From Fundidesulfovibrio agrisoli (GTDB taxonomy: Bacteria; Desulfobacterota; Desulfovibrionia; Desulfovibrionales; Desulfovibrionaceae), in assembly GCF_022808715.1 (NCBI RefSeq), contig NZ_JAKZKX010000003.1, forward strand, positions 62,001 to 126,000: a DNA stretch of 64,000 bases. Reading direction: 5' to 3'. The notes under the pieces are model-generated. The model was not told the origin of the DNA and searched no databases. It was given only the letters and a program-made list of their open reading frames with translations. Positions 1-64,000 of the stretch are shown piece by piece. The number at the start of each line of letters is the position of its first letter. Positions within the stretch are counted from its first letter, which is position 1. The translations under genes were made by a program, and so were the position numbers.

Positions 1-1163
1 CGGCCACCTCGGAGGGCTCCATGGGCGGCTGGCTGGTGGGCCTCTCCACGCTGTGCGCACAAGAGGTCGACCCGCGCAAGGCCTGCTCGCAGCTCACCTT
101 CCCCGGAAGCCACAACGCCGTGGTGCAGCTGGTTCTGTCCGGCGGTGCGGACGCGGGCACCGTGCGCACCGACACCCTGGAGCGCATGGCGCAGAAGGGC
201 CAGATCAGCCTGGAGGACGTGAAGGTTCTCCTGCCGCCCGACTTCAAGCCGGACCCGGCCTTCCCCTTCCTGTACTCCACGGAGCTGGTGCCCGAGTGGC
301 CCTTCGCCAGGCTGGCCCATACGCCGGAGGCGCAGGCCAAGGCCGTGGCCGCCGTGCTGCTGACCATCCCCGCCGTGCAAACGCCGGACTACGGCGCGCA
401 GTGGACCGTACCCCTCGACTACGAGCCCATCCACCGCATCATGCGCGAGTTGCGCGTCCCCCCTTATGAGGACCACGGGCGCATCTCCGTCAAGGCATTC
501 ACCAGCCAGCACGGCCCGCTGGTTGCCGTGCTGGGGTCGCTGCTGCTGGCCCTGGTCCTGGCGGCGTTGTACCTGGTGATGCTCAACTCCAGGCTGCAGG
601 AGGCCATGGCCAACCTGCGCGAGGCCGAGGCCGAGCTGACGACCCGCGCGGACACGGACATGCTCACCGGCCTCTGCAACCGCAGGCGCTTCTCCGAGAT
701 CGTGAACGCGGAGATCGCCAGGGCCCTGCGTTACGAGCGGCCCCTGAGCCTGATCCTCATGGACATGGACCACTTCAAGCTGGTCAACGACACCTGGGGC
801 CACCCCGTCGGCGACGAGGTGCTGCGCGAGGTGTCCGGGCGGGTGCGCCATTCTGCGCGTTCCAGCGATTTCGTGGCCAGGCTGGGCGGGGAGGAGTTCG
901 CGGTGCTGCTGCCCGAGACGACCCTGGAGGACGCCGTGGCCCTGGCGGAGCGCATCCGCCAGGCCGTCTCCTGCAGGCCCGCGCACATGGTGGGAGCCCA
1001 GGAGCTCAACTGCACCCTGAGCCTGGGCGTGGCCGAGGTCTGCCCCTCCATCCAGGACTTCTCCGCGCTCTACAAGGCCGTGGACGAAGCCCTGTACAGG
1101 GCCAAGAGGCAGGGCCGCAACAGAACGGCCGTGTCCTCCTTCTGCGTGCGCAACCCGGCCTGA
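1..1163 (+). CDS. PhnD-like sensor / diguanylate cyclase (5' partial)
   Basis: The reading frame is open to the left edge (first complete codon at 3), so the N-terminus is missing; an ATG at 21 is probably internal. From that ATG, residues 1-150 resemble the C-terminal half of a PhnD/SsuA-type periplasmic binding domain (GSH...AV...ADAG pattern). A membrane helix lies near 178-197 and a short coiled coil near 198-212. A GGDEF domain fills the rest. The signature is GGEEF at about 289-293, with an RSSD inhibitory site five residues upstream, so an active, product-inhibited diguanylate cyclase is expected. The likely job is to turn periplasmic ligand binding into c-di-GMP synthesis. The ligand cannot be told from the sequence. 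Confidence 0.88.
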   Translation, partial: ATSEGSMGGWLVGLSTLCAQEVDPRKACSQLTFPGSHNAVVQLVLSGGADAGTVRTDTLERMAQKGQISLEDVKVLLPPDFKPDPAFPFLYSTELVPEWPFARLAHTPEAQAKAVAAVLLTIPAVQTPDYGAQWTVPLDYEPIHRIMRELRVPPYEDHGRISVKAFTSQHGPLVAVLGSLLLALVLAALYLVMLNSRLQEAMANLREAEAELTTRADTDMLTGLCNRRRFSEIVNAEIARALRYERPLSLILMDMDHFKLVNDTWGHPVGDEVLREVSGRVRHSARSSDFVARLGGEEFAVLLPETTLEDAVALAERIRQAVSCRPAHMVGAQELNCTLSLGVAEVCPSIQDFSALYKAVDEALYRAKRQGRNRTAVSSFCVRNPA

Positions 1164-1185
1164 GCCGCGTTGGGCCGCGCAGGGT

Positions 1186-2799
1186 TCAATCCATCTTCAC
1201 TTCGCCCAGGAGCAGGCTGTTCTGCGGGGTCATGGCCCTTTCCAGCCGGACGTGGCTGCGGAAGGCCCAGGTCAGTGGCTCGTAGTGCAGGGTGATGCAG
1301 GCCGCGTCGTCGTAGGCCAGGCGCTCCGCCCCGCGCAGTATCCGTCCCCGCTCCAGCGGATCGCACTCGCTGGCGGCGGCCGCCACCATCTCGTCCAGGT
1401 CCGGGTTGCAGTAGCCCGAATTGGCGGAGCCCACATCCCCCTCCGGCTTGCGGCACATGAGCAGGAACTGGAAGCTGTTGGCCGAATCCTCGGTGTCGGG
1501 CTGCCAGCCGACCATCTGCAGCCCGGCCCGGCGCTCCTGGAAGGCCGCCCAGTATTGGGCCAGGGGGATGACCTCCAGGTCCACCGTCACGCCGATGCGG
1601 GCCAGCATGCCGACCACGGCCTCCGCCACGCTCACGTCGTTGGTGTAGCGGTTGGCGGGGGCGATCATGCTCACGCGCATTCCGCCCTCCAGGCCTGCCT
1701 CGCGCAGGAGCTCCTTGGCCTTTTCCGGGTTGTAGCGCGGGGAGAGGTCCGGGTTGAAGCCGGGCATGCCCCTGGCCGAGAGCTGGTTGGCGGGCACGGT
1801 GAGCTTGTTCATCACCTTGTCGACGATGCCCGCGCTGTTGATGGCCGCGATGAAGGCCTGGCGGACCCTGCGGTCCTTGAATTCGGGGCTGGCGGCCGGG
1901 TTGAAGCCGATGGTTATCACCCGGGAGGACGCCATGTAGGCCAGCCTGACCTCCGGGGTTTTGCGCAGCCGTTCCGTCTCCTGGGGGGCCACCGGCGAGA
2001 CGCAGTCCTGCGCGCCGGAGATCAGGGCGGCGCAGCGCGCGACAGCGTCGGGCATGGCGGTGACCACGGCTTTGTCCGCGTTGCCCTGGCTCCTGTCGTC
2101 CCAGTAGTCCGGGAAGCGCTCCAGGGTCAGCCGCCGCTCAGGGTCGAAGCCGGCGACCAGGAAGGGGCCCGTGCCGCAGGCCGTTGTGTGGGCGAACACG
2201 GGGCTGCCCTGATAGATGGCGTCCCTGGGCCTGCCCTGGGCGTCCGCGCCCTGATAGAACTTCGAGTCCATGGGGAAGATGAAGCAGAGCAGGTTGACGG
2301 CCAGGGGCTCCGGGCGGGAGAAATGGAAGTCCACCGTGTGCTCGCCCACGGCCTCCACGCGCTCCAGGTTGGAGAACAGCGCCTTCCAGGCGGGGGAGTT
2401 CCGGGCCCGGCGGACGGTCCAGACAACGTCCCGGGCTGTCAGGCGGTTGCCGGAGTGGAAGGTGACGGAGGTGCGCAGATACACCCGCAGGGTCAGCTGG
2501 TCCTGCATCAGCCAGCGTTCGGCCAGCCTGGGTTCGAGCTTCATCTCCCGGTCACGGCGCGCCAGCGGGTCGAAGACCCAGTGGGCGTAGGTGGTCAGGT
2601 TGCCCGAAAGGGCGCTCATGTAGTCCAGGGTGTAGGGTATCGAGTCCAGGGCGAGCTTGAGCGTCCTGCCGTGCGCGGCCGAAGGGGCGAGCAGGGCCAG
2701 CCAGAGGGCGGCGGCCAGGACCATGGCGGGCAGGACCAGCGCGGCCGGGCCGCGCGGAGAGGTCCCGGAGCCGGGCGGTCCGGAGCCGGGGAGATCCAT
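1186..2799 (-). CDS. ABC transporter substrate-binding protein, family 5 (Dpp/Opp-like)
   Basis: A 537-residue secreted protein. The N-terminus is proline-rich, then a signal peptide (VLPAMVLAAALWLALLAPS) ends near AHG. The mature part has the family 5 solute-binding pattern: an early LDY motif, YWxDR-like segment, RRVRQAFIAAIN, and a late AEAVVGMLARIGV region. Such proteins deliver peptides, nickel or other small solutes to an ABC permease, but no permease is adjacent, so it may be an orphan receptor. The start at 2799 is chosen because its ATG overlaps the TGA of the upstream creA-like gene (TGATG), implying translational coupling. A longer frame reaching 2898 would run through creA. Confidence 0.85.
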   Translation of the reverse strand: MDLPGSGPPGSGTSPRGPAALVLPAMVLAAALWLALLAPSAAHGRTLKLALDSIPYTLDYMSALSGNLTTYAHWVFDPLARRDREMKLEPRLAERWLMQDQLTLRVYLRTSVTFHSGNRLTARDVVWTVRRARNSPAWKALFSNLERVEAVGEHTVDFHFSRPEPLAVNLLCFIFPMDSKFYQGADAQGRPRDAIYQGSPVFAHTTACGTGPFLVAGFDPERRLTLERFPDYWDDRSQGNADKAVVTAMPDAVARCAALISGAQDCVSPVAPQETERLRKTPEVRLAYMASSRVITIGFNPAASPEFKDRRVRQAFIAAINSAGIVDKVMNKLTVPANQLSARGMPGFNPDLSPRYNPEKAKELLREAGLEGGMRVSMIAPANRYTNDVSVAEAVVGMLARIGVTVDLEVIPLAQYWAAFQERRAGLQMVGWQPDTEDSANSFQFLLMCRKPEGDVGSANSGYCNPDLDEMVAAAASECDPLERGRILRGAERLAYDDAACITLHYEPLTWAFRSHVRLERAMTPQNSLLLGEVKMD

Positions 2800-3245
2800 C
2801 AGCGCAGCACCACCGTGGAGAGCGAGTTCTTGGGCGACCCGGCGATGATCTTGCGGCTGATGGCCAGGTAGATCAGGGCCTTGCGTTTGGCGTCCCACAT
2901 GCGGGTCACCGTGGTGTCCTTGAAGAGCACGGACGTGCCTTCGGAGAACACCTTCTTCGATTTAGGCAGCTTGTCCGGGACGGCGGCCTGGCCGGTCTGG
3001 CGGCAGTCGATGGAGAACTCCGAAGGGTCTTCGGCCACGCCCACGGCACCGGAGATGCCCCCGGTGCGTGCCTGGCTCAGGTAGCAGGTCACGCCGGGGA
3101 TGTCGGGATCCTCAAAGGCGTAGACGCAGACCTTGTGGTTGGCACCCAGGAGCTTCCACTCCGTGGTCACGCAGTCGATTTCGTCGGCAAGAGCGGGGAC
3201 GGCCAGCAGTACGGCGAAGAGCAGCGGCAGGATGCGCGGAAACAT
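2799..3245 (-). CDS. creA: CreA family periplasmic protein
   Basis: A 148-residue protein with a cleavable signal peptide (MFPRILPLLFAVLLAVPALA, then DEIDC). The body matches the CreA family: DPDIPGVTCYLSQARTGG, DPSEFSIDCRQTG and a C-terminal DAKRKALIYLAISRKI segment. CreA is a widespread proteobacterial periplasmic protein without a settled biochemical role. The start at 3245 is preferred over an ATG 66 bases upstream because it follows an AGGAG at normal spacing and begins the signal peptide exactly. It is the first gene of a two-gene unit with the solute-binding protein. Confidence 0.88.
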   Translation of the reverse strand: MFPRILPLLFAVLLAVPALADEIDCVTTEWKLLGANHKVCVYAFEDPDIPGVTCYLSQARTGGISGAVGVAEDPSEFSIDCRQTGQAAVPDKLPKSKKVFSEGTSVLFKDTTVTRMWDAKRKALIYLAISRKIIAGSPKNSLSTVVLR

Positions 3246-3466
3246 GGCAGGGGCTCCTGTGGGTTGAGTCGCACCGGAGCACGCCGGGCTTGAGAGTCTG
3301 TACGCCAGCAAGCCTTCGCGGGCAAGGCCGGGGTGGTTCGCCCCGCTCCCGGCAGGGAGGCGGTGTCACCCCAAAGGTAGGATTTCCCTTGCCGTAGGGC
3401 GGGGTTGCCAATACTTTGAAACTCGCACGGGTACTGTCAATGCGTTCGATCCCAGGAAGCCGCACC

Positions 3467-6022
3467 ATGCTGGACGCACTCTCGCGCATCTTTCTCAGGA
3501 AGCGTTCCATCACCACCGCCCTCGTGGTGCCTTTCGTCGCTTTGACCGCGCTGGCCGTGGGCCTTGCCGGATGGATGGCCGTGCAGGCCGGGCACAGCTC
3601 CGCCGGGGACGTGGCAAGGCAGCTCGACGAGGAGGTCGCGGCGCGCATCGCCTCCCGTGCGCGGGAATTCCTGGGCGCGCCCCCCCTGACCAACCGGATC
3701 GACGCCAACGCCCTGGAGCTCGGCGGGCTCGACCTGAACCGGGAGGAGTCCTGGCAGCCGTTCTTCGCCCGCCAGATGCGGGCCTTCCCCACGGCCATGT
3801 ACAACTTCGTGGGCCTGCCCGACGGCGAATTCTACGGAGCCCGGCGCGGCGAGCGCGGCGAGGTGCAGCTCGTGCATTCCGGGAAGTCCACCAGCGGCGA
3901 CTCCACCTATTACGCCCTGACCCCGCAGGACAGGGCCGGGGAGGTGGTGGCCGTCTTCAAGAACTTCGACCCGCGCACCCGGCCCTGGTACTCGGCGGCC
4001 GTGGAGGCGGGCAAGCCGGTCTGGTCCCCGATCTACCGCCACTTCGTCATCAAGGATCTGGCAATCACCGCATCCCACCCGGTCTACGACGCCTCAGGCG
4101 CGCTGCGCGGCGTGTTCGCCGTGGACTACGTGCTCTCCCAGATCAGCGACTACCTGCGCCAGATGCGCATCGGCCTGAGCGGCTGGGCTTTCTTCATGGA
4201 CGAGAAGGGCCTGCTGGTGGCCACTTCCATGGATACGCCCCTCTACGGCGACCAGGAGAGCGGGTACAAACGCATCGCGGCGGCGGATTCCGGCAACAGG
4301 GCCGTCCAGGCCGCGGCCCTGGCTCTGGAGCGGCAGGCCCCTGCCGGCGAGGGGGACGGAGCCCTGTTCTTCACCTTCGACCTGGATGGCGAAGCCATCA
4401 TGGCCAGGGCGGTGCCCTTCACCGACGCGCTGGGCCTCAACTGGCGGCTGGTGGTGGGAGTGCCCGAATCGGACTTTCTGGGCACCGTCAACAAGAACAC
4501 GCAACGCACGATACTGCTGTGCCTGCTCGCCATCCTGGCGGCCAGCCTCGCGGGCCTGGCCACGGCGCGCTGGATCGTGCGGCCCATCGAACACCTCAGG
4601 GCCTCGGCGGTCTCGATGGCCAAGGGCCGCTTCAAGGCCCGCATCCCCGAGGGGCGGCGGGACGAACTGGGCGACCTGGCCCGCGTCTTCAACGACATGG
4701 CCCGGCAGTTGCGTGAATCCTTCGAGGCCCTGGAGGCCCGCAACGCCACCATCACCAGCCAGAACAAGGACCTGGAGCGCAAGGTCGCCGAGCGCACGGC
4801 AGAGCTCTCCCTGGCCAACCAGCACCTGACGCGGGCCATCGCCAGGGCCGAGAGCGCCAGCCAGGCCAAGACCGAGTTCCTGGCCAACATGAGCCATGAG
4901 ATCCGCACCCCCATGAACGCCGTGCTGGGCATGGCCGAGCTGCTGCTGGCCTCGGAGCTCTCGGCCGAGCAGCGCGAATACCTCGAAACGCTCAACGTGG
5001 CGGCCAGGGCCCTGCTGGGGTTGCTCAACGACATCCTGGACCTCTCCAAGATCGAGGCCCGCAAGGTGGAGCTGCAGCCCGCGCCCATGCGTCCGCGCGA
5101 CCTGCTGGATACCGTGGTGCGCACCCTGCGCCCCCTGGCCGAATCCAAGGGCTTGGCGCTCGCGAGCTCCATCGGAGAGGGCGTGCCCGAGGCCGTGCTG
5201 GCCGACGAGACCAAGCTGCGCCAGATTCTGATCAACCTCGTGGGCAACGCGGTGAAGTTCACCGATGCGGGTTCGGTGACCGTCTCGGTGTTCCCCGCCG
5301 AGGCCTGCCTGCCGGGCGATGCTCCGCAGGAGCGGAGCGAGGCCGTGCTCAGCTTCTCCGTGCGCGACACCGGGGTGGGCCTGCTCCCGCAGGATCAGGC
5401 CCGGGTGTTCGACTCCTTCACGCAGGCGGGCGGCGCCGCCAGCCGCCAGGGCGGCACGGGCCTGGGCCTGACCATCGCCAAGCGCCTTGTGGAGGCCATG
5501 GGCGGCTCGCTGACCCTGCATAGCACGCCGGGGGAGGGCAGCGAGTTCTTCTTCACCCTGGTGCTGGCGGGGTGCCTCCCCGGCGATTGCGTCTGGCCCG
5601 CGCCGGAGGGCGTGCCCTCACGGCCGGGCCGCCCGCTCAGGGTGCTCATGGCCGAGGACGACCGCATCAACCGCCTGGTGATCGTGAAGCTGCTGGAGAT
5701 GGCCGGCCACTTGGTGCGCACGGCGGTCAACGGGCGCGAGGCCCTGGAGCTGCTGGAGCAGGAGCCCTTCGACGTGGTCCTCCTGGATATGCGCATGCCG
5801 GAGATGGACGGGCTGGAGGCGGCCCGGCGCATCCGGGCGGGCGGCGGGGGCTGGGACGCGGGCGTGCCCATGGTGGCGCTCACGGGCAACGCCCTGCCCG
5901 AGGAGCGGGAGGAAGCCCTGCGCGCGGGCATGGACCAGTACCTGGTCAAGCCGGTGAGCCGGTCGGACCTGGAACGGGCCATGGCCAGCGCCGTGCGCGC
6001 GGCCAGGTCCGCCGGGGCGTGA
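3467..6022 (+). CDS. hybrid sensor histidine kinase (dCache-HAMP-HisKA-HATPase-REC)
   Basis: An 851-residue membrane sensor. Residues 17-41 form the first membrane helix and about 45-330 a periplasmic double-Cache domain (DPRTRPWYSAA, DYVLSQIS, GWAFFMDEKGLLVATS). A second helix lies near 347-370, followed by HAMP, a coiled coil, HisKA with MSHEIRTP (His477), HATPase (NLVGNAVKFTD; GGTGLGLTIAKRL) and a C-terminal receiver with phospho-acceptor Asp774 (LLDMRMPEMDG) and the conserved Lys in YLVKP. Small organic ligands such as amino or carboxylic acids are typical of dCache. The start at 3467 follows AGGAAG at nine bases; in-frame ATGs 27 and 51 bases upstream have no such site. No partner output gene is adjacent, so the phosphate may stay in this protein or pass to an unlinked regulator. 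Confidence 0.93.
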   Translation: MLDALSRIFLRKRSITTALVVPFVALTALAVGLAGWMAVQAGHSSAGDVARQLDEEVAARIASRAREFLGAPPLTNRIDANALELGGLDLNREESWQPFFARQMRAFPTAMYNFVGLPDGEFYGARRGERGEVQLVHSGKSTSGDSTYYALTPQDRAGEVVAVFKNFDPRTRPWYSAAVEAGKPVWSPIYRHFVIKDLAITASHPVYDASGALRGVFAVDYVLSQISDYLRQMRIGLSGWAFFMDEKGLLVATSMDTPLYGDQESGYKRIAAADSGNRAVQAAALALERQAPAGEGDGALFFTFDLDGEAIMARAVPFTDALGLNWRLVVGVPESDFLGTVNKNTQRTILLCLLAILAASLAGLATARWIVRPIEHLRASAVSMAKGRFKARIPEGRRDELGDLARVFNDMARQLRESFEALEARNATITSQNKDLERKVAERTAELSLANQHLTRAIARAESASQAKTEFLANMSHEIRTPMNAVLGMAELLLASELSAEQREYLETLNVAARALLGLLNDILDLSKIEARKVELQPAPMRPRDLLDTVVRTLRPLAESKGLALASSIGEGVPEAVLADETKLRQILINLVGNAVKFTDAGSVTVSVFPAEACLPGDAPQERSEAVLSFSVRDTGVGLLPQDQARVFDSFTQAGGAASRQGGTGLGLTIAKRLVEAMGGSLTLHSTPGEGSEFFFTLVLAGCLPGDCVWPAPEGVPSRPGRPLRVLMAEDDRINRLVIVKLLEMAGHLVRTAVNGREALELLEQEPFDVVLLDMRMPEMDGLEAARRIRAGGGGWDAGVPMVALTGNALPEEREEALRAGMDQYLVKPVSRSDLERAMASAVRAARSAGA

Positions 6023-6049
6023 TACCCTTTAGGGCTCGGGGCGGGGCCG

Positions 6050-8941
6050 CTAGCAGCCGCTTGAGGTGTTGCACCCCATGAAGACGTGGCCGGGCAGCTC
6101 GAACCCCCGGCCTATCAGGCGCGCGGCCTCCCAGCCGGGCATTGGCTTGGCGAACAGGAACCCCTGGGCGCTGCCGCATTCCAGCTCGATCATGCTCTCC
6201 AACTGCTCCACGGTCTCCACGCCCTCGGCCACCACGTTCAGGCCCAGGTTGCGGGCCAGTGCGATGATGGTCCGCACGATCTCCATGTTCTCCCGCCTGT
6301 CCCCGCCGCCGCTGATGAAGGAGCGGTCGATCTTGAGCCCGTCGATGGGGAAGCGCTGCAGGTAGCTCAGCGACGAGTACCCGGTGCCGAAGTCGTCCAC
6401 CAGCAGCTTGACCCCCAGCCCCTTGAGCCTGGCCAGCTTGTCCACCGCGCCCCGGGCGTCCTCCATGAGCACGCTCTCGGTGATCTCCAGGCGCAACCGC
6501 GAGGGCGGCAAGGCGAATGCCTCCAGCACGCGGCGCACCACCTCCACCAGGTCGGGCTGGCGGAACTGCTTGCTTGAGATGTTCACCGTGATGAAAATGC
6601 TGTCAGCCCCGGTGATGCTCTCGCGCCACTGCGCCATCTGGCGCATGGCCTGGGTGAGCACCCACTCGCCCAGGGGCAGGATGAGCCCCGTCTCCTCGGC
6701 CAGGGGGATGAACCGGTCGGGGGGGATCATGCCGCGCGAGGGGTGGTTCCAGCGCACCAGGGCCTCGAAGCCCTGCAGGCTGCCGTCCACGGTGGAGACG
6801 ATAGGCTGGAAGTGCAGGGCCAGATCGTCGTTTTTCAGGCTGTGGCGCAGCTCGTTCTCCATGTGCAGCTGCTCCATGGCCTGCTCGCGCATCTTGCGGG
6901 TGAAGGCCAGCCTGTCCTTGCCGGATTCCTTGGAGCGGTACATGGCGATGTCGGAGTCGCGCAGGATCTCCTCGGTGGTGTCGTACTCCTTGGTCTTGAG
7001 CACGATGCCGATGCTGGCCCCGCAGTACACCTCGTTGCCGGAGATGGTGAAGGGGCGGTCCAGCACCTCGCGGATGCGGTCCGCGACTTCGATGACCTCG
7101 CGGGAGTTTCTGAACTCCTCCAGGAGCACGGCGAACTCGTCGCCGCCCAGCCGCGCCACGGTGTCCACGGAGCGCAGGCAGCTCTCCATCCTGCGGGCGA
7201 TGCCCTTGAGCAGCACGTCCCCGGCCAGGTGGCCCAGGCTGTCGTTGATGCGCTTGAAGCGGTCCAGGTCCAGCAGGAGCACGGCGAAATTGTAGTCAGG
7301 GCGCCGCTTACCGCGCTCCATGGCCCGGCCCAGGCGCTCGATGAACAGGGATCGGTTGGGCAGACCGGTGAGGGAGTCGTGGAATGCCTGGTGGGTCAGC
7401 TGTTCCTCGAAGCTTTTGCGCTCGGTGATGTCCTCGTAGATGTAGTAGATGCCTTCGATGGCCCCATCCAGCATGATGGGGTAGCCCAGAACGGAAACCG
7501 GGATGAGCATTCCGCTCTTGGTCTTGCGCTGGGTCTCCTTGCAGACGGTCTTGCCGGAGACCACGGTGCGGTGGAAACCCTCGGCTTCGCTGGTCAGTTC
7601 GTCGGGCACGATGAGGTGGCGGTTGTATTCGCCGCGGACATCGGGCTTGGTGTGCCCGAAGAGCGCGGTAAAGGCCGGATTGATATCCAGGATGCGCCCT
7701 TCCGGGCTTTTGAGAACGATGGCCTGGGGGGAGCTCTCGAAGAGCATCTTCAGGTGCACGCGCTCGCGCTGCAGCTCGGCCTCCGTGCGCTTGCGCGCAC
7801 TGACGTCGCGCACCAGCGCCGTGACGAACACCTCGTCCATGGCCTCGAAGCGGTTGATGGAGACCTCGGCCTGGAACTCGGAGCCGTCCTTGCGCTTGTG
7901 CACCCACTCGAAGCGCTGGGGCTCCCCGGCCAGGGCCTTGCCCAGCAGCATGCGGGCCTTCCGCCCGGAGGGCGAACCGTCCGGCTGCAGCTCAGGGGAG
8001 AGGTCCGCCACGGAGAGCCCGCCGATCTCCTGCCGGGTGTAGCCGAACAGCTCCAGGGCCTTGATGTTGCTGCTGGAGACCAGGTCGTCCTTGAGGGTCA
8101 GGATGCCGTCCGTGGCCGAGCGCACCAGGGAGCGGTAGCGCTCGCGGCTGGCGGTGAGCATGTCCTCGGCCTGCTTGCGCGCGGTGATGTCCGTGACGGT
8201 GCCCTCGTAGAAGGCGGGGCTGCCGTCCTCCCCGGGGACCACGCGGGCGTTCTCGCTGATCCAGATGACGGAGCCGTCCTTGCGGTACACGCGGGATTCG
8301 AAGTCTTTGAGTTCGCCCTCCCGGGTGATGCGCTCCACGAAGGCCTCGCGGCTGCCTTCGTCCACGTAGAGCTGGCGGCGGATGTCGCGCAGGGAGGCCA
8401 TGAGCTCCCCGGGGGAGTCGTAGCCGTAAATGCGGGCCAGGGCCGGGTTGACCACCAGGTAGGAGCCCTCGGGCGTGGTCTGGAAGATGCCCTCGGCCGC
8501 GTTCTCGAAGAAGTCCTGGAACTTGTTCTCGGCGCGCTCCAGGTTCTGCTGGGCCGCCCGCAGGTGCGTGACGTCGGTGTAGGTGGCGAAAAGGAGCTCC
8601 CGGCCGGGGGCGCCGTCCACCCTGAACAGGTTGATGACCACGTCGATGAGCGTGCCGTCCTTGCGGCGGCGCGTGGTCTCCAGAATGGCCTCGCTGCCGA
8701 GGGCCACCTTGCGGTCCAGCGCGGCCAACTCCCGGCCGCGGCCTTCGGGTATGATGAGCCCGCGCAACGACCTGCCTTCGGTCTCCCCCCTGGAAAAGCC
8801 GAACAGCCGCGCGAAGGCGTCATTCACGAGGAGGGCCGTGTCGTTTGCGTCCATCAGGCAGGCCGCGATGGGAACGTAGGCGAAAAAGGCCTTGAAGAGG
8901 GTCAATTCGGTGGCTGGCTCGCGGTCTTGCTGATGCATCAT
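6050..8941 (-). CDS. multi-PAS GGDEF-EAL c-di-GMP enzyme
   Basis: A 963-residue cytosolic protein with no clear membrane helix. About four PAS domains occupy residues 10-515 (for example DANDTALLVNDAFARLFGF, NPALARIYGYDSPGEL, IKALELFGYTRQEIGG, NPAFTALFGHTKPD), with PAC-type tails. The GGDEF domain has an intact GGDEF motif at 599-603 and an RSVD inhibitory site five residues before it. The EAL domain starts near 720 and has EALVRW (726), EITESVLMED, DDFGTGYSSL, KIDRSFI and AEGVET, so both cyclase and phosphodiesterase residues look intact. Two ATG codons at 8941 and 8938 are possible starts; a longer frame begins at 9004. It faces the hybrid kinase convergently. Confidence 0.93.
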   Translation of the reverse strand: MMHQQDREPATELTLFKAFFAYVPIAACLMDANDTALLVNDAFARLFGFSRGETEGRSLRGLIIPEGRGRELAALDRKVALGSEAILETTRRRKDGTLIDVVINLFRVDGAPGRELLFATYTDVTHLRAAQQNLERAENKFQDFFENAAEGIFQTTPEGSYLVVNPALARIYGYDSPGELMASLRDIRRQLYVDEGSREAFVERITREGELKDFESRVYRKDGSVIWISENARVVPGEDGSPAFYEGTVTDITARKQAEDMLTASRERYRSLVRSATDGILTLKDDLVSSSNIKALELFGYTRQEIGGLSVADLSPELQPDGSPSGRKARMLLGKALAGEPQRFEWVHKRKDGSEFQAEVSINRFEAMDEVFVTALVRDVSARKRTEAELQRERVHLKMLFESSPQAIVLKSPEGRILDINPAFTALFGHTKPDVRGEYNRHLIVPDELTSEAEGFHRTVVSGKTVCKETQRKTKSGMLIPVSVLGYPIMLDGAIEGIYYIYEDITERKSFEEQLTHQAFHDSLTGLPNRSLFIERLGRAMERGKRRPDYNFAVLLLDLDRFKRINDSLGHLAGDVLLKGIARRMESCLRSVDTVARLGGDEFAVLLEEFRNSREVIEVADRIREVLDRPFTISGNEVYCGASIGIVLKTKEYDTTEEILRDSDIAMYRSKESGKDRLAFTRKMREQAMEQLHMENELRHSLKNDDLALHFQPIVSTVDGSLQGFEALVRWNHPSRGMIPPDRFIPLAEETGLILPLGEWVLTQAMRQMAQWRESITGADSIFITVNISSKQFRQPDLVEVVRRVLEAFALPPSRLRLEITESVLMEDARGAVDKLARLKGLGVKLLVDDFGTGYSSLSYLQRFPIDGLKIDRSFISGGGDRRENMEIVRTIIALARNLGLNVVAEGVETVEQLESMIELECGSAQGFLFAKPMPGWEAARLIGRGFELPGHVFMGCNTSSGC

Positions 8942-9247
8942 CGTTCCCGTGTAACTGCGTGACGCGAATGTAGCGAAAACCCGCCCAAAAGCAAAGATTA
9001 ACATTTCTGTGAATCATTCCCGGATGGCCCGGAGGTGCTAACGGCCGTTGGCACTTTCGCCCCGCCCGTTGGCATCCCCTTGGGATGCGTGCGGATTAAA
9101 ATCACGTTATTTTAGCATGTTGCAAGCTGCAGGTCGCTGGTACGGGGGTTGCTAACCAGGGGTGTCCGGCGGCGGTTCCACCGCTGCGGCGAGCGGGGCC
9201 GGTTGACGGCCCCCGCGAATGGAATAACCGCAAGTGGAGGTTGGTTG
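8942..9247. other. intergenic region with divergent promoters (306 bp)
   Basis: Separates the divergent GGDEF-EAL and usp genes. It is AT-richer around 9090-9120 and holds the near-perfect palindrome listed at 9097-9114. No gene or RNA was recognised. Confidence 0.5.
9097..9114. promoter_or_regulatory. candidate operator palindrome
   Basis: TAAAAT-CACGTT-ATTTTA is an 18-bp dyad with one imperfect pair (C/T) around a central ACGT. It stands out in GC-rich DNA, 134 bp upstream of the usp start and between divergent genes, as expected for a repressor or activator site. The regulator is unknown. Confidence 0.4.
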
Positions 9248-9670
9248 ATGAACGTTCTTGTTGCTCACGACGGTTCGGCCCTCGCCGACAAGGCCCTGGA
9301 AGCGGGGGCGAAGCTGGCGGCGGCCGGGGGCGGGTCGCTGACCATCGTCACCGTGGTGCCCGACCTCTGCCTCTCCACGGAGGAGCTCTCCGAGCAGGAG
9401 TGCGACGTGGTGGCCGGAAGCCTGGCCGCGGAGGCCAGGGGGCGCATGGAGAGGGTCTCCAAGGCGCTGGAGGCGGCCTCCGTCAAGGCCGGGATCGTCA
9501 TAAAGTACGGCCGGCCCGCGGAATCCATCGTGGAAGCGGCGGCGGAAGCCGGAGCCGGGCTGATCGTGGTCGGGAGCCAGGGCAAGCACGGGGCGGCGAA
9601 GCTGCTCCTGGGCTCTGTCTCCTCGCGCGTGGCTGAACTGGCTGCCTGCAATGTCTTGATCGTAAAGTAG
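9248..9670 (+). CDS. universal stress protein (UspA family)
   Basis: A 140-residue single Usp domain. It begins MNVLVAHDGS, has the ATP-type loop GSQGKHGAAKLLLGSVSSRV (G-2x-G-9x-G-S-like) near the C-terminus and ends CNVLIVK. The start at 9248 follows GGAGG at seven bases and matches the family's N-terminus; an in-frame ATG 99 bases upstream would add an unrelated basic leader. The next gene, a YeiH-type membrane protein, begins 12 bases after the stop. The two Usp genes of this cluster (see 11204) enclose the transporter and a lipoyl-like protein, which suggests a nucleotide- or stress-linked role in the transport unit. That role is inference. Confidence 0.9.
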   Translation: MNVLVAHDGSALADKALEAGAKLAAAGGGSLTIVTVVPDLCLSTEELSEQECDVVAGSLAAEARGRMERVSKALEAASVKAGIVIKYGRPAESIVEAAAEAGAGLIVVGSQGKHGAAKLLLGSVSSRVAELAACNVLIVK

Positions 9671-9682
9671 GAGTCGATCGAA

Positions 9683-10792
9683 ATGGAAGAGAGAGGTTTT
9701 CTGGGGAAACTGGCGGCCATAGTGCCCGGCCTGGCCATGATGGTCGTGACGCTGTACCTGCTCAAGCAGGTGGTCGAGCCCTGGCTGGCCGGGGTGGCCG
9801 TGTTCGGGCAGAAGGGCTACATCACCAAGTCCATCGGGCTCAACTACGTGCTCATGTCCATCCTGGTGGGCATGGCCTACCGCAACCTGCTGTTCAGGGG
9901 CAGCATCCCCGGCTGGGCTGCCGAAGGCTTCCGCACCACCCGCCTGTTCATCAAGACCGGCGTCATCATGCTGGGCTCGCTCTACACCATCCAGAGCCTG
10001 GCCAAGGTCGGCGGACTGGCCATCGCGCTCATCGTGGCCTTCGTGTTCGGCACCATCTTCTTCGTGATGTGGATGGGCAAGAAGCTCGGCATGGACCGCT
10101 CCATGGTGGGCGTCATGGGCGCTGCCTGCGGCGTGTGCGGCGTCTCCGCCGCCATCGCCACCAGCCCCGGCGTCAAGGCCAAGCCCGCCGAGGTGGCCCT
10201 GGCCATCGCCACCATCCTGGGCTTCGGCATCATGTCCATGTTCATCACGCCGCCCATCGGCCGCGCCCTGGGACTTTCGGACTACCAGTTCGGCGCCTGG
10301 GTCGGCACGGGCATCCTGAACTCCGGCCAGGTGCTGGCCACCTGCCTCTCCTTCAACCCGGCCATCGCCCCCGGCACCGCCGTGGCCTACGGCGAGATCT
10401 GGAACGTGGTGCGCGTCATCTCCATCCCGTTCGTGGTGTTCTTCATCACGCTCTGGTACTGGCGCGGCGAAGCCCAGGAAGAGCACATGAGCCTGTGGGG
10501 CATCCTGAAGTCCAAGTTCCCCATCTTCGTGCTGGGCTTCTTCGGCATGACGGCGCTTTCCTCCTTCGACATGCTCGGCAAGGAAGGCTCCGAGACCCTG
10601 CACATGCTGCGCGACTGGATGGCCTGGATCTTCGGCATCGGCATGGTTGGCCTGGGCGCCTACATCGACTTCGGCGAGATCAAGAAGGCGGGCGGCGCCC
10701 CCCTCAAGATCGGCGTGGCCGCCGGCACCCTCAAGCTGGTGCTCTCTCTCGTCATCATCTTGCTGTTCATCGGCAAGGAAGCCTCGTTCTAG
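9683..10792 (+). CDS. YeiH/PSE family membrane transporter (putative sulfate/anion exporter)
   Basis: A 369-residue protein with about ten predicted membrane helices. It matches the YeiH (UPF0324, putative sulfate exporter) family: a central small-residue motif CGVCGVSAAIAT, then a KAKPAEVALAIATILGFG stretch, the YQFGAWVGTGILNSGQV segment and a C-terminal GAYIDFGEIKKAG motif. Members are thought to move sulfur oxyanions or related organosulfonates, but substrates are mostly unproven. An AGGAG precedes the ATG by about nine bases. It lies between a Usp gene and a membrane-anchored lipoyl-like gene (13-base gap), which is unusual for the family and hints at an accessory subunit. Confidence 0.85.
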   Translation: MEERGFLGKLAAIVPGLAMMVVTLYLLKQVVEPWLAGVAVFGQKGYITKSIGLNYVLMSILVGMAYRNLLFRGSIPGWAAEGFRTTRLFIKTGVIMLGSLYTIQSLAKVGGLAIALIVAFVFGTIFFVMWMGKKLGMDRSMVGVMGAACGVCGVSAAIATSPGVKAKPAEVALAIATILGFGIMSMFITPPIGRALGLSDYQFGAWVGTGILNSGQVLATCLSFNPAIAPGTAVAYGEIWNVVRVISIPFVVFFITLWYWRGEAQEEHMSLWGILKSKFPIFVLGFFGMTALSSFDMLGKEGSETLHMLRDWMAWIFGIGMVGLGAYIDFGEIKKAGGAPLKIGVAAGTLKLVLSLVIILLFIGKEASF

Positions 10793-10805
10793 GAAGGAGC
10801 AGCAC

Positions 10806-11204
10806 ATGTCCGCCGAAGAAAAGAAAAAAGCCCTCACCGTATTCAAGACCGACAGGCACGAGGATGTGGCCGCCTGCTGCTTCGCCGGCCTGGCCGTGGT
10901 GATCGTGCTCTGCTACATGGCCTTCTTCCTGCCCTCCGTGACCATCAAGGCCCCGGTGGACGGCAAGCTGACCGAGATCAAGGTCAAGGTCGGCGACACC
11001 ATCGCGGAAGGGCAGCCCCTCTACGTCTACGAGACCAAGAAGAAGAAGTTCGTGCAGGGCCAGATGCAGGAGACCTCCGTGTCCGAGACCTTCAAGTCCA
11101 AGACCCCGGGCAAGGTGCTCTCCGTGAAGCTGGCCCCGGGCGAGGCCTTCAAGAAGGGCAACGGCCTGCTGGTGGTCGAGCACGTCAAGGGGACGCTCCC
11201 CTAA
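10806..11204 (+). CDS. membrane-anchored biotinyl/lipoyl-like domain protein
   Basis: A 132-residue protein. A charged N-terminus (MSAEEKKKALTVFKTDRHED) is followed by one membrane helix at about 22-42 and then a biotinyl/lipoyl-type beta-barrel. The fold is suggested by VTIKAPVDGKLTEIKVKVGDTIAEGQPLYVYETKK in the first half and SKTPGKVLSVKLAPGEAFKKGNGLLVVE in the second. The usual modified lysine (as in ETDK or AMKM) would fall in YETKKKKF near residue 78-82, so a lysine is available, but whether it carries lipoate or biotin is not shown. It may instead be an unmodified hairpin domain like those of membrane-fusion proteins. Start at 10806 follows GGAAGGAG. It overlaps the next Usp gene by one base. 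Confidence 0.78.
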   Translation: MSAEEKKKALTVFKTDRHEDVAACCFAGLAVVIVLCYMAFFLPSVTIKAPVDGKLTEIKVKVGDTIAEGQPLYVYETKKKKFVQGQMQETSVSETFKSKTPGKVLSVKLAPGEAFKKGNGLLVVEHVKGTLP

Positions 11205-11641
11205 TGCGCATCCTCCTGGCTTTGGACGAATCGGCCAGGGCCGTGGACGAGGCCGTGAAGCTCGCCGCCGAACGCGGGTCGGGCCTCACGGCCCTGTTCG
11301 TGCAGGACACCACCTGGCACGACTACCTCGGCAGCGACTGGCTCTCCGGCTCCAACGCGCGCGGCGGCTACATCGAGTGGGCCGCAGAGCACGACATGCG
11401 CGAGGCCGCCGGACTGCCCGAACTGCTGCGCGAGAAGACCAGGGGCATCGACTTCGAACTGAAGGTGGCCTCCGGGCGCGTGCCCGAGGAGATCCTCAAG
11501 GAGCTGGCCTCCGGCGCGTACGACCTGCTCGTCATGGCCCAGCCCTTCCGGCGCGGGCTGGAGGTGCTGCGCGATACCGCGGCCGGGCTCATCCCCAAGC
11601 TGCCCTGCTCGCTGTACCTCGTGCGCGAACAGAAAGACTGA
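11204..11641 (+). CDS. universal stress protein (UspA family), divergent
   Basis: A 145-residue Usp-like protein (MRILLALDES...; SGAYDLLVMAQP; LPCSLYLVREQ). The G-2x-G-9x-G ATP-binding loop of the first Usp gene is missing here: AQPFRRGLEVLRDTAAGLIPKL lies in its place. It is therefore probably a non-ATP-binding Usp. The ATG shares a base with the stop of the lipoyl-like gene (TAATG), so the two are probably co-translated. Confidence 0.85.
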   Translation: MRILLALDESARAVDEAVKLAAERGSGLTALFVQDTTWHDYLGSDWLSGSNARGGYIEWAAEHDMREAAGLPELLREKTRGIDFELKVASGRVPEEILKELASGAYDLLVMAQPFRRGLEVLRDTAAGLIPKLPCSLYLVREQKD

Positions 11642-11654
11642 ACCAGCCCCCGGA

Positions 11655-11707
11655 GCGGGGCGGCGGACCCGGATGCCAGGTTGGCCCCCCCGGGTCCGGC
11701 GCCCCGC
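11655..11707 (+). terminator. GC-rich dyad after the usp/yeiH cluster
   Basis: An 18-base arm at 11655-11672 pairs with 11690-11707 with one mismatch. No T-run follows, so this is a terminator-like or mRNA-stabilising hairpin rather than a classic intrinsic terminator. It lies between the transporter cluster and the sensor kinase gene. Confidence 0.4.
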
Positions 11708-11738
11708 CCCTCGTTGACAGCCGCGCACGCGGGGCCCT

Positions 11739-14204
11739 ATGTCTCGTGTGTCGGCGCGTGCCCTCCATCCTTTCACCCCCGTGGCGTCCAGAGTGAAAAA
11801 GGCCAGACTCCAGACCCGTCTCTCCCTGCGGCTCTTGGCCGTGCTGCTGGGCATCGGCCTGGTGTTCGGCCTGTCGCTCAACCACTACCTGCGCGTGCTG
11901 CTGGAGACCGAGGTCTCGGACAAGGCCAGCATCGTGCTCTCCAACGTGGTGGCCATCCAGTCCTACGTGCGCGAGACGCTGCGCCCCACCATGTACGGCG
12001 TGCTGCCGCCGGATTCCTTCGTGATCGAGGCCATGTCCACCTCCTACGTGACCCGCAAGGTCATGTCGGACTACAACGCCGCCAAGGAGTCCTTCATCTA
12101 CCGCCGCGTGGCCCTGGACCCCCGCAACCCCGAATACGGGGCCGACGAGCGCGAGAGCGAGCTCATCGCCCACTTCCGCGACAACCCGCAGGAAACCCAG
12201 ATAAGCCGCTACTACAGGAAGAACGGCGAGGAGTTCTTCATCATGGCCCGGCCCGTGGCCTTCGACGACTCCTGCCTCTCCTGCCACGGCAAGCCCGAGG
12301 ACGCCCCGCGCGTGCTCCTGGAACGCTACGGGTCCGAAAGGGGCTTCGGCCGCGTGGACGGCGAGATCGCCGGGCTGGACAGCATCACCATGCCCGTGGA
12401 GGCCGAGGCCGGGGCCATCAACCGGGCCATCGTGAACTTCATCCTCTTTTTCGCCTGCGGCACCATGCTCATCATGGGCCTGAACCACTTCTTCTTCGAC
12501 AGGATGATGGTGGTGAACATCGGCAGGCTGGCGGCGGCCATGCGCTCCAGGTTCCCGGCCGAGGCGGGGCAAGCTTTGGACCGCCCCAAGCCCGACGGAC
12601 GCGAAGAGATCGAGGGCATGGTGGAGGACATGGAGCGCTTCGCCGACCACCTGCGCGACGCCCGCGAACAGCTGCGCGACTACGCCGCCAACCTGGAGGC
12701 CAAGGTGGACGAACGCACCGCCGAGGCCCGCCAGGAGGCCCAGGCCCGCCAGGCCGACGTCAAACTGTTCCTCTACGTGCTGGAGCTCTTCGCCAAAGGC
12801 GAGGACCGCAACGCCCTGCTGGACAAGGCCCTGGCGGCCGCCGCGAACCGTTTCGGCGCCGAGGCGGCGGGGTTCGTCTGCTTCTACTCCATGAACGCCC
12901 GCGTCTGGCCGTCGGACTGCTCCATGCCCGCGCTGGAGGCCTCCATGCGCACGCCCCTGCTGGACGGCGACGGCGTGTTCGGCGGCCGCGAGGCAATGGT
13001 GCCGGTGCAGTCCGCCAGCGCGGTTCGCGGCGCGCTGTGCCTGCGCTTCGGCGCCGAGGCCCAGTTGCCCCCGCAGGAGCGGGAGGTGCTCGGGGCCATG
13101 GGCAGGCAGCTGGGCATGGCCCTGGAGAACCTGGAGGCCATGGAGAGCCTGCTCAGGCGCAAGGCCGTGCTGGAATCCATCTTCGAGGGCATCGCGGACC
13201 CGCTGTTCCTGCTCGGCCCCACGGGCGAGGTGCTGCACGCCAACGAGAGCGCCCTGAAGCTCCTGGAGGAGTGCCGCTCGCAGCAGGCCGAGGAGTCCCT
13301 GGGCCTGCCCGCCCTGGCAGCGCAGGTCTCGGCGGCCATTGACGCCGGGGAGGGCGGCGAGCCCTCCACCGAGCGGGAGGCCGTGCTGCCCGGCGGGCGC
13401 TCCCTGCGCCTGCGGGCCTACCCGGTGAGCGGGCTGGCCGGGAGCGGCCGGGCCATCGTCTACGCCCGCGACAACACCGTGGAGAAGACCATGCTGGCCA
13501 AGCTGCAGCAGAGCGAGAAGGCCACGGCCGTGGGCATGCTGGCCGCGGGCCTGGCCCACGAGATCAACAACCCCCTGGGCGTGATCCTGTGCTACGCGCG
13601 CATCCTCTGGGACGACGGCAAGAGCCCCCACGCCCCGGACCTGGACATCATCATCCGCCACACCCTCCAGGCCCGCAAGGTGCTGGAGGACTTGCTGCGC
13701 TTCGCCAGGCCCAAGCCCGAATCCCTGGAGGACGTCAACCTGGCCGACACCGTGGAGTTCCTGGCCCGCGTGTTCCGGGGCAAGGCCAGCCGGGCCAACC
13801 TCTCCATCGTCACGGACCTGCCGCCGGACCTGCCCCCGGTGCGGGCCAACAGCTCCTCCCTGGAGCAGATACTCACCAACCTGATGCTCAACGCCATGGA
13901 CGCCCTGGAGGACCAGGGCCAGGAGGCGCCGGGGCTCATCCAGGTGAGCGCGCGCACCGGGCCGGACGGCTCCGAGGTGCTGCTCACCGTGCGCGACAAC
14001 GGGCCGGGCATCCCGCCGGAATACGCGGGCCGAATCTTCGACCCATTCTTCACCACCAAGAGCGTGGGCAAGGGCACCGGCCTGGGCCTCTGCGTGGTCT
14101 ACGGCCTCGTGCGGGACCTGGGCGGGCACATCGAGGTGCGCAGCGAGGGCGGGGCGGTGTTCACCGTGGGCCTGCCCGTATCCAAGGATATCGCCGATGC
14201 ATGA
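11739..14204 (+). CDS. sensor histidine kinase with heme-c type DUF3365 sensor
   Basis: An 821-residue kinase. One membrane helix lies at about 30-46. The periplasmic region has a DUF3365 (Tll0287-like) fold with a CLSCH heme c attachment motif (Cys179, Cys182, His183). A second helix near 229-247 is followed by a HAMP-like linker and coiled coil, a GAF-like domain (about 345-465), a PAS domain (475-580), HisKA with [13 protein letters not shown] (His607) and a HATPase domain ([18 protein letters not shown]). Heme-c DUF3365 sensors are linked to redox or gas sensing. The last eight bases overlap the sigma54 activator gene, so the two form a two-component pair. The N-terminus is uncertain: no strong ribosome site precedes 11739. 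Confidence 0.9.
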
Positions 14205-15630
14205 GACCATCTCCAGCGACGCCATCCTCGTGGTGGACGACGAGAGCCACTTCGCCAAAGGCGTGGCCCGCCTGATCCAGAAGGGCTTCCCGGAACACCC
14301 CGTGCTGGTGCGCACCAGCGCCGAGGAGGCCCTGGAAACCCTGCAGGAGCGCCCCTGCGCCCTGCTGCTCACCGACGTGCGCATGCCCGGCCAGGACGGC
14401 TTCGCCCTGCTGGAGCGCGCCCTGTCCCAGGAGCCCGCCCTGACCGTGGTGATGCTCTCGGGCTACGGCAGCGTGGAGGTGGCGGTGAAGGCCCTCAAGA
14501 GCGGGGCCTACGACTTCCTGACCAAGCCCGTGGACCAGGACGTGCTCTTCCGCGCCGTGGCCAAGGCCCTGGACCGCGCCGCCCTGGCCCGCGAGAACAG
14601 GCGGCTCAAGGCCGCCGTGGACGCCGGCCCCGCCGGCCAGCGCCTCATCGGCGAAAGCCCGGCCATGCGGCAGCTTCGCGAGGAGATCGAGGCCGTGGCC
14701 TCCAACGACTACACGGTGCTCATCCTGGGCGAGTCCGGCTCCGGCAAGGAGCTGGTGGCCCGCACCATCCACCGCCTGAGCAGGCGGGGCCGGGCCGGGC
14801 TGGTCAGCCTCAACTGCACGGCCGTGCCAGAGCAGATCATCGAGAGCGAGCTCTTCGGGCACGTGCGCGGGGCCTTCACCGGCGCGGTCAAGGCCCGGCA
14901 GGGGCTGTTCACCGCCGCCGACGGCTCGAGCCTGCTGCTCGACGAGATCGGGGACATGCCGCTCACCGTGCAGCCCAAGCTACTGCGCGCCCTGCAGGAG
15001 CGCGAGGTGCGCCCCGTGGGCGGCAGCGAGAACATCCGGGTGGACGTGCGCATCCTGGCCTCAACCAACCTGAACCTGGAGGCGCGCATGGCCTCCGGCG
15101 AGTTCCGGGAAGACCTCTACTACCGCCTCAACGTGCTCACCGTGCGGGTGCCCTCGCTTCGTGAACGACCCAAGGACGTGGGCCTCTTGGCCATGCACTT
15201 CCTGGGGCGCACCTGCACCGAGCTGGACACCGGGGAGAAAGAGTTCACCCCCGGCGCGCTGGACTTCCTGGGGTCGCGCCACTGGCCGGGCAACGTGCGG
15301 GAGCTCTTGAACTTCGTGAGGCGGGCTGCGGTTTTTTCGTCGGGTCCGGTGATAACCGAGACGCAGGTGCGGCTCCTGGACGCCCAGGTGCGCGCCCCGG
15401 GCTCCGGCTGCGGCGTGGCGACGGGGCTCACGCCCTACGTGGAAGCCAAGGAGAGGGTGGTGGACGACTTCACCCGGGCCTACGTGCTGAGGCTCATGGA
15501 GCGCACCAAGGGCAACGTGTCCCAGGCTGCGCGGCTCTCCGGGCTGGAGAGGGTCTCGGTGCAGAAGATTCTCAAGCGCCTTGGAATCGACCCGGCCGGG
15601 TTCAGGCCGCCGGGGGAGCCGGCGGAGTAA
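14197..15630 (+). CDS. sigma54-dependent response regulator (NtrC family)
   Basis: A 477-residue regulator. The receiver domain covers residues 1-125, with phospho-acceptor Asp in LLTDVRMPGQDG and Lys in YDFLTKPVD. The AAA+ domain spans about 145-385 with Walker A GESGSGKE, the sigma54-contact loop GAFTGA, Walker B LLLDEIGDMP and an arginine finger region. The C-terminus is a Fis-type helix-turn-helix (GNVSQAARLSGLERVSVQKILKRLG). It overlaps the heme-c kinase gene by eight bases and is surely its partner. Targets are unknown; the YeiH/Usp cluster just upstream is an obvious candidate, though no clear -24/-12 promoter was found there. Confidence 0.95.
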   Translation: MHETISSDAILVVDDESHFAKGVARLIQKGFPEHPVLVRTSAEEALETLQERPCALLLTDVRMPGQDGFALLERALSQEPALTVVMLSGYGSVEVAVKALKSGAYDFLTKPVDQDVLFRAVAKALDRAALARENRRLKAAVDAGPAGQRLIGESPAMRQLREEIEAVASNDYTVLILGESGSGKELVARTIHRLSRRGRAGLVSLNCTAVPEQIIESELFGHVRGAFTGAVKARQGLFTAADGSSLLLDEIGDMPLTVQPKLLRALQEREVRPVGGSENIRVDVRILASTNLNLEARMASGEFREDLYYRLNVLTVRVPSLRERPKDVGLLAMHFLGRTCTELDTGEKEFTPGALDFLGSRHWPGNVRELLNFVRRAAVFSSGPVITETQVRLLDAQVRAPGSGCGVATGLTPYVEAKERVVDDFTRAYVLRLMERTKGNVSQAARLSGLERVSVQKILKRLGIDPAGFRPPGEPAE

Positions 15631-15673
15631 GTGGGCGCTCCGCGAGAATCACGTTTTGGACGGAAAGAGGAGC

Positions 15674-16105
15674 CTAAATGTGTGTCCGGGGTTGGCCAAG
15701 GAACGAAACCAACGTTCTCGCCAGGAACATTTCATCCTTGGTCTGACACTCCCAAATCACAAGAACTCGCCAACCTTGCGCTGCAAGCGAAGCGATGTTT
15801 TTCGCATCCCGGTCTTGATTACGGGCAAGCTTGGAGTTCCAATATTCGGTGTTAGACTTCGGAGGCCGGGCGTCCTTGCAAACTGGATTGGGGTGCTGGT
15901 GCCAGAAGCAGCCGTGAACAAAGATCACAGTGTGGCGGCCAGGAAACACCAGGTCGGGCTTGCCCGGAAGGTCTTTGCGGTGAAGCCGGAAACGATAGCC
16001 CAGCCGGTGAACCAACTTGCGGACAATCATCTCCGGCTTCATGTTTTTGCTGTGGATGGCGCGCATGTTGGCACTTCGCGCCTCCATGCTAATCTTGTCA
16101 GTCAT
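15674..16105 (-). CDS. vsr: very short patch repair endonuclease Vsr
   Basis: A 143-residue Vsr protein. It has the N-terminal RSxNMRAIHSKNMKPE segment, the catalytic PGKPDLVF (Asp within PD-L), FVHGCFWHQH and the late GWRVLVIWEC motif. Vsr nicks beside T:G mismatches that arise when 5-methylcytosine deaminates, so it counters mutation caused by the linked cytosine methyltransferase. It is the third gene of the minus-strand operon, six bases after the restriction nuclease stop. Codon use is visibly AT-richer than the neighbours, in keeping with recent transfer. Confidence 0.93.
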   Translation of the reverse strand: MTDKISMEARSANMRAIHSKNMKPEMIVRKLVHRLGYRFRLHRKDLPGKPDLVFPGRHTVIFVHGCFWHQHPNPVCKDARPPKSNTEYWNSKLARNQDRDAKNIASLAAQGWRVLVIWECQTKDEMFLARTLVSFLGQPRTHI

Positions 16106-16111
16106 GGTGGG

Positions 16112-16975
16112 CTAAATTATCAAATCCAGCGGCAAATCAGCAATATCTCGCAAGCGCTTGCCGTCGATCATCGTTTGTAGCATCTCTCGAGAGTCATCAA
16201 GTTCCAAAGTCGTTACAGCGTGAATCAACTCAGGCAACGCAAAGTGATAGACACAATCGATATCACCTGTTCCTAGAGCTATTGACGCAATGCGGCTGGG
16301 GAGTGGCTCTCCCGTGACAACAGCGATGTGAGGCAGACGGCCTTTTCTGTTGCGTACTAGATTCAATCCCTCTGACCTAGCATTTTGCGAGCGATCACTG
16401 CGAAGAGTCCATTTGCATGAGATGTTGGCATGCAGCAATGGAAGGGTGTTGTTTATTTTTCGTATGCTGGTGAGGTTGGCAATGTGTTCATCAACAAGAG
16501 ACTCTCGACTGTTAACAATGGTATCGTCTTCTGGGTATCTGGCAATAACGACATCTGGTTTTATAAGATAATCATTTCCCAACGCGGCTGCCAGTTGGGC
16601 ATTCGCTCTGGCTGCGACTGCAAGAGCAGCCAGATGTTCATACTGTTCAAATTGAGAAATCCCAAGAATGCTCTTTCCGAAGCCCTTGCTGACCGTCCAA
16701 GTCCCAGGTCTTAAGTGATTCAGCCGTGAAAATGTAGACTCAACAAAATCAGCGCAAAGCTGTTCAAATATATTGCCTGCTACTTGGCCTTTGAGTTTTG
16801 TTCTGCATTGCAATGGGCCGATCTGTTTGCCTAGAATCTGAGCAATTTTTACACTAGCCGGGTTCTTTGAGTCGGCATTAGATGGCACTCCGTCCGAGTC
16901 TACAAAAAGAACCTGCTCCGCTAGATGTGAATGAAAATTCTTCCTCGCGTTGATGAAAAGTATGTCTGCGCTCAT
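16112..16975 (-). CDS. NgoMIV-family type II restriction endonuclease
   Basis: A 287-residue protein, the usual length for the NgoMIV family. Recognised segments are KPDVVI, ISCKWTLRSDRSQNARSEGLN with LVRNRKG, then PHIAVVTGEPLPSR and IALGTGDIDCVYHFALPEL. NgoMIV cuts GCCGGC as a tetramer, and its catalytic residues lie in the D...SCK and downstream Glu region seen here. The same specificity is likely but not proven. The start at 16975 is chosen because its ATG shares a base with the methyltransferase stop (TAATG). A frame reaching 17131 would run inside the methyltransferase. Composition is AT-richer than the flanks. Confidence 0.87.
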   Translation of the reverse strand: MSADILFINARKNFHSHLAEQVLFVDSDGVPSNADSKNPASVKIAQILGKQIGPLQCRTKLKGQVAGNIFEQLCADFVESTFSRLNHLRPGTWTVSKGFGKSILGISQFEQYEHLAALAVAARANAQLAAALGNDYLIKPDVVIARYPEDDTIVNSRESLVDEHIANLTSIRKINNTLPLLHANISCKWTLRSDRSQNARSEGLNLVRNRKGRLPHIAVVTGEPLPSRIASIALGTGDIDCVYHFALPELIHAVTTLELDDSREMLQTMIDGKRLRDIADLPLDLII

Positions 16976-17958
16976 TAAGCAAACTTCCTTTCGAAGTTTT
17001 CTCTCGAGTAGCGATTTCGCGAAGCCATAAGGCATACTTTTATTTGAGCCGCTACAGCGCAAGCCACAGGAGGAGGGAATGCATTCCCCACCTGCCGGTA
17101 GGCGGGCGTTTTCTTCCCGGAAAAAGCCCACTCGTCTGGAAACCCTTGGAGGCGGGCAACCATAGGGACGGTAAGGCGCGGCATCCCCACAAAATCACTG
17201 GCGGGAGGCTCATTGCCTATAACATGACCGTCAACGCCAAGGGCCGCCCAAGCCTTTTTTGCGCGGGTGGGGCCAAGGTCCGGGCCGCCATGCTTTTTTG
17301 ATCCACCAACGATAGTTGGGGCAATATCATTAGCGCGGTTGCGCCAAGCTCCTGCACCACGCCAACCGCGTGAAGCCATGAGATCATACAAGGTCTCGCC
17401 GACCGTGTAGGGATTGCGTTTGTGCGGGACTGGCCACTCAAAATTATGCGCTAACTCTTCGCGTATGGCGACAAACACAACTCTGGGCCGCAGTTGGGGA
17501 ACACCGTAATCAGAAGCGTTCAAAAGCCGCCAGTCAGTTTTGTATCCGAGCTTTGCAATCTTACTTGAAACGTAGATCCGATAATCTTCAAAAATTGCAT
17601 CGAGAATGCCGCGCACATTCTCAATCATGACCGCTCGCGGGCGAATTTGGTCAATCAACCGGAGCGCCGCAGGAAACATATTGCGTTCATCAGCCTGACC
17701 AAGTTGCTTGCCGGCTTTCGAGAAGGGGGGGCAGGGCAGACCACCAGCGAGAAGATCAATCCCTTTGAAGGGGGCTCCGTCAAAGGTCTCTAAATCTTGT
17801 TCGAAGACCTGCCAGTGGGGCCGGTTAAAGCGCAAAGTCTCGCAACAGCGAGAGTCTATTTCCACAAGGCCCTGGTGTTCGAAGCCTGCCTGTTCAATGC
17901 CTAGGGCCTGGCCGCCGCCGCCAGCACACAACTCTAGGGATGTAAACCCCGTGCTCAT
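16975..17958 (-). CDS. DNA (cytosine-5) methyltransferase
   Basis: A 327-residue C5 methyltransferase. Motif I is LELCAGGGGQALG, motif IV GGLPCPPFSKAGKQ with the catalytic Cys, motif VI ENVRGI, motif VIII QLRPRVVFVAI, then a target-recognition region around 200-265, motif IX RLTVPMVARLQGFPDEW and motif X QVGNAFPPPVA. It makes the self DNA resistant to the linked nuclease, probably at GCCGGC by analogy with NgoMIV-type systems. It is the first gene of the methyltransferase-nuclease-Vsr operon, preceded by a good promoter (17989-18017). Confidence 0.94.
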   Translation of the reverse strand: MSTGFTSLELCAGGGGQALGIEQAGFEHQGLVEIDSRCCETLRFNRPHWQVFEQDLETFDGAPFKGIDLLAGGLPCPPFSKAGKQLGQADERNMFPAALRLIDQIRPRAVMIENVRGILDAIFEDYRIYVSSKIAKLGYKTDWRLLNASDYGVPQLRPRVVFVAIREELAHNFEWPVPHKRNPYTVGETLYDLMASRGWRGAGAWRNRANDIAPTIVGGSKKHGGPDLGPTRAKKAWAALGVDGHVIGNEPPASDFVGMPRLTVPMVARLQGFPDEWAFSGKKTPAYRQVGNAFPPPVACAVAAQIKVCLMASRNRYSRENFERKFA

Positions 17959-17988
17959 CTGTCCCCCGATGCTTAGAAGATTCGCCGG

Positions 17989-18017
17989 TTAATAAATAGA
18001 TCAAGGGGTGATGGCAA
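17989..18017 (-). promoter_or_regulatory. sigma70-type promoter of the restriction-modification operon
   Basis: On the minus strand, TTGCCA (18017-18012) and TATTAA (17994-17989) are separated by exactly 17 bp, 30 bp before the methyltransferase ATG. The region is AT-rich compared with the flanks. Confidence 0.6.
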
Positions 18018-18079
18018 CTACTCCATCAAACCCTTGCAAAATGGTGCTGTCCAGGCTTGGGAGTAGAAGATGTCCGAGC

Positions 18080-19741
18080 TTACAGTCTGACCAGCAGCGC
18101 GCCCAGCAGGGTCAAGAGCACGTTGGCCAGGGTGTAGGTGCCCGCGTAGCCCAGCGAGGGCAGCGTGCTGCGCGCCGCCTGGGTGACCACCTTGAGCCCC
18201 GGCGTGGAGGTCATGGCCCCGGCCATGGCTCCGAAGAGCAGGGCGTAGTTCATGCGCAGCACGAGCCGCCCGAAGGCCACCCCGCCGAACAGGCTCACCG
18301 CCGCGATGGCCGCGCCGCTTATCAGCAGCTCCGGCCCCATGGTCAAGAGGGCCTCCAGCACGCCCTGGCCCGCCTTGAGGCCCACGCAGGCCATGAAGAA
18401 CATAAGCCCGAGCTCCGAGATGATCCACCTGGCTGCCGGGGGCACCCGCCCGAACGTGGGCGAGATCGAGCGCGAATAGCCGAAGATCAGGCCCATCACC
18501 AGAAGCCCCCCGGCCTGCCCCAGCCCCACAGTCACGTCGCCCATCTTGAACTTCACCGCCCCCAGGCCCAGGCCCAGGGCCACGCCGATCACGAAGGCGA
18601 TCAGGTCCGTCTCGATGACGGTGCGCTCCACGAAGCCCAGGGCCTTGACCACCGCGTCCAGGCGGTGGCGCAGCCCGGCTACGGTGAGCAGGTCGCCCTT
18701 TTCCAGCACGATCTCGGGCCTGGGCGCGATGGGGATGTGCGAGCGCACCAGGCGCGTGGGCGTGCAGCCCTGGCGGGGGATCACCGTGAGCTCGCCCAGG
18801 CTGCGCCCGGCGGCGTCGTCGTTGGCGATGATGATGTCCACGGTGTCGATGGAGTCGGAGAGCAGATCCAGGTCGATGACCTCGGGGCCGATGCGCTCGG
18901 CCATGAGGGGCACTCGGTCCACCGGCACGGAGAGGGCCACCACGTCGCCCTCGGCCAGGGCCATGCCCGGCTCGGGCTGGAACACCGCGCCCTCGCGCTT
19001 CACGGCCTGGAGCACGCAGTGCCCGCCCCGGCAGAGCTCGGAGCTCTCGAAGGAGTGCCCGGCCACCTCGGCGCGGCGCACCTCGAAGGCGCGCAGCTGC
19101 GGCGGGGGTGAGGCCTGCTCCTGGGAGTCGAGCGTGTCCTCGCGGTAGCGCCGCTCGCGAGAGAGGGACATGGCCTCCTGGGCCAGATCCACCCGCAGGA
19201 GCATGGGCGCGTAGCGCATCAGGCCCAGCACGCTGAACAGGCCCACCAGGTAGGCCAGGGGGTAGGCCGAGCCCATGCGCACCAGGGCCGGGCCGGAGTT
19301 GGGGTCGGCCTGGCGCAGGGCCTCCTGCGCGGCGGCCAGCGTGGGGGAGCTGGTGAGCGTTCCCGCCATCAGGCCCGCAGCCGTGGGCGCGGAGAAGCCG
19401 AACACGTGCCCCAGGGCGTAGGCCGTGCCGGCGGCCAGCAGGCCCACGGTCACGGTGAGGGCCATGTAACGCGGCCCGTCGGCCAGGAAGATGTTGAAGA
19501 AGCGCGGCCCGGCTGTGATGCCGATGGAGTAGATGAACAGGATGAAGCCGATCTCCTGGACCATGGGCGGGGCCTGGAAGCCGTGGTGCCCGAAGACCAT
19601 GCCCGCCACCATGACCCCCACCGGGGCCGAGAGCTGGATGTGCCACAGCGATATCCGGCTCAGGCCGTAGCCGCAGGCCAGCACGGCGAAGAAGAGCAGC
19701 ATGGGCTGCTCCTGGAGGAGCGCGGCGAGGTCGATGATCAT
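18080..19741 (-). CDS. AspT/YidE family antiporter-like transporter with two TrkA_C domains
   Basis: A 553-residue protein with the duplicated AspT/YidE architecture. About five N-terminal helices come first (ending with MAGTLTSSPTLAAAQEAL). Then a cytosolic block (about 205-370) holds two TrkA_C/RCK-C-like domains, followed by about five helices with the second repeat motif GAMAGAMTSTPGLKVV. The family contains the aspartate:alanine exchanger AspT and many transporters of unknown substrate. An AGGAGAG precedes the ATG. It lies 24 bp after the large membrane protein gene on the same strand, so the two are probably co-transcribed. The substrate is not predictable. Confidence 0.88.
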   Translation of the reverse strand: MIIDLAALLQEQPMLLFFAVLACGYGLSRISLWHIQLSAPVGVMVAGMVFGHHGFQAPPMVQEIGFILFIYSIGITAGPRFFNIFLADGPRYMALTVTVGLLAAGTAYALGHVFGFSAPTAAGLMAGTLTSSPTLAAAQEALRQADPNSGPALVRMGSAYPLAYLVGLFSVLGLMRYAPMLLRVDLAQEAMSLSRERRYREDTLDSQEQASPPPQLRAFEVRRAEVAGHSFESSELCRGGHCVLQAVKREGAVFQPEPGMALAEGDVVALSVPVDRVPLMAERIGPEVIDLDLLSDSIDTVDIIIANDDAAGRSLGELTVIPRQGCTPTRLVRSHIPIAPRPEIVLEKGDLLTVAGLRHRLDAVVKALGFVERTVIETDLIAFVIGVALGLGLGAVKFKMGDVTVGLGQAGGLLVMGLIFGYSRSISPTFGRVPPAARWIISELGLMFFMACVGLKAGQGVLEALLTMGPELLISGAAIAAVSLFGGVAFGRLVLRMNYALLFGAMAGAMTSTPGLKVVTQAARSTLPSLGYAGTYTLANVLLTLLGALLVRL

Positions 19742-19765
19742 GATGCTCTCCTGCGGGCGGGCGCG

Positions 19766-22700
19766 TCAGGCCTGCCGGGCGGCCTTGTCCTGCGCGCCGA
19801 TGGTCTGTTCCTGGGCATGCGCGCCCGCCGGGTCCAGGCGCTGGGCCAGGCGTTGCACGGCGTCCAGGTAGCCGTCGGCGTATTCCAGGTAGAAGGCCAG
19901 GCCCTTGGAGAAGTTCTTGCCCAACAGCCCGTCCAGGAACAACTGGCTGATCTCCCGCTTGCACAGCAGCACATAGTGGGAGGAGATGAATATCCTCCTG
20001 GTCTGCGGGTCAAGCTCCCTCAGGGTTCGGGCCAAGGCCCCGCGCGCCCGGGGCTGGTACATCCAGAAATACAGGAAGTCCAAGGAGTTGACGATGATGG
20101 CATTGGCCAGCTCGGGCTGGTCCCGGATGAGCTCCTCCACGAAGCGCTTGGGGTCTGCCAGCAGCTGGAGCACGTCCCGCCGGGGGTAGAGCACCTCCAG
20201 GCGTTCATGCACCGCCATCACCTGGCGCAGCTTGGAGGAGTAGTCGCGCAGGCGCTGGAGCATGTTGTTGCCCCGGTCGGCCAGGCCCTCGATCACGGCG
20301 GCCACGCTGTCCGAGGCCAGCTTGGAGATCACCGCCGCCCACTGCTGCAGGATGGCCGCCACGGCCGGCTCCCCGGCCAGGGTCAGCAGCCAGCCCACCG
20401 TGGCGCTGAAGAGCATGGCCAGGGGGATGGAGAGGACGCTTCGCAGCAGGTTCCAGAACGCGGCCGAGCGGGGCAGGCCCCTGAACAGGTTGTGCGTGCA
20501 GATGTAGCTGCCGTTGACGAAGGCCATGATGGCGTAGACCGCCGTGGGGTTGGTGCCCACGGTGATGCCGAAGGTGTCCTCCAGAAGGAGCGTCTTCACG
20601 AAGAAGTCCAGCAGCGGCACTGAGAAGCCGGTGTAGAACAGGGAGTCGGAGAGCCTGCTCCAGCTCACGTAGTCGTTCCATTTGAGCAGGGGCGTGCGCG
20701 AAAGCCCGCCGCCCCCCAGCACGGACTGGATCACGTTGCGCACCCCGGTGATGCCGAACCAGATCAGGGCTCCGAAATACTTGAGCAGCCACCAGTCCTT
20801 CGTGAACAGGAAGGCCAGGAACGCGGGGATGAAGCCGCAGAGCACCTTGAGCACGTTCTTGAGGCTGTTGTTCAGGTAGGCCGGGCCGGGCATCCCGCGC
20901 CGGGCGGACTCCCGCCGGGGGGTGAGGCTCAGGTTGTTGCCGCAGTCCTTCTTGGTGCCGCCCAGGATGGAGATGTTGCTTTCGCCCCGCTCCACGGGGT
21001 GGAAGTCGCGGTAGCGGAACTCCCGCTGCGCCATGTAGCCCAGGAAGCGCAGGGACTCGCGCCTGCGGGCCAGGGCGTAGAGCGCGTTCAGCCAGGGGTG
21101 CGAGCTTTCGCGCGGCGCGAACACCAGGTGCGGCTCAATGGTCATGCCCACGGTCATGACCCGGCCCGTGGAGTGCTTGCCGCGGCGCAGTTCGGCCTGG
21201 GCCGAGGGGGGCAATGTCTGGTCCGCCACCAGGCCCATGCCGAAGCCCCGGCAGGACTGCCCGGTGGAGTCCGTGCCGATGGAGGTGCGCAGGGGCCTCC
21301 TGCGGTAGTTGGAGTGGAAGGCCGAGACGGTCTCCAGGATGCGCCAGAGGTTCGCGGCCGTGGCGGCGGCTTCGGGCGAGCCCTCGGCCTCCAGGGCGCC
21401 GAGCCTGGCCATGATCCAGTGCTTGAGCGCGACGGCGCTGGGGCTGTTGATGACCTGGAACAGGTTGGCGATGCCCGGGGCGTCCTCCACGAGGCCCAGG
21501 GTCACGTTCTTGAGGTTCACCACCTCCAGGTGGGTGATGCGCCCGCCGCAATCCGCCAGGATCTCCAGCACGGAGTCGGGGCTCAGGCCGCAGAGGTTCA
21601 GGATGAAGCGGTTGCCCACGCGCAGCGCCCCCACGGCGTCCAGCAGGCTCACGGGCGTGTGCAGGGGGCAGTATATGGCCGGGTGTTCGCACTCGCCGTT
21701 CTCGTGGCGCAGGGGGGAGACGAGCTGCTCCAGGTAGTCGTCCGTGACGGCTTCGGCGTCCAGGACGTTCATCTCCTCCACGAGGGACTCGATGTGGCGC
21801 TTCTCCTCGGCGTCGGCCGAGGCGTACTCGGCCTGAAGCTCCTCCACGCGCCTGCGCAGGTGCGGCAGCAGGGCGGAGTGCGCGTACTTGCCTAGGTGGT
21901 CCAGCGAGGGCTGGCCCGCACCCACGGAGGCGAAGAACCCTTCCACGTCCAGGGGCTGCATGGCGAGGCCGAAATAGGCGTTGAAGTCCGGCAGGACCGA
22001 CTCGTTGAACTCGCGCAGCACGCCCAGCAGCTGCTCCTGCTGCAGGAGCGAGAGCTGCCGCCCCTGCTGCATGAAGGCCTCGATGTCGGGCTCGCGCAGG
22101 AAGTCGACGAACTCGCCCGGCCCCGCGAAGCCGCGCGGCACCCAGATGATCTTGGCCTGGCGGGAGCCGTGCCGGGTGTTGAACTCGATGCCCACGCGCA
22201 CGGTGATGCCCATGACCTCGGCTGCGGCCAGCAGCTCCTCGGCCACGTCGGGCTGCACGAAGTTGTAGTAGATCACCGTGAGGTGCCGGATGCCCTTGAT
22301 CCAGGCGTCCATGATGAGGTGCGTGGCGGACTTGCGGCCCTTGGTGTTGGCGTCGTGGACGTGGTTGTCGAAGCAGAGCTGCACCCAGTCCTCGGGCATG
22401 AGCAGCAGGTGGTAGCGCTTGAGCAGCCGGGCGATGATGCGGGCCTTGCCCGTGGCGGCCATGCGGAAGTCGTGGGCCAGTTCGAGCTGGCGCTGGGGGT
22501 CGCGCTCGCGCACCAGCTCCTTCATGACCTGCATGAGCACGCGGGCGGTGTTGCGGCGCAGGTAGGTCACGGAGGCGTTCATCACCTCGTCGTGCAGGGC
22601 GCGCAGGGCCACGATGCGGTCGTGCGCCTTGCCGATCTCCAGCGAGCCCAGCAGGTTGGCCGCGGCGTAGGCCATGCGCAAGGCCTGGGAGGCCGCCAGC

Positions 22701-22855
22701 TCCTTGATGCCCCGTGGGTGCAGGTAGTGGGTGAGCAGGTGCTTGAAGCCGGAGTAGGCCTCGCGGCCCAGCACGTCGGCCACGATGCCCAGCAGGGCAT
22801 AGTCTTTCTTGTCGAAGAGGAGCCGGCCGCCGATGCGGCTCATGTTTGAGTCCAT
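19766..22855 (-). CDS. large unknown membrane protein with PHP-like motifs
   Basis: A 1029-residue protein of no family I can name. The first 150 residues are helical. Residues 160-226 resemble a PHP metallo-hydrolase start: FDNHVHD (Asp163, His165, His167), a KGIRHLTVIYYN strand, then AAEVMGITVRVGIEF. A later SIGTDSTG (525-532) resembles a second metal-site strand. The middle has CPLHTP and ILNLCGLSPDS. From about 667 come membrane helices (roughly 667-705, 770-790, 805-828), then a helical C-terminus to 1029. No signal peptide. AGGAA lies before the ATG. Its partner is the AspT/YidE-like transporter just downstream. The PHP assignment is inference from motif order only. Confidence 0.8.
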   Translation of the reverse strand: MDSNMSRIGGRLLFDKKDYALLGIVADVLGREAYSGFKHLLTHYLHPRGIKELAASQALRMAYAAANLLGSLEIGKAHDRIVALRALHDEVMNASVTYLRRNTARVLMQVMKELVRERDPQRQLELAHDFRMAATGKARIIARLLKRYHLLLMPEDWVQLCFDNHVHDANTKGRKSATHLIMDAWIKGIRHLTVIYYNFVQPDVAEELLAAAEVMGITVRVGIEFNTRHGSRQAKIIWVPRGFAGPGEFVDFLREPDIEAFMQQGRQLSLLQQEQLLGVLREFNESVLPDFNAYFGLAMQPLDVEGFFASVGAGQPSLDHLGKYAHSALLPHLRRRVEELQAEYASADAEEKRHIESLVEEMNVLDAEAVTDDYLEQLVSPLRHENGECEHPAIYCPLHTPVSLLDAVGALRVGNRFILNLCGLSPDSVLEILADCGGRITHLEVVNLKNVTLGLVEDAPGIANLFQVINSPSAVALKHWIMARLGALEAEGSPEAAATAANLWRILETVSAFHSNYRRRPLRTSIGTDSTGQSCRGFGMGLVADQTLPPSAQAELRRGKHSTGRVMTVGMTIEPHLVFAPRESSHPWLNALYALARRRESLRFLGYMAQREFRYRDFHPVERGESNISILGGTKKDCGNNLSLTPRRESARRGMPGPAYLNNSLKNVLKVLCGFIPAFLAFLFTKDWWLLKYFGALIWFGITGVRNVIQSVLGGGGLSRTPLLKWNDYVSWSRLSDSLFYTGFSVPLLDFFVKTLLLEDTFGITVGTNPTAVYAIMAFVNGSYICTHNLFRGLPRSAAFWNLLRSVLSIPLAMLFSATVGWLLTLAGEPAVAAILQQWAAVISKLASDSVAAVIEGLADRGNNMLQRLRDYSSKLRQVMAVHERLEVLYPRRDVLQLLADPKRFVEELIRDQPELANAIIVNSLDFLYFWMYQPRARGALARTLRELDPQTRRIFISSHYVLLCKREISQLFLDGLLGKNFSKGLAFYLEYADGYLDAVQRLAQRLDPAGAHAQEQTIGAQDKAARQA

Positions 22856-23199
22856 GCGTTCCTTTCCGGCCGACTGTTGGGGCTAACGTGCCGATATCGC
22901 GTTCAATCAACGCAAGCGGCCCGCTTGTCAAGCGGAGGCGGGCGCAAGAGGCGGCCCTTGGGCTTGCCTTGGCGGGCCGTTCCCCCGACATGGGAAATTA
23001 ATGCGAACGACTTCCAAATGTTACGAATGGGGCGGGAGCGAGGCCCAGCGCGGCCCGGAGTGGTTCGGCTCCGGGTATTCGAAGCCTGGCTCACGATGGA
23101 AGTGTTTGCCTGCGTATGCTGCTTCAGGCATAGGGGAGACGGAATCCGAACGGCCCGTCCCGGAAAGCGGCGCCGACTACATCGCCTGGAGGAAACGGC
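22856..23199. other. intergenic region between divergent genes (344 bp)
   Basis: Carries the promoters of the PHP-like gene (minus) and the GAF-GAPDH pair (plus). AT content rises near 22995-23035. I see no confident promoter hexamers, RNA or repeat here. Confidence 0.4.
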
Positions 23200-23763
23200 A
23201 TGAGCGAAAAGGAATGCACATTCTACCGCACGCTGTACGAAGTGGCCAAGGTCATCAACTCCAGCCTGGAGCCGGCCACGGTGCTCGCGGGCATCGTGGA
23301 GCAGACCGCCAAGGCCCTGGAGGCCAAGGCCTGCACCATCCGCCTGCTGGACCGCAAGGGCCTGACCCTGCTGGCCAGCGCTGCCTGGGGCCTCTCGGCG
23401 GGCTACCTGCGCAAGGGGCCCATCGAGGTGGCCAAGAGCGGCCTCGACCAGGAGGTCCTGGCGGGCAGGCCCGTCCAGGTCAAGGACGTGCGCAGCGACA
23501 CCCGCTTCCAGTACCCGGAGGCCGCCCGCAAGGAGGACATCGCCTCCGTGCTGGTGCTGCCGCTCACCGTGGGGGCCAAGCCCATCGGCGTGATGCGCGT
23601 CTATTCCAACACAGTGCGCGACTTCACCCCCGTCGAGGTGGATTTCGCCTCGGCCATCGCCAACCTGAGCGCCATCGCCATCGAGAACGCCAGGCTGCAC
23701 CAGGCCCTCAAGACCGACTACGAGCTCCTGGCCGAAACCACCTACGCCATCCACGACCTGTAA
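23200..23763 (+). CDS. GAF domain protein
   Basis: A 187-residue protein that is almost entirely one GAF domain: an N-terminal helix ([44 protein letters not shown]), the [16 protein letters not shown] turn, [21 protein letters not shown] and the last helix. There is no output domain. Ribosome site GGAGG lies before the ATG. The gap to the GAPDH gene is only 11 bp, so it may be a regulatory or ligand-sensing partner for that enzyme or its expression. The ligand is unknown. Confidence 0.87.
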
Positions 23764-23774
23764 GGGGGCCGACC

Positions 23775-24791
<1,017 letters not shown>

Positions 24792-24828
24792 GCCTCTCCC
24801 GCAGCGAGCTCACCGCCCCGGCGGCATC

Positions 24829-24865
24829 GGCCGCCCCTCCAAGACGGAGGGGCGGCCTTCTTTTT
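24829..24865 (+). terminator. intrinsic terminator after gap
   Basis: A perfect 12-bp stem (24829-24840 with 24846-24857), a five-base loop, and then TTCTTTTT. Confidence 0.93.
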
Positions 24866-25329
24866 GCGGCGCCCCCCATGTCCAGGCAGGGGATGGGTCG
24901 TTTTGACCCAACAGTCACGAAGATGTGTCGGATGGGAACATTTTTAAAATCATGCTGATATCATTGGACTAATGGCCAAACTGCCTCCAGTGCTGGCCCG
25001 CTGTCGGGCCCTGCCCCCTCGCCCCGGTGGCGCAGGGCGGACCCGGATTGAGAAGCTATGCGTACCGCCTTGATTCAATATGTTGAAATGACGTCCATAA
25101 TTAATTGGTCCGATAGTTGCTCTTTAGAATGCACCGCTGGAGTTGGGCAAAGCATGGTGCGTCCAGAGGCCAGGGCGTGCGCAGGCATGACTCTTATATC
25201 TAACGGTTCTTTGGCGGTAACGAGTGACAATCGAAAATGACTATTATCTCGTGACTGACAGTTTGCACGGAAGGATGCGCCACGCTGTTGTGGGCGTCCT
25301 GAAGAAATCAAACCAAAAGGAGTGCGCGT
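24866..25329. other. AT-richer intergenic region (464 bp)
   Basis: Between the gap terminator and the small gene at 25330. It holds a 6-bp hairpin, TGGGTC-GTTTT-GACCCA (24894-24910), and a possible -24/-12 promoter at 25105-25121. Frames on either strand are short and lack ribosome sites. Confidence 0.45.
25105..25121 (+). promoter_or_regulatory. candidate sigma54 (-24/-12) promoter
   Basis: TTGGTCCG-ATAG-TTGCT has the invariant GG (25107-25108) and GC (25119-25120) exactly 10 bp apart. It fits TTGGCACG-N4-TTGCT at all but two positions. It points toward the small gene at 25330 and would give a leader of about 200 nt. Confidence 0.45.
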
Positions 25330-25563
25330 ATGGACGTTCCAAGCATGTCACGCCCGCAATGGACTGATCTCGTAACGGGGAAGAAAACCTATCAGCTCAA
25401 GTTTCTTGCGGCGAAAATCCTGCTGGGCAGACTCGTGCATTCAGTAAAAGAGAATCCGACTCCCGCAAACATCAAGTCATGCATCGAGCAGGTGTACAAC
25501 GTCTACGCCAAGAACGCCGGTTCTCCGTCCGTGCAGGAAGATTTAACCACCATTTTTGGATAG
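25330..25563 (+). CDS. small protein of unknown function (77 aa)
   Basis: A 77-residue soluble protein, preceded by AAAAGGAG at normal spacing. The middle is helical and basic (KKTYQLKFLAAKILLGRLVHSVKEN), followed by a short acidic helix. One Cys is present. No family is recognised. It ends nine bases before the next gene, so the two form one transcription unit. Its base composition is less GC-rich than its neighbours. Confidence 0.7.
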   Translation: MDVPSMSRPQWTDLVTGKKTYQLKFLAAKILLGRLVHSVKENPTPANIKSCIEQVYNVYAKNAGSPSVQEDLTTIFG

Positions 25564-25572
25564 GGGGCAGCC

Positions 25573-26574
25573 ATGATACAAGACATCATGACCGTGGCGG
25601 AGACCGCGAAGCTCATCGAGGCGGGGAACGTGCTGCTCCTGGCGGGCGACGAGGCCGTGCTGCGCCAGCTCCCCAAAGGCAACTGGATCGGCGGGACCAT
25701 CCCGTACTTCATCTCCCACGCCGAGGGCGGGCTGGCCACGCGCGACCGCATCTTCGTCACGGACGTCACCGGCGTGGCGCAGAGCGTCGAGATCGTGGAG
25801 CGCGACGCCAACGGCTTGGCCAAGGTCTACGCCGAGGGGCCGCAGGAAGGCTTCAGCGTGGTCATCATCCCGGCCTTGAGCAAGGCCCACCTGTCCTTCG
25901 CGCTCAACGCCCCCAACTACAAGGATTTCGGCGTGCGCCCGCTCATCGGCTGGATCTCGGGCGTGCACCTGGACGATCTGGGCAAGGTGACGCCCAAGGT
26001 CTTCAACGGCGTGACCGGCAACGCGCTGGAGGAGGGGGCCGTGGTGCTCCAGGCCACCCTCAAACCCGGCAAGGTGGCCGAGGTGGGCATCGTCAACCTG
26101 TTCGAGCAGGGCGGGGGCGACATCCTGACCTTCCCGGCGGACGGGTTCTCGGCCAAGGAAGTGCTGGTCAACGGCGAGAAGCGCAACTTCGCGGCCTACA
26201 TCGTGAAGAACAAGCTGGATACCAGGCTGCCCCTGGTGGCGGACTATTACGGAGCCCTGGTGAACATCAGCTTCCAGGGCATCGACGAGGTGGAGGGCGA
26301 GGTGAAGTTCTACGCCCCCGTGTTCACCGGCATCCGCTACAAGCACGCCAAGCCCGTGGCCGACTACGGCGAGGCCTTCAAGGCCTGCCTGGAGAACAAG
26401 TGCCAGCTCTCCGAGGACAGGGTGGTGTTCTCCTGCAACTGCATCCTGAACTACCTCTACTCTGGTCTGGAGGGCAAGAAGACGGACCCCTTCGTGGGCC
26501 CCATCACCTTCGGCGAGATCGCCTACCAGTTGCTCAACCAGACCCTGGTCTACCTCGAGGTGCACGACGTCTGA
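25573..26574 (+). CDS. unknown protein, possibly FIST-like
   Basis: A 333-residue soluble protein without signal peptide or membrane helix. Features include IGGTIPYFIS near residue 40, GVAQSVEIVE, a GDILTFPADGFSAKEVLVNG segment and a C-terminal DRVVFSCNCILNYLYSGLEG followed by FGEIAYQLLNQTLVYLEV. The last part resembles the C-terminal end of FIST domains (small-ligand sensors), where a Cys-containing strand is followed by a short FGEI-type turn. I hold this assignment weakly. It is co-transcribed with the 77-residue gene and ends before two hairpins, one of them a terminator. Confidence 0.75.
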   Translation: MIQDIMTVAETAKLIEAGNVLLLAGDEAVLRQLPKGNWIGGTIPYFISHAEGGLATRDRIFVTDVTGVAQSVEIVERDANGLAKVYAEGPQEGFSVVIIPALSKAHLSFALNAPNYKDFGVRPLIGWISGVHLDDLGKVTPKVFNGVTGNALEEGAVVLQATLKPGKVAEVGIVNLFEQGGGDILTFPADGFSAKEVLVNGEKRNFAAYIVKNKLDTRLPLVADYYGALVNISFQGIDEVEGEVKFYAPVFTGIRYKHAKPVADYGEAFKACLENKCQLSEDRVVFSCNCILNYLYSGLEGKKTDPFVGPITFGEIAYQLLNQTLVYLEVHDV

Positions 26575-26674
26575 TCCGTGCGCGCACGGAGCAAGCGCTC
26601 GGAGGGTCCGGCCCGCCAGGGGGCCGGGCCCGCTCGGGCGGGAATCTGCCGGGAAGGGCGGGGTGTGGTGGCCC

Positions 26675-26706
26675 CGCCCCGGCGTCTGAGACGAGACGCC
26701 GGGGCG
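26675..26706 (+). terminator. GC-rich hairpin downstream of the FIST-like gene
   Basis: A perfect 13-bp stem (26675-26687 with 26694-26706) with a six-base loop and no T-run. It probably aids the terminator that follows or protects the mRNA 3' end. Confidence 0.5.
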
Positions 26707-26728
26707 GCCAATGCCCTCCGGAAACGAA

Positions 26729-26764
26729 ACGGGGCGGCATTGCGCCGCCCCGTCTTGTTTTTTT
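26729..26764 (+). terminator. intrinsic terminator
   Basis: A perfect 10-bp stem (26729-26738 with 26744-26753), loop ATTGC, and then CTTG plus seven T. It ends the unit at 25330-26574 and sits between convergent genes. Confidence 0.9.
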
Positions 26765-26804
26765 GGGGAGTGTTCCCGGCCGCCGGGCCGGTCAGGGAGC
26801 CGCG

Positions 26805-27890
26805 CTAGGCTTCCGCCGGGGAGTCGGAGGTCTCGCCTGTCGTCAGCTCGTGCATGAGTTCGGCCACGGAGACGATCTTGTTTACGCGCCAGGCGTTGGC
26901 CCCGCAGAAGGCGAAGCCCGCCCTAAAGTTGCCGCGCTGGGCGCTGATGAGCGCCAGGCTGATGCAGTAGGGCGCCTGTTCGACCCCGCATGAGGCCATG
27001 CACTTGCAATAACAGGAGATGGGCGCGGTGTGCCCCTCGCTGACGTTGCGCAGGAAGGGGCTGACGATGGCCCGGCCGGGCAGGCCCAGGGGGCTGTCGA
27101 TGATCTGTATGTCGTCCTGGGTAGAGTCCACGTAGGCCCGCTTGAAGCGCAGGTCCGCGTCGCACTCGTGAGTGGCCACGAAGCGGGTGCCGAGCTGCAC
27201 GCCCGAGGCCCCGATGGCCAGCATGTCCAGGATGTCCTGGTGGGTGTAGATGCCGCCCGCGGCGATCACGGGCACGTCGCGCCCGTGGGTCTCCTTGAGC
27301 TTCTTGGCGACCTCCACCACGTCCTTCACCAGCACCTCAAGGCGCGATTCGGGGGCGTCCAGAGCGCTTCGCTTGAAGCCCAGGTGGCCGCCCGCCAGGG
27401 GGCCCTCCACCACGAAGGCGTCGGGCACGCGGTTGTAACGCGTGATCCACATGCGGGCCAGGAGCTCGGCCGCGCGCCCTGAGGAGACCACCGGGATCAG
27501 CTTGGTCTTCTGCCCCGGCTTCACCAGCCCGGGCAGGGTGCGGGGCAGGCCGCCGCCGGAGATGATGAGGTCCACGCCCTCGTCCATGGCGCAGGAGGCC
27601 ATGGCCTCGAAGTCCGTGAGGGATGCCAGGATGTTCACGCCGATGACGCCGGTCGTGAGCTCGCGGGCGCGGCGTATCTCGCGGCGCAGGGCCCGAAGGT
27701 TCGCTTCGGTGTGGTTGGTGCGGACGTCGGGCTCCTTGAAGCCGATCATGGCCGCGGAAATGACCCCCACGCCGCCCTCGGCCGCAACGGCTGCGGCGAG
27801 GCCCGACAAGGAAATGCCTACCCCCATGCCTCCCTGGATGATGGGCACGGGGATGTGGAGATCGTCAATGTAAAAACCGGGAAGGCTCAT
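26805..27890 (-). CDS. nitronate monooxygenase / FabK-like FMN enzyme
   Basis: A 361-residue TIM-barrel flavoprotein: PIIQGGMGVGISLSGLAAAVAAEGGVGVIS, VGVNILASL-type strand, ISGGGLPRTLP, FVVEGPLAGGHLG, VIAAGGIYTHQDILDMLAIGASGVQLGTRF. These place it in the nitronate monooxygenase/2-nitropropane dioxygenase family, which also includes enoyl-ACP reductase FabK. The C-terminal part adds a Cys-rich segment (CYCKCMASC plus further Cys), which ordinary family members lack and which could bind a metal or an Fe-S cluster. The start at 27890 follows AGGA; an in-frame ATG 21 bases upstream is less well placed. The true substrate is unknown. Confidence 0.87.
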   Translation of the reverse strand: MSLPGFYIDDLHIPVPIIQGGMGVGISLSGLAAAVAAEGGVGVISAAMIGFKEPDVRTNHTEANLRALRREIRRARELTTGVIGVNILASLTDFEAMASCAMDEGVDLIISGGGLPRTLPGLVKPGQKTKLIPVVSSGRAAELLARMWITRYNRVPDAFVVEGPLAGGHLGFKRSALDAPESRLEVLVKDVVEVAKKLKETHGRDVPVIAAGGIYTHQDILDMLAIGASGVQLGTRFVATHECDADLRFKRAYVDSTQDDIQIIDSPLGLPGRAIVSPFLRNVSEGHTAPISCYCKCMASCGVEQAPYCISLALISAQRGNFRAGFAFCGANAWRVNKIVSVAELMHELTTGETSDSPAEA

Positions 27891-28132
27891 ATGCGGTCCT
27901 GTCAGAGACACTGCCGGAGGCAGGATCGAGCGAGCGCCTAGCGCCGATGGTTAGGAGTTTCTTTCAAAGTGAACCCGAGTCGGGATATGTCAAGAAACGG
28001 TTTTTGTCATGCGCTATTAGGGCCTCTTGGCCGCCCGGAAGACGGATTAGGCTGAAATATTTCGTGAAGCGGGCTGTTTCCGGGCGGGCGGGCAGGGTGT
28101 GCCGCCCGGCTGACGGAAACTGGTGCGGTATC

Positions 28133-28148
28133 TGTCGCGGGGGCGACA
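28133..28148. promoter_or_regulatory. CooA-type binding site A (perfect)
   Basis: TGTCG-CGGGGG-CGACA has perfect 5-bp arms. Spacing and arms match the CooA operator known from Rhodospirillum rubrum (TGTCA-N6-CGACA). It abuts site B. Confidence 0.75.
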
Positions 28149-28164
28149 TGTCGGGGTGGCGACA
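28149..28164. promoter_or_regulatory. CooA-type binding site B (perfect)
   Basis: TGTCG-GGGTGG-CGACA has perfect 5-bp arms and begins at the base after site A. The two centres are 16 bp apart. A possible -10 (CATACT, 28205-28210) would place this centre about 60 bp upstream of a start near 28217. Confidence 0.75.
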
Positions 28165-28204
28165 ATTTCTTGTGCGTGATTCCGGGCGGTTGGGCCCTGG
28201 ATAG

Positions 28205-28677
28205 CATACTGTGGCGGTATGAATTTATGCTGCGGGACGCGATGAAGCTGGACGAAACCGCCGCGTTTGATTAAGGCTTTTCGAAAGACGCACGCCGTCC
28301 GTTCATTCCGGCCGGACCCATGTCGCCTGCGGCAGCTCTCACAATTCCGACAGCCGCGCGACATACCCAACCCCGGCAGCGCAGGCGCACGCAAGGAGCT
28401 CACCTTGCCGCCGCGCAGCCGACCGGCCGACCCAGAATGTCCGCCCGGCGTCCGTCATATCGGCCGGAAACCAACCCAAGTGGCTCCGGACGTAATAATA
28501 AACGCGCTCTGAACGCTGCCGCACGCAGCAGGACGGACTCGCGGGCATTGCAATGATTACTGGCTGTGTACGCCCATTGCGGCGTTTATACATAGCGGAG
28601 GGACCGCTCTCCCACTCCGCCCACCCGATTCAAGAGCCGAAGCATCCGCCTTCGGACTCGGGTGCGGCCTTTTTTTT
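28205..28677 (+). ncRNA. candidate CO-responsive noncoding RNA or cooA leader
   Basis: The region starts at a possible -10 just below two CooA-type sites and ends at an intrinsic terminator 33 bp before the cooA ATG. No frame inside has a good ribosome site and coding character. It could be a free-standing RNA of about 460 nt or a leader whose terminator attenuates cooA. The 5' end is a guess. Confidence 0.35.
28636..28677 (+). terminator. intrinsic terminator upstream of cooA
   Basis: GCATCCG (28642-28648) pairs with CGGGTGC (28659-28665) including one G-U pair. Flanking GCC/GGC lengthens the stem. Eight T follow at 28670-28677. Confidence 0.78.
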
Positions 28678-28709
28678 GCCCGCCGTTCGCCCAGTGCGAA
28701 GGGACATGT

Positions 28710-29381
28710 ATGGGAAGCCGCCTCAGATCTTCCGGCAGGAACCTGCTGGAAATCATATACAAGGAAGAAAACAAGGTCATTCTGGACGCCCTGCACGAAC
28801 GCAGCTACCGCAAAAGGCACCTGCTGTTCATGCCATACCACAAGGAAGACCTCGTATGCATCGTTAAAACAGGAAAACTGAGAATGTACATGGGCCTGGA
28901 GGGCAAGGAGCTCTCCCTGTCCATGCTCGGCCCCGGCGATATATTCAGCACACACTCCCGCGCGTATGTAGAGGCGCTGGAGGATACCACCATACTGGCG
29001 TGTCCGGTCTTCAAATTCTTCAAGGCCGCCATGGAACGCCAGGAATTCATGCTTCCCCTGCTCATGTCCCTGGGTGACATCCTCACCGGGGCCCTGAGCA
29101 TCATCGAACGTCTCTACTTCCACGACATCGACAAGCGCGTCGCGGCCTTCTTCTACGAAGAGGCCCTGTTGCGCGGTGAAAACAGCACGGACGGCATGCG
29201 CCTGCACGTCGGCCTCACTGTGGACAACATCGCCAAGATCGTCGGCTCATCCCGCCAGACGGTCTCCTCCCTCATATCCGCCATGGAAAAGAACGGCATC
29301 ATGAAGAAGCTTGCCCGTGGCGAATACCTCATCACGGACATGGAAGAACTGCGGCTCACCGCGCTGCCCTGCGCAGAGTGA
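28710..29381 (+). CDS. cooA: CooA-type CO-sensing CRP/FNR regulator
   Basis: A 223-residue CRP/FNR protein that follows CooA closely from end to end: N-terminus MGSRLR..NLLE, effector domain with GDIFSTHSRAYVEALEDTTIL, dimer helix with IERLYFHDIDKRVAAFF, and the recognition helix VGSSRQTVSSLISAMEKNGI. CooA binds heme and activates coo genes when CO displaces the N-terminal amine ligand. His82 (FSTHS) matches the axial His; the neighbouring redox-switch Cys of R. rubrum CooA is Ser80 here. The start at 28710 gives the N-terminus expected for the amine ligand and follows GAAGGGA; a frame from 28662 would add 16 residues read across the terminator. It lies 77 bp upstream of cooM. Confidence 0.88.
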   Translation: MGSRLRSSGRNLLEIIYKEENKVILDALHERSYRKRHLLFMPYHKEDLVCIVKTGKLRMYMGLEGKELSLSMLGPGDIFSTHSRAYVEALEDTTILACPVFKFFKAAMERQEFMLPLLMSLGDILTGALSIIERLYFHDIDKRVAAFFYEEALLRGENSTDGMRLHVGLTVDNIAKIVGSSRQTVSSLISAMEKNGIMKKLARGEYLITDMEELRLTALPCAE

Positions 29382-29396
29382 GAAAAGATTCACAAT

Positions 29397-29412
29397 CGTC
29401 GGCTGGACGACA
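29397..29412. promoter_or_regulatory. CooA-type site upstream of cooM
   Basis: CGTCG-GCTGGA-CGACA matches the CooA operator with one arm mismatch. Its centre is about 30 bp upstream of a weak -10 (GATAGG, 29432-29437), the class II activator geometry, and 54 bp before the cooM ATG. Confidence 0.7.
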
Positions 29413-29458
29413 GAAATAGACCCCCCTCTCGGATAGGGACGAGCAAAAGGAGGATGAC

Positions 29459-32400
29459 ATGCAACTTGCCACTTCCCTCGGACTACTCGTCGGGGCCGCG
29501 CTGCTGGTTGGCAGCGAGGTCAAGGCGTTACGGTCCTTGGGCGAACCAAAACGACTCATGGCCTTCTCGGCGCTGGCCCAGACAGGCTATGTGCTTATAG
29601 GCTTGAGTCTTGGCTCGTTCAACGGACTTACAGGTGCGTTTCTTCATATAGGCTACCAGGCCCTCATCCGCGCCCTCTGGTACACGTCGCTCAGGCGGCT
29701 GGCCGTTGGCGCTGGCGGCTGGAACCTGGAAACCCTGCGCGGCGCCGGACAGGGGCGCGAGACCCTCTCCGTGATGATGGGCTTCGCCATGTTCTGCGCC
29801 CTGGGCATCTCGCCCGTAACCGCCCCCGCGGGCAAACCCCTGGTGCTCTTCGCGGCCGTGGACGGCGGGCACATGCTCACCGCCCTGGCCATGGCCTTCT
29901 CCAGCGCCATCGCCGCCGTGTACACCGTGCGCCTCTTCCAGGCCGTCTGCCTGGAGAAGGCCGGCCCCAAGGCCGAAGGCGCCGCCAAGGCCGACCCGGT
30001 CAGCTGGGCGCTCATGGCCGCCTCGGTGCTGGCCTGCCTGTTCCCCCACGGGCTGATCCACATGGCGGCCTCCAGCGCCGCGGGCATCCTGGGCCTGGCC
30101 GACATCCCGGCCGTGGCCGAATTGGAAGGCTCCTGGCCCCTGCAGGTGCTGGTGCCCTACCTGGGCGGCTTCGCTGTCTACGCCGTGGGCCGCCTGATGC
30201 CCGCCTGGCGCTCCGCCCTGGTGCTGGCCGTCGCGGCCGCCACCGTGGCGGCCGCCTGGTTCACCCCGGGCCTGGCTCCGCTGCAGAACATGTTCACCAC
30301 GCTCTACGCGCTGGTGGGCGGCGTCATCATCGTCTACTCCCTGGGCTACGTGGGCGAGAAGCCCGGCTCCGACCGTTACTTCCTGTTCCTGTTCATGATG
30401 GTGGGCACGCTGGTGGGCCTGGCTTCGGCCAAGGACGCCGGCGGGTTCTACGTCTCCTGGGAACTGATGACCTTCAGCTCCTACATGCTGGTGGTGCACA
30501 AACGCTCCGAAGAGGCCCTCAAGGCTGGCGCGCGCTACTTCATCATGTGCGTCAGCGGCGCCTACGCCATGCAGGTGGGCCTGATGGCCCTGGTCTCCGC
30601 CGCGCCCCACGGCGCGCTCATGGACGCCGCGCAGGCCGCGCAGGCCATGGGCCCCGCCGCTGTCGCGGGCGTCGCGCTGCTGCTCCTGGGCGGCTTCGCG
30701 GTCAAGGCGGGCCTTTTCCCCCTGCACTCCTGGCTGCCGGTTGCCCACCCTGTCGCTCCTTCCTCCATCTCCGCGCCCCTCTCCGGCCTTCTGACCAAGG
30801 CGGGCGTTTTCGGCATGGCCCTGGTGCTGCCGATGCTCTTCCAGGGCTCCCTGGCGGGCACCTCGGCCTACGGCCTGCCCTTCCTGCTGACCCTGCTGGC
30901 CGCCTGCACCTTCGTGCTGGGCGAGGTCATGGCCCTGATCCAGTCCGACATCAAACGGATGCTGGCCTACTCCACCCTGGCCCAGATCGGCGAGATCGCC
31001 CTGGTGCTCTCCCTGGGCACCTGGGCCGCCACCACGGGCGCGCTGGGCCACGTGGTGAACCACGCCGTGATGAAGGACCTCCTCTTCCTCGCCGCCGGCG
31101 GCCTCATCATGCGCGCCGGAACCCAGCGCATCGACGCCCTGGCGGGCATCGGCCGGGCCATGCCCTTCACCGGGGCCTGCATGGCCCTGGGCCTGGTGGC
31201 CATCATGGGCCTGCCCCCGTTCAACGGCTTCTACAGCAAGTTCCTGATGCTGCACGCGGCCCTGGAGGCCGGCAGCGCCTGGATCGCCGTGCTGGTCCTG
31301 GCGGGCAGCCTGGTCGGCTGCGTGTACTACGGCCGCCTGATAAAGGTGCTGTTCTTCACCCCCTACAAGGGCGCCCATGTGCTCGAGACCCCCATGACCA
31401 TGCGCCTGGGCGTGGGCGCGCTGGCCGCCGTCACCGTGCTGGGCGGCCTCTTCCCCCATACCTGGCTCTCCCTGGTCACCCCCGCGGCCGACGCCCTGTT
31501 CCCCGGAGCCCACGCCGCGCTGCCCGACCTGACCGTCACCTGGGCGCTGCCCGTGATCCTGCCCCTGCTGGGCGCGGTGGCCGCCATCGTGCTGCGCGCC
31601 GACATGAAGCGCGCGGGCCTGGCCGCCACGGCGAGCCTGGTGCTGGCCGCTATCGTGCTGCTGGCCCAGTCCGGCGGCTGGGGCAGCCTGCAGTTCGCCT
31701 TCGCGCTGCTGGTGCTGCTCACCGGCGCGTGCAACATGTACTACTCCACCGGCTACATGAGCCACAGCCACACGCAGTGGCGCTTCTACGCCGTGTTCCT
31801 GACCATGATCGCGGGCCTGGTGGGCATGGGCACCGCCACCGGCTTCCTGGCCTTCTTCTGCTTCTGGGAGATCATGAGCTCCTGGCCGCTGTTCCTGGCC
31901 ATCATCCACGAGGAGAGCCCCGCCGCGCTCAAGGAAGGCACCAAGTACTTCCTGTTCAACGTGGCCGGAGCCTCCTTCCTGTTCCTGGGCGTGCTGCTGG
32001 TCGGCCGGGCCGCCGGCGGCTACGGCTTCGAGCAGGTTGCCCTGGCGCTGAAGACCCTGCCCCCCGCCGCCTGGATGACCGGCGTGTGCCTGATCGGCCT
32101 GGGCATGCTGATGAAGGCGGCCATGCTGCCCATCCGCATCGACTGGCAGATGCACCCGCCCACCGCGCCCACCCCTGTTTCCGGCTACATCTCCTCCATG
32201 CTGCTGAAGAGCGCTCCCTTCGGACTGCTCTTCCTGCGCTGGGGCCTGGCCGGAGGCGTGAACGTGGACGGCGCGGCCGCCCTGGACACCGCCATGTACG
32301 TGGGCGCGTGGATCGGCGGCATCACCATCATCTACGCGGCCATTCAGGCCCTCTTGCAGACCGGCATCAAGGAGATGCTCATCTACTCCACGGTCAGCCA

Positions 32401-33214
32401 GCTGGGTTACATCGTGATGGCCATCTGCCTCGGCACGCCGCTCGGCGTCACCGGCGGCATGCTGCACTTCTTCAACCACATGCTCTTCAAGAACCTGGCG
32501 TTCCTCTGCGCCGGCGCGCTGATGTTCGCCACGCACGCCCACAGCCTGGAGGAGCTCGGCGGCATCGGGCGCAAAATGCCCATGACGCTGATGTGCTTCG
32601 CGGTGGCGCTGTTCTCGGTGGCCGGCATGCCCCCGTTCAACGGCTTCAGCTCCAAGCTGACCATCTACTACGCGCTCATCGATCAGGGCGAGATGACTCT
32701 GGCCATCATCGCCATTCTCTCGAGTGTCATCACCTTGGCCTACTTCCTCAAGTTCATGCATTCGGCCTTCTTCGGTCAGCTCTCGCCCAAGGCCGCGCAT
32801 GCACACGAAGTGGGGCTGGCGATGCGAGCTCCCATAATGGTGCTTGCCGGGCTGTGCATCCTCACGGGTGTGTTCCCCGGCATCGCCCTGATCCCCATCG
32901 CTTCCATTCAGCAGAGCCTCGGAATCGCGCCCCTGGACGTCGGCCTCTCCGGCATCCTCTCCGGCCCCGGCGCCTCCGACATGACCCTGCTGAGCTTCAT
33001 GATCGTCCTGTCCGGCGGTTCGGTGTGGATGATCGCCCGGTACGCCACGCGCACCGTGCGCCGCACCGCCATCCACCTCTGCGGCGAGACCAGCGTGACG
33101 ACCCAGCAGACCAACGTTGCGGCGTCCAACCTGTACGCCGCGCCCCTTGAGCTCTTGGCGCGCATGAGTCGGGGTTACTTCACTCCCAAGCGCGTTGGAG
33201 GAGGCCATGACTAG
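29459..33214 (+). CDS. cooM: CooM, antiporter-like membrane subunit of CO-linked hydrogenase
   Basis: A 1251-residue polytopic protein, the size of CooM. It has a partial N-terminal NuoN/L-like segment (SALAQTGYVLIGLSLGSFNGLTGAFLH) and then two full proton-antiporter modules. Module one (about 270-700) has KAGLFPLHSWLPVAHPVAPS, the TM lysines and IKRMLAYSTLAQIGE. Module two (about 760-1190) has GIKEMLIYSTVSQLGYIVMAI and FNHMLFKNLAFL, but in place of PLHxWLPxAHP it reads PIRIDWQMHPPTAP. The protein would pump ions when electrons from CO reach protons. AGGAGG precedes the ATG. The stop overlaps cooK by eight bases. It is the first gene of the hydrogenase operon. Confidence 0.93.
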   Translation: MQLATSLGLLVGAALLVGSEVKALRSLGEPKRLMAFSALAQTGYVLIGLSLGSFNGLTGAFLHIGYQALIRALWYTSLRRLAVGAGGWNLETLRGAGQGRETLSVMMGFAMFCALGISPVTAPAGKPLVLFAAVDGGHMLTALAMAFSSAIAAVYTVRLFQAVCLEKAGPKAEGAAKADPVSWALMAASVLACLFPHGLIHMAASSAAGILGLADIPAVAELEGSWPLQVLVPYLGGFAVYAVGRLMPAWRSALVLAVAAATVAAAWFTPGLAPLQNMFTTLYALVGGVIIVYSLGYVGEKPGSDRYFLFLFMMVGTLVGLASAKDAGGFYVSWELMTFSSYMLVVHKRSEEALKAGARYFIMCVSGAYAMQVGLMALVSAAPHGALMDAAQAAQAMGPAAVAGVALLLLGGFAVKAGLFPLHSWLPVAHPVAPSSISAPLSGLLTKAGVFGMALVLPMLFQGSLAGTSAYGLPFLLTLLAACTFVLGEVMALIQSDIKRMLAYSTLAQIGEIALVLSLGTWAATTGALGHVVNHAVMKDLLFLAAGGLIMRAGTQRIDALAGIGRAMPFTGACMALGLVAIMGLPPFNGFYSKFLMLHAALEAGSAWIAVLVLAGSLVGCVYYGRLIKVLFFTPYKGAHVLETPMTMRLGVGALAAVTVLGGLFPHTWLSLVTPAADALFPGAHAALPDLTVTWALPVILPLLGAVAAIVLRADMKRAGLAATASLVLAAIVLLAQSGGWGSLQFAFALLVLLTGACNMYYSTGYMSHSHTQWRFYAVFLTMIAGLVGMGTATGFLAFFCFWEIMSSWPLFLAIIHEESPAALKEGTKYFLFNVAGASFLFLGVLLVGRAAGGYGFEQVALALKTLPPAAWMTGVCLIGLGMLMKAAMLPIRIDWQMHPPTAPTPVSGYISSMLLKSAPFGLLFLRWGLAGGVNVDGAAALDTAMYVGAWIGGITIIYAAIQALLQTGIKEMLIYSTVSQLGYIVMAICLGTPLGVTGGMLHFFNHMLFKNLAFLCAGALMFATHAHSLEELGGIGRKMPMTLMCFAVALFSVAGMPPFNGFSSKLTIYYALIDQGEMTLAIIAILSSVITLAYFLKFMHSAFFGQLSPKAAHAHEVGLAMRAPIMVLAGLCILTGVFPGIALIPIASIQQSLGIAPLDVGLSGILSGPGASDMTLLSFMIVLSGGSVWMIARYATRTVRRTAIHLCGETSVTTQQTNVAASNLYAAPLELLARMSRGYFTPKRVGGGHD

Positions 33215-34166
33215 TTTCTTCGAAGCAACATTCGCCATGCTCATCTTCCCGGGCGGCCTGTTCGCGCTGGCCGCCGGGCTGATGCTCAAGGGCGTCGACC
33301 GTAAGGCCGTGGCGCGCCTGCAGCGCCGGGTCGGCCCGCCGCTGTACCAGCCCGCGCTGGACGTGCTCAAGCTGACCGTCAAGGAAACCCTCATCCCCCA
33401 CACCGCCAACGAGCTGGCCTTCAAGCTGGCCCCGGTGCTGGGCCTCTCGGGCGTGCTGCTCACCGCGGCGGTCATGCCCATCGGCGGCGTCTGGAACGGC
33501 GTCACCGGCATGAAGGACCTGCTGGTGCTTCTGTACCTGCTGCCCCTGCCGGCCATGGCCCTGATGATCGCGGGTTCGGCCTCCAGCTCGCCCTACGGCG
33601 CGCTGGGCTTCTCCCGCGAGATGGTGGTGATGTTCGCCTACGAGATGCCGCTGATCGCCTCCTTCCTGGCGGTGGCGGTGCGCGTGGGCGGCACGGGCGG
33701 CAGCATGTTCGCCCTGGACAGCATCATCAACTACCAGATGGCCCACGGCCCCATGATCTTCGACCCGATCATGCTGCCCGCCTTCATCGCCATGCTCCTC
33801 TTCATCCCCGGAACCATGGGCGCGGGCCTGTTCGACATCCCCGAGGCCGAGCCCGAGGTTATCGAAGGGCCGCTGCTGGAATACTCCGGCCCGCTGCTGG
33901 CCATGTTCCAGCTGATGAGCGCCGTGAAGCTGGTCGTGGTGGTGGAACTGGTCGTCGCGCTGTTCATGCCCAACGGGCTGGGCGGCAACGTGCTGGTGAA
34001 CCTGGTGTGGCACCTGTTCAAGTGCCTGGCGCTGATGCTGGTGGCCGTGACCGTGTTCCGGGCCTCCACCGGCCGCCTGCGCCTGGAGCAGGGCTTCACC
34101 TTCTTCGTGAAATACACCTCGCCCCTGGCGCTCGCGAGCCTGGGTCTGGCCTACATGCTGCGCTAG
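33207..34166 (+). CDS. cooK: CooK, NuoH-like membrane subunit
   Basis: A 319-residue membrane protein with about eight helices, homologous to NuoH/EchB. Key stretches are RLQRRVGPPLYQPALDVLKLTVKE (quinone-site-like loop in complex I, here part of the hydrogenase interface), FSREMVVMFAYEMPLI, FDIPEAEPEVIEGPLLEYSGP and the final helix. It anchors the soluble hydrogenase to the ion pump. GGAGG precedes the ATG at 33207; a frame starting four codons earlier has no better site. It overlaps cooM by eight bases and is followed by cooL after 15 bp. Confidence 0.94.
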   Translation: MTSFFEATFAMLIFPGGLFALAAGLMLKGVDRKAVARLQRRVGPPLYQPALDVLKLTVKETLIPHTANELAFKLAPVLGLSGVLLTAAVMPIGGVWNGVTGMKDLLVLLYLLPLPAMALMIAGSASSSPYGALGFSREMVVMFAYEMPLIASFLAVAVRVGGTGGSMFALDSIINYQMAHGPMIFDPIMLPAFIAMLLFIPGTMGAGLFDIPEAEPEVIEGPLLEYSGPLLAMFQLMSAVKLVVVVELVVALFMPNGLGGNVLVNLVWHLFKCLALMLVAVTVFRASTGRLRLEQGFTFFVKYTSPLALASLGLAYMLR

Positions 34167-34181
34167 ACGAGAGAGGATAGC

Positions 34182-34640
34182 ATGCTCAACAAGTTCATAA
34201 ACAAGATCGCTCCCCGCTCGCCCTGGCTCTACCGGCTCAACGCCGGCTCGTGCAACGGCTGCGACGTGGAGCTGGCCACCGTCGCCCTCATCCCGCGCTA
34301 CGACGTGGAGCGCCTGGGCTGCAAATACTGCGGAAGCCCCCGCCACGCGGACATCGTGCTCATCTCCGGGCCGCTGACCTCCCGCGTGCGCGACAAGGTG
34401 CTGCGCGTGTACGACGAGATCCCGCACCCCAAGGTCACCCTGGCCTGCGGCGCCTGCCCCGTCTCGGGCGGCGTGTACCGCGACAGCTACACCGTCAACT
34501 CCCCCATCGACCAGTACATCCCCATCGACGTGGTGGTTCCCGGCTGCCCCCCCCGGCCTCATGCCATCATCGAGGGCGTGGCCCTGGCCCTGGAAATCTG
34601 GCGCAAGCGCCTGGAGGAGGGCACATGCTCCCGTTCCTGA
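34182..34640 (+). CDS. cooL: CooL, small hydrogenase subunit (NuoB-like)
   Basis: A 152-residue NuoB/EchC-type protein. The [4Fe-4S] cluster ligands are NAGSCNGCDVE, CGACPVSGG and PGCPPRP, so one proximal cluster is expected. It passes electrons from the ferredoxin subunits to the NiFe centre in CooH. It overlaps cooX by 16 bases. Confidence 0.95.
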   Translation: MLNKFINKIAPRSPWLYRLNAGSCNGCDVELATVALIPRYDVERLGCKYCGSPRHADIVLISGPLTSRVRDKVLRVYDEIPHPKVTLACGACPVSGGVYRDSYTVNSPIDQYIPIDVVVPGCPPRPHAIIEGVALALEIWRKRLEEGTCSRS

Positions 34641-35152
34641 AAGTACTCGCCCGCAACCTGCGGCAGGGCCCCAGCACGGACCCCTTCCCCTTCGCGCCCA
34701 CCTACACCCCGGCCCGTTTCAGGGGCCGCGCGGAGCTGGACGCGGAGCAGTGCATCCTCTGCGGCATCTGCCGCCACGTCTGCGCGGCCGGAGCCATCCA
34801 GTTCCGCGCGGCGGAGGACGGCTCGGGCATGGAGTTCCGCGTGTGGCACAACAGCTGCACCTATTGCGGCCTCTGCGCCCACTACTGCCCCACCAAGGCC
34901 ATCCGCATGACCAACGACTGGCACCTCTCCCACAAGGGCGAGGACATGTACTCCTTCGCGGAGACCAAGTTCGTGAAGCTGGGCCAGTGCGCCGAATGCG
35001 GCGCCACCATCCAGCCCCGGCCCGCCGCCATCGTCGAGAAGCTGGGCGCCCGCTACCCCGAGCGCTTCATGCTTTGCCCCAAATGCAAGCGCGAAACCCT
35101 GGCCAACCACGCCGCCTCGCGGAAGGTCATCCGGGTGGAGGAAGCGAGATGA
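34625..35152 (+). CDS. cooX: CooX, two-cluster ferredoxin subunit (NuoI-like)
   Basis: A 175-residue protein. Two CxxCxxCxxxC motifs (CILCGICRHVCAAGAI and CTYCGLCAHYCPTKAI) bind two [4Fe-4S] clusters. A C-terminal pair of CxxC motifs (CAECG and CPKCK) may hold a further metal. It carries electrons from CooF toward CooL. It overlaps the preceding and following genes by 16 and 4 bases. Confidence 0.94.
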   Translation: MLPFLKVLARNLRQGPSTDPFPFAPTYTPARFRGRAELDAEQCILCGICRHVCAAGAIQFRAAEDGSGMEFRVWHNSCTYCGLCAHYCPTKAIRMTNDWHLSHKGEDMYSFAETKFVKLGQCAECGATIQPRPAAIVEKLGARYPERFMLCPKCKRETLANHAASRKVIRVEEAR

Positions 35153-35697
35153 ACGAAATCGCCAAGCAGGCTCTTGAGAGCGCTTTGACCAAAGCTCTCG
35201 GGCCCGACAGCGTCTTCTGGAACAAGGACCTGAACGGCAACTCCTTCGGCTGGGTGCGCCTGGCCGACAACGACGGCCTGGCCCGCGCCGCCGCCGCCCT
35301 GGCGGGCGTCAGCGCACGGCTCATGGTCATCACCGCCTACAGGGTGGACAAGTACGCCAACTACCCCGGCCGCGAGATCGCCTACCACTTCGACCTGGAC
35401 GGCACAGTGGTCACCGTGACGGCGTCCCTGCCCACCGACGAGGACACCATCCCCTCCATCACCCGCTGGTTCCAGAACGCCGACTGGCACGAGCGCGAGT
35501 TCATGGAGCTCTACGACATCAAGGTCACCGGCCATCCCAACCCGGTGCGCCTCTTCCTGGACGCCAACGTGGAGCAGGGCGCCCTGGACCGCCTGGTCCC
35601 GCTCTCCACCATGATGAACGGCGCCTGCACCAAGACCCTGTGGGAAAAGGTCTACGCTGGCACCGAGATGCCCGACTGGGCCAAAGGAGCTCAATAA
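35149..35697 (+). CDS. cooU: CooU, NuoC-like hydrogenase subunit
   Basis: A 182-residue NuoC/EchD-type protein. The signature is DWHEREFMELYDIKVTGHPN (family ExE..D..G pattern) with RLFLD after it. It is a soluble structural subunit that pairs with CooH. Its ATG overlaps the cooX stop (ATGA), and its own stop shares a base with the cooH start (TAATG). Confidence 0.93.
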   Translation: MNEIAKQALESALTKALGPDSVFWNKDLNGNSFGWVRLADNDGLARAAAALAGVSARLMVITAYRVDKYANYPGREIAYHFDLDGTVVTVTASLPTDEDTIPSITRWFQNADWHEREFMELYDIKVTGHPNPVRLFLDANVEQGALDRLVPLSTMMNGACTKTLWEKVYAGTEMPDWAKGAQ

Positions 35698-36782
35698 TGT
35701 CCGGCACATATACCTTGCCCATCGGGCCGCTGCACGTGGCCCTGGAAGAGCCCATGTACTTCGACATCAAGGTCAAGGGCGAAACCGTCGAGTCGCTCGG
35801 CCTCTCTGCCGGGCACGTGCACCGCGGCATGGAGTCCCTGGCCATGCAGCGCAACTACCTGCAGAACGTGGTGCTCACCGAGCGCGTCTGCTCGCTGTGC
35901 TCCAACAGCCACCCCTCCACCTACTGCATGGCCGTGGAGAACCTGGCCGGCATCATGGTGCCCGAGCGCGCCCAGTACCTGCGCGTCATCGCGGACGAAG
36001 TGAAGCGCATCGCCTCCCACCTGTTCAACGTGGGCATCATGGCCCACCTGGTCGGTTTCGACTCGCTGTTCATGCACGCCATGGAAGTGCGCGAGATCAT
36101 GCAGGACGTTAAGGAAGGCGTGTACGGCAACCGCATGAACCTGGGCGCCTGCACCATCGGCGGCGTGCGTTACGACATCGACGCCGAGATGAACGCCTTC
36201 ATCCGGGGCAAGCTCGAAGAGCTCAAGCCCCATCTTGAGGAGATCTACGGGATCTACACCACCGATCCCCTGATCCTGAAGCGCACCACCGGCGTGGGCG
36301 TGCTGCCCGAGGCCGACGCCCGCCGCTACGGCGTGGTCGGCCCGGTCGCCCGGGCCTCCGGGATAGCTTACGACGTGCGCAAGAAGACCCCCTACTGCAC
36401 CTACAAGGAACTCAACTTCGACGTGCAGTGGGACACCAAGGGCGACGTGCACTCCCGCGCGCTGGTGCGCCTGCGCGAGGCCGTGGACTCCGTGAGCCTC
36501 ATCGAGCAGTGCCTGGAGCAGATGCCCGAAGGCCCCATCGAGCTGGAGCGGTTCGTGGAGATCCCCGAGGGCGAGGCCGTGGCCCGCTCCGAGGCCCCGC
36601 GCGGCGAGCTGTTCTACTACCTGCGCTCCGACGGCAGCGACACCCCCCACCGCCTGAAGTGGCGCGTGCCCACCTACATGAACTGGGAAGCGCTCCAGAC
36701 CATGATGACGGGCTGTCAGGTGGCGGACATCCCGCTCATCGTCAACAGCATCGACCCCTGCATCAGCTGCACCGAGCGCTGA
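35697..36782 (+). CDS. cooH: CooH, NiFe hydrogenase large subunit
   Basis: A 361-residue NuoD/EchE-type catalytic subunit. The four NiFe-binding cysteines are ERVCSLCSNSHPS near the N-terminus and DPCISCTER at the very C-terminus. It reduces protons to hydrogen with electrons from CO oxidation. The chain ends three residues after the last Cys, so it has no C-terminal tail to be removed by a maturation protease, as reported for CooH of R. rubrum. It starts at the TAATG overlap with cooU. An intrinsic terminator follows 24 bp later. Confidence 0.95.
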   Translation: MSGTYTLPIGPLHVALEEPMYFDIKVKGETVESLGLSAGHVHRGMESLAMQRNYLQNVVLTERVCSLCSNSHPSTYCMAVENLAGIMVPERAQYLRVIADEVKRIASHLFNVGIMAHLVGFDSLFMHAMEVREIMQDVKEGVYGNRMNLGACTIGGVRYDIDAEMNAFIRGKLEELKPHLEEIYGIYTTDPLILKRTTGVGVLPEADARRYGVVGPVARASGIAYDVRKKTPYCTYKELNFDVQWDTKGDVHSRALVRLREAVDSVSLIEQCLEQMPEGPIELERFVEIPEGEAVARSEAPRGELFYYLRSDGSDTPHRLKWRVPTYMNWEALQTMMTGCQVADIPLIVNSIDPCISCTER

Positions 36783-36805
36783 TCGCGGCCATCCCGCAGC
36801 AGACA

Positions 36806-36838
36806 ACGAAAGCCGCCCTCCGGGGCGGCTTTTTCGTT
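36806..36838 (+). terminator. intrinsic terminator after cooH
   Basis: The arms AAAGCCGCC and GGCGGCTTT form a strong stem with a short loop, and a run of T lies inside and after the right arm. Confidence 0.82.
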
Positions 36839-37021
36839 GGTTCAGGGAAAGGTCATATTTTCGGTGCTGCGAGCCTGAGCGCGGAGGGCTGGCTCTGTTT
36901 CGAGTGAATATTGCAAAAGACTTGAATCATTAGATTTAAATCCAGCAAGGAGAAAGGGCTCCGCCGGAGGAACGCTGCCCAGCAAGATTCAATGCGTGGA
37001 GAATGTGAAAATAATGCCATT

Positions 37022-37037
37022 TGTCGCGCGGCTGACA
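37022..37037. promoter_or_regulatory. CooA-type site upstream of hypA
   Basis: TGTCG-CGCGGC-TGACA is the exact reverse complement form of the R. rubrum consensus TGTCA-N6-CGACA. Its centre lies about 31 bp upstream of a possible -10 TGTAAA (37058-37063), the same geometry as at cooM. Confidence 0.7.
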
Positions 37038-37114
37038 GTCTTGCCCCGCGTGCTCCTGTAAAAGCTTTCTCAAGAGCAGCCACGCCGAGCGTGGGATACC
37101 TGGAGACCGAAGCA

Positions 37115-37474
37115 ATGCATGAATCTTCCCTGGCCTCGAGCATCATCGCCATAGCCGAAGATACGGCCAGGAAAGGGCAGGGCGGAAGGATCGTCCAGGT
37201 GGACATGTGCATCGGCGAGCTGGCCTGCGTCGAGGAGGAAACCCTTCGCTCGTGTTTCGAGATGCTCTCCGAAGGGACCCTGGCGCACGGCGCGCGGATG
37301 GTGGTCGAAAGGAAGCCCGCCACCGGAAGGTGCACCTCCTGCGGGGGGACGGCACGCAAGGCCGGAAGGCTCCTGAGATGCCCCGATTGTACGAACTCCT
37401 TCGTCACGCTCGAAACAGGGCGTGAACTCTTTGTCAAAAGCATTGAGGTCGAACGTCCAAACCAGGAAGCATAG
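37115..37474 (+). CDS. hypA: HypA nickel metallochaperone
   Basis: A 119-residue HypA/HybF protein. It starts MHESSLASSI, giving the nickel-binding Met1-His2-Glu3. The zinc site is CTSCGG with CPDC, about 17 residues apart. HypA delivers nickel to the large subunit precursor (CooH) with HypB. The start at 37115 is fixed by the nickel motif; an open frame upstream to 36992 would bury it. It is separated from cooH by a terminator and a CooA-type site, and cooF follows after two bases. Confidence 0.93.
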   Translation: MHESSLASSIIAIAEDTARKGQGGRIVQVDMCIGELACVEEETLRSCFEMLSEGTLAHGARMVVERKPATGRCTSCGGTARKAGRLLRCPDCTNSFVTLETGRELFVKSIEVERPNQEA

Positions 37475-37476
37475 CC

Positions 37477-38040
37477 ATGGCAAAGCAATCCGAGAATTCC
37501 GTCGTTTTCGCCAACCCCGACAAATGCATCGGGTGCAAGAAATGTGAAAGCGCCTGTGTCAGCGCGCACATCAATATGCCCGCCAAGGAAGCCCGCAAGA
37601 AGGGTATCCCCGTCATCTCCCGCATCAAGGTGGTGAAGGTGGACAAGTACAAGTACCCCCTTCAGTGCCGCCAGTGCGAGGACGCCCCCTGCGCCCACGC
37701 CTGCCCCTTCGGCGCCATCCGCCAGGAAGACGGCATGGTCCGCATCAGCGAGTCGCTGTGCGTGGGCTGCAAGATGTGCGTGATGGCCTGCCCCTTCGGC
37801 GCCATCGAAGTGGGTGTCGAGGGCGAAGTCCCCGGCTCCAGCAAGACCAACCGCGGCTCCGCCAAGAAGTGCGACCTGTGCGAAGCCTGGCGCGCCGGCA
37901 ACGGCAAGGAAGTCTGCGCCTGTGTCGAGGCCTGCCCCAACCAGGCCCTGCAGCTCATCGACGTGAGCACCTACCGCGCCGTGGTGGCCAAGGGCCGCGC
38001 CCAGGAGCTGGCCCGCCTGCACGCCGCCGGCAACGAATAG
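37477..38040 (+). CDS. cooF: CooF, CO dehydrogenase-linked iron-sulfur protein
   Basis: A 187-residue ferredoxin-like protein with four cluster-binding motifs: CIGCKKCESAC, CRQCEDAPCAHAC, CVGCKMCVMAC and CDLC...CACVEAC. This is the arrangement in CooF and related HycB-type electron carriers. It takes electrons from the CO dehydrogenase CooS and gives them to the hydrogenase. No cooS is present within the window, so the dehydrogenase must be encoded elsewhere or be absent. A terminator follows after 60 bp. Confidence 0.93.
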   Translation: MAKQSENSVVFANPDKCIGCKKCESACVSAHINMPAKEARKKGIPVISRIKVVKVDKYKYPLQCRQCEDAPCAHACPFGAIRQEDGMVRISESLCVGCKMCVMACPFGAIEVGVEGEVPGSSKTNRGSAKKCDLCEAWRAGNGKEVCACVEACPNQALQLIDVSTYRAVVAKGRAQELARLHAAGNE

Positions 38041-38098
38041 CGCCGGAGCGGCCGCGGGGACGCCCGCAGGCGATGACGCGCTCCGAGATATATGAAAA

Positions 38099-38135
38099 CG
38101 GCCCCGGACCTCATGGTCCGGGGCCGCTTCGTTTT
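38099..38135 (+). terminator. intrinsic terminator after cooF
   Basis: A stem of GGCCCCGGACC (38100-38110) with GGTCCGGGGCC (38115-38125) and loop TCAT, followed by GCTTCGTTTT. Confidence 0.88.
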
Positions 38136-38264
38136 ACGCGCCCCCAGTGAGGAGCGGCCGTACGGAACATCTGGCTGGACGCGGGCGGGGGCCATGACGT
38201 ACCTGGACGTATGGCGGTCCTCCATCCAGGAGCCCGCGGCAACCGCAGACGCACAGCGGAGCTC

Positions 38265-39092
38265 ATGATGACCTCCACGTACCGCGCCGAACTGGAGCGC
38301 CTCTACGACGCCTACAAGGACCACCCCCGCGGCAAGCCCGCGCGCATCCGCTACATGGGCTGGACCCTGGAGACCCCCGACGCCCTGAGCTGCCTCTACC
38401 AGCTCAACGAGATCGTGGTGCACAGCGTCTACGACTTCCCCTGCTCACGGCGCGACCCCGTCATCATCGATTGCGGGGCCAACATCGGGGTGAGCGCCCT
38501 GCATCTGGCCGCCCGCCACCCCGAGGCCAAGCTGCTGCTCTTCGAGGCCGATCCGCGCATCGCGGGCTACCTGGAGCGCAACCTGGCCGCCAACGGCCTG
38601 GCCCACGTGCCCGTGGTCCGCAAGGCGGTGTGGGTGCACGGCGACGGCGTCGACTTCGTGCCCGAGGGCGCGGAGGGCGGCTCCGTGCTCGGGGTGGGGC
38701 AAGGGCTGAGGGTCGAGTCCGTGCGCCTGCGCGGGGTGCTGGAGCGCCTCGGTCGGGTGGACTTCCTGAAAATGGACATCGAGGGCGCGGAGGCCGAGGT
38801 GCTGGCGGACTGCGCGGGCCAACTGGGCAAGGTGGGCTTCGCCTTCGTGGAGTGCCACTGCTGGCGGCACCTGCCCCAGAACCTGCACGCCGTGCTGGCC
38901 CTGCTGGCCGAGGGCGGCTTCCGCTACTACCTGGAGAACGTCTGGCCGGGGGGCGAACCCTACGTCAGCGGCGGGGGCGGCCGGACCATGGACGTGCAGG
39001 TCAACGTCTGGGCCAGGAGGCCGGTTCCGGCCACGGCTCCAGCCCAGCCGGAAGGTCGGTCGCAAAGCTCCGAGGGGGGCGGAGATGCCTGA
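38265..39092 (+). CDS. FkbM family SAM-dependent methyltransferase
   Basis: A 275-residue methyltransferase. The SAM-binding motif is VIIDCGANIGVSALHLA, followed by LLFEADPRI, and the FkbM signature FLKMDIEGAEAEVL. Members O-methylate sugars, lipids or polyketides; the substrate here is open. Two ATGs stand in tandem at 38265 and 38268, after CGGAG; an upstream in-frame ATG at 38211 is less likely. The C-terminal 25 residues are proline- and serine-rich and run eight bases into the next gene. Confidence 0.86.
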   Translation: MMTSTYRAELERLYDAYKDHPRGKPARIRYMGWTLETPDALSCLYQLNEIVVHSVYDFPCSRRDPVIIDCGANIGVSALHLAARHPEAKLLLFEADPRIAGYLERNLAANGLAHVPVVRKAVWVHGDGVDFVPEGAEGGSVLGVGQGLRVESVRLRGVLERLGRVDFLKMDIEGAEAEVLADCAGQLGKVGFAFVECHCWRHLPQNLHAVLALLAEGGFRYYLENVWPGGEPYVSGGGGRTMDVQVNVWARRPVPATAPAQPEGRSQSSEGGGDA

Positions 39093-39924
39093 GCACGACC
39101 TGTTGACGGCCCTGGGCTTCATCGCCCTGGGCCTGGGCACCGGGGCCTTCGGGACGCTCATAGGCGCTGGCGGGGGCTTCATCCTCATGCCCGTGCTGCT
39201 GATGCTCTTCCCCCATGACGACCCGGCCCTGCTCACGGCCATCTCCCTGGCCGTGATCTTCGCCAACGCGGCCTCCGGCACCGAGGCTTACGCCATGATG
39301 AAGCGCGTGGACTACGCCTCGGGCTGGCGTTTCGCCCTGGCGGCAACGCCCGGGGCCGTGCTGGGGGCGCTCTCCACCCACGTGTTTCCGCGCAGGGCCT
39401 TCGACGTTCTGTTCGGGGCGCTGCTGGTGGCCGGGGCGCTCTACCTGCTGCTTCGCCGCCGGTTGGAGAACAGGGGGGAGGGCGACTGCCCGCCGGGCGC
39501 GGCCCACAGGCACCTGGTGGACAGCTCCGGCGAGGCCTACGACTACTGCTTCAACATGAAGACGGGCCTGCGCATCAGCGTGGGCGTGGGCTTCCTCTCC
39601 AGCCTGCTGGGCATCGGCGGGGGCATCATCCACGTGCCCGCGATGGTCTACGTGCTGGGTTTCCCCGTGCACGTGGCCACGGCCACCTCCCACTTCGTGC
39701 TGGCCTGCATGACCCTGGCGGGCACCCTGACCCACGTGTTCACCGGGGCCTTCCACCACGGCGCGCACCGCACCATCTACCTGGCCATCGGCGTGCTGGC
39801 CGGTGCGCAGATGGGCGCGCACCTCTCGCGCCGCGTCAACTCCTCCTGGATCATGAAAAGCCTGGCCGTGGCCCTTGCCCTGGCCGGCCTGCGCATCCTG
39901 ATCCAGGGCGCGCGGGGAGGCTGA
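39085..39924 (+). CDS. TauE/SafE family anion exporter
   Basis: A 279-residue membrane protein with about eight helices in two repeats (GTLIGAGGGFILMPVLLML and SLLGIGGGIIHVPAMVYVLGF). TauE/SafE proteins export sulfite, sulfoacetate and similar anions, a fitting role in a sulfur-metabolising bacterium. The start overlaps the FkbM gene by eight bases. A cytosolic loop near 135-160 contains Cys and His residues that are not typical of the family. Confidence 0.88.
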   Translation: MPEHDLLTALGFIALGLGTGAFGTLIGAGGGFILMPVLLMLFPHDDPALLTAISLAVIFANAASGTEAYAMMKRVDYASGWRFALAATPGAVLGALSTHVFPRRAFDVLFGALLVAGALYLLLRRRLENRGEGDCPPGAAHRHLVDSSGEAYDYCFNMKTGLRISVGVGFLSSLLGIGGGIIHVPAMVYVLGFPVHVATATSHFVLACMTLAGTLTHVFTGAFHHGAHRTIYLAIGVLAGAQMGAHLSRRVNSSWIMKSLAVALALAGLRILIQGARGG

Positions 39925-40005
39925 CGCCGGCCCCGGGCCGCCGCGCTTGCCCAAAAACGTCGTGGGGTGCTACATAGGCCTCAATTCTGTTCCAGGAGGT
40001 GCGGC

Positions 40006-40269
40006 ATGCACGTGACAGCGGACATCCTTGCCGAAAGGATCAAGGCCTTCTACCCCGAATTCGACCGCTACAACATGTCCCTCGCCGTGAGGGACGACAC
40101 CGCCAAGAACGCCTGGGTGGTGGAGATCTCCCGCGGGGGCCACAGGCTCGACACCTACATCGAGCACAAGGACGCCAAGAACTGCGCCGAGGGCAGGGAG
40201 TGCGTGCACCTCTCCACGCAGATCGGGCAATTCGTCAGGAATTACTGCGGGGAATCCTGCGCCACCTGA
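40006..40269 (+). CDS. small cytosolic protein of unknown function (87 aa)
   Basis: An 87-residue soluble protein, with GGAGG seven bases before the ATG. It has a mixed alpha/beta look (ILAERIKAFYPEFDRYNMSLAV, AWVVEISRGGHRLDTYIEHKDAKNC) and three Cys in the second half (NCAEGREC, YCGESC). No family is recognised. It stands between the TauE exporter and the region with a small-RNA candidate. Confidence 0.72.
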   Translation: MHVTADILAERIKAFYPEFDRYNMSLAVRDDTAKNAWVVEISRGGHRLDTYIEHKDAKNCAEGRECVHLSTQIGQFVRNYCGESCAT

Positions 40270-40322
40270 GCCGGGCGGCAGCGTGGAAAACATTACCATC
40301 GCGATCCGCCCACGATTCCCTC

Positions 40323-40351
40323 TAGACAACTTTTGAGCTCGAGCATATATG
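40323..40351 (+). promoter_or_regulatory. sigma70 promoter
   Basis: TAGACA (40323-40328), exactly 17 bp, then TATATG (40346-40351): a 5/6 and a 4/6 match to consensus. The start point would be near 40358. Confidence 0.68.
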
Positions 40352-40357
40352 TAGGCC

Positions 40358-40597
40358 GTGTTCAGGTGACTGTTGGTTCAACCTCAACGGAGGCGATGCC
40401 ATTGGGTCAGACAGAAGATGAACAGCATTTCATGAAGTAGAGCACACAAGGCCACAGGCTCATAAGCAGCCACGGCACAACACAACATGGGTTAACCATA
40501 CGCTCTACTGTATTGGCCGAAACATCCCTCGCGAAACTACATAAAGCTCAATCGGATCAACCTTCTGGCCCTGTCCTTCACTGGACGGGGCCTTTTC
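40358..40597 (+). ncRNA. candidate small RNA (about 240 nt) or leader of the Anbu operon
   Basis: Bounded by a good promoter and an intrinsic terminator, with no real gene inside. A 14-codon frame starting at 40396 has GGAGG only three bases before its ATG, which is too close. Several short dyads are present. It does not resemble tmRNA, SRP RNA or RNase P RNA. Confidence 0.45.
40567..40597 (+). terminator. intrinsic terminator
   Basis: GGCCCTGTCC pairs with GGACGGGGCC (one G-U pair) around loop TTCACT, followed by TTTTCC. The T-run is short. Confidence 0.65.
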
Positions 40598-40703
40598 CGT
40601 TTCGGCGGCCCTCTTGCCGCGCCCAGGTTCATCCATTGACAAGAAGGGCCGATTCGGCCATCTCTAGACGTGAAATAACAATATTGTTAATCAGGGGCTG
40701 CAA

Positions 40704-42137
40704 ATGAAATTCACGGGCTACGACGTGGGTCCCTTTCACGACGAGATGTTCAGCGCCCCGGGCGTCCCCCGCGACGGGGCGCGCCTGCTCATGGAGCGCA
40801 TCGAATCCCTGGCGCCGGGGGAGCTGGCCCGGCGGCAGCACAAGGCCGAACAGGCCCTCTACGACCTGGGCATCACCTTCACCGTCTACGGCCACCAGGA
40901 GGGCACCGAGAAGATCTTTCCCTTCGACGTGGTGCCCCGCGTGGTGGAAGCCAAGTGCTGGGACAGGCTGGAGTTGGGGCTCAAGCAGCGCATCTACGCC
41001 CTGAACCTGTTCCTGGACGACATCTACCACGGCCAGAAGATCCTCAAGGACAAGGTGATCCCCCGCGAGATCATCGAGACCGCCGAGGGCTTCCTGCCCG
41101 CCTGCATGAACATCGACCCGCCAAAGGGCATCTGGTGCCACATCACCGGCACGGACCTCGTGCGCGACGAACACGGCGTGTTCCACGTGCTGGAGGACAA
41201 CCTGCGCTGCCCCTCGGGCGTCTCCTACGTGCTGGCCAACCGCAGGCTCATGAAGCGCACGCTGCCCGAGGTGTTCGCCGCCTCCAACGTGCGCCCCGTG
41301 GACGACTACCCGGCCCGCCTGCTGGACCTGCTCCTGCGCATGGCCCCGGAAGGGGTGCGCAACCCGCGCGTGGCCCTGCTCACTCCGGGCATCTACAACT
41401 CGGCCTACTACGAGCACTCCTTCCTGGCGCTGCAGACCGGCATCGAACTGGTGCAAGGGCAGGACCTGGAGGTGCGCGACAGGCGCGTCTACATGCGCAC
41501 GACAAAAGGCCTCAAGCGCGTGCACGTTATCTACCGCCGCCTGAACGACGACTTCCTCGACCCCAAGGTCTTCCAGCCTGACTCCCTGCTTGGCGTGCCC
41601 GGCATCATGGACGCCTTCCGCGCGGGCAACGTGAGCCTGGCCAACGCCCCCGGCACCGGCGTGGCCGACGACAAGGTGGTCTACGCCTTCGTGCCCGAGA
41701 TCATCCGCTACTACCTGGGGGAGGAGGCCTTCATCCCCAACGTGCCCACCTACCTCTGCTGGCGCGAGTCCGACCGGAAATACGTGCTGGAGAACCTGGA
41801 GACCATGGTGGTCAAGGCCGCCAACGAATCCGGCGGCTACGGCATGTTGGTGGGGCCCGGCTCCACGAAGCAGGAGCGCGAGGAGTTCGCCGGGCGCGTC
41901 AAGGCCAACCCGCGCAACTACATCGCCCAGCCCGCGCTCAAGCTCTCCCGCGCGCCGGTGATAGTGGACGACCACTTCGAGGGCCGCCACGTGGACCTGC
42001 GGCCCTACATCCTCCACGACGGGGACGTGCGGGTCATCCCGGGCGGGCTGACCCGCGTGGCCCTCAAGAAGGGCTCGCTGGTGGTCAACTCCTCCCAGGG
42101 CGGCGGCAGCAAGGACACCTGGGTCCTCAAACACTAA
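40704..42137 (+). CDS. circularly permuted ATP-grasp protein (Anbu cluster)
   Basis: A 477-residue DUF404/DUF407-type circularly permuted ATP-grasp protein. Diagnostic stretches are [53 protein letters not shown], and a late [10 protein letters not shown]. Genes of this type are found with Anbu, alpha-E and transglutaminase genes in many proteobacteria and are thought to make or ligate a peptide-like product, but the reaction is not known. It is the first of four genes here in that order. Confidence 0.92.
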
Positions 42138-42156
42138 CCCGTACGGGGACGAACCT

Positions 42157-43134
42157 ATGCTTTCGCGCGTGGCCAACGCGGTCTACTGGATGAGCCGCTA
42201 CCTGGAGCGGGCGGGCAACCTGGCCCGCTTCGTTGACGTGAACTGGCACCTGACCCTGGACCTGCCCGGGTCCGGCCCGGAGGCCTGGAGGTCGCTCATC
42301 ATCGCCAGCGGTGACAAGGCGCTCTTCGAGGAGCGCTACGGCGACTACGACGCCGCCTCGGTAATCACCTTCCTCTGCTTCGACGCGGACTACCTCAACT
42401 CGATCCACTCCTGCCTGTGGGCCGGGCGCGAGAACGCCCGGGCCATCCGCGAGGTGATCCCCTACGAGATGTGGGAGCAGATCAACATCACCTACCACTT
42501 CGTGCAGGACATGGCCAAACGGCCCCTGGAGGTGGTGGAGAACCCCTACGACTTCTGCCAGCAGATCAAGCAGGGCGACTTCATCGTGGGCGGCATCGAG
42601 GGCGACGCCATGATCCACGACGAGGCCTGGCACTTCGCCCGCCTGGGCAGGCTGCTGGAGCGTTGCGACAAGACCTCGCGCATACTCGACGTCAACTGCC
42701 ACCGCATGCTGCCTGAGGAGGGCGACCAGAGCATCGTGTTCGACTCCATCCACTGGTCCGCCCTGCTGCGGGCCACCAGCGCGCTCAACGCCTTCCGCCG
42801 CTGCAGGGGGCGCATCTCCCCGGCCAAGGTGGCCGAGTTCCTGCTCCTGGACCAGGAGTTCCCCCGCTCCGTGCTCCACGGCCTGATCCAGGCCCAGCAC
42901 TCCCTGCACGCCATCACCGGCACGGCCCCGGGGCACTACTCCCGCGAGAGCGAGCGCCTGCTGGGCCAGTTGCGGGCGGACCTCTCCTACTTGACCATCG
43001 ACGAGGTTTTCGACCAAGGTTTGCACCGCTTCACGGACAGGCTCCAGACCCGCATGAACGCGGCGGACGCCTGCCTGGGTCGCGAATTCTTCGGCTACCC
43101 CGGAGGGGTGGCCCAGGTGCAGGTGGAACAATGA
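42157..43134 (+). CDS. alpha-E domain protein (DUF403)
   Basis: A 325-residue, mostly helical alpha-E protein: LSRVANAVYWMSRYLERAGNLARFVDVN, NARAIREVIPYEMWEQIN and a later RLGRLLERCDKTSRILDVN repeat-like helix. Alpha-E proteins occur with circularly permuted ATP-grasp proteins, sometimes fused. The biochemical role is unknown. It begins 19 bp after the ATP-grasp gene and overlaps the next gene by four bases. Confidence 0.92.
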   Translation: MLSRVANAVYWMSRYLERAGNLARFVDVNWHLTLDLPGSGPEAWRSLIIASGDKALFEERYGDYDAASVITFLCFDADYLNSIHSCLWAGRENARAIREVIPYEMWEQINITYHFVQDMAKRPLEVVENPYDFCQQIKQGDFIVGGIEGDAMIHDEAWHFARLGRLLERCDKTSRILDVNCHRMLPEEGDQSIVFDSIHWSALLRATSALNAFRRCRGRISPAKVAEFLLLDQEFPRSVLHGLIQAQHSLHAITGTAPGHYSRESERLLGQLRADLSYLTIDEVFDQGLHRFTDRLQTRMNAADACLGREFFGYPGGVAQVQVEQ

Positions 43135-43889
43135 CTTTTTGCCTCGGGATCACGGTCGAGGAAGGCCTGGTGGGCATCGCGGATACCCGCATCACCGCGG
43201 GAAACGAGATGACCACCGCCCAGAAGCTCAGCACCTACGAGACGCAGAGCGGGGCGCTCTTCTTCATGACCTCGGGCCTGCGCTCCGTGCGCGACAAGGT
43301 GGTCACCTATTTCGAGGAGGCCCTGGAGACCTGCCCCCCGCAGGACAAGATCTACAAGGCCGTCAACACGATCTCGGGCATCATCCGGCGCGTGGCCAAG
43401 GAGGACAAGGAGTACCTGGACGAGTCGGGCCTGCACTTCAACATCCACGTCATCATGGGCGGGCAATTCTCGGGGGATTCCTGCCACCGGCTCTACCTCA
43501 TCTACCCCCAGGGCAACTGGGTGGAGATAAGCCCGGGCACGCCCTACCACATCATCGGCGAGACCGGCTACGGCAAGCCCGTGCTGGACCGCACCCTCAA
43601 GCACGCCGACTCCATCAACTTCGCGCTCAAGGTGGGCTGCCTGGCCTTCGACTCCACGCGCATCAGCGCCGCCGGGGTGGATTTCCCCCTGGACGTGGTG
43701 GTCTACACCAAGGGCAGCTTCGCCCTGGTGGAGCACCGCTTCGAGAAGAAGGACCTGGAGCACATCTCGCTGTGGTGGCAGGAGCGCCTGCGCGAGAGCG
43801 TGCACGCCCTGCCCTCGGAGTGGATCGAGGCCATCGCGGCCAATCTCTCCCCGGCGGCCCGCAAGCTGCACTGCCGCCTGGAGGAGTAG
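43131..43889 (+). CDS. Anbu, proteasome-related peptidase
   Basis: A 252-residue Ntn-hydrolase of the Anbu (bacterial proteasome homologue) family. Met1 is followed by Thr2, the expected nucleophile after Met removal (MTFCLGITVEEGLVGIADTRITAG), then KLSTYE and FFMTSGLRSVRDKV. A GETGYGKPVLDR segment and a helical C-terminus follow. It forms ring-like assemblies in studied bacteria. Substrates are unknown; the linked ATP-grasp, alpha-E and transglutaminase genes suggest it works on a modified peptide. The ATG overlaps the alpha-E stop (ATGA). Confidence 0.92.
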   Translation: MTFCLGITVEEGLVGIADTRITAGNEMTTAQKLSTYETQSGALFFMTSGLRSVRDKVVTYFEEALETCPPQDKIYKAVNTISGIIRRVAKEDKEYLDESGLHFNIHVIMGGQFSGDSCHRLYLIYPQGNWVEISPGTPYHIIGETGYGKPVLDRTLKHADSINFALKVGCLAFDSTRISAAGVDFPLDVVVYTKGSFALVEHRFEKKDLEHISLWWQERLRESVHALPSEWIEAIAANLSPAARKLHCRLEE

Positions 43890-43894
43890 GGCGG

Positions 43895-44740
43895 ATGCTC
43901 TTCACGGGTGAGCACGAGATCGCCTGGCGCTACAGCCGCCCGGTCTTTCTTGAGCCGCACCTGGTGCGCCTGACGCCCCGGCAGGATGGCGCCCAGCGGC
44001 TGGAGTCCTTCGTGTTGCGGGTGTGGCCCGAGCCCGCCGGGCGCTGCGAGATCACGGATGCGGACGGCAACCAGGCCTGCTGGCTCTGGTTCGAGGGCCT
44101 GCACGAGTCCTTGACCGTCTCCACCTCGTTTACGGCCAGAACCCTGCGCCATAATCCCTTCGATTACCTGCTGCTCCAGGGGGCGGAGAAGCTTCCCCTG
44201 GAGCTTTCACCCCTGGAACGCGCGGTGCTGGCCCCCAGCCTGGGCCCCATCCCCGGGGCGGAGCGGGCGGAAGGCCTGGGCCGCGAACTGGCACGGGCGG
44301 CGGGCTACGAGACCCTTGCGTTTCTGAACGAACTCAACGCCAGGCTGTACCGCGACATCGCCGTGACCGTACGGGAGGAGCCGGGCGTGCTCACGCCGGA
44401 CGCCACCCTGGCGGCCGGGTGCGGGGCCTGCCGGGACGCGTCCCTGGTGTTCATGGCCGCCTGCCGCGCCGTGGGCCTGCCCGCGCGCTACCTCTCCTGC
44501 TACCAGCAGGGCGACGCGGACCAGCCCGAGCGCGACCTGCACGCCTGCGTGGAGGTCTACCTGCCCGGCGCTGGCTGGCGAGGCTACGACCCGACCCTGG
44601 GCCTGGCCGTGGCCGACGCCCACCTGGCGCTTTGCGCCAGCCCGGAACCCGCGCTCACCGCGCCCAGCACGGGCAGCTTCCGGGGCACCGGGGCCGAAAG
44701 CGAGCTCTCGCACCGGATAGCGTTGACCGTGACTGCGTGA
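43895..44740 (+). CDS. transglutaminase-like protease (Anbu cluster)
   Basis: A 281-residue transglutaminase-like protein. An N-terminal beta region (about 1-85) precedes the papain-like core, whose triad is GCGACRDAS (Cys), DLHACVEVYLPGAGW (His) and GYDPTLG (Asp). Such proteins occur at the end of Anbu clusters and may act as amidases or peptide-bond-forming enzymes. It begins five bases after the Anbu stop. No terminator is seen for this strand; the tRNA terminator lies beyond. Confidence 0.9.
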   Translation: MLFTGEHEIAWRYSRPVFLEPHLVRLTPRQDGAQRLESFVLRVWPEPAGRCEITDADGNQACWLWFEGLHESLTVSTSFTARTLRHNPFDYLLLQGAEKLPLELSPLERAVLAPSLGPIPGAERAEGLGRELARAAGYETLAFLNELNARLYRDIAVTVREEPGVLTPDATLAAGCGACRDASLVFMAACRAVGLPARYLSCYQQGDADQPERDLHACVEVYLPGAGWRGYDPTLGLAVADAHLALCASPEPALTAPSTGSFRGTGAESELSHRIALTVTA

Positions 44741-44839
44741 CGCCTGGGCTGGCCGTGGCCCATGCCCGAGGCTACGTCACACCGCATTGTGCCGTCCGTG
44801 AGTGCATGTCGGATTGGGGCGGGCGCGCAGTCAGGCCGG

Positions 44840-44875
44840 AAAACGAAAAGGGTTCCAGACTTTCGTCTGGAACCC
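44840..44875 (-). terminator. terminator of tRNA-Asn
   Basis: On the minus strand a perfect 11-bp stem (44875-44865 with 44860-44850) with loop GAAA is followed by TTTTCGTTTT. It lies just beyond the tRNA 3' end. Confidence 0.9.
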
Positions 44876-44884
44876 TTGTTCTCG

Positions 44885-44960
44885 TGGCTCCCCGGGGGTG
44901 ACTCGAACACCCAACCTAGTGATTAACAGTCACCCGCTCTGCCGATTGAGCTACCGGGGA
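44885..44960 (-). tRNA. tRNA-Asn (anticodon GTT)
   Basis: A 76-nt cloverleaf on the minus strand. Acceptor stem TCCCCGG pairs with CCGGGGA, discriminator G, encoded CCA at 44887-44885. The anticodon loop is CTGTTAA (anticodon GTT). The T-loop TTCGAGT is standard. It lies between the Anbu cluster and lysS and could be an integration site, but no integrase is near. Confidence 0.96.
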
Positions 44961-45119
44961 ACAGAGCCGCGTTGCGGCGGAAAGAACGTCTATGAGAAAG
45001 CGGCCACGGCGTCAACCACTTTTTTGGGAACTTTCCGGTTTCCTTGACGCTCCAGGGGTTTTGTCATAGTTCAGCCGGATTCGATCCGACCTTCTCTTTA
45101 CGACCACGGAGTGATCCCT

Positions 45120-46730
45120 TTGGCATCCCAAGACAAGCCCCGCCGCCGCGATTTCAAATTGCCCGTGAAATCGGACAAGGTCGAGCGGTTCCATCCCATG
45201 CTCGAAGCCCTGGCCAACCGCGACGAACTCAACGAAGTTCTCAAAAACCGCGTGGCCAAAGCCTGCCAGCTCCTGGACGGCGACGTACCGCTCTATCCCA
45301 ACGACTTCGTCAAAACCGACGACATCGGCGATACCGCGACGAAATACAAAGACGCCGACGAGCCCGCCCTGGCCGCCCTGGCCGAGGCCGACCCGCCGAA
45401 AACCTTCGCCCTGGCCGGGCGCATCGTGGCGCACCGCTCCTTCGGCAAGGTGACGTTCTTCCACCTGCAGGACGCCTCCGGCAAGCTGCAGTGTTTCGCC
45501 ACCCGCGACGAGCTGGGCGTGGACGCCTACTCCGTGTTCAAGAAGTTCGACACCGGCGACGTGGTGGGCTGCGTGGGCAAGCTCTTCCGCACCCAGACCG
45601 GCGAGCTGACTTTGGGCTGCACCGAGGTGCGCCTGCTCTCGAAGTCCATGCGCCCGCTGCCCGAGAAGTACCACGGTCTGAAAGACGTGGAGATCCGCTA
45701 CCGCCAGCGCTACGTCGACCTCATCGTCACCCCGCGCACGGCCGAGATCTTCAAGATCCGCACCCGCATCGTCACCGAGCTGCGCAGCTTCTTGAACGAG
45801 AGGGGCTTCGTCGAGGTCGAGACGCCCATGATGCAGGCCATCCCCGGCGGCGCCACGGCCAAGCCCTTCCTGACGCACCACAACGCGCTCGACCTGCAGC
45901 TCTACATGCGCATCGCCCCGGAGCTGTACCTCAAGCGCCTGCTGGTGGGCGGCTTCGAGAAGGTCTACGAGGTGGGCCGCAACTTCCGCAACGAGGGCAT
46001 CTCCACCCAGCACAACCCCGAATTCACCATGTGCGAGTTCTACTGGGCCTACGCCCGGTTCGACGACCTCATGGACCTCACCGAGGAGCTCTTCGCCCGC
46101 CTGGCCCAGGCGGTGTGCGGCACGACCAAGGTGACCTACCAGGGCCAGGAGATCGACCTCACCGTGGGCACCTGGCAGCGCATGAACTTCCATGAATCCC
46201 TGGAGAAGGTCGGCGGTGTGCCCCCCGAAATCTACACCGACTACGAGGCCTGCAAGGCCCACGTGCTCAAGCACGGCGAGAAGGTGCTCAAGGGCGAGAA
46301 GCTGGGCAAGCTCCAGGCCAAGCTCTTCGACCTCTTCGTGGAGCCCAAGCTCATCCAGCCGCACTTCATCTACGGCTATCCCACGGACATCTCGCCGCTG
46401 TCGCGCCGCAACGAGGCCAACCCCGAGATCACGGACCGCTTCGAGCTGTTCATGACCGGGCGCGAGATGGCCAACGCCTTCTCCGAGCTGAACGATCCCG
46501 TGGACCAGCGCCTGCGCTTCGAGGAGCAGGTGGCCGAGAAGGCCGCCGGCGACGACGAGGCCCACTACATGGACGAGGACTACGTCCGCGCCCTGGAGTA
46601 CGGCATGCCTCCGGCGGCGGGGCAGGGCATCGGCATCGACCGGCTGGTGATGCTGCTCACCGACTCGCCCTCCATCCGCGAGGTGATCCTGTTCCCGCTG
46701 CTCAAGCCCGAGGGCGCAGCCGCAGAATGA
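45120..46730 (+). CDS. lysS: lysyl-tRNA synthetase, class II
   Basis: A class II LysRS of about 536 residues. An OB-fold anticodon-binding domain (IVAHRSFGKVTFFHLQD) precedes the catalytic core with motif 1 (GFVEVETPMM), motif 2 (EVGRNFRNEGISTQHNPEFTMCEFYWAYA) and motif 3 (GIGIDRLVMLLTDSPSIREVILFP). It charges tRNA-Lys. No ATG is available. GGAG at 45108-45111 points to a TTG start at 45120; a GTG at 45111 is possible but overlaps the GGAG. It overlaps the lolC/E-like gene by four bases. Confidence 0.94.
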   Translation: MASQDKPRRRDFKLPVKSDKVERFHPMLEALANRDELNEVLKNRVAKACQLLDGDVPLYPNDFVKTDDIGDTATKYKDADEPALAALAEADPPKTFALAGRIVAHRSFGKVTFFHLQDASGKLQCFATRDELGVDAYSVFKKFDTGDVVGCVGKLFRTQTGELTLGCTEVRLLSKSMRPLPEKYHGLKDVEIRYRQRYVDLIVTPRTAEIFKIRTRIVTELRSFLNERGFVEVETPMMQAIPGGATAKPFLTHHNALDLQLYMRIAPELYLKRLLVGGFEKVYEVGRNFRNEGISTQHNPEFTMCEFYWAYARFDDLMDLTEELFARLAQAVCGTTKVTYQGQEIDLTVGTWQRMNFHESLEKVGGVPPEIYTDYEACKAHVLKHGEKVLKGEKLGKLQAKLFDLFVEPKLIQPHFIYGYPTDISPLSRRNEANPEITDRFELFMTGREMANAFSELNDPVDQRLRFEEQVAEKAAGDDEAHYMDEDYVRALEYGMPPAAGQGIGIDRLVMLLTDSPSIREVILFPLLKPEGAAAE

Positions 46731-47948
46731 AATTCGAGCTGTTCATAGCCCTGCGCTATCTGCTCACCAAGCGCGAGCACTCCTTCATCTCCGTCATCTC
46801 CCTCATGTCGGTGCTCGGCGTGGGGTTGGGGGTGGCGGCGCTCATCGTGGTCATGTCCGTGATGAGCGGCTTCTCCACCGAATTCCGGGACAAGCTCCTG
46901 GGCCTCTCCTCCCATGTGATCGCCGGGGTCACCGGCGGAGCCATGCGCAACTACGAGGCCCAGATGGACAAGGTGGCCAGGGTGCCCGGGGTCTCCGGCG
47001 TGACGCCCATCATCTACGCCGAGGTCATGCTCTCGCGCGCGGGCGCGCCCAAAGGGGTGATCCTGCGCGGCATCGACCCAGCCTCGGCCAAGGCCGTGCT
47101 GGCCGTGCACAAGGACATGGTCTACGGCTCCATGGAAGACCTGGAGAAGCCCGCCGACGTGCCCGGCATCCTGCTGGGCTCCGAGCTGGCCGCGCGCATG
47201 GGCGTGGGCCTGGGCTCCACCGTGAACGTGCTCACCCCCTCGCTGCGGGGCTCCGCCGTGGGCTTCACCCCCAAGGTGAAGATCTTCCAGGTGGTGGGCG
47301 TGTTCAAGACTCACATGTACGAATACGACTCCTCCTCGGCCTTCGTCTCCCTCGGCGCGGCCCAGGAGATGCTCGGCTTCAAGCCCGATTCCGCCCTCTA
47401 CCTCGATGTGCGCCTCCACGACCCCGACGAGGCCCCCCGCATCGGCGAGGAGATCACCCGGGCCCTGGGCGGCATGCCGTACTACACCCGCACCTGGGTG
47501 GACATGAACGGCAACATCTTCGCGGCCCTCAAGCTGGAGAAGGCCGGGCTGTTCGTGGTGCTCCTGATGATCGTGCTGGTGGGCTCCTTCTCCATCATCA
47601 CCTCCCTGGTGCTCCTGGTCATGGAGAAAACGCGCGACATCGCCATCCTCATGTCCATGGGCGCCCAGGCGGACACCATCCGCCGGATATTCCTGCTCCA
47701 GGGCTGCATCATCGGGGCCGTGGGCACGGTGATGGGCTACGCGCTGGGCATCGGCCTGGCCCTGACCATCAAGCACTTCCAGTTCATCAAGCTCCCGGCG
47801 GACGTCTACCCCATGGACACCATCCCCGTGCTGCTCAACTGGGTGGATCTCGTGGGCATCGGTGTAACGGCTTTCGGGCTTTGCTTCCTCTCTACCTTGT
47901 ACCCGGCCAGCAAGGCGGCCTCGCTCAAGCCCGTGGAGGCCCTGCGCC

Positions 47949-47956
<8 letters not shown>
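46727..47956 (+). CDS. LolC/LolE lipoprotein-releasing permease
   Basis: A 409-residue permease of the LolC/E-MacB type. A first helix (ISVISLMSVLGVGLGVAALIVVMSVMSGF) is followed by a large periplasmic domain (about 60-260) and three C-terminal helices (FVVLLMIVLVGSFSIITSLVLLVMEKTRDIAILMSMGAQ, with the coupling-type ExTRDIAIL segment). With LolD it releases lipoproteins from the inner membrane to LolA. A single C/E-type subunit is seen here, probably forming a homodimer. It overlaps lysS by four and lolD by eight bases. Confidence 0.93.
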
Positions 47957-48618
<662 letters not shown>

Positions 48619-48632
<14 letters not shown>

Positions 48633-51309
48633 CCGTACCGGTCTGATTCTCACCTTCCTCGCAACGCTTTTCCTGTGCTTCTCCGGTGCGGCCATGGCCC
48701 AGTCCGGGGCCGGCAAGGTCCTGGTGCTGCCTTTCACGGTGAACGCCCCCAGCGGCAAGGACGCCCTGTCCAAAAGCATCACCCAGTTGCTGACCGAACG
48801 CCTGCGCGAGCAGGGCGTGAGCGTCGCGGCCGCGTCCGCCAAGGCCAAACCTGTGAGCTCGGCCTCCGCCGCGCGCTCCGCGGCCAAGGCCGCCGGGGCC
48901 GCCACGGCCGTGTACGGCACGCTCAACCAGGTGGGCGACTCCATCTCCATCGACGCCAAGACCGTCGACGCCGCCGGCGGCGAACCCCAGCAGATCATAG
49001 TCACCCGCCCGGACATGCTCTCCCTGCCTTCCGCCGTGGATGAGCTGGCCGGCAAGGTCCGCCCGGCTGGGGCCTCTTCCTCCGCCCCCGCGGCGGGCGC
49101 CGCCGTTTCCGGCGCGTCCGGCCCCAAGGTGGTCGAGCTCGACGTCGAGGGCAACAACGCCCTTGAGAAGGACGTCATCCTGCTCAAGGTCAAGACCCAG
49201 GTTGGCGAGCCCTTCGACAACAAGACCGTCAACGACGACCTCAAGCGCCTCTTCGACCTCGGCTACTTCGAAGACGTGCAGATCCGCACCGAGGACGTGC
49301 GCGGCGGCAAGCGCGTGGTCTTCGTGGTCAAGGAGAAGCCGCGCATCCAGGCCGTGAGCGTGCTCGGCAACGACGAGATCAAGAAGGACGACATCCTCGA
49401 GGCCATGGGCACCAAGGCCGGCTCGGTGCTGAACATGCAGGTGCTGGCCGACGACCTGGAGAAGATCCGCGAGCTCTACAAGAAGAAAGGCCTGTACCAG
49501 ACCACCGTCGAGTACAAGCTGGAGCAGACCGACCCCCGCCTGGCCCGCCTGAACATCGTCATCCACGAGACCCAGAAGCTCTACATCAAGAAGATCACCA
49601 TCGAGGGCGCCAAGCAGATCTCCGCCTCCGACCTCAAGGACGAGATGGCCCTGAAGGAGAAGAACTTCCTCTCCTGGATCCTGCAGACCGGCGTGCTCAA
49701 GGAAGAGCTGCTCGACCGCGACTCCGCCGCCATCGAGAACTACTACACCAACCGCGGCTACATCGACGCCCGCGTGGGCCAGCCCACCGTGGACATCAAG
49801 CCCGACGGCATCTACCTGACCTTCCAGGTCTCCGAGGGTGAGCGCTACAAGATCGGCAACGTCAACTACAAGGGCGACCTGCTCCTCGAAGAGAAGAAGC
49901 TGCGCGAGCTCACCAAGCTCAACACCCTGGCGTCCAAGAAGGAATACTTCGACCGCTCCGTGGTCCGCGAGGACATCACCAAGCTCAACGAGACCTACTC
50001 CGACATGGGCTACGCCTTCGCGGAGACCGATATCGACATGCAGAAGCGCGGCGACGAGAAGATCGTCGACGTGACCTACATCCTGAGCAAGGGCCAGAAG
50101 GTCTACGTGCGCCGCGTGGTGGTCGAAGGCAACGACCGCACCCGCGAGAACGTCATCCGCCGCGAAGTGCGCCTCTCCGACGGCGACCTCTTCTCGGGCA
50201 CCAAGCTCAAGCGCTCCAACGAACGCCTGAACAAGCTGGACTACTTCGAGAAGGTCGACCTGGAGACCGTGCCCACCGATAACCCCGGCGAAGTGGACAT
50301 CCGCGTCAAGGTCAAGGACAAGAACACCGGCTCCATCTCCGCGGGCGTGGGCTACTCGACCTACGACTCCGTGTTCTTCGGCGGCTCCGTGCAGGAGCGC
50401 AACCTCTTCGGCAAGGGCTACGACGTGCAGTTCCAGGGCATGATCTCGGGCGTCACCAACCGCTTCGTCCTGAGCTTCACCAACCCCCACGTCTATGACT
50501 CCAACCTGGCTGCCGGCGCGGACGTGTTCAGCACCTTCCGCCGCTACTCCGACTTCTACAAGCAGTCGCAGGGCACCCGCATCCGCTTCGGCTACCCCGT
50601 GGGCGAGTACACCACCCTGAACTGGGATTACCGCCTGACCCGCGACGACGTGTACCACACCAACCCCTTCGCGGCCACGATCATCCAGGAGTCCAAGGGC
50701 ATCCACTGGACCAGCGCCGTGGTGGCGGGCGCCTCGCGCGACACCACCGACAGCCGCACCAAGCCCACCAAGGGCACCATCAACGAGATGAACGTCGAAT
50801 ACGCCGGCCTTGGCGGCGACCGCGGCTTCGTCAGGACCAGCTACAGCTTCAACTTCTACCAGCCTCTGCCCCTGGAGACGGTGTTCCACTTCAGGACGCA
50901 GATCGGCGTGCTCTACCAGAACGGTTTCGGCGACATCCCGGTGTTCGAGCGCTTCTTCCTGGGCGGCATCAACAACATCCGCGGCTACGAGACCGACAAG
51001 ATCACCCCGCACGACCACCGCACCAACGAGGCGATCGGCGGCGACACCTCCTACTTCGCCAACCTGGAGTACATCTTCCCCATCGCCAAACAGTACGGCT
51101 TCTACGGCGTGGGCTTCTTCGACGCGGGCAACTCCATCTACCGGATGCGTGACGGACTGAACATCTGGTTCGTCAAGTCGCTGGGCGGCGGCGTGCGCTG
51201 GCACTCCCCCCTGGGCCTGATCCGTGTTGAGGCCGGTTACGCCCTCGACACCATCCAGCATAACCAGAACCCGTTCCAAATCGGCTTCACCATGGGGCAG
51301 ACCTTCTAA
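48619..51309 (+). CDS. bamA: BamA outer-membrane assembly protein with an extra N-terminal domain
   Basis: An Omp85 protein of about 896 residues, longer than the usual 800. A signal peptide (ILTFLATLFLCFSGAAMA) is followed by a domain of about 130 residues (KVLVLPFTVNAPSGKDALSKS, TAVYGTLNQVGDSISIDAKTVDAAGG) that resembles TolB/LpoB/FlgO-type folds. A Ser/Ala linker leads to five POTRA repeats and the C-terminal beta-barrel (GGINNIRGYE, GFFDAGN), ending with a terminal Phe (MGQTF). It inserts outer-membrane proteins. The start at 48619 has GGAG at seven bases; an ATG at 48604 is the alternative. Confidence 0.93.
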
Positions 51310-51417
51310 GAATGGCTTGACTTTCTCGGCAAAAGGGTATGTGAGCATCGCCGTGCCCCGATGCGACGAAGAGTTGACCAGTGTGAACAGATTTGCAGAC
51401 AAAGGAGAAAATGAGAA

Positions 51418-51939
51418 ATGCCTAACCTGCTGAAATATGTGCTGCTTGCATGCCTGGTCGTGGCCATGCCGGCAATGGCCCGGGCCGCGGACAAGATCGG
51501 TGTCGTCAGCTCTGACGAGGTTGTGCAGAACTCTGACGCCGGCAAGCGCGCCATGCAGGAACTGCAGAACAAGGCCGAGTCCAAGCAGAAGGAACTGACC
51601 CGCCAGAGCGAAGACCTCAAGAAGATGGACGAGGACTTCCGCAAGAAGAGCGTGACCCTCTCCGCCGAGGCCAAGCAGAAGGCCCAGGCCGAGATCGAGG
51701 CCAAGTTCAAGAAGATGATGGATGACCAGAACAACTTCAACCAGCAGATGAACCAGGAGCAGGCCAGGGTTCTCGAGCCCCTGTTCAAGGTCTTCCAGCA
51801 GGTCGTCGGCGATTACGCCAAGAAGAACGGCTATTCCATGATCATCGAGAAGCGTGCCGTGCACTTCTCCGCCGCCGGCACCGACCTGACCGCCGACATC
51901 ACCAAGGACTTCGACGCCGCAGCGAAGCGCGGCAAGTAG
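51418..51939 (+). CDS. OmpH/Skp periplasmic chaperone
   Basis: A 173-residue protein. The signal peptide (LLKYVLLACLVVAMPAMARA) is followed by ADKIGVVSSDEVVQNSDAGKRAM, a long charged coiled coil (residues 45-110, rich in Lys, Glu and Gln) and the C-terminal YAKKNGYSMIIEK segment. Skp shields unfolded outer-membrane proteins on the way to BamA, whose gene is 108 bp upstream. AGGAG precedes the ATG by 11 bases. It is followed by a terminator. Confidence 0.92.
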   Translation: MPNLLKYVLLACLVVAMPAMARAADKIGVVSSDEVVQNSDAGKRAMQELQNKAESKQKELTRQSEDLKKMDEDFRKKSVTLSAEAKQKAQAEIEAKFKKMMDDQNNFNQQMNQEQARVLEPLFKVFQQVVGDYAKKNGYSMIIEKRAVHFSAAGTDLTADITKDFDAAAKRGK

Positions 51940-51957
51940 CCTTCAATCTTCAAGATC

Positions 51958-51990
51958 AGGCGGCTTCCTCCCGGAGGCCGCCTTTTTTTT
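51958..51990 (+). terminator. intrinsic terminator between skp and fabZ
   Basis: AGGCGGC (51958-51964) pairs with GCCGCCT (51977-51983), with more pairing inside the loop, and eight T follow. Partial read-through to fabZ is likely because that gene starts 17 bp later. Confidence 0.9.
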
Positions 51991-52006
51991 ACCCATAGGA
52001 GGCGAC

Positions 52007-52459
52007 ATGGCCGACATGCCCATCCCCGTCACCGAGATCCTCAAGCTCCTGCCGCACCGCTACCCTTTCCTGCTGGTGGACCGCGTGCTGGCCTACGAGA
52101 AGGACACCACGCTCACCGCCATCAAGAACGTCACCTTCAACGAACCGTTCTTCCAGGGGCATTTCCCTGACAAACCGGTGATGCCCGGCGTGCTGCAGCT
52201 CGAGGCCATGGCCCAGGCTGGCGGGCTTCTGCTGGCGCTCTCCCGCGAGGGGCTCGGGGACAAGCTGTTCATGTTCACGGGCATCAACAACGCCAAGTTC
52301 CGCCGCCCCGTCGTGCCGGGCGACCAGTTGACGCTCACCTGCTCGGACGTGAAGCAGAAGCTGAGCCTCTGGAAGATGAAGGGCACCGCCACCGTCAACG
52401 GCGAACTCTGCTGCGAGGCCGAGCTCACCGCCGCCGTGGTGGACCGCAGCAAGCTGTAG
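52007..52459 (+). CDS. fabZ: 3-hydroxyacyl-ACP dehydratase FabZ
   Basis: A 150-residue hot-dog fold dehydratase. The active-site helix is FQGHFPDKPVMPGVLQLEAMAQ with catalytic His and Glu; LLPHRYPFLLVDRV is the family start. It removes water from 3-hydroxyacyl-ACP in fatty acid and lipid A precursor synthesis. AGGAGG precedes the ATG. It often follows bamA-skp-lpxD in Gram-negatives; no lpxD or lpxA is seen here, and intergenic repeats follow instead. Confidence 0.96.
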   Translation: MADMPIPVTEILKLLPHRYPFLLVDRVLAYEKDTTLTAIKNVTFNEPFFQGHFPDKPVMPGVLQLEAMAQAGGLLLALSREGLGDKLFMFTGINNAKFRRPVVPGDQLTLTCSDVKQKLSLWKMKGTATVNGELCCEAELTAAVVDRSKL

Positions 52460-52494
52460 CCTTCCAGTTCAGGAATCAGCGCGCCTGAGAACGG

Positions 52495-52551
52495 CGCGAA
52501 GCGAAAAAGGGATTCCAAAGGGATGAAATCCCTTTGGCCGCCGGAGGCCTC
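52495..52551 (+). repeat. dispersed intergenic repeat, copy 1
   Basis: A unit of about 55 bp: CGCGAAGC..AAAGGGATTCC, AAAGGGATGAAATCCCTTT (internal stem), then GGCCGCCGGAGGCCTC. The same unit occurs at 52582-52634 (inverted) and 58543-58598. Confidence 0.85.
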
Positions 52552-52581
52552 TTCATCGGCTTGTCAGCCAGATGTGGAAGA

Positions 52582-52634
52582 GAGCCTCCGGCGGCCAAAG
52601 GTCTGCGCCCTTTGGAATCCCTTTCCGCTTCGCG
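52582..52634 (-). repeat. dispersed intergenic repeat, copy 2 (inverted)
   Basis: An inverted copy of the unit at 52495, 30 bp away. The core reads differently (AAAGGGCGCAGACCTTT) but the flanks match. Copies 1 and 2 together can form a large stem-loop between fabZ and the threonine aldolase gene. Confidence 0.82.
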
Positions 52635-52649
52635 TCCAGCGCGTGCGGC

Positions 52650-53699
52650 TCAGCTGGCGGCCAGGGTCTCCCGCAGGGCCTCCACAAAGCCCAGAACGTC
52701 GGCCTCGGTGGTGTCGAAGGAGCACATCCAACGCACCTCGGGGCGGTCAGCCGGTTCGGGATTCCAGACATAGAAGAAGTACCGCTTCTGCATTGCCTTG
52801 ACAGCCTCGGCCGGGATTGACGCGAACACGGCGTTGGCCTGTACGGGCCGGGTTATTTCCACTCCAGGCAGCGCGGCCGCCTCGCGGGCCAGCAGGGCGC
52901 CCATGGCGTTGGCGTTGCGGGCGCTGGTCAGCCACATGCCGCTCTCCAGCAGGGTGGTGAACTGCGCGGCCACATAACGCATCTTTGAGGCCAACTGCAT
53001 GGACTGCTTGCGCAGGAAACGCATGGCCTCGCCCGCTCCGGCCTCCAGGGCTCGCGGGAAGAGCACCACGGCCTCCCCGTACATCAGCCCGTTCTTGGTG
53101 CCGCCGAAGCTCAGGGCGTCCACGCCGCAATCCGCGGTCATCTCCTTGAGGCCTACGCCCAACGCGGCGGCGGCGTTGCAGATGCGGGCGCCGTCCATGT
53201 GCAGGAACATCCCGCTGGCGTGGGCCAGGTCCGCCAGGGCCCTGATCTCCTCCAGGGTATAGAGGGTGCCGAGCTCGGTGCACTGGGTGATGGAGATCAC
53301 CCGGGGCTGGTTGTGGTGCTGGTTGCCCAGATGGTGCAGCACGGGCCGCACGCTCTCCGGGGAGATGCGCCCGTGGTCGTGGGGCAGGGCGAAGAGCTTG
53401 CAGCCCAGGTTGCGTTCGGGCGCGCCGCACTCGTCCACGTTGATGTGCGCGGTCTCGGCGCAGACCACGCCGTGGTAGGGCCTGGTCAGGGAGGCCAGGG
53501 AGAGCACGTTGGCCCCCGTGCCCAGGAAGGTGAAGAAGGCCCGGCAATCCTCGCCGAACACGCGGCGGAAGGAGGCCTCTGCGGCCTTGGTCCAGGGGTC
53601 GTCCCCGTAGGCCAGGGCGTGGCCGGTGTTGGCGGCGGCCAAGGCCTCAAGAATGTCGGGATGCACGCCGGAATTGTTGTCGCTGGCGAAGCTGTGCAT
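52650..53699 (-). CDS. ltaE: low-specificity threonine aldolase
   Basis: A 349-residue fold-type I PLP enzyme. Features are the N-terminal FASDNNSGVHPDILEAL, DPWTKAAEASFRRVFGE, FTFLGTGANVLSLASL, the Asp-containing MDGARICNAAAALG and the PLP lysine in SFGGTKNGLMYGEAVV. It cleaves threonine or allo-threonine to glycine and acetaldehyde. It is transcribed alone on the minus strand, convergent with fabZ; the inverted repeat pair lies between the two. Confidence 0.92.
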   Translation of the reverse strand: MHSFASDNNSGVHPDILEALAAANTGHALAYGDDPWTKAAEASFRRVFGEDCRAFFTFLGTGANVLSLASLTRPYHGVVCAETAHINVDECGAPERNLGCKLFALPHDHGRISPESVRPVLHHLGNQHHNQPRVISITQCTELGTLYTLEEIRALADLAHASGMFLHMDGARICNAAAALGVGLKEMTADCGVDALSFGGTKNGLMYGEAVVLFPRALEAGAGEAMRFLRKQSMQLASKMRYVAAQFTTLLESGMWLTSARNANAMGALLAREAAALPGVEITRPVQANAVFASIPAEAVKAMQKRYFFYVWNPEPADRPEVRWMCSFDTTEADVLGFVEALRETLAAS

Positions 53700-53770
53700 G
53701 GTCTTTCCTGTTGTGCTTCAGGCCGGCGGGCCTGTGTGGAATGGGCTGAAGATAAATGGGGGCCGGGCGT

Positions 53771-55513
53771 TCAGGTCGTGGTGGTCACCGACAGGGAGTC
53801 GAAAACCAGCCCTTCGGCCATGCGCTGCGATTCGAGCTCGATGGACTCTATGTGGCGGGCGAAAACGGCCACGAGTTCCTGGTCGAGCTTGCCCTGGGCG
53901 GCGTCCCTGTGGAGGATCTGCAGGGCCTCCTCGCGGGGCAGGGCGGGCTTGTAGTGCCGCTCCATGGTCACGGCGTCGTAGATGTCCACGATCATCAGGA
54001 TGCGGGCCATGAGCGAAATCTGGTCGCCCTTGAGCCCGGCGGGGTAGCCGGAGCCGTCCAGGCGCTCGTGGTGCTGGAGGATGATGTCCGGCAGGTCGCG
54101 CATGCGCTTGGGGAAAGGGATGTGCTGGAGGATGCGGTAGCTCTCGGCCGGGTGGCGTTCGATTTCCTTGCGCTCCTCGGGCAGCAGGTTGCCTCTCGGC
54201 AGGAGCAGGGCCAGGGTTTCGGCCTCCGAGAGAATGGGCATCGCCAGGCCGTAGGCGTTGAGCTCCTGCTTGCCGACCTCCACCACCAGGGATGCCTGCT
54301 CCCGGGTGAGGCCGTCTGAGGCGTTGATGCGCTTCAGCATCTCGTAATCGGCGCTCCAGGGAGTGCCGGAAATCTCCGAGAGCAGGGCCATGCGCATGCC
54401 GATGAGCTCCATCTGGTCTTCGGGGAGCCGGGTGGCCTTGGTGAGCACCTGTTCGCGGACGCCGATCTTGCCGACGTCGTGCAACAGGCCGGCGTAGTAG
54501 ATTTCCGTGAGGGCGGCGTCGTCGAAGGACACGCGGGGGAAATGGAACTGGTCCTGGTGCACGGCCTTGGCCAGGGCCACGGCCAGCCGGGCCACGCGGT
54601 GGGAGTGCCCGGCGGTGAAGAGGTCGCGGGCGTCGATGGCGGTGGCCAGGGCCTGGAGCAGGGCCTTGAGCAGCGTCTGGATGCCCTCGAAATGCACGGC
54701 GTTGCCCATGGCCGTGCCCGCCACGGAGGCCAAGGTGGTCACGTACTGGAGGTGGTTGGCCTCCAGGGCCACGTTGCGGGCGCTGGCCAGCACCAGCAGG
54801 CCGACGCGGTTCTCGGCGGCCACGATGGGCACGGCCAGGATGGCGGTGATGCCGGGCGCCTCGTCGTGCCAGCGCGGGTCGGCCACGAGGTCGCTGATGA
54901 TCTCGCCCTTGCCGGTGCGCATGATGTCCTGAAAGAGGATGGTGGTGAGGAAGCGTTCCAGGTGGTGCTCCTCGGCGGGGCCGAAGGAGGCGATGGGCAC
55001 GGGGGTAGTGCTGCCGTTGTCGCGCAGGAAGATCATGCCCATTTCCGTGGGCAACGCCCCGGAGGAGCATTCCCCGATGAGCGCGCGGCCCACGTCGCGC
55101 AGGCGCAGGGAGGCGTTGAGGCCCACGGTGGCCCGGTGCAGCAGGGAAAGCTCGCGGTACTTCTGCAAGGTGTCGGAGGCCAGGGCCCGGCGGGCGTCGT
55201 CCTGTTGCAGGAGCATCTCCAGGCTGGCGGCAACGAACTCGGCCACCTGCTGGGCGTTGTTCGAGGCGCGGTGGGAGCGGCGGCCGTCCTGCTCGGCCAC
55301 GATCACATGGCCGAGCACGCACCCGTTGGAAACGAAGGGGGCGCTGAAGCGTGCGGCGTCTTCGTGATGAAGGTCTTCCTCGTCGAGGCCCAGCGAGGCG
55401 TGCAGATGGCCAGCCTGCACGATGGCGATGCCCCATCCGGGCTCAAGGAGGGTTCTGGCCCTGGTGAGCAGCGGGGTGATATCGAAACTGCGGAGGAAAC
55501 GACGCAAAACCAT
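53771..55513 (-). CDS. GAF and HD-GYP c-di-GMP phosphodiesterase-like protein
   Basis: A 580-residue cytosolic protein. After a short N-terminal region comes a GAF domain (about 125-285; HRATVGLNASLRLRDVGRAL, ILAVPIVAAENRVGLLVLASARN). The C-terminal part is an HD-GYP domain: HSHRVARLAVALA, YYAGLLHDVGKIGVRE (HD), LQHHERLDGSGYPAGL (HD-GYP) and LMIVDIYDAVTMERHYKPAL. An insertion of about 70 residues lies between the two HD halves (around 385-445). It should hydrolyse c-di-GMP. It starts 25 bp after the response regulator gene on the same strand, so the regulator probably controls it or acts with it. Confidence 0.92.
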   Translation of the reverse strand: MVLRRFLRSFDITPLLTRARTLLEPGWGIAIVQAGHLHASLGLDEEDLHHEDAARFSAPFVSNGCVLGHVIVAEQDGRRSHRASNNAQQVAEFVAASLEMLLQQDDARRALASDTLQKYRELSLLHRATVGLNASLRLRDVGRALIGECSSGALPTEMGMIFLRDNGSTTPVPIASFGPAEEHHLERFLTTILFQDIMRTGKGEIISDLVADPRWHDEAPGITAILAVPIVAAENRVGLLVLASARNVALEANHLQYVTTLASVAGTAMGNAVHFEGIQTLLKALLQALATAIDARDLFTAGHSHRVARLAVALAKAVHQDQFHFPRVSFDDAALTEIYYAGLLHDVGKIGVREQVLTKATRLPEDQMELIGMRMALLSEISGTPWSADYEMLKRINASDGLTREQASLVVEVGKQELNAYGLAMPILSEAETLALLLPRGNLLPEERKEIERHPAESYRILQHIPFPKRMRDLPDIILQHHERLDGSGYPAGLKGDQISLMARILMIVDIYDAVTMERHYKPALPREEALQILHRDAAQGKLDQELVAVFARHIESIELESQRMAEGLVFDSLSVTTTT

Positions 55514-55538
55514 GGGGGTACGGCTGCTCCGGCTTGAA

Positions 55539-55928
55539 CTACCTGTGGATGCCGAGCAGCGCGCGGGCAGTGCTCAGTACCTCGTCCGGGTCAAAGGGTT
55601 TGGTCATGTACTGCTTGGCGCCGAGCTCAAGGCCTTGCTTGCGGTCGACTTCCTGGCCTTTGGCCGTGAGCAGGACGATGCTGGCGCCGCTGTCCAGTGC
55701 GGCGTCGCTCTTGATCCTGCGGCAGACCTCGTAGCCGTTGAGCTTGGGCATCATGATGTCGAGGAAGATGATGGCGGGGTGCTCGCGCTTGATGAGCGCC
55801 AAGGCCTCTTCGCCGTTGGACGCGGTAAGCAGTTGTATCCCGTGTTCTTCTTCAAGGTCTTCAAGGGTCTGTTCCAAGAGCATACGGATATGCACTTCAT
55901 CGTCGACAATGAGAATTTTGCCGGACAT
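55539..55928 (-). CDS. single-domain response regulator
   Basis: A 129-residue CheY-like receiver: ILIVDDEVHIR, phospho-acceptor Asp in IIFLDIMMPKLNGYE, Thr in VLLTAKG and Lys in YMTKPFDPDEV. There is no output domain. AGGAG precedes the ATG at 55928; a longer frame to 55976 has no support. It pairs with the HD-GYP gene immediately downstream. Confidence 0.92.
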   Translation of the reverse strand: MSGKILIVDDEVHIRMLLEQTLEDLEEEHGIQLLTASNGEEALALIKREHPAIIFLDIMMPKLNGYEVCRRIKSDAALDSGASIVLLTAKGQEVDRKQGLELGAKQYMTKPFDPDEVLSTARALLGIHR

Positions 55929-56016
55929 GTCAGCTCCTGGATGCGGGGAACGTCTTTCAATCCGCTCATACGCCAAATGTCAACGAAGGTGAAGCACCTT
56001 GCAGCAGGCCTGGTCG

Positions 56017-56052
56017 GCAAAGCAAAGCGGCGGCCAATCATGGCCGCCGCTT
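56017..56052 (-). terminator. hairpin terminator after the HesB-like selenoprotein gene
   Basis: A perfect 12-bp stem (56052-56041 with 56036-56025) and four-base loop. On the minus strand TGCTTTG-type sequence follows, a weak T-run. It lies between the HesB-like gene and the response regulator gene. Confidence 0.6.
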
Positions 56053-56166
56053 CATACTGCATCGAAACGATATACGCTGGCAACTTCCGGCATGCGCAAT
56101 CCGTTGCAGCGCCATGTCCGGCCCGTTTTGAACGGTTCCCGGACTGGGTTCGTCTATACGTCGCTG

Positions 56167-56487
56167 TTATTGTCCGCCGCAGGAACCGCTGGAGCAGGAG
56201 CTGCCGCAGCCGCCGCCACCGAGTTCCAGGCTGGAGTTGATCTGGAAGCCCATGTAGGTCAGGTCGATGGAGATGGGCTGGGCCTTGCTCATGAGCTCTT
56301 TTTCAATGATGAAGCTGTAGCCCTGAACATCGAACACGTCGTCGTTGTCTTTTGGCTCATCCAGAGCCAATGCCAGCCGGGGGCCAGCTCAGCCGCCGGA
56401 AGAGAGATACACGCGGATGGGGGATTTCTCCTTATCCGCGAAGTAGGAGTCAAGCTGCGTCTTGGCAGCCTCGGTAAGCGTGAACAT
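56167..56487 (-). CDS. HesB/IscA-like selenoprotein (Sec33, in-frame UGA)
   Basis: A 106-residue HesB-like protein whose frame is interrupted once by TGA at 56389-56391. It begins MFTLTEAAKTQLDSYF, runs to SSGG, then UGA, then AGPRLALALDEPKDNDD, and ends in a Cys-rich tail (GGGGCGSSCSSGSCGGQ). The neighbouring paralogue (56880-57188) has Cys33 at the same place (SSSC-AGPRLTLALDD), so the UGA stands for selenocysteine at residue 33. This is the position of the first Fe-S-binding Cys in IscA-type proteins. A SECIS-like hairpin follows the UGA (see 56352). AGGAGG precedes the ATG. HesB-like selenoproteins are known from delta-proteobacteria. Annotation pipelines would split it in two. Confidence 0.87.
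56352..56370 (-). promoter_or_regulatory. SECIS-like hairpin downstream of the UGA
   Basis: In the mRNA, UUGGCUC pairs with GAGCCAA (perfect 7 bp) around loop UGGAU, starting 18 nt after the UGA. Distance and small GG-containing loop fit a bacterial SECIS. Confidence 0.68.
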
Positions 56488-56879
56488 GGGAGCCTCCTGG
56501 GATGATAGCGTCCGGGAATAGATAGGTCTGGGGCCATGGTTTGTCAAATATTGTAAAACTCTATGTCCATCATAGAGAGCGGCAATATTTTGCCGCAGCC
56601 GGATTCCTATTGTTCCCAGTAGCATCGCAGTTCCATCGCTGAAACAAAAATCGGGGCGTGTACGGAAGAAATTTTGCGCCGGTGGAAGCCTGGAAGGTGG
56701 GCTTGGTTATTCGCCAGGCGAACCGTGGCCCGAGAGCGGTTCGCCACGGTAAGGGCGATGGCCGGGATGTGCCGGGGACAGGACGGCGAGGCGGCTGCGG
56801 GCAAAGAAAAAGGCGGGCATCGATGACGACGCCCGCCGTTGCATTTGCGCCTGAATTGCGTTGCGGATAGGGGAAAGGG
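56488..56879. other. intergenic region between HesB paralogues (392 bp)
   Basis: Contains the terminator of the upstream paralogue (56802-56837) and an AT-richer stretch near 56535-56600 likely to hold the promoter of the selenoprotein gene. No coding frame is persuasive. Confidence 0.45.
56802..56837 (-). terminator. terminator after the Cys HesB-like gene
   Basis: On the minus strand GGCGGGC (56837-56831) pairs with GCCCGCC (56818-56812) around a 12-base loop and TTTTTCTTT follows. Confidence 0.75.
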
Positions 56880-57188
56880 CTAGGAGCAGCTTCCGCCGGA
56901 GCAGGAGCAGCCGCCGCCGGAGAGCTTCAGGCTCGACTCCACCTGGAACCCGGAGCAGGAGAAATCAACTGTAAGGGGTTTGGCCTCGGCGTAGAGTTCA
57001 TTGTCAACCACGAAGTCGTAGCCGTCCACGTTGTGAACGGAGTCGCCGTCCTTGGCGTCGTCAAGGGCCAGGGTGAGACGCGGTCCCGCGCAGGAGCTGC
57101 TGGTGAGGAAGATGCGGATGGCGGATTTGACGTTCTGCTCGAAGTAACTGTCCAGTTGCGCTTTTGCGGGCGCTGTGAGAGTGACCAT
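56880..57188 (-). CDS. HesB/IscA-like protein, cysteine form
   Basis: A 102-residue paralogue of the selenoprotein at 56167. MVTLTAPAKAQLDSYFEQ, then SSSCAGPRLTLALDDAKDGD with Cys33 in place of Sec, a middle DGYDFVVDNELYAEAKPLTVDFS region, an extra Cys in FSCSGF, and a tail GGGCSCSGGSCS rich in Cys. The family binds iron or Fe-S clusters through the first Cys and the C-terminal Cys pair. AAAGGAG precedes the ATG. It is transcribed with its own terminator, 393 bp upstream of the selenoprotein copy. Confidence 0.9.
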   Translation of the reverse strand: MVTLTAPAKAQLDSYFEQNVKSAIRIFLTSSSCAGPRLTLALDDAKDGDSVHNVDGYDFVVDNELYAEAKPLTVDFSCSGFQVESSLKLSGGGCSCSGGSCS

Positions 57189-57326
57189 GTGGCGTCTCCT
57201 TTAGGCGAATTCTCTGCAGCATGGAGTATGTTTCCCCCCTGTTGCAGTCAAATACGAATGTGTGATGCTTGCATTTGCCAGTTCGGGTGAATTCGGATAG
57301 TTGGAGCAAAACGCAAAGCGGACGGG

Positions 57327-57881
57327 ATGGTCATGAAGCGTCAGAAAATAGTTATGAACGGCAAGGAAGTCGCCCGGACGCTGGAGCGTCTGGCTTTCGA
57401 GATACTCGAACGCCACGGCGAGTGCACGGAGCTGGCCCTGATAGGCATCCAGCGGCGCGGGGTGGAGCTGGCCCAACGCCTGCGCAAGCTGCTGGAGGCC
57501 CGCCTGAACTGCGAGCTGCCCCTGGGCAAGCTCGACATCAACCTCTACCGCGACGACTGGACCAACCTGGCGCACCAACCCCAGATCAACCAGACGGACA
57601 TCCCCTTCGGCATCGACGGGCGCAAGATCATCCTGGTGGACGACGTGCTCTATTCGGGCCGCACCATCCGCGCCGCGCTGGAGGCCATCCTGGATTTCGG
57701 CCGGCCCCGCAAGGTTGAGCTGCTGGTCCTGGTGGACCGTGGGCACCGCGAGCTGCCCATCCAGGCCGACTACATGGGCAAGATGCTGCCCACCTCCCGC
57801 GAGGAGCGGGTGGACGTGTACGTCAAGGAGATGGACGGGGAGGACCGCGTCCGCCTGGCCAGCGGGGAGGACTCGCAGTGA
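57327..57881 (+). CDS. pyrR: PyrR bifunctional regulator / uracil phosphoribosyltransferase
   Basis: A 184-residue PRTase-fold protein. The PRPP-binding motif is KIILVDDVLYSGRTIRAALEA; LIGIQRRGVELAQRL and VDRGHRELPIQADYMGK are PyrR signatures. In Gram-positives PyrR binds pyr mRNA and attenuates it; in other bacteria its regulatory role is less clear. The ATG at 57327 is followed by another at 57333, so the exact start is uncertain. It overlaps the next gene by four bases. Confidence 0.92.
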   Translation: MVMKRQKIVMNGKEVARTLERLAFEILERHGECTELALIGIQRRGVELAQRLRKLLEARLNCELPLGKLDINLYRDDWTNLAHQPQINQTDIPFGIDGRKIILVDDVLYSGRTIRAALEAILDFGRPRKVELLVLVDRGHRELPIQADYMGKMLPTSREERVDVYVKEMDGEDRVRLASGEDSQ

Positions 57882-58231
57882 GCTTGCGCCCGGCGGCGGC
57901 CGCGCTGTTGGCCCTTGCCGCGCTCGGAGCGGGCTGCGGCAAGGACGACTACCCGCTCAAGGTGCGGGAGAACTTCACGGTGGCCTGCCTGGATTCGAGC
58001 AAGGCCACTCTCTCCAAGATGCCCGGCATGGGCGAGGCCGCGGTGGACAAGCAGGCCAAGCTCTACTGCAACTGCGTGCTGGAGAAGATGGTGGCCAAGA
58101 TGCCCTACAAGGATTTCGTGGAGCTGAACGCCGCCATGGAGAAGGGCGAGTCGCCCACGGGAGCCAAGGCCGCCCTGTTGGAAGCGATCATTGCGGAGTG
58201 CGGCGGGGCCGTGCTGGAGCAGAAGAACTAG
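57878..58231 (+). CDS. small secreted or lipoprotein-like protein
   Basis: A 117-residue protein that starts at GTG, sharing four bases with the pyrR stop. The signal peptide (AAAALLALAALGAGCGKDD) has a Cys where a lipobox would be, but the -3 residue is not the usual Leu, so lipidation is possible rather than certain. The mature part has three further Cys (VACLDSSK, YCNCVLEK) and a final AECGG. No family is recognised. It ends just before a strong terminator. Confidence 0.72.
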   Translation: MSLRPAAAALLALAALGAGCGKDDYPLKVRENFTVACLDSSKATLSKMPGMGEAAVDKQAKLYCNCVLEKMVAKMPYKDFVELNAAMEKGESPTGAKAALLEAIIAECGGAVLEQKN

Positions 58232-58252
58232 CTCACTGAATTTCTGGATCAA

Positions 58253-58290
58253 AAAGGCGGCCCCTGTTCCGTGGAACAGGGGCCGCTTTG
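58253..58290. terminator. bidirectional intrinsic terminator
   Basis: GCGGCCCCTGTTCC (58257-58270) pairs perfectly with 58273-58286. TTTGCGTT follows on the plus strand, and an A-run at 58251-58255 gives a T-run on the minus strand. Confidence 0.8.
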
Positions 58291-58336
58291 CGTTCAAACC
58301 GAGTCGAATGCGGAATGGGGCTATTTCGTGTTGGAG

Positions 58337-58425
58337 TCTTCGCCCTGGGCCGTCGGGGGGCGGGGCCGACCGATATATTTGAAGAATATCCGCCGTCCCC
58401 GCCCCCCGACGGCCCCGGGCGAAGA
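58337..58425. repeat. 29-bp near-perfect inverted repeat
   Basis: Arms 58337-58365 and 58397-58425 match with one mismatch over 29 bp; the 31-base loop contains a nested GATAT/ATATC dyad. No T-run follows, so it is not an ordinary terminator. Confidence 0.8.
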
Positions 58426-58542
58426 CGGCATGTCTCAGGGCGTCAACAAGACATGAGCAAGGTCACTTGTTCCTGGCTCGATGCGCCCTCAACGAACGAG
58501 GCAAGACCAGCGCACTTTGATCGGGTTGCCTGCCGCCCTCGG

Positions 58543-58598
58543 CGCGAAGCCGAAAGGGATTCCAAAGGGACGAAGTCCCTTTGGCCGCCGGAGGCCTC
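58543..58598 (+). repeat. dispersed intergenic repeat, copy 3
   Basis: Same unit as at 52495: CGCGAAGC, AAAGGGATTCC, AAAGGGACGAAGTCCCTTT, GGCCGCCGGAGGCCTC. Differences from copy 1 in the stem keep the pairing (AT to GC exchanges). Confidence 0.85.
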
Positions 58599-58616
58599 CC
58601 CCGGCGTCCCTCCCGC

Positions 58617-59504
58617 CTATTTCTTCAGCGTCACTTCCGTGCCCACGCCGGATTTCGTGAACAGCTCCAGGATCAGCGAGTTCTCCACGCGCCCGTCGAT
58701 GATGTGGGCCTTCTCCACGCCGGACTGCACGGCCTCCATGCAGCACTGCAGCTTGGGGATCATGCCGCCCTTGGCCACGCCGTCCTGGATGGCCCAGCTG
58801 GCCTCGCGCAGGTCCATGGATTCGATCAGCTCGCCCTCGGCGTCCAGCACCCCGGCCACGTCGGTGAGCAGCATCAGGCGTTTGGCGCCCAGGGCCTGGG
58901 CCACGGCGGCGGCCGCCGTATCGGCGTTGATGTTGTAGGTCTCGCCGGCGTCGTCCACGCCCACCGGGGCGATCACCGGGATCACGCCGCTGTCGGTGAG
59001 GGTGCGGATGAGCGAGGCGTTGACGCCCACGGGCTCGCCCACCTTGCCCAGGTCGATGATCTCGGGCGGGGCGGATTCGCGCGCCAGCACCATCTCCAGC
59101 TTGCGCACCTTGATGAGCCAGCCGTCCTTGCCGGAAAGTCCGACGCAGGTGCCGCCGTGCAGGTTGATGAGGTTGACGATCTCCTTGTTGACGCGGCCGA
59201 CCAGCACCATCTCCACCACGTCCATGGTGGCCTCGTCGGTGACGCGCAACCCCTCGCGGAAGTGGGACTCGATGCCGAGTTGGGTGAGCATCTTGCCGAT
59301 CTGCGGCCCGCCGCCGTGCACGATCACGGGGTTGACCCCGATGTACTTGAGCAGCACCACGTTGAGGGCGAAGCTCTTCTTGAGGTGCTCGTCCTTCATG
59401 GCGTGGCCGCCGTATTTGATGACGACGGTCTGCCCGCTGAACTTGCGGATGTAGGGCAGGGATTCGAGCAGCATCCGGGCCTGGCTGGCGGCATTGTTTT
59501 CCAT
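58617..59504 (-). CDS. argB: acetylglutamate kinase
   Basis: A 295-residue NAG kinase. Motifs are [85 protein letters not shown] and the lysine near [11 protein letters not shown]. It phosphorylates N-acetylglutamate in arginine synthesis. The N-terminal helix typical of the arginine-inhibited hexameric form ([22 protein letters not shown]) is present, so feedback inhibition is likely. It follows hslU by 10 bp on the same strand. Confidence 0.95.
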
Positions 59505-59514
59505 GATGTCCCCT

Positions 59515-60873
59515 TTAGAGGATGTAGCGGCTGAGGTCGCGATCCTCGGCCACGTCCTTCAATTTCTCGCGCACGTAGTCCCGGTCGATGGCGACTGACT
59601 CGCCGCTGCGGTCCGGGGCCTCGAAGGAGAGGTCCTGCACGATGGTCTCCATGATGGTGTAGAGCCTGCGCGCGCCGATGTTCTCGGTCTCCTCGTTGAC
59701 CTTCTGGGCGAACAGGGCCATCTCCTCCAGCCCGTCGGGCGTGAAGGTGACGGTGACGTTCTCGGTGGCCAGCAGGGCGGCGTACTGGGCGGTGAGGGCG
59801 TTCTGCGGCTCGGTGAGGATGCGCAGGAAGTCCTCCTTGCCGAGGGCGGAGAGCTCCACGCGCAGCGGGAAGCGGCCCTGCAGCTCGGGCACCAGGTCCG
59901 AGGGCTTGGAGAAGTGGAAGGCGCCGGCGGCGATGAACAGGATGTGGTCCGTCTTGACCATGCCGTACTTGGTGTTCACCACGCAGCCTTCCACCACGGG
60001 CAGCAGGTCGCGCTGCACGCCCTCGCGGGAGACGTCCGGCCCGGAGCCGCCCTTGCCGTCGCGGCCGCAGATCTTGTCGATCTCGTCGATGAACAGGATG
60101 CCGGTCTGCTCCACGCGCTCCCTGGCGGACTCGGAGACCTTGTCCATGTCCACCAGCTTCTCGGACTCCTCGTTGATGAGCAGTTCGTAGGCGTCGCGCA
60201 CGGAGAGCTTGCGGGTCTTCTTCTTCTGCGGGAACACCTTGGAGAACATGTCCTTGAACTGGCCGCCGATCTCCTCCATGCCGGGCATGGCCATGATCTC
60301 CACGCTGGGGGAGGGCATGGCCACTTCCATCTCCACCTGCTTGTCGTCCAGCGCGCCCTTGCGCCAGAGCTGGCGCAGCTTGTCGCGGGTGGACCCGGCC
60401 TCCTCGTTGGATGCCTGGGGCAGGGCGTCGGCGTAGTAGCCGCTCTGGGGGCGCATGGAGGGGGGCAGCAGCAGGTCCAGCAGGCGCTCCTCGGCGGCCT
60501 TCTCGGCCTTCACGCGCACCTTGCCGGACTCCTCCTGGCGGATCAGCTGCACGCCGATCTCCATCAGGTCGCGGACCATGGATTCCACGTCGCGGCCCAT
60601 GTAGCCCACCTCGGTGTACTTGGTGGCCTCCACCTTGTGGAAGGGGCACCCGGCCAGCCTGGCCAGGCGGCGGGCTATCTCGGTCTTGCCCACGCCGGTG
60701 GGGCCGATCATCAGGATGTTCTTGGGGGCGATCTCGTCGCGCAGGGCCGGGTCGATCTGCTGGCGGCGCCAGCGGTTGCGCATGGCGATGGCCACCATGC
60801 GCTTGGCCGCGTTCTGGCCCACGATGTAGCGGTCCAGCTCCGAGACGATCTCCCTGGGGGTCAGGGTGCTCAT
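59515..60873 (-). CDS. hslU: HslU ATPase subunit of the HslUV protease
   Basis: A 452-residue AAA+ unfoldase. It starts [20 protein letters not shown]. Walker A is [15 protein letters not shown], then the pore motif [13 protein letters not shown], an I-domain of about 130 residues, Walker [11 protein letters not shown], and ends LSRYIL, the tail that enters HslV. The start at 60873 overlaps the hslV stop (ATGA) and fits the family; 45 bases of open frame upstream are not used. Confidence 0.96.
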
Positions 60874-61409
60874 GCGTTCACGGTCTCCAGGACGATGTTG
60901 TTGTTGGTGAACACGCACAGCTCGGCCGCGATGTCCATGGCCTTGCGGGCCACCTCGGCGGCCGGGAGCTCGGTGTTGCGGGTCAGGGCCCGGGCGGCGG
61001 CCAGGGCGTAGGAGCCCCCGGAGCCGATGGCGGCCACGCCGTCGTCGGGCTCGATCACGTCGCCCGCGCCGGTGAGGATGAGCACGGCCGAGGCGTCGGC
61101 CACCAGGAGCATAGCTTCGAGCCGGCGCAGGAACTTGTCCTTGCGCCAGTCCTTGGCGAGTTCGACTGCGGCGCGGGTCAGGTTGCCGGAGAACTCCTCC
61201 AGCTTGGCCTCAAAGCGCTCGAACAGGGTGAAGGCGTCGGCGGTGGACCCGGCGAACCCGGCCAGCACGCGATCCTTGTAGAGGCGGCGCACCTTGCGGG
61301 CGGTGTGCTTCATGGCCACGGCCTGCCCGAAGGTGACCTGGCCGTCCCCGGCCATGGCCACGCCCGAGGCGTCGCGCACGGCCAGTATGGTGGTTCCGTG
61401 AATATCCAT
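60870..61409 (-). CDS. hslV: HslV peptidase subunit
   Basis: A 179-residue Ntn-hydrolase of the HslV type. After the propeptide MDIHG the catalytic Thr begins [23 protein letters not shown]; the second half has [15 protein letters not shown]. Six-membered rings pair with HslU to degrade proteins. The start at 61409 gives the expected short propeptide; a frame to 61580 would run into the macrodomain gene. Confidence 0.95.
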
Positions 61410-61420
61410 GGGATTGGTTC

Positions 61421-61978
61421 CTAGAGTGTGCGGCGGGCGAAGGCCAGCCAGGTTTCGTAGGCTTGGGCGGAGTAGAGCACCATGGCCGCCTCCTGGGTGT
61501 CGCCGCGCCTGAGGCCCTCGGCGAGCTCCTTGAGGGCGATGGGCATGGCCAGCTCCACGGGGTAGCCGTAGGCCCCGCAACTGATGGCCGGGAAGGCCAC
61601 GGAGACGATGCCGTGCTCGCGGCAGAGCCTCAGGCAGGAGCGGTAGGCCGAGGCCAACGCTTCCGGCTCGCCGTGGCTGCCACCGCGCCAGATGGGGCCG
61701 ACCGCGTGCAGGATGTACTGCGCGGCCATCTCGAACCCCGGGGTCGGCTCGGCTTCCCCGGCCTTCAGGGGGCCGCGCCGGGCGATGATCTCCCGGCAGG
61801 CGGCGGGCAGCTTGGGCCCTGCGGCGCTGTGGATGGCCCCGTCCACGCCGGAGCCCCCGGCCAGGTGGGCGTTGGCGGCGTTGACCACGGCCTGCGCGGG
61901 CCAGGAGGCGATGTCGCCCCGGGCGATGCGCAGGGTCCCCTCCCCGACGGTGAACACGGCGGATTCGGCGGCGTTCAT
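61421..61978 (-). CDS. macrodomain protein (ADP-ribose / O-acetyl-ADP-ribose hydrolase type)
   Basis: A 185-residue macrodomain: [34 protein letters not shown] (NAAN and GVDGAI, the MacroD/YmdB signature), ILHAVGPIW and [12 protein letters not shown]. Such enzymes remove ADP-ribose from proteins or deacetylate O-acetyl-ADP-ribose. It overlaps the M16 peptidase gene by four bases and is 11 bp from hslV, so it belongs to the same minus-strand unit. Confidence 0.92.
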
Positions 61979-63246
61979 GGGTTGAAGGCCTCGGCCCAGG
62001 CGGGGTCGATCCCCGGGGCCAGGATGCCCAGGCCCGCCCGGGATGGGTTGAGGATGGCTGCGGCCAGCTCGCGCACGTCCTCCAGGGTCACGGCCTCGAA
62101 GCGGGAGGCCGTCTCCTCCGGGGAGACGAAGCGGCCCAGCAGCAGGTGGTTGCGGGCCAGGCGGGACATGCGGTCCTCGCTGGACTCCAGCGAAAGATAC
62201 AGCACGGAGAGCAAATGGTCGCGGGCGTGCTCCAGCTCGGCGGGCGTCACGTCGCCGCCGGCCAGGCGCGTAAGCTCCCCGCGCAGGGCCTCCAGCAGTT
62301 CGCCGGTGCGCTCCGGCTCCACGGCGGCGTAGAGCTGGAGGATGCCCTGGCTGCGCATGGTGTTGGCGAAGGAGTAGACCGTGTAGGCCAGGCCCCGGCG
62401 TTCGCGGATCTCCTGGAAGAGGCGGGAGGACATGTTGCCGCCCAGGATGGCGTTGAGCACGCCCAGGGTGAAGCGGCGCTCGTCGGTGGCGCCCATGGCC
62501 TCGAAGCTCAAGGTCACGTGGCTCTGCTCGCAGTCGCGCTCCTTGAGGGAGCGTACCGGGGCGAACGTCCCGGCCGGGGGAGCCTCGGGCGCGGCCCCGC
62601 GCTCGAGGGAGCCGAACAGCCGGGCCGCGAGCTCGTGGAAGGCCTCGTGGTCGATGCCCCCGGCGGCGGCCACCAGCATGCTCTGCGGGCGGTAGTGGTC
62701 CGCGCGCCAGGCGTCCAGCTCCTTCAGGGAGAAGCCGCGCACCGTCTCGGGGCGGCCCAGGATGGAGTGGGATTCGCTGCCGCCCGGCCAGGTGGCCTGC
62801 CAGAAGGACTCCATGAGGCTGTCCTCCGGGTCGTCCTCCACCATGGCGATCTCCTGGAGCACCACGTCCTTCTCCTTGGCCAGGTCGTCCTCGGAGGGCG
62901 TGGGGGCCAGCGCCAGTTCCGCCAGGATCTCCAGGGCCTCGGGGAGGTGCCTGTCCACCACGCGGGCGTGGAAGCAGGTGTGCTCCCGGCTGGTGAAAGC
63001 GTTGGACTGGCCGCCGAAGAGGTCCAGGGCCTTGGCGATGTCCAGGGCGCTGCGGCTCCGGGTGCCCTTGAAGGCCAGGTGCTCCCAGAGGTGGGCCATG
63101 CCCTCCTGCTCCGGGGTCTCGTTGCGGGAGCCGGACTCGATCCAGATGCCGAAGCTCACGCTCTTGGAATCCGGCAGACGCTCGGTGGCCAGGCGCAGGC
63201 CGTTGTCCAGCACGCGCAGGCGGTGGTCGTAGGGGAGGGGTGTCAT
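61975..63246 (-). CDS. M16 family zinc peptidase
   Basis: A 423-residue M16 (pitrilysin/MPP-type) peptidase. The inverted zinc motif is HLWEH in [15 protein letters not shown], with a downstream Glu in [22 protein letters not shown]. The C-terminal half has [24 protein letters not shown], the substrate-binding R/Y motif. It is probably active. The start at 63246 shares a base with the stop of the permease gene (TGATG). A frame to 63804 would overlap that gene and is rejected. Confidence 0.93.
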
Positions 63247-64000
63247 CAGTGCTCGCGGAAGAAGGGTTTGCCGAGCCCGGCGGGCGCGCGGCCCCGGCGG
63301 CCCAGGGCGGCGGCGAAGCTCAGGGTCAGGATGGTCAGCACGTAGGGCAGGATGCGCAGTATGTACAGCGGCACCACGTTGTTGCCCGTGGCCTGCGAGA
63401 AGAACTGCAGCGCCGAGAGAAACCCGAAGAACAGCGATCCGGCCAGCGCGCCCAGGGGACGCCAGCCCGAGAAGATGACGATGGCCACGGCGATCCAGCC
63501 CTGTCCGGCGGAGATGCCCTCCTTCCAGCCGGGGGTGAACACCAGCGAGAGGTAGGCCCCGGCCATGCCGGAGAGGAATCCGCCCAGGGCCACGGCCGTG
63601 AAGCGCGTGCGGATCACGGGCGCGCCCATGGCGTCGGCGGCGGTGGGGTTCTCGCCGCAGGCGCGCACGGTGAGGCCCCAGCGCGTGCGGGAGAGCGCGA
63701 ACCACATGGCCACGGTGACGAGCACGGCCACGTAGACCAGCGCGTTCTGGCCGAACACCGCCTTGCCCACCATTGGCAGGTCGGAGAGCACGGGGATGGG
63801 CCATTCGCCCACGCGCAGCCCGGGCTTGCCGATGAAGCCCCGGCCCATGAAGTTGGCCAGGCCCGCGCCCAGGATGGAGAGCGCGATGCCCGAGAGCAGC
63901 TGGTTGGCCCCCAGGCGGATGGCGAAGAAGCCGTGCAGCAAGGCCAGCAGGGAGCCCACGAGCCCGGCGGCGGCGAAGGCCAGGGCCGCGTTGCCCGTGA
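63246..64000 (-). CDS. BMP-family ABC transporter permease (partial, 5' end outside window)
   Basis: A membrane permease whose N-terminus is beyond the right edge; the frame is open to the last base. It has about six visible helices and the YufQ/BmpE-type pattern: FFAIRLGANQLLSGIALSILGAGLANFMGRGFIG, RTRWGLTVRACGENPTAADAMGAPV, GGFLSGMAGAYLSLVFTPGW and the last helix RILPYVLTILTLSFAAALGRRG. Such permeases import nucleosides or purines with a BMP-family binding protein and ATPase, likely encoded further along this strand. It is the first gene of the visible minus-strand run. Confidence 0.9.
   Translation of the reverse strand, partial: TGNAALAFAAAGLVGSLLALLHGFFAIRLGANQLLSGIALSILGAGLANFMGRGFIGKPGLRVGEWPIPVLSDLPMVGKAVFGQNALVYVAVLVTVAMWFALSRTRWGLTVRACGENPTAADAMGAPVIRTRFTAVALGGFLSGMAGAYLSLVFTPGWKEGISAGQGWIAVAIVIFSGWRPLGALAGSLFFGFLSALQFFSQATGNNVVPLYILRILPYVLTILTLSFAAALGRRGRAPAGLGKPFFREH

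Follow-up and report, generated by a model that had tools for sequence, protein, structure and literature searches.

A constrained, probably non-coding interval between tandem CooA-type sites and an intrinsic terminator upstream of cooA in Fundidesulfovibrio agrisoli

The cooA locus and its CooA-type sites

CooA is a well-studied gas sensor that is regarded as a plain one-component switch. In the Fundidesulfovibrio agrisoli genome analysed here (3.94 Mb; G000), its gene lies within a 64-kb stretch of DNA, referred to below as the window, and the gene product finds its best solved-structure matches among the CooA proteins 2fmy, 2hkx, 1ft9 and 6cpb. A divergent gene (26805-27890) lies to the left, while cooM follows to the right. 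An earlier, sequence-only reading had singled out the interval 28205-28677, whose coordinates proved correct, as a regulated small RNA or a leader that limits cooA expression. The features of the locus are collected in Table 1. The interval was compared with that of a congeneric genome, G003, and every conservation statistic given here is based on these two sequences.

Table 1. Features of the cooA locus, in window coordinates
Feature	Position	Strand	Description
CooA-type site 1	28133-28148		TGTCG-N6-CGACA, perfect consensus; palindrome pair (TGTCGCGGGGGCGACA, TGTCGGGGTGGCGACA) with site 2
CooA-type site 2	28149-28164		TGTCG-N6-CGACA, perfect consensus; abuts site 1
Dyad CATAC-N7-GTATG(AA)	28205-28223	+	Holds two candidate -10 boxes picked by eye
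Candidate conserved non-coding RNA body	28241-28677	+	19/437 positions differ from G003
Mini-ORF MKLDETAAFD-stop	28242-28274	+	Behind GGGA; candidate leader peptide
Hairpin 1 (AUGUCGC..GCGGC / GCCGC GCGACAU)	28320-28364	+	0/45 positions changed in G003
Hairpin 2	28374-28421	+	28360-28420: z -4.05, 0/200 shuffles fold as well
Intrinsic terminator with 8 T	28619-28677	+	Hairpin 28619-28669, then T8 28670-28677
Terminator-to-ATG gap	28678-28709	+	32 bp; GAAGGGA is the likely ribosome-binding site; 0/32 changed in G003
cooA (CO-sensing CRP/FNR-family activator)	28710-29381	+	ATG at 28710; product matches CooA structures
Separate CooA-type site before cooM	29397-29412		1 mismatch; identical in G003

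In Desulfovibrio, the CooA regulon is marked by a 16-bp palindrome with the consensus TGTCGGCNNGCCGACA before cooSC and the coo hydrogenase operon, according to the portion of a 2004 account drawn on here (PMC545781), and the same genes carry CooA sites in F. agrisoli. The site table in that portion lists a single site before cooSC, in two species, and a single one before cooM; unlike these, F. agrisoli has tandem sites before a probably non-coding interval and cooA. The tandem sites that had been read upstream of the interval are indeed two perfect, abutting palindromes at 28133-28164, TGTCGCGGGGGCGACA and then TGTCGGGGTGGCGACA when read directly. Both are perfect sites of the TGTC-N8-GACA type (consensus as given in the excerpted text of PMC7306483) with half-sites kept in the relative, where 0/20 half-site positions are changed against 5/12 spacer positions (both sites; Fisher P 0.004).

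The pattern TGTCRN6YGACA has five matches in the 3.94-Mb genome, two of which are the abutting pair; two more precede cooS (contig C13) and hypA-cooF (window 37022), and the fifth sits within an ORF on contig C4. Since the reversed-pattern control yields three matches against these five, a single CooA-type site alone would be weak, but an abutting pair within the coo locus is unlikely to be due to chance. GAAAA recurs about 15 bp upstream of the cooS, hypA and cooM sites of this genome. A variant site, CGTCG-N6-(C/G)GACAGA, stands before cooM in 6/6 genus genomes examined (G000-G005), and CGTCG-N6-GGACAGA occupies the equivalent position in the cooA-cooM gap of G001, G002, G004 and G005. A second cooA copy was also seen on contig C13 (L045 9053-9687), behind cooS-cooC. 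It is split into two frames by a break near residue 160, before the DNA-binding part, which could reflect a pseudogene or an error in sequencing; the copy in G003 is one open frame. A contig scan with CooA confirmed no relative.

Downstream of the tandem sites, the two candidate -10 boxes are CATACT (28205-28210) and TATGAA (28218-28223), the latter similar to TATGGG behind the cooS site, and we infer that transcription starts at about 28217 or 28230. The arms of the dyad are unchanged in the relative (0/10) and its middle differs at 4/7 positions (P 0.015). Indeed, within the fast-changing stretch 28041-28240, half-sites (0/20) and dyad arms (0/10) are untouched against 47 changes at the 170 remaining positions, a pattern that reads as binding sites kept in a promoter that otherwise drifts, with a constrained transcript after it. 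The dyad itself occurs three times in the genome (28205-28221; L058 1501-1517; L059 1501-1517) and not at all in the control, and it could serve as an operator. No common function emerged for its copies: the one on C1 lies behind a moaC-like gene (by eye) and the one on C16 directly before a start codon. A sigma-70 scan of 26800-30200 returned a single sigma-70-like site on the minus strand and none on the plus strand. The scan misses CooA promoters too, as expected for activator-dependent promoters.

CooA-activated promoters of Rhodospirillum rubrum fall into spacing classes. In the consulted part of PMC6557876, the CooA sites of that organism are located before cooF and cooM, and the cooS, hypA and cooM sites of F. 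agrisoli are similarly close to their -10-like boxes (by eye), at about 19-22 bp. This close, class-II-like spacing is not matched by the putative leader promoter, in which site 2 is separated from the candidate boxes (by eye) by 40 or 53 bp, and a class-I-like position is possible. It also departs from the R. rubrum promoters in that its two sites abut and lie farther away, and in that its RNA would be terminated.

Constraint, structure and spread of the interval

The whole region is present in G003 with 91% identity over 810 bp, and the changes are unevenly distributed. The body 28241-28677, whose left bound was picked after the alignment had been seen, differs at 19/437 positions against 47/200 in 28041-28240 (P 2e-12) and against 84/629 fourfold-degenerate sites taken from the left gene, from cooA and from codons 1-480 of cooM (P 5e-7). 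The genes themselves are well conserved, as cooA and the start of cooM are 95-97% identical in the two genomes (in cooA, 22 synonymous and one non-synonymous codon differences in 224 codons). Their fourfold sites are only 87% and 90% identical, however, which attributes the high identity of both genes to amino-acid constraint; the interval, at 95.7%, exceeds the fourfold sites of cooA and cooM (P 0.002 and 0.001). By this comparison, 28241-28677 does not appear to be plain spacer. Constraint begins at about 28240, just ahead of the ten-codon mini-ORF, which differs at 1/33 nucleotides in the relative (MKLDETDAFD).

The interval is predicted to be at least partly structured. Taken as a whole, 28205-28677 folds better than 99/100 shuffles (z -2.77). 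A two-species consensus fold of 28217-28677, a start that was itself a guess, reaches an index of 0.931, compared with 0.885 +/- 0.021 when the same kinds of substitution are placed at random; 2/100 of these controls reach the fold index and 0/100 the energy. For 28241-28677 alone, the corresponding figures are 6/100 and 4/100. Local folds contribute unequally. The segment 28285-28418, which contains hairpin 1, has a z of -2.35, and hairpin 2 is very stable; 28580-28700 does less well, with 8/200 shuffles reaching its fold, and 28519-28620 folds no better than shuffled sequence in either species (66/200 in G000, 121/200 in G003).

Within hairpin 2, the pair C28380-G28415 becomes U-A in the relative, and a third change, A28378G, is unpaired. 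This is the one compensatory pair between the two genomes, and 262/500 shuffles equal the pair count, which is uninformative with two sequences; two sequences cannot prove covariation. On the structure predicted from G000 only, the changes avoid pairs: 14/24 fall at unpaired positions and 7 disrupt a pair (P 0.02). On that from G003 only, pairs are not avoided, with 8/24 at unpaired positions and 10 disrupting a pair (P 0.61). Known RNA families, including known riboswitches, were rejected: at Rfam gathering scores nothing matches the interval, the only match across the window being a tRNA at 44888-44960, and the best values for 27890-28720 are E 3.7-4.3.

The leader is narrowly distributed. 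Its DNA is found in 2/59 genomes at E 0.001 (own included), namely G000 and G003. Within the genus, 2/7 genomes (own included) carry it beyond chance level, among the matches listed; at the threshold of E 10 used there, all seven genomes give some match, and the best listed outside this pair (0.008) is at chance level and was not counted. A covariance model of hairpins 1 and 2 likewise recovers 2/199 family genomes (own included), with one copy each in G000 and G003, and its sole match in six further genomes, searched at their cooA loci (L039-L044), has E 6.8. Because 2/7 genus genomes carry it, the leader RNA would not be general to CooA systems, and it is probably young.

Other upstream regions look different. 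In the 900 bp before cooA in G001, G002, G004, G005, G263 and G086, there is no CooA site with two or fewer mismatches, and no terminator was seen by eye right before cooA in these genomes. In G005 a hairpin with 7 T lies about 430 bp before cooA, in G004 cooA comes after a thioesterase-like gene (by eye), and the cooA-upstream regions of these two align at 207/545 columns. Two genomes from a different genus of the family (g29) have perfect CooA sites just downstream of cooA, two in G263 (L043) and one in G086 (L044).

The terminator and the transcripts that reach it

The terminator with 8 T near cooA stands out as an authentic signal. Its hairpin has a predicted energy of -24.0 kcal/mol (-25.6 in the relative), and 0/200 shuffles of 28619-28677 fold as well (z -3.37). 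Runs of at least six T number eight on both strands of the 64-kb window; two of them are T8, and both follow a strong hairpin. Three of the 59 terminator positions differ between the species (28636, 28656 and 28665), the inner stem re-pairs and stability is maintained. The sequence-only reading was right about the proximity of the terminator to the cooA ATG, and its distance of 33 bp was one too many.

Which transcripts would end here can be narrowed down from the neighbourhood. Past the nearest upstream plus-strand gene (25573-26574) stands a hairpin with T7 at 26758, and as the intervening gene is divergent, the likely clients of the terminator at 28670 start inside about 26.8-28.6 kb. Most likely, then, the transcript that it ends starts in the cooA-upstream intergenic region, where the CooA sites would be its evident activator. 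Downstream, the sigma-70 scan found no plus-strand sigma-70-like site in 28678-28709; with no recognisable promoter in the 32 bp past the terminator, cooA transcription probably crosses it.

A candidate leader RNA and its rivals

From the sequence comparisons, the interval is real, constrained and probably non-coding; a CooA-type promoter region precedes it, and it ends in a true terminator. The most likely mechanism, with about an even chance of being right, is a CooA-activated, mostly terminated structured leader that leaks into cooA. CO-loaded CooA would occupy both abutting sites and activate a start that lies downstream of site 2, about 60-75 bp from its centre, a class-I-like spacing. 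RNA polymerase would then produce a non-coding, structured RNA some 450-460 nt long; the majority of transcripts would stop at the terminator (28677) and leave a discrete RNA, and a minority reading through would supply cooA mRNA. In this way cooA would be under positive autoregulation that is damped from within, while a CooA site of their own would serve the hydrogenase genes that begin with cooM. The start point, the CO response, termination efficiency, read-through and a function of the RNA body are what we infer within this scheme.

Terminator-limited leaders and small RNAs derived from 5' untranslated regions share an order of promoter, structured untranslated RNA, intrinsic terminator and gene. 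F. agrisoli has the same order, ending in cooA. What differs from such leaders is that the promoter is presumably activated by the very protein that the gene past the terminator encodes, and no switch element is demonstrable. Judged by titles and abstract openings, literature searches brought up nothing on a small RNA or leader in a CooA system.

The leaky leader is favoured because of the sites, the constraint, the structural agreement, the kept terminator, the upstream location of its clients and the lack of a recognisable promoter after it. It is also favoured because cooA expression goes up under CO in Desulfovibrio vulgaris and Carboxydothermus pertinax, though not in C. maritimus, as reported in the excerpted text of PMC7306483. 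Against it stand the restriction to two species, the weak -10 boxes, a spacing unlike that of cooS, hypA and cooM, and the stretch 28519-28620, which shuffled sequence matches in folding. The control counts for 28241-28677 alone, the result with the G003-only structure, the codon-phase excess discussed below and an antiterminator of only 4 bp weigh in the same direction.

The main rival, somewhat unlikely by our estimate, is a trans-acting small RNA that belongs to the CooA regulon in its own right, for which the terminator is simply the normal end. The RNA would base-pair with or sequester other targets under CO, and cooA would lie downstream by accident and be made by weak read-through or from an unseen promoter. 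A strong, kept terminator and stable hairpins are what such an RNA would have, and no conserved antiterminator beyond 4 bp links the RNA to cooA. On the other hand, about 450-460 nt is long for a small RNA, no recognisable cooA promoter follows the terminator, and duplex energies with 17 gene starts revealed no convincing partner. The best was cooL (z -2.55, uncorrected), in a scoring confined to G000 that ignored accessibility, with starts set by eye and 9/17 of them belonging to the divergent gene and the coo genes.

An ordinary long 5' untranslated region is less probable again. CooA would autoregulate cooA through a leaky terminator that has no regulatory role, and the conservation would stem from recent common ancestry or locally slow change. 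The 95-97% identity of cooA and the start of cooM and the confinement of the feature to two species both fit this picture, whereas the lower identity of the gene fourfold sites relative to the interval, as well as structural agreement above that of most controls, speak against it.

A protein gene, short or decayed, in the plus frame 28246-28509 (TTG ORF 28267-28512) is very improbable. Third positions of this frame carry 12/19 substitutions (P 0.007; 0.022 after three frames), and 10/17 changed codons are synonymous. No other result speaks as strongly against a pure RNA, yet this one is judged to be chance, and a best-of-six-frames permutation reaches 10 synonymous codons in 184/2000 cases. 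Codon-position periodicity is absent, with G+C of 0.61, 0.61 and 0.65 across the three phases of the interval (0.65/0.61/0.61 by codon position of this frame) against a third-position G+C of 0.79-0.92 in cooA, cooM and the left gene. In addition, a 1-nt insertion in G003 at 28459 alters the C-terminus of the frame, and Pfam gave no match for the five interval frames tested. A search of 288 family genomes (own included), 105 of which had some match at E 0.1, found none better than E 0.001 per genome beyond G003, so that only G000 and G003 were counted. A protein gene was thus rejected on composition, indel and absent relatives, the codon-phase excess dissenting. The interval is probably non-coding, in line with the half kilobase without a convincing gene that had been read there, and the conserved protein frame that would have told against that reading was not convincingly found. 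What the one relative offers instead, namely constraint, structural agreement and one compensatory pair, favours an interval in which sequence and structure are conserved but no frame is.

Equally hard to credit is a ligand- or peptide-controlled attenuator whose body switches the terminator, for instance via the mini-ORF at 28242 or haem: a terminator near the cooA start, a structured 5' body and the conserved mini-ORF would suit it, but about 345 nt separate the end of the mini-ORF from the terminator, no known riboswitch appears at Rfam thresholds and the switching pairing itself is not kept. When growing transcripts of both species were folded in search of such a pairing, the best in G000 joined 28275-28285 with 28629-28638, in the 5' arm of the terminator, over 10 bp, and G28636A disrupts it in the relative; common to both were only 4 bp, GGGC 28543-28546 with GCCC 28619-28622. 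An RNA switch is therefore not claimed. The proposal of a regulated small RNA or leader thus gains support from constraint and structure in one relative, while its strict form, an attenuator in which the RNA switches the terminator, gains none.

A wider reading is decidedly doubtful. It would make the interval a new CO-response RNA, induced by CooA and acting both in cis, through the terminator, and in trans, through the folded body, as a feed-forward or feedback arm. No less doubtfully, such an RNA might tune the amounts of the CO sensor and the coo system, possibly reading haem or redox state.

If the leaky leader is real, a CooA-driven structured RNA before CooA's own gene would add an RNA layer to CO sensing, and it would suggest how cells limit a self-activating regulator. 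Promoter, RNA body and terminator together make up a short segment open to direct testing, and the genome that carries it has genes for CO dehydrogenase and the coo hydrogenase.
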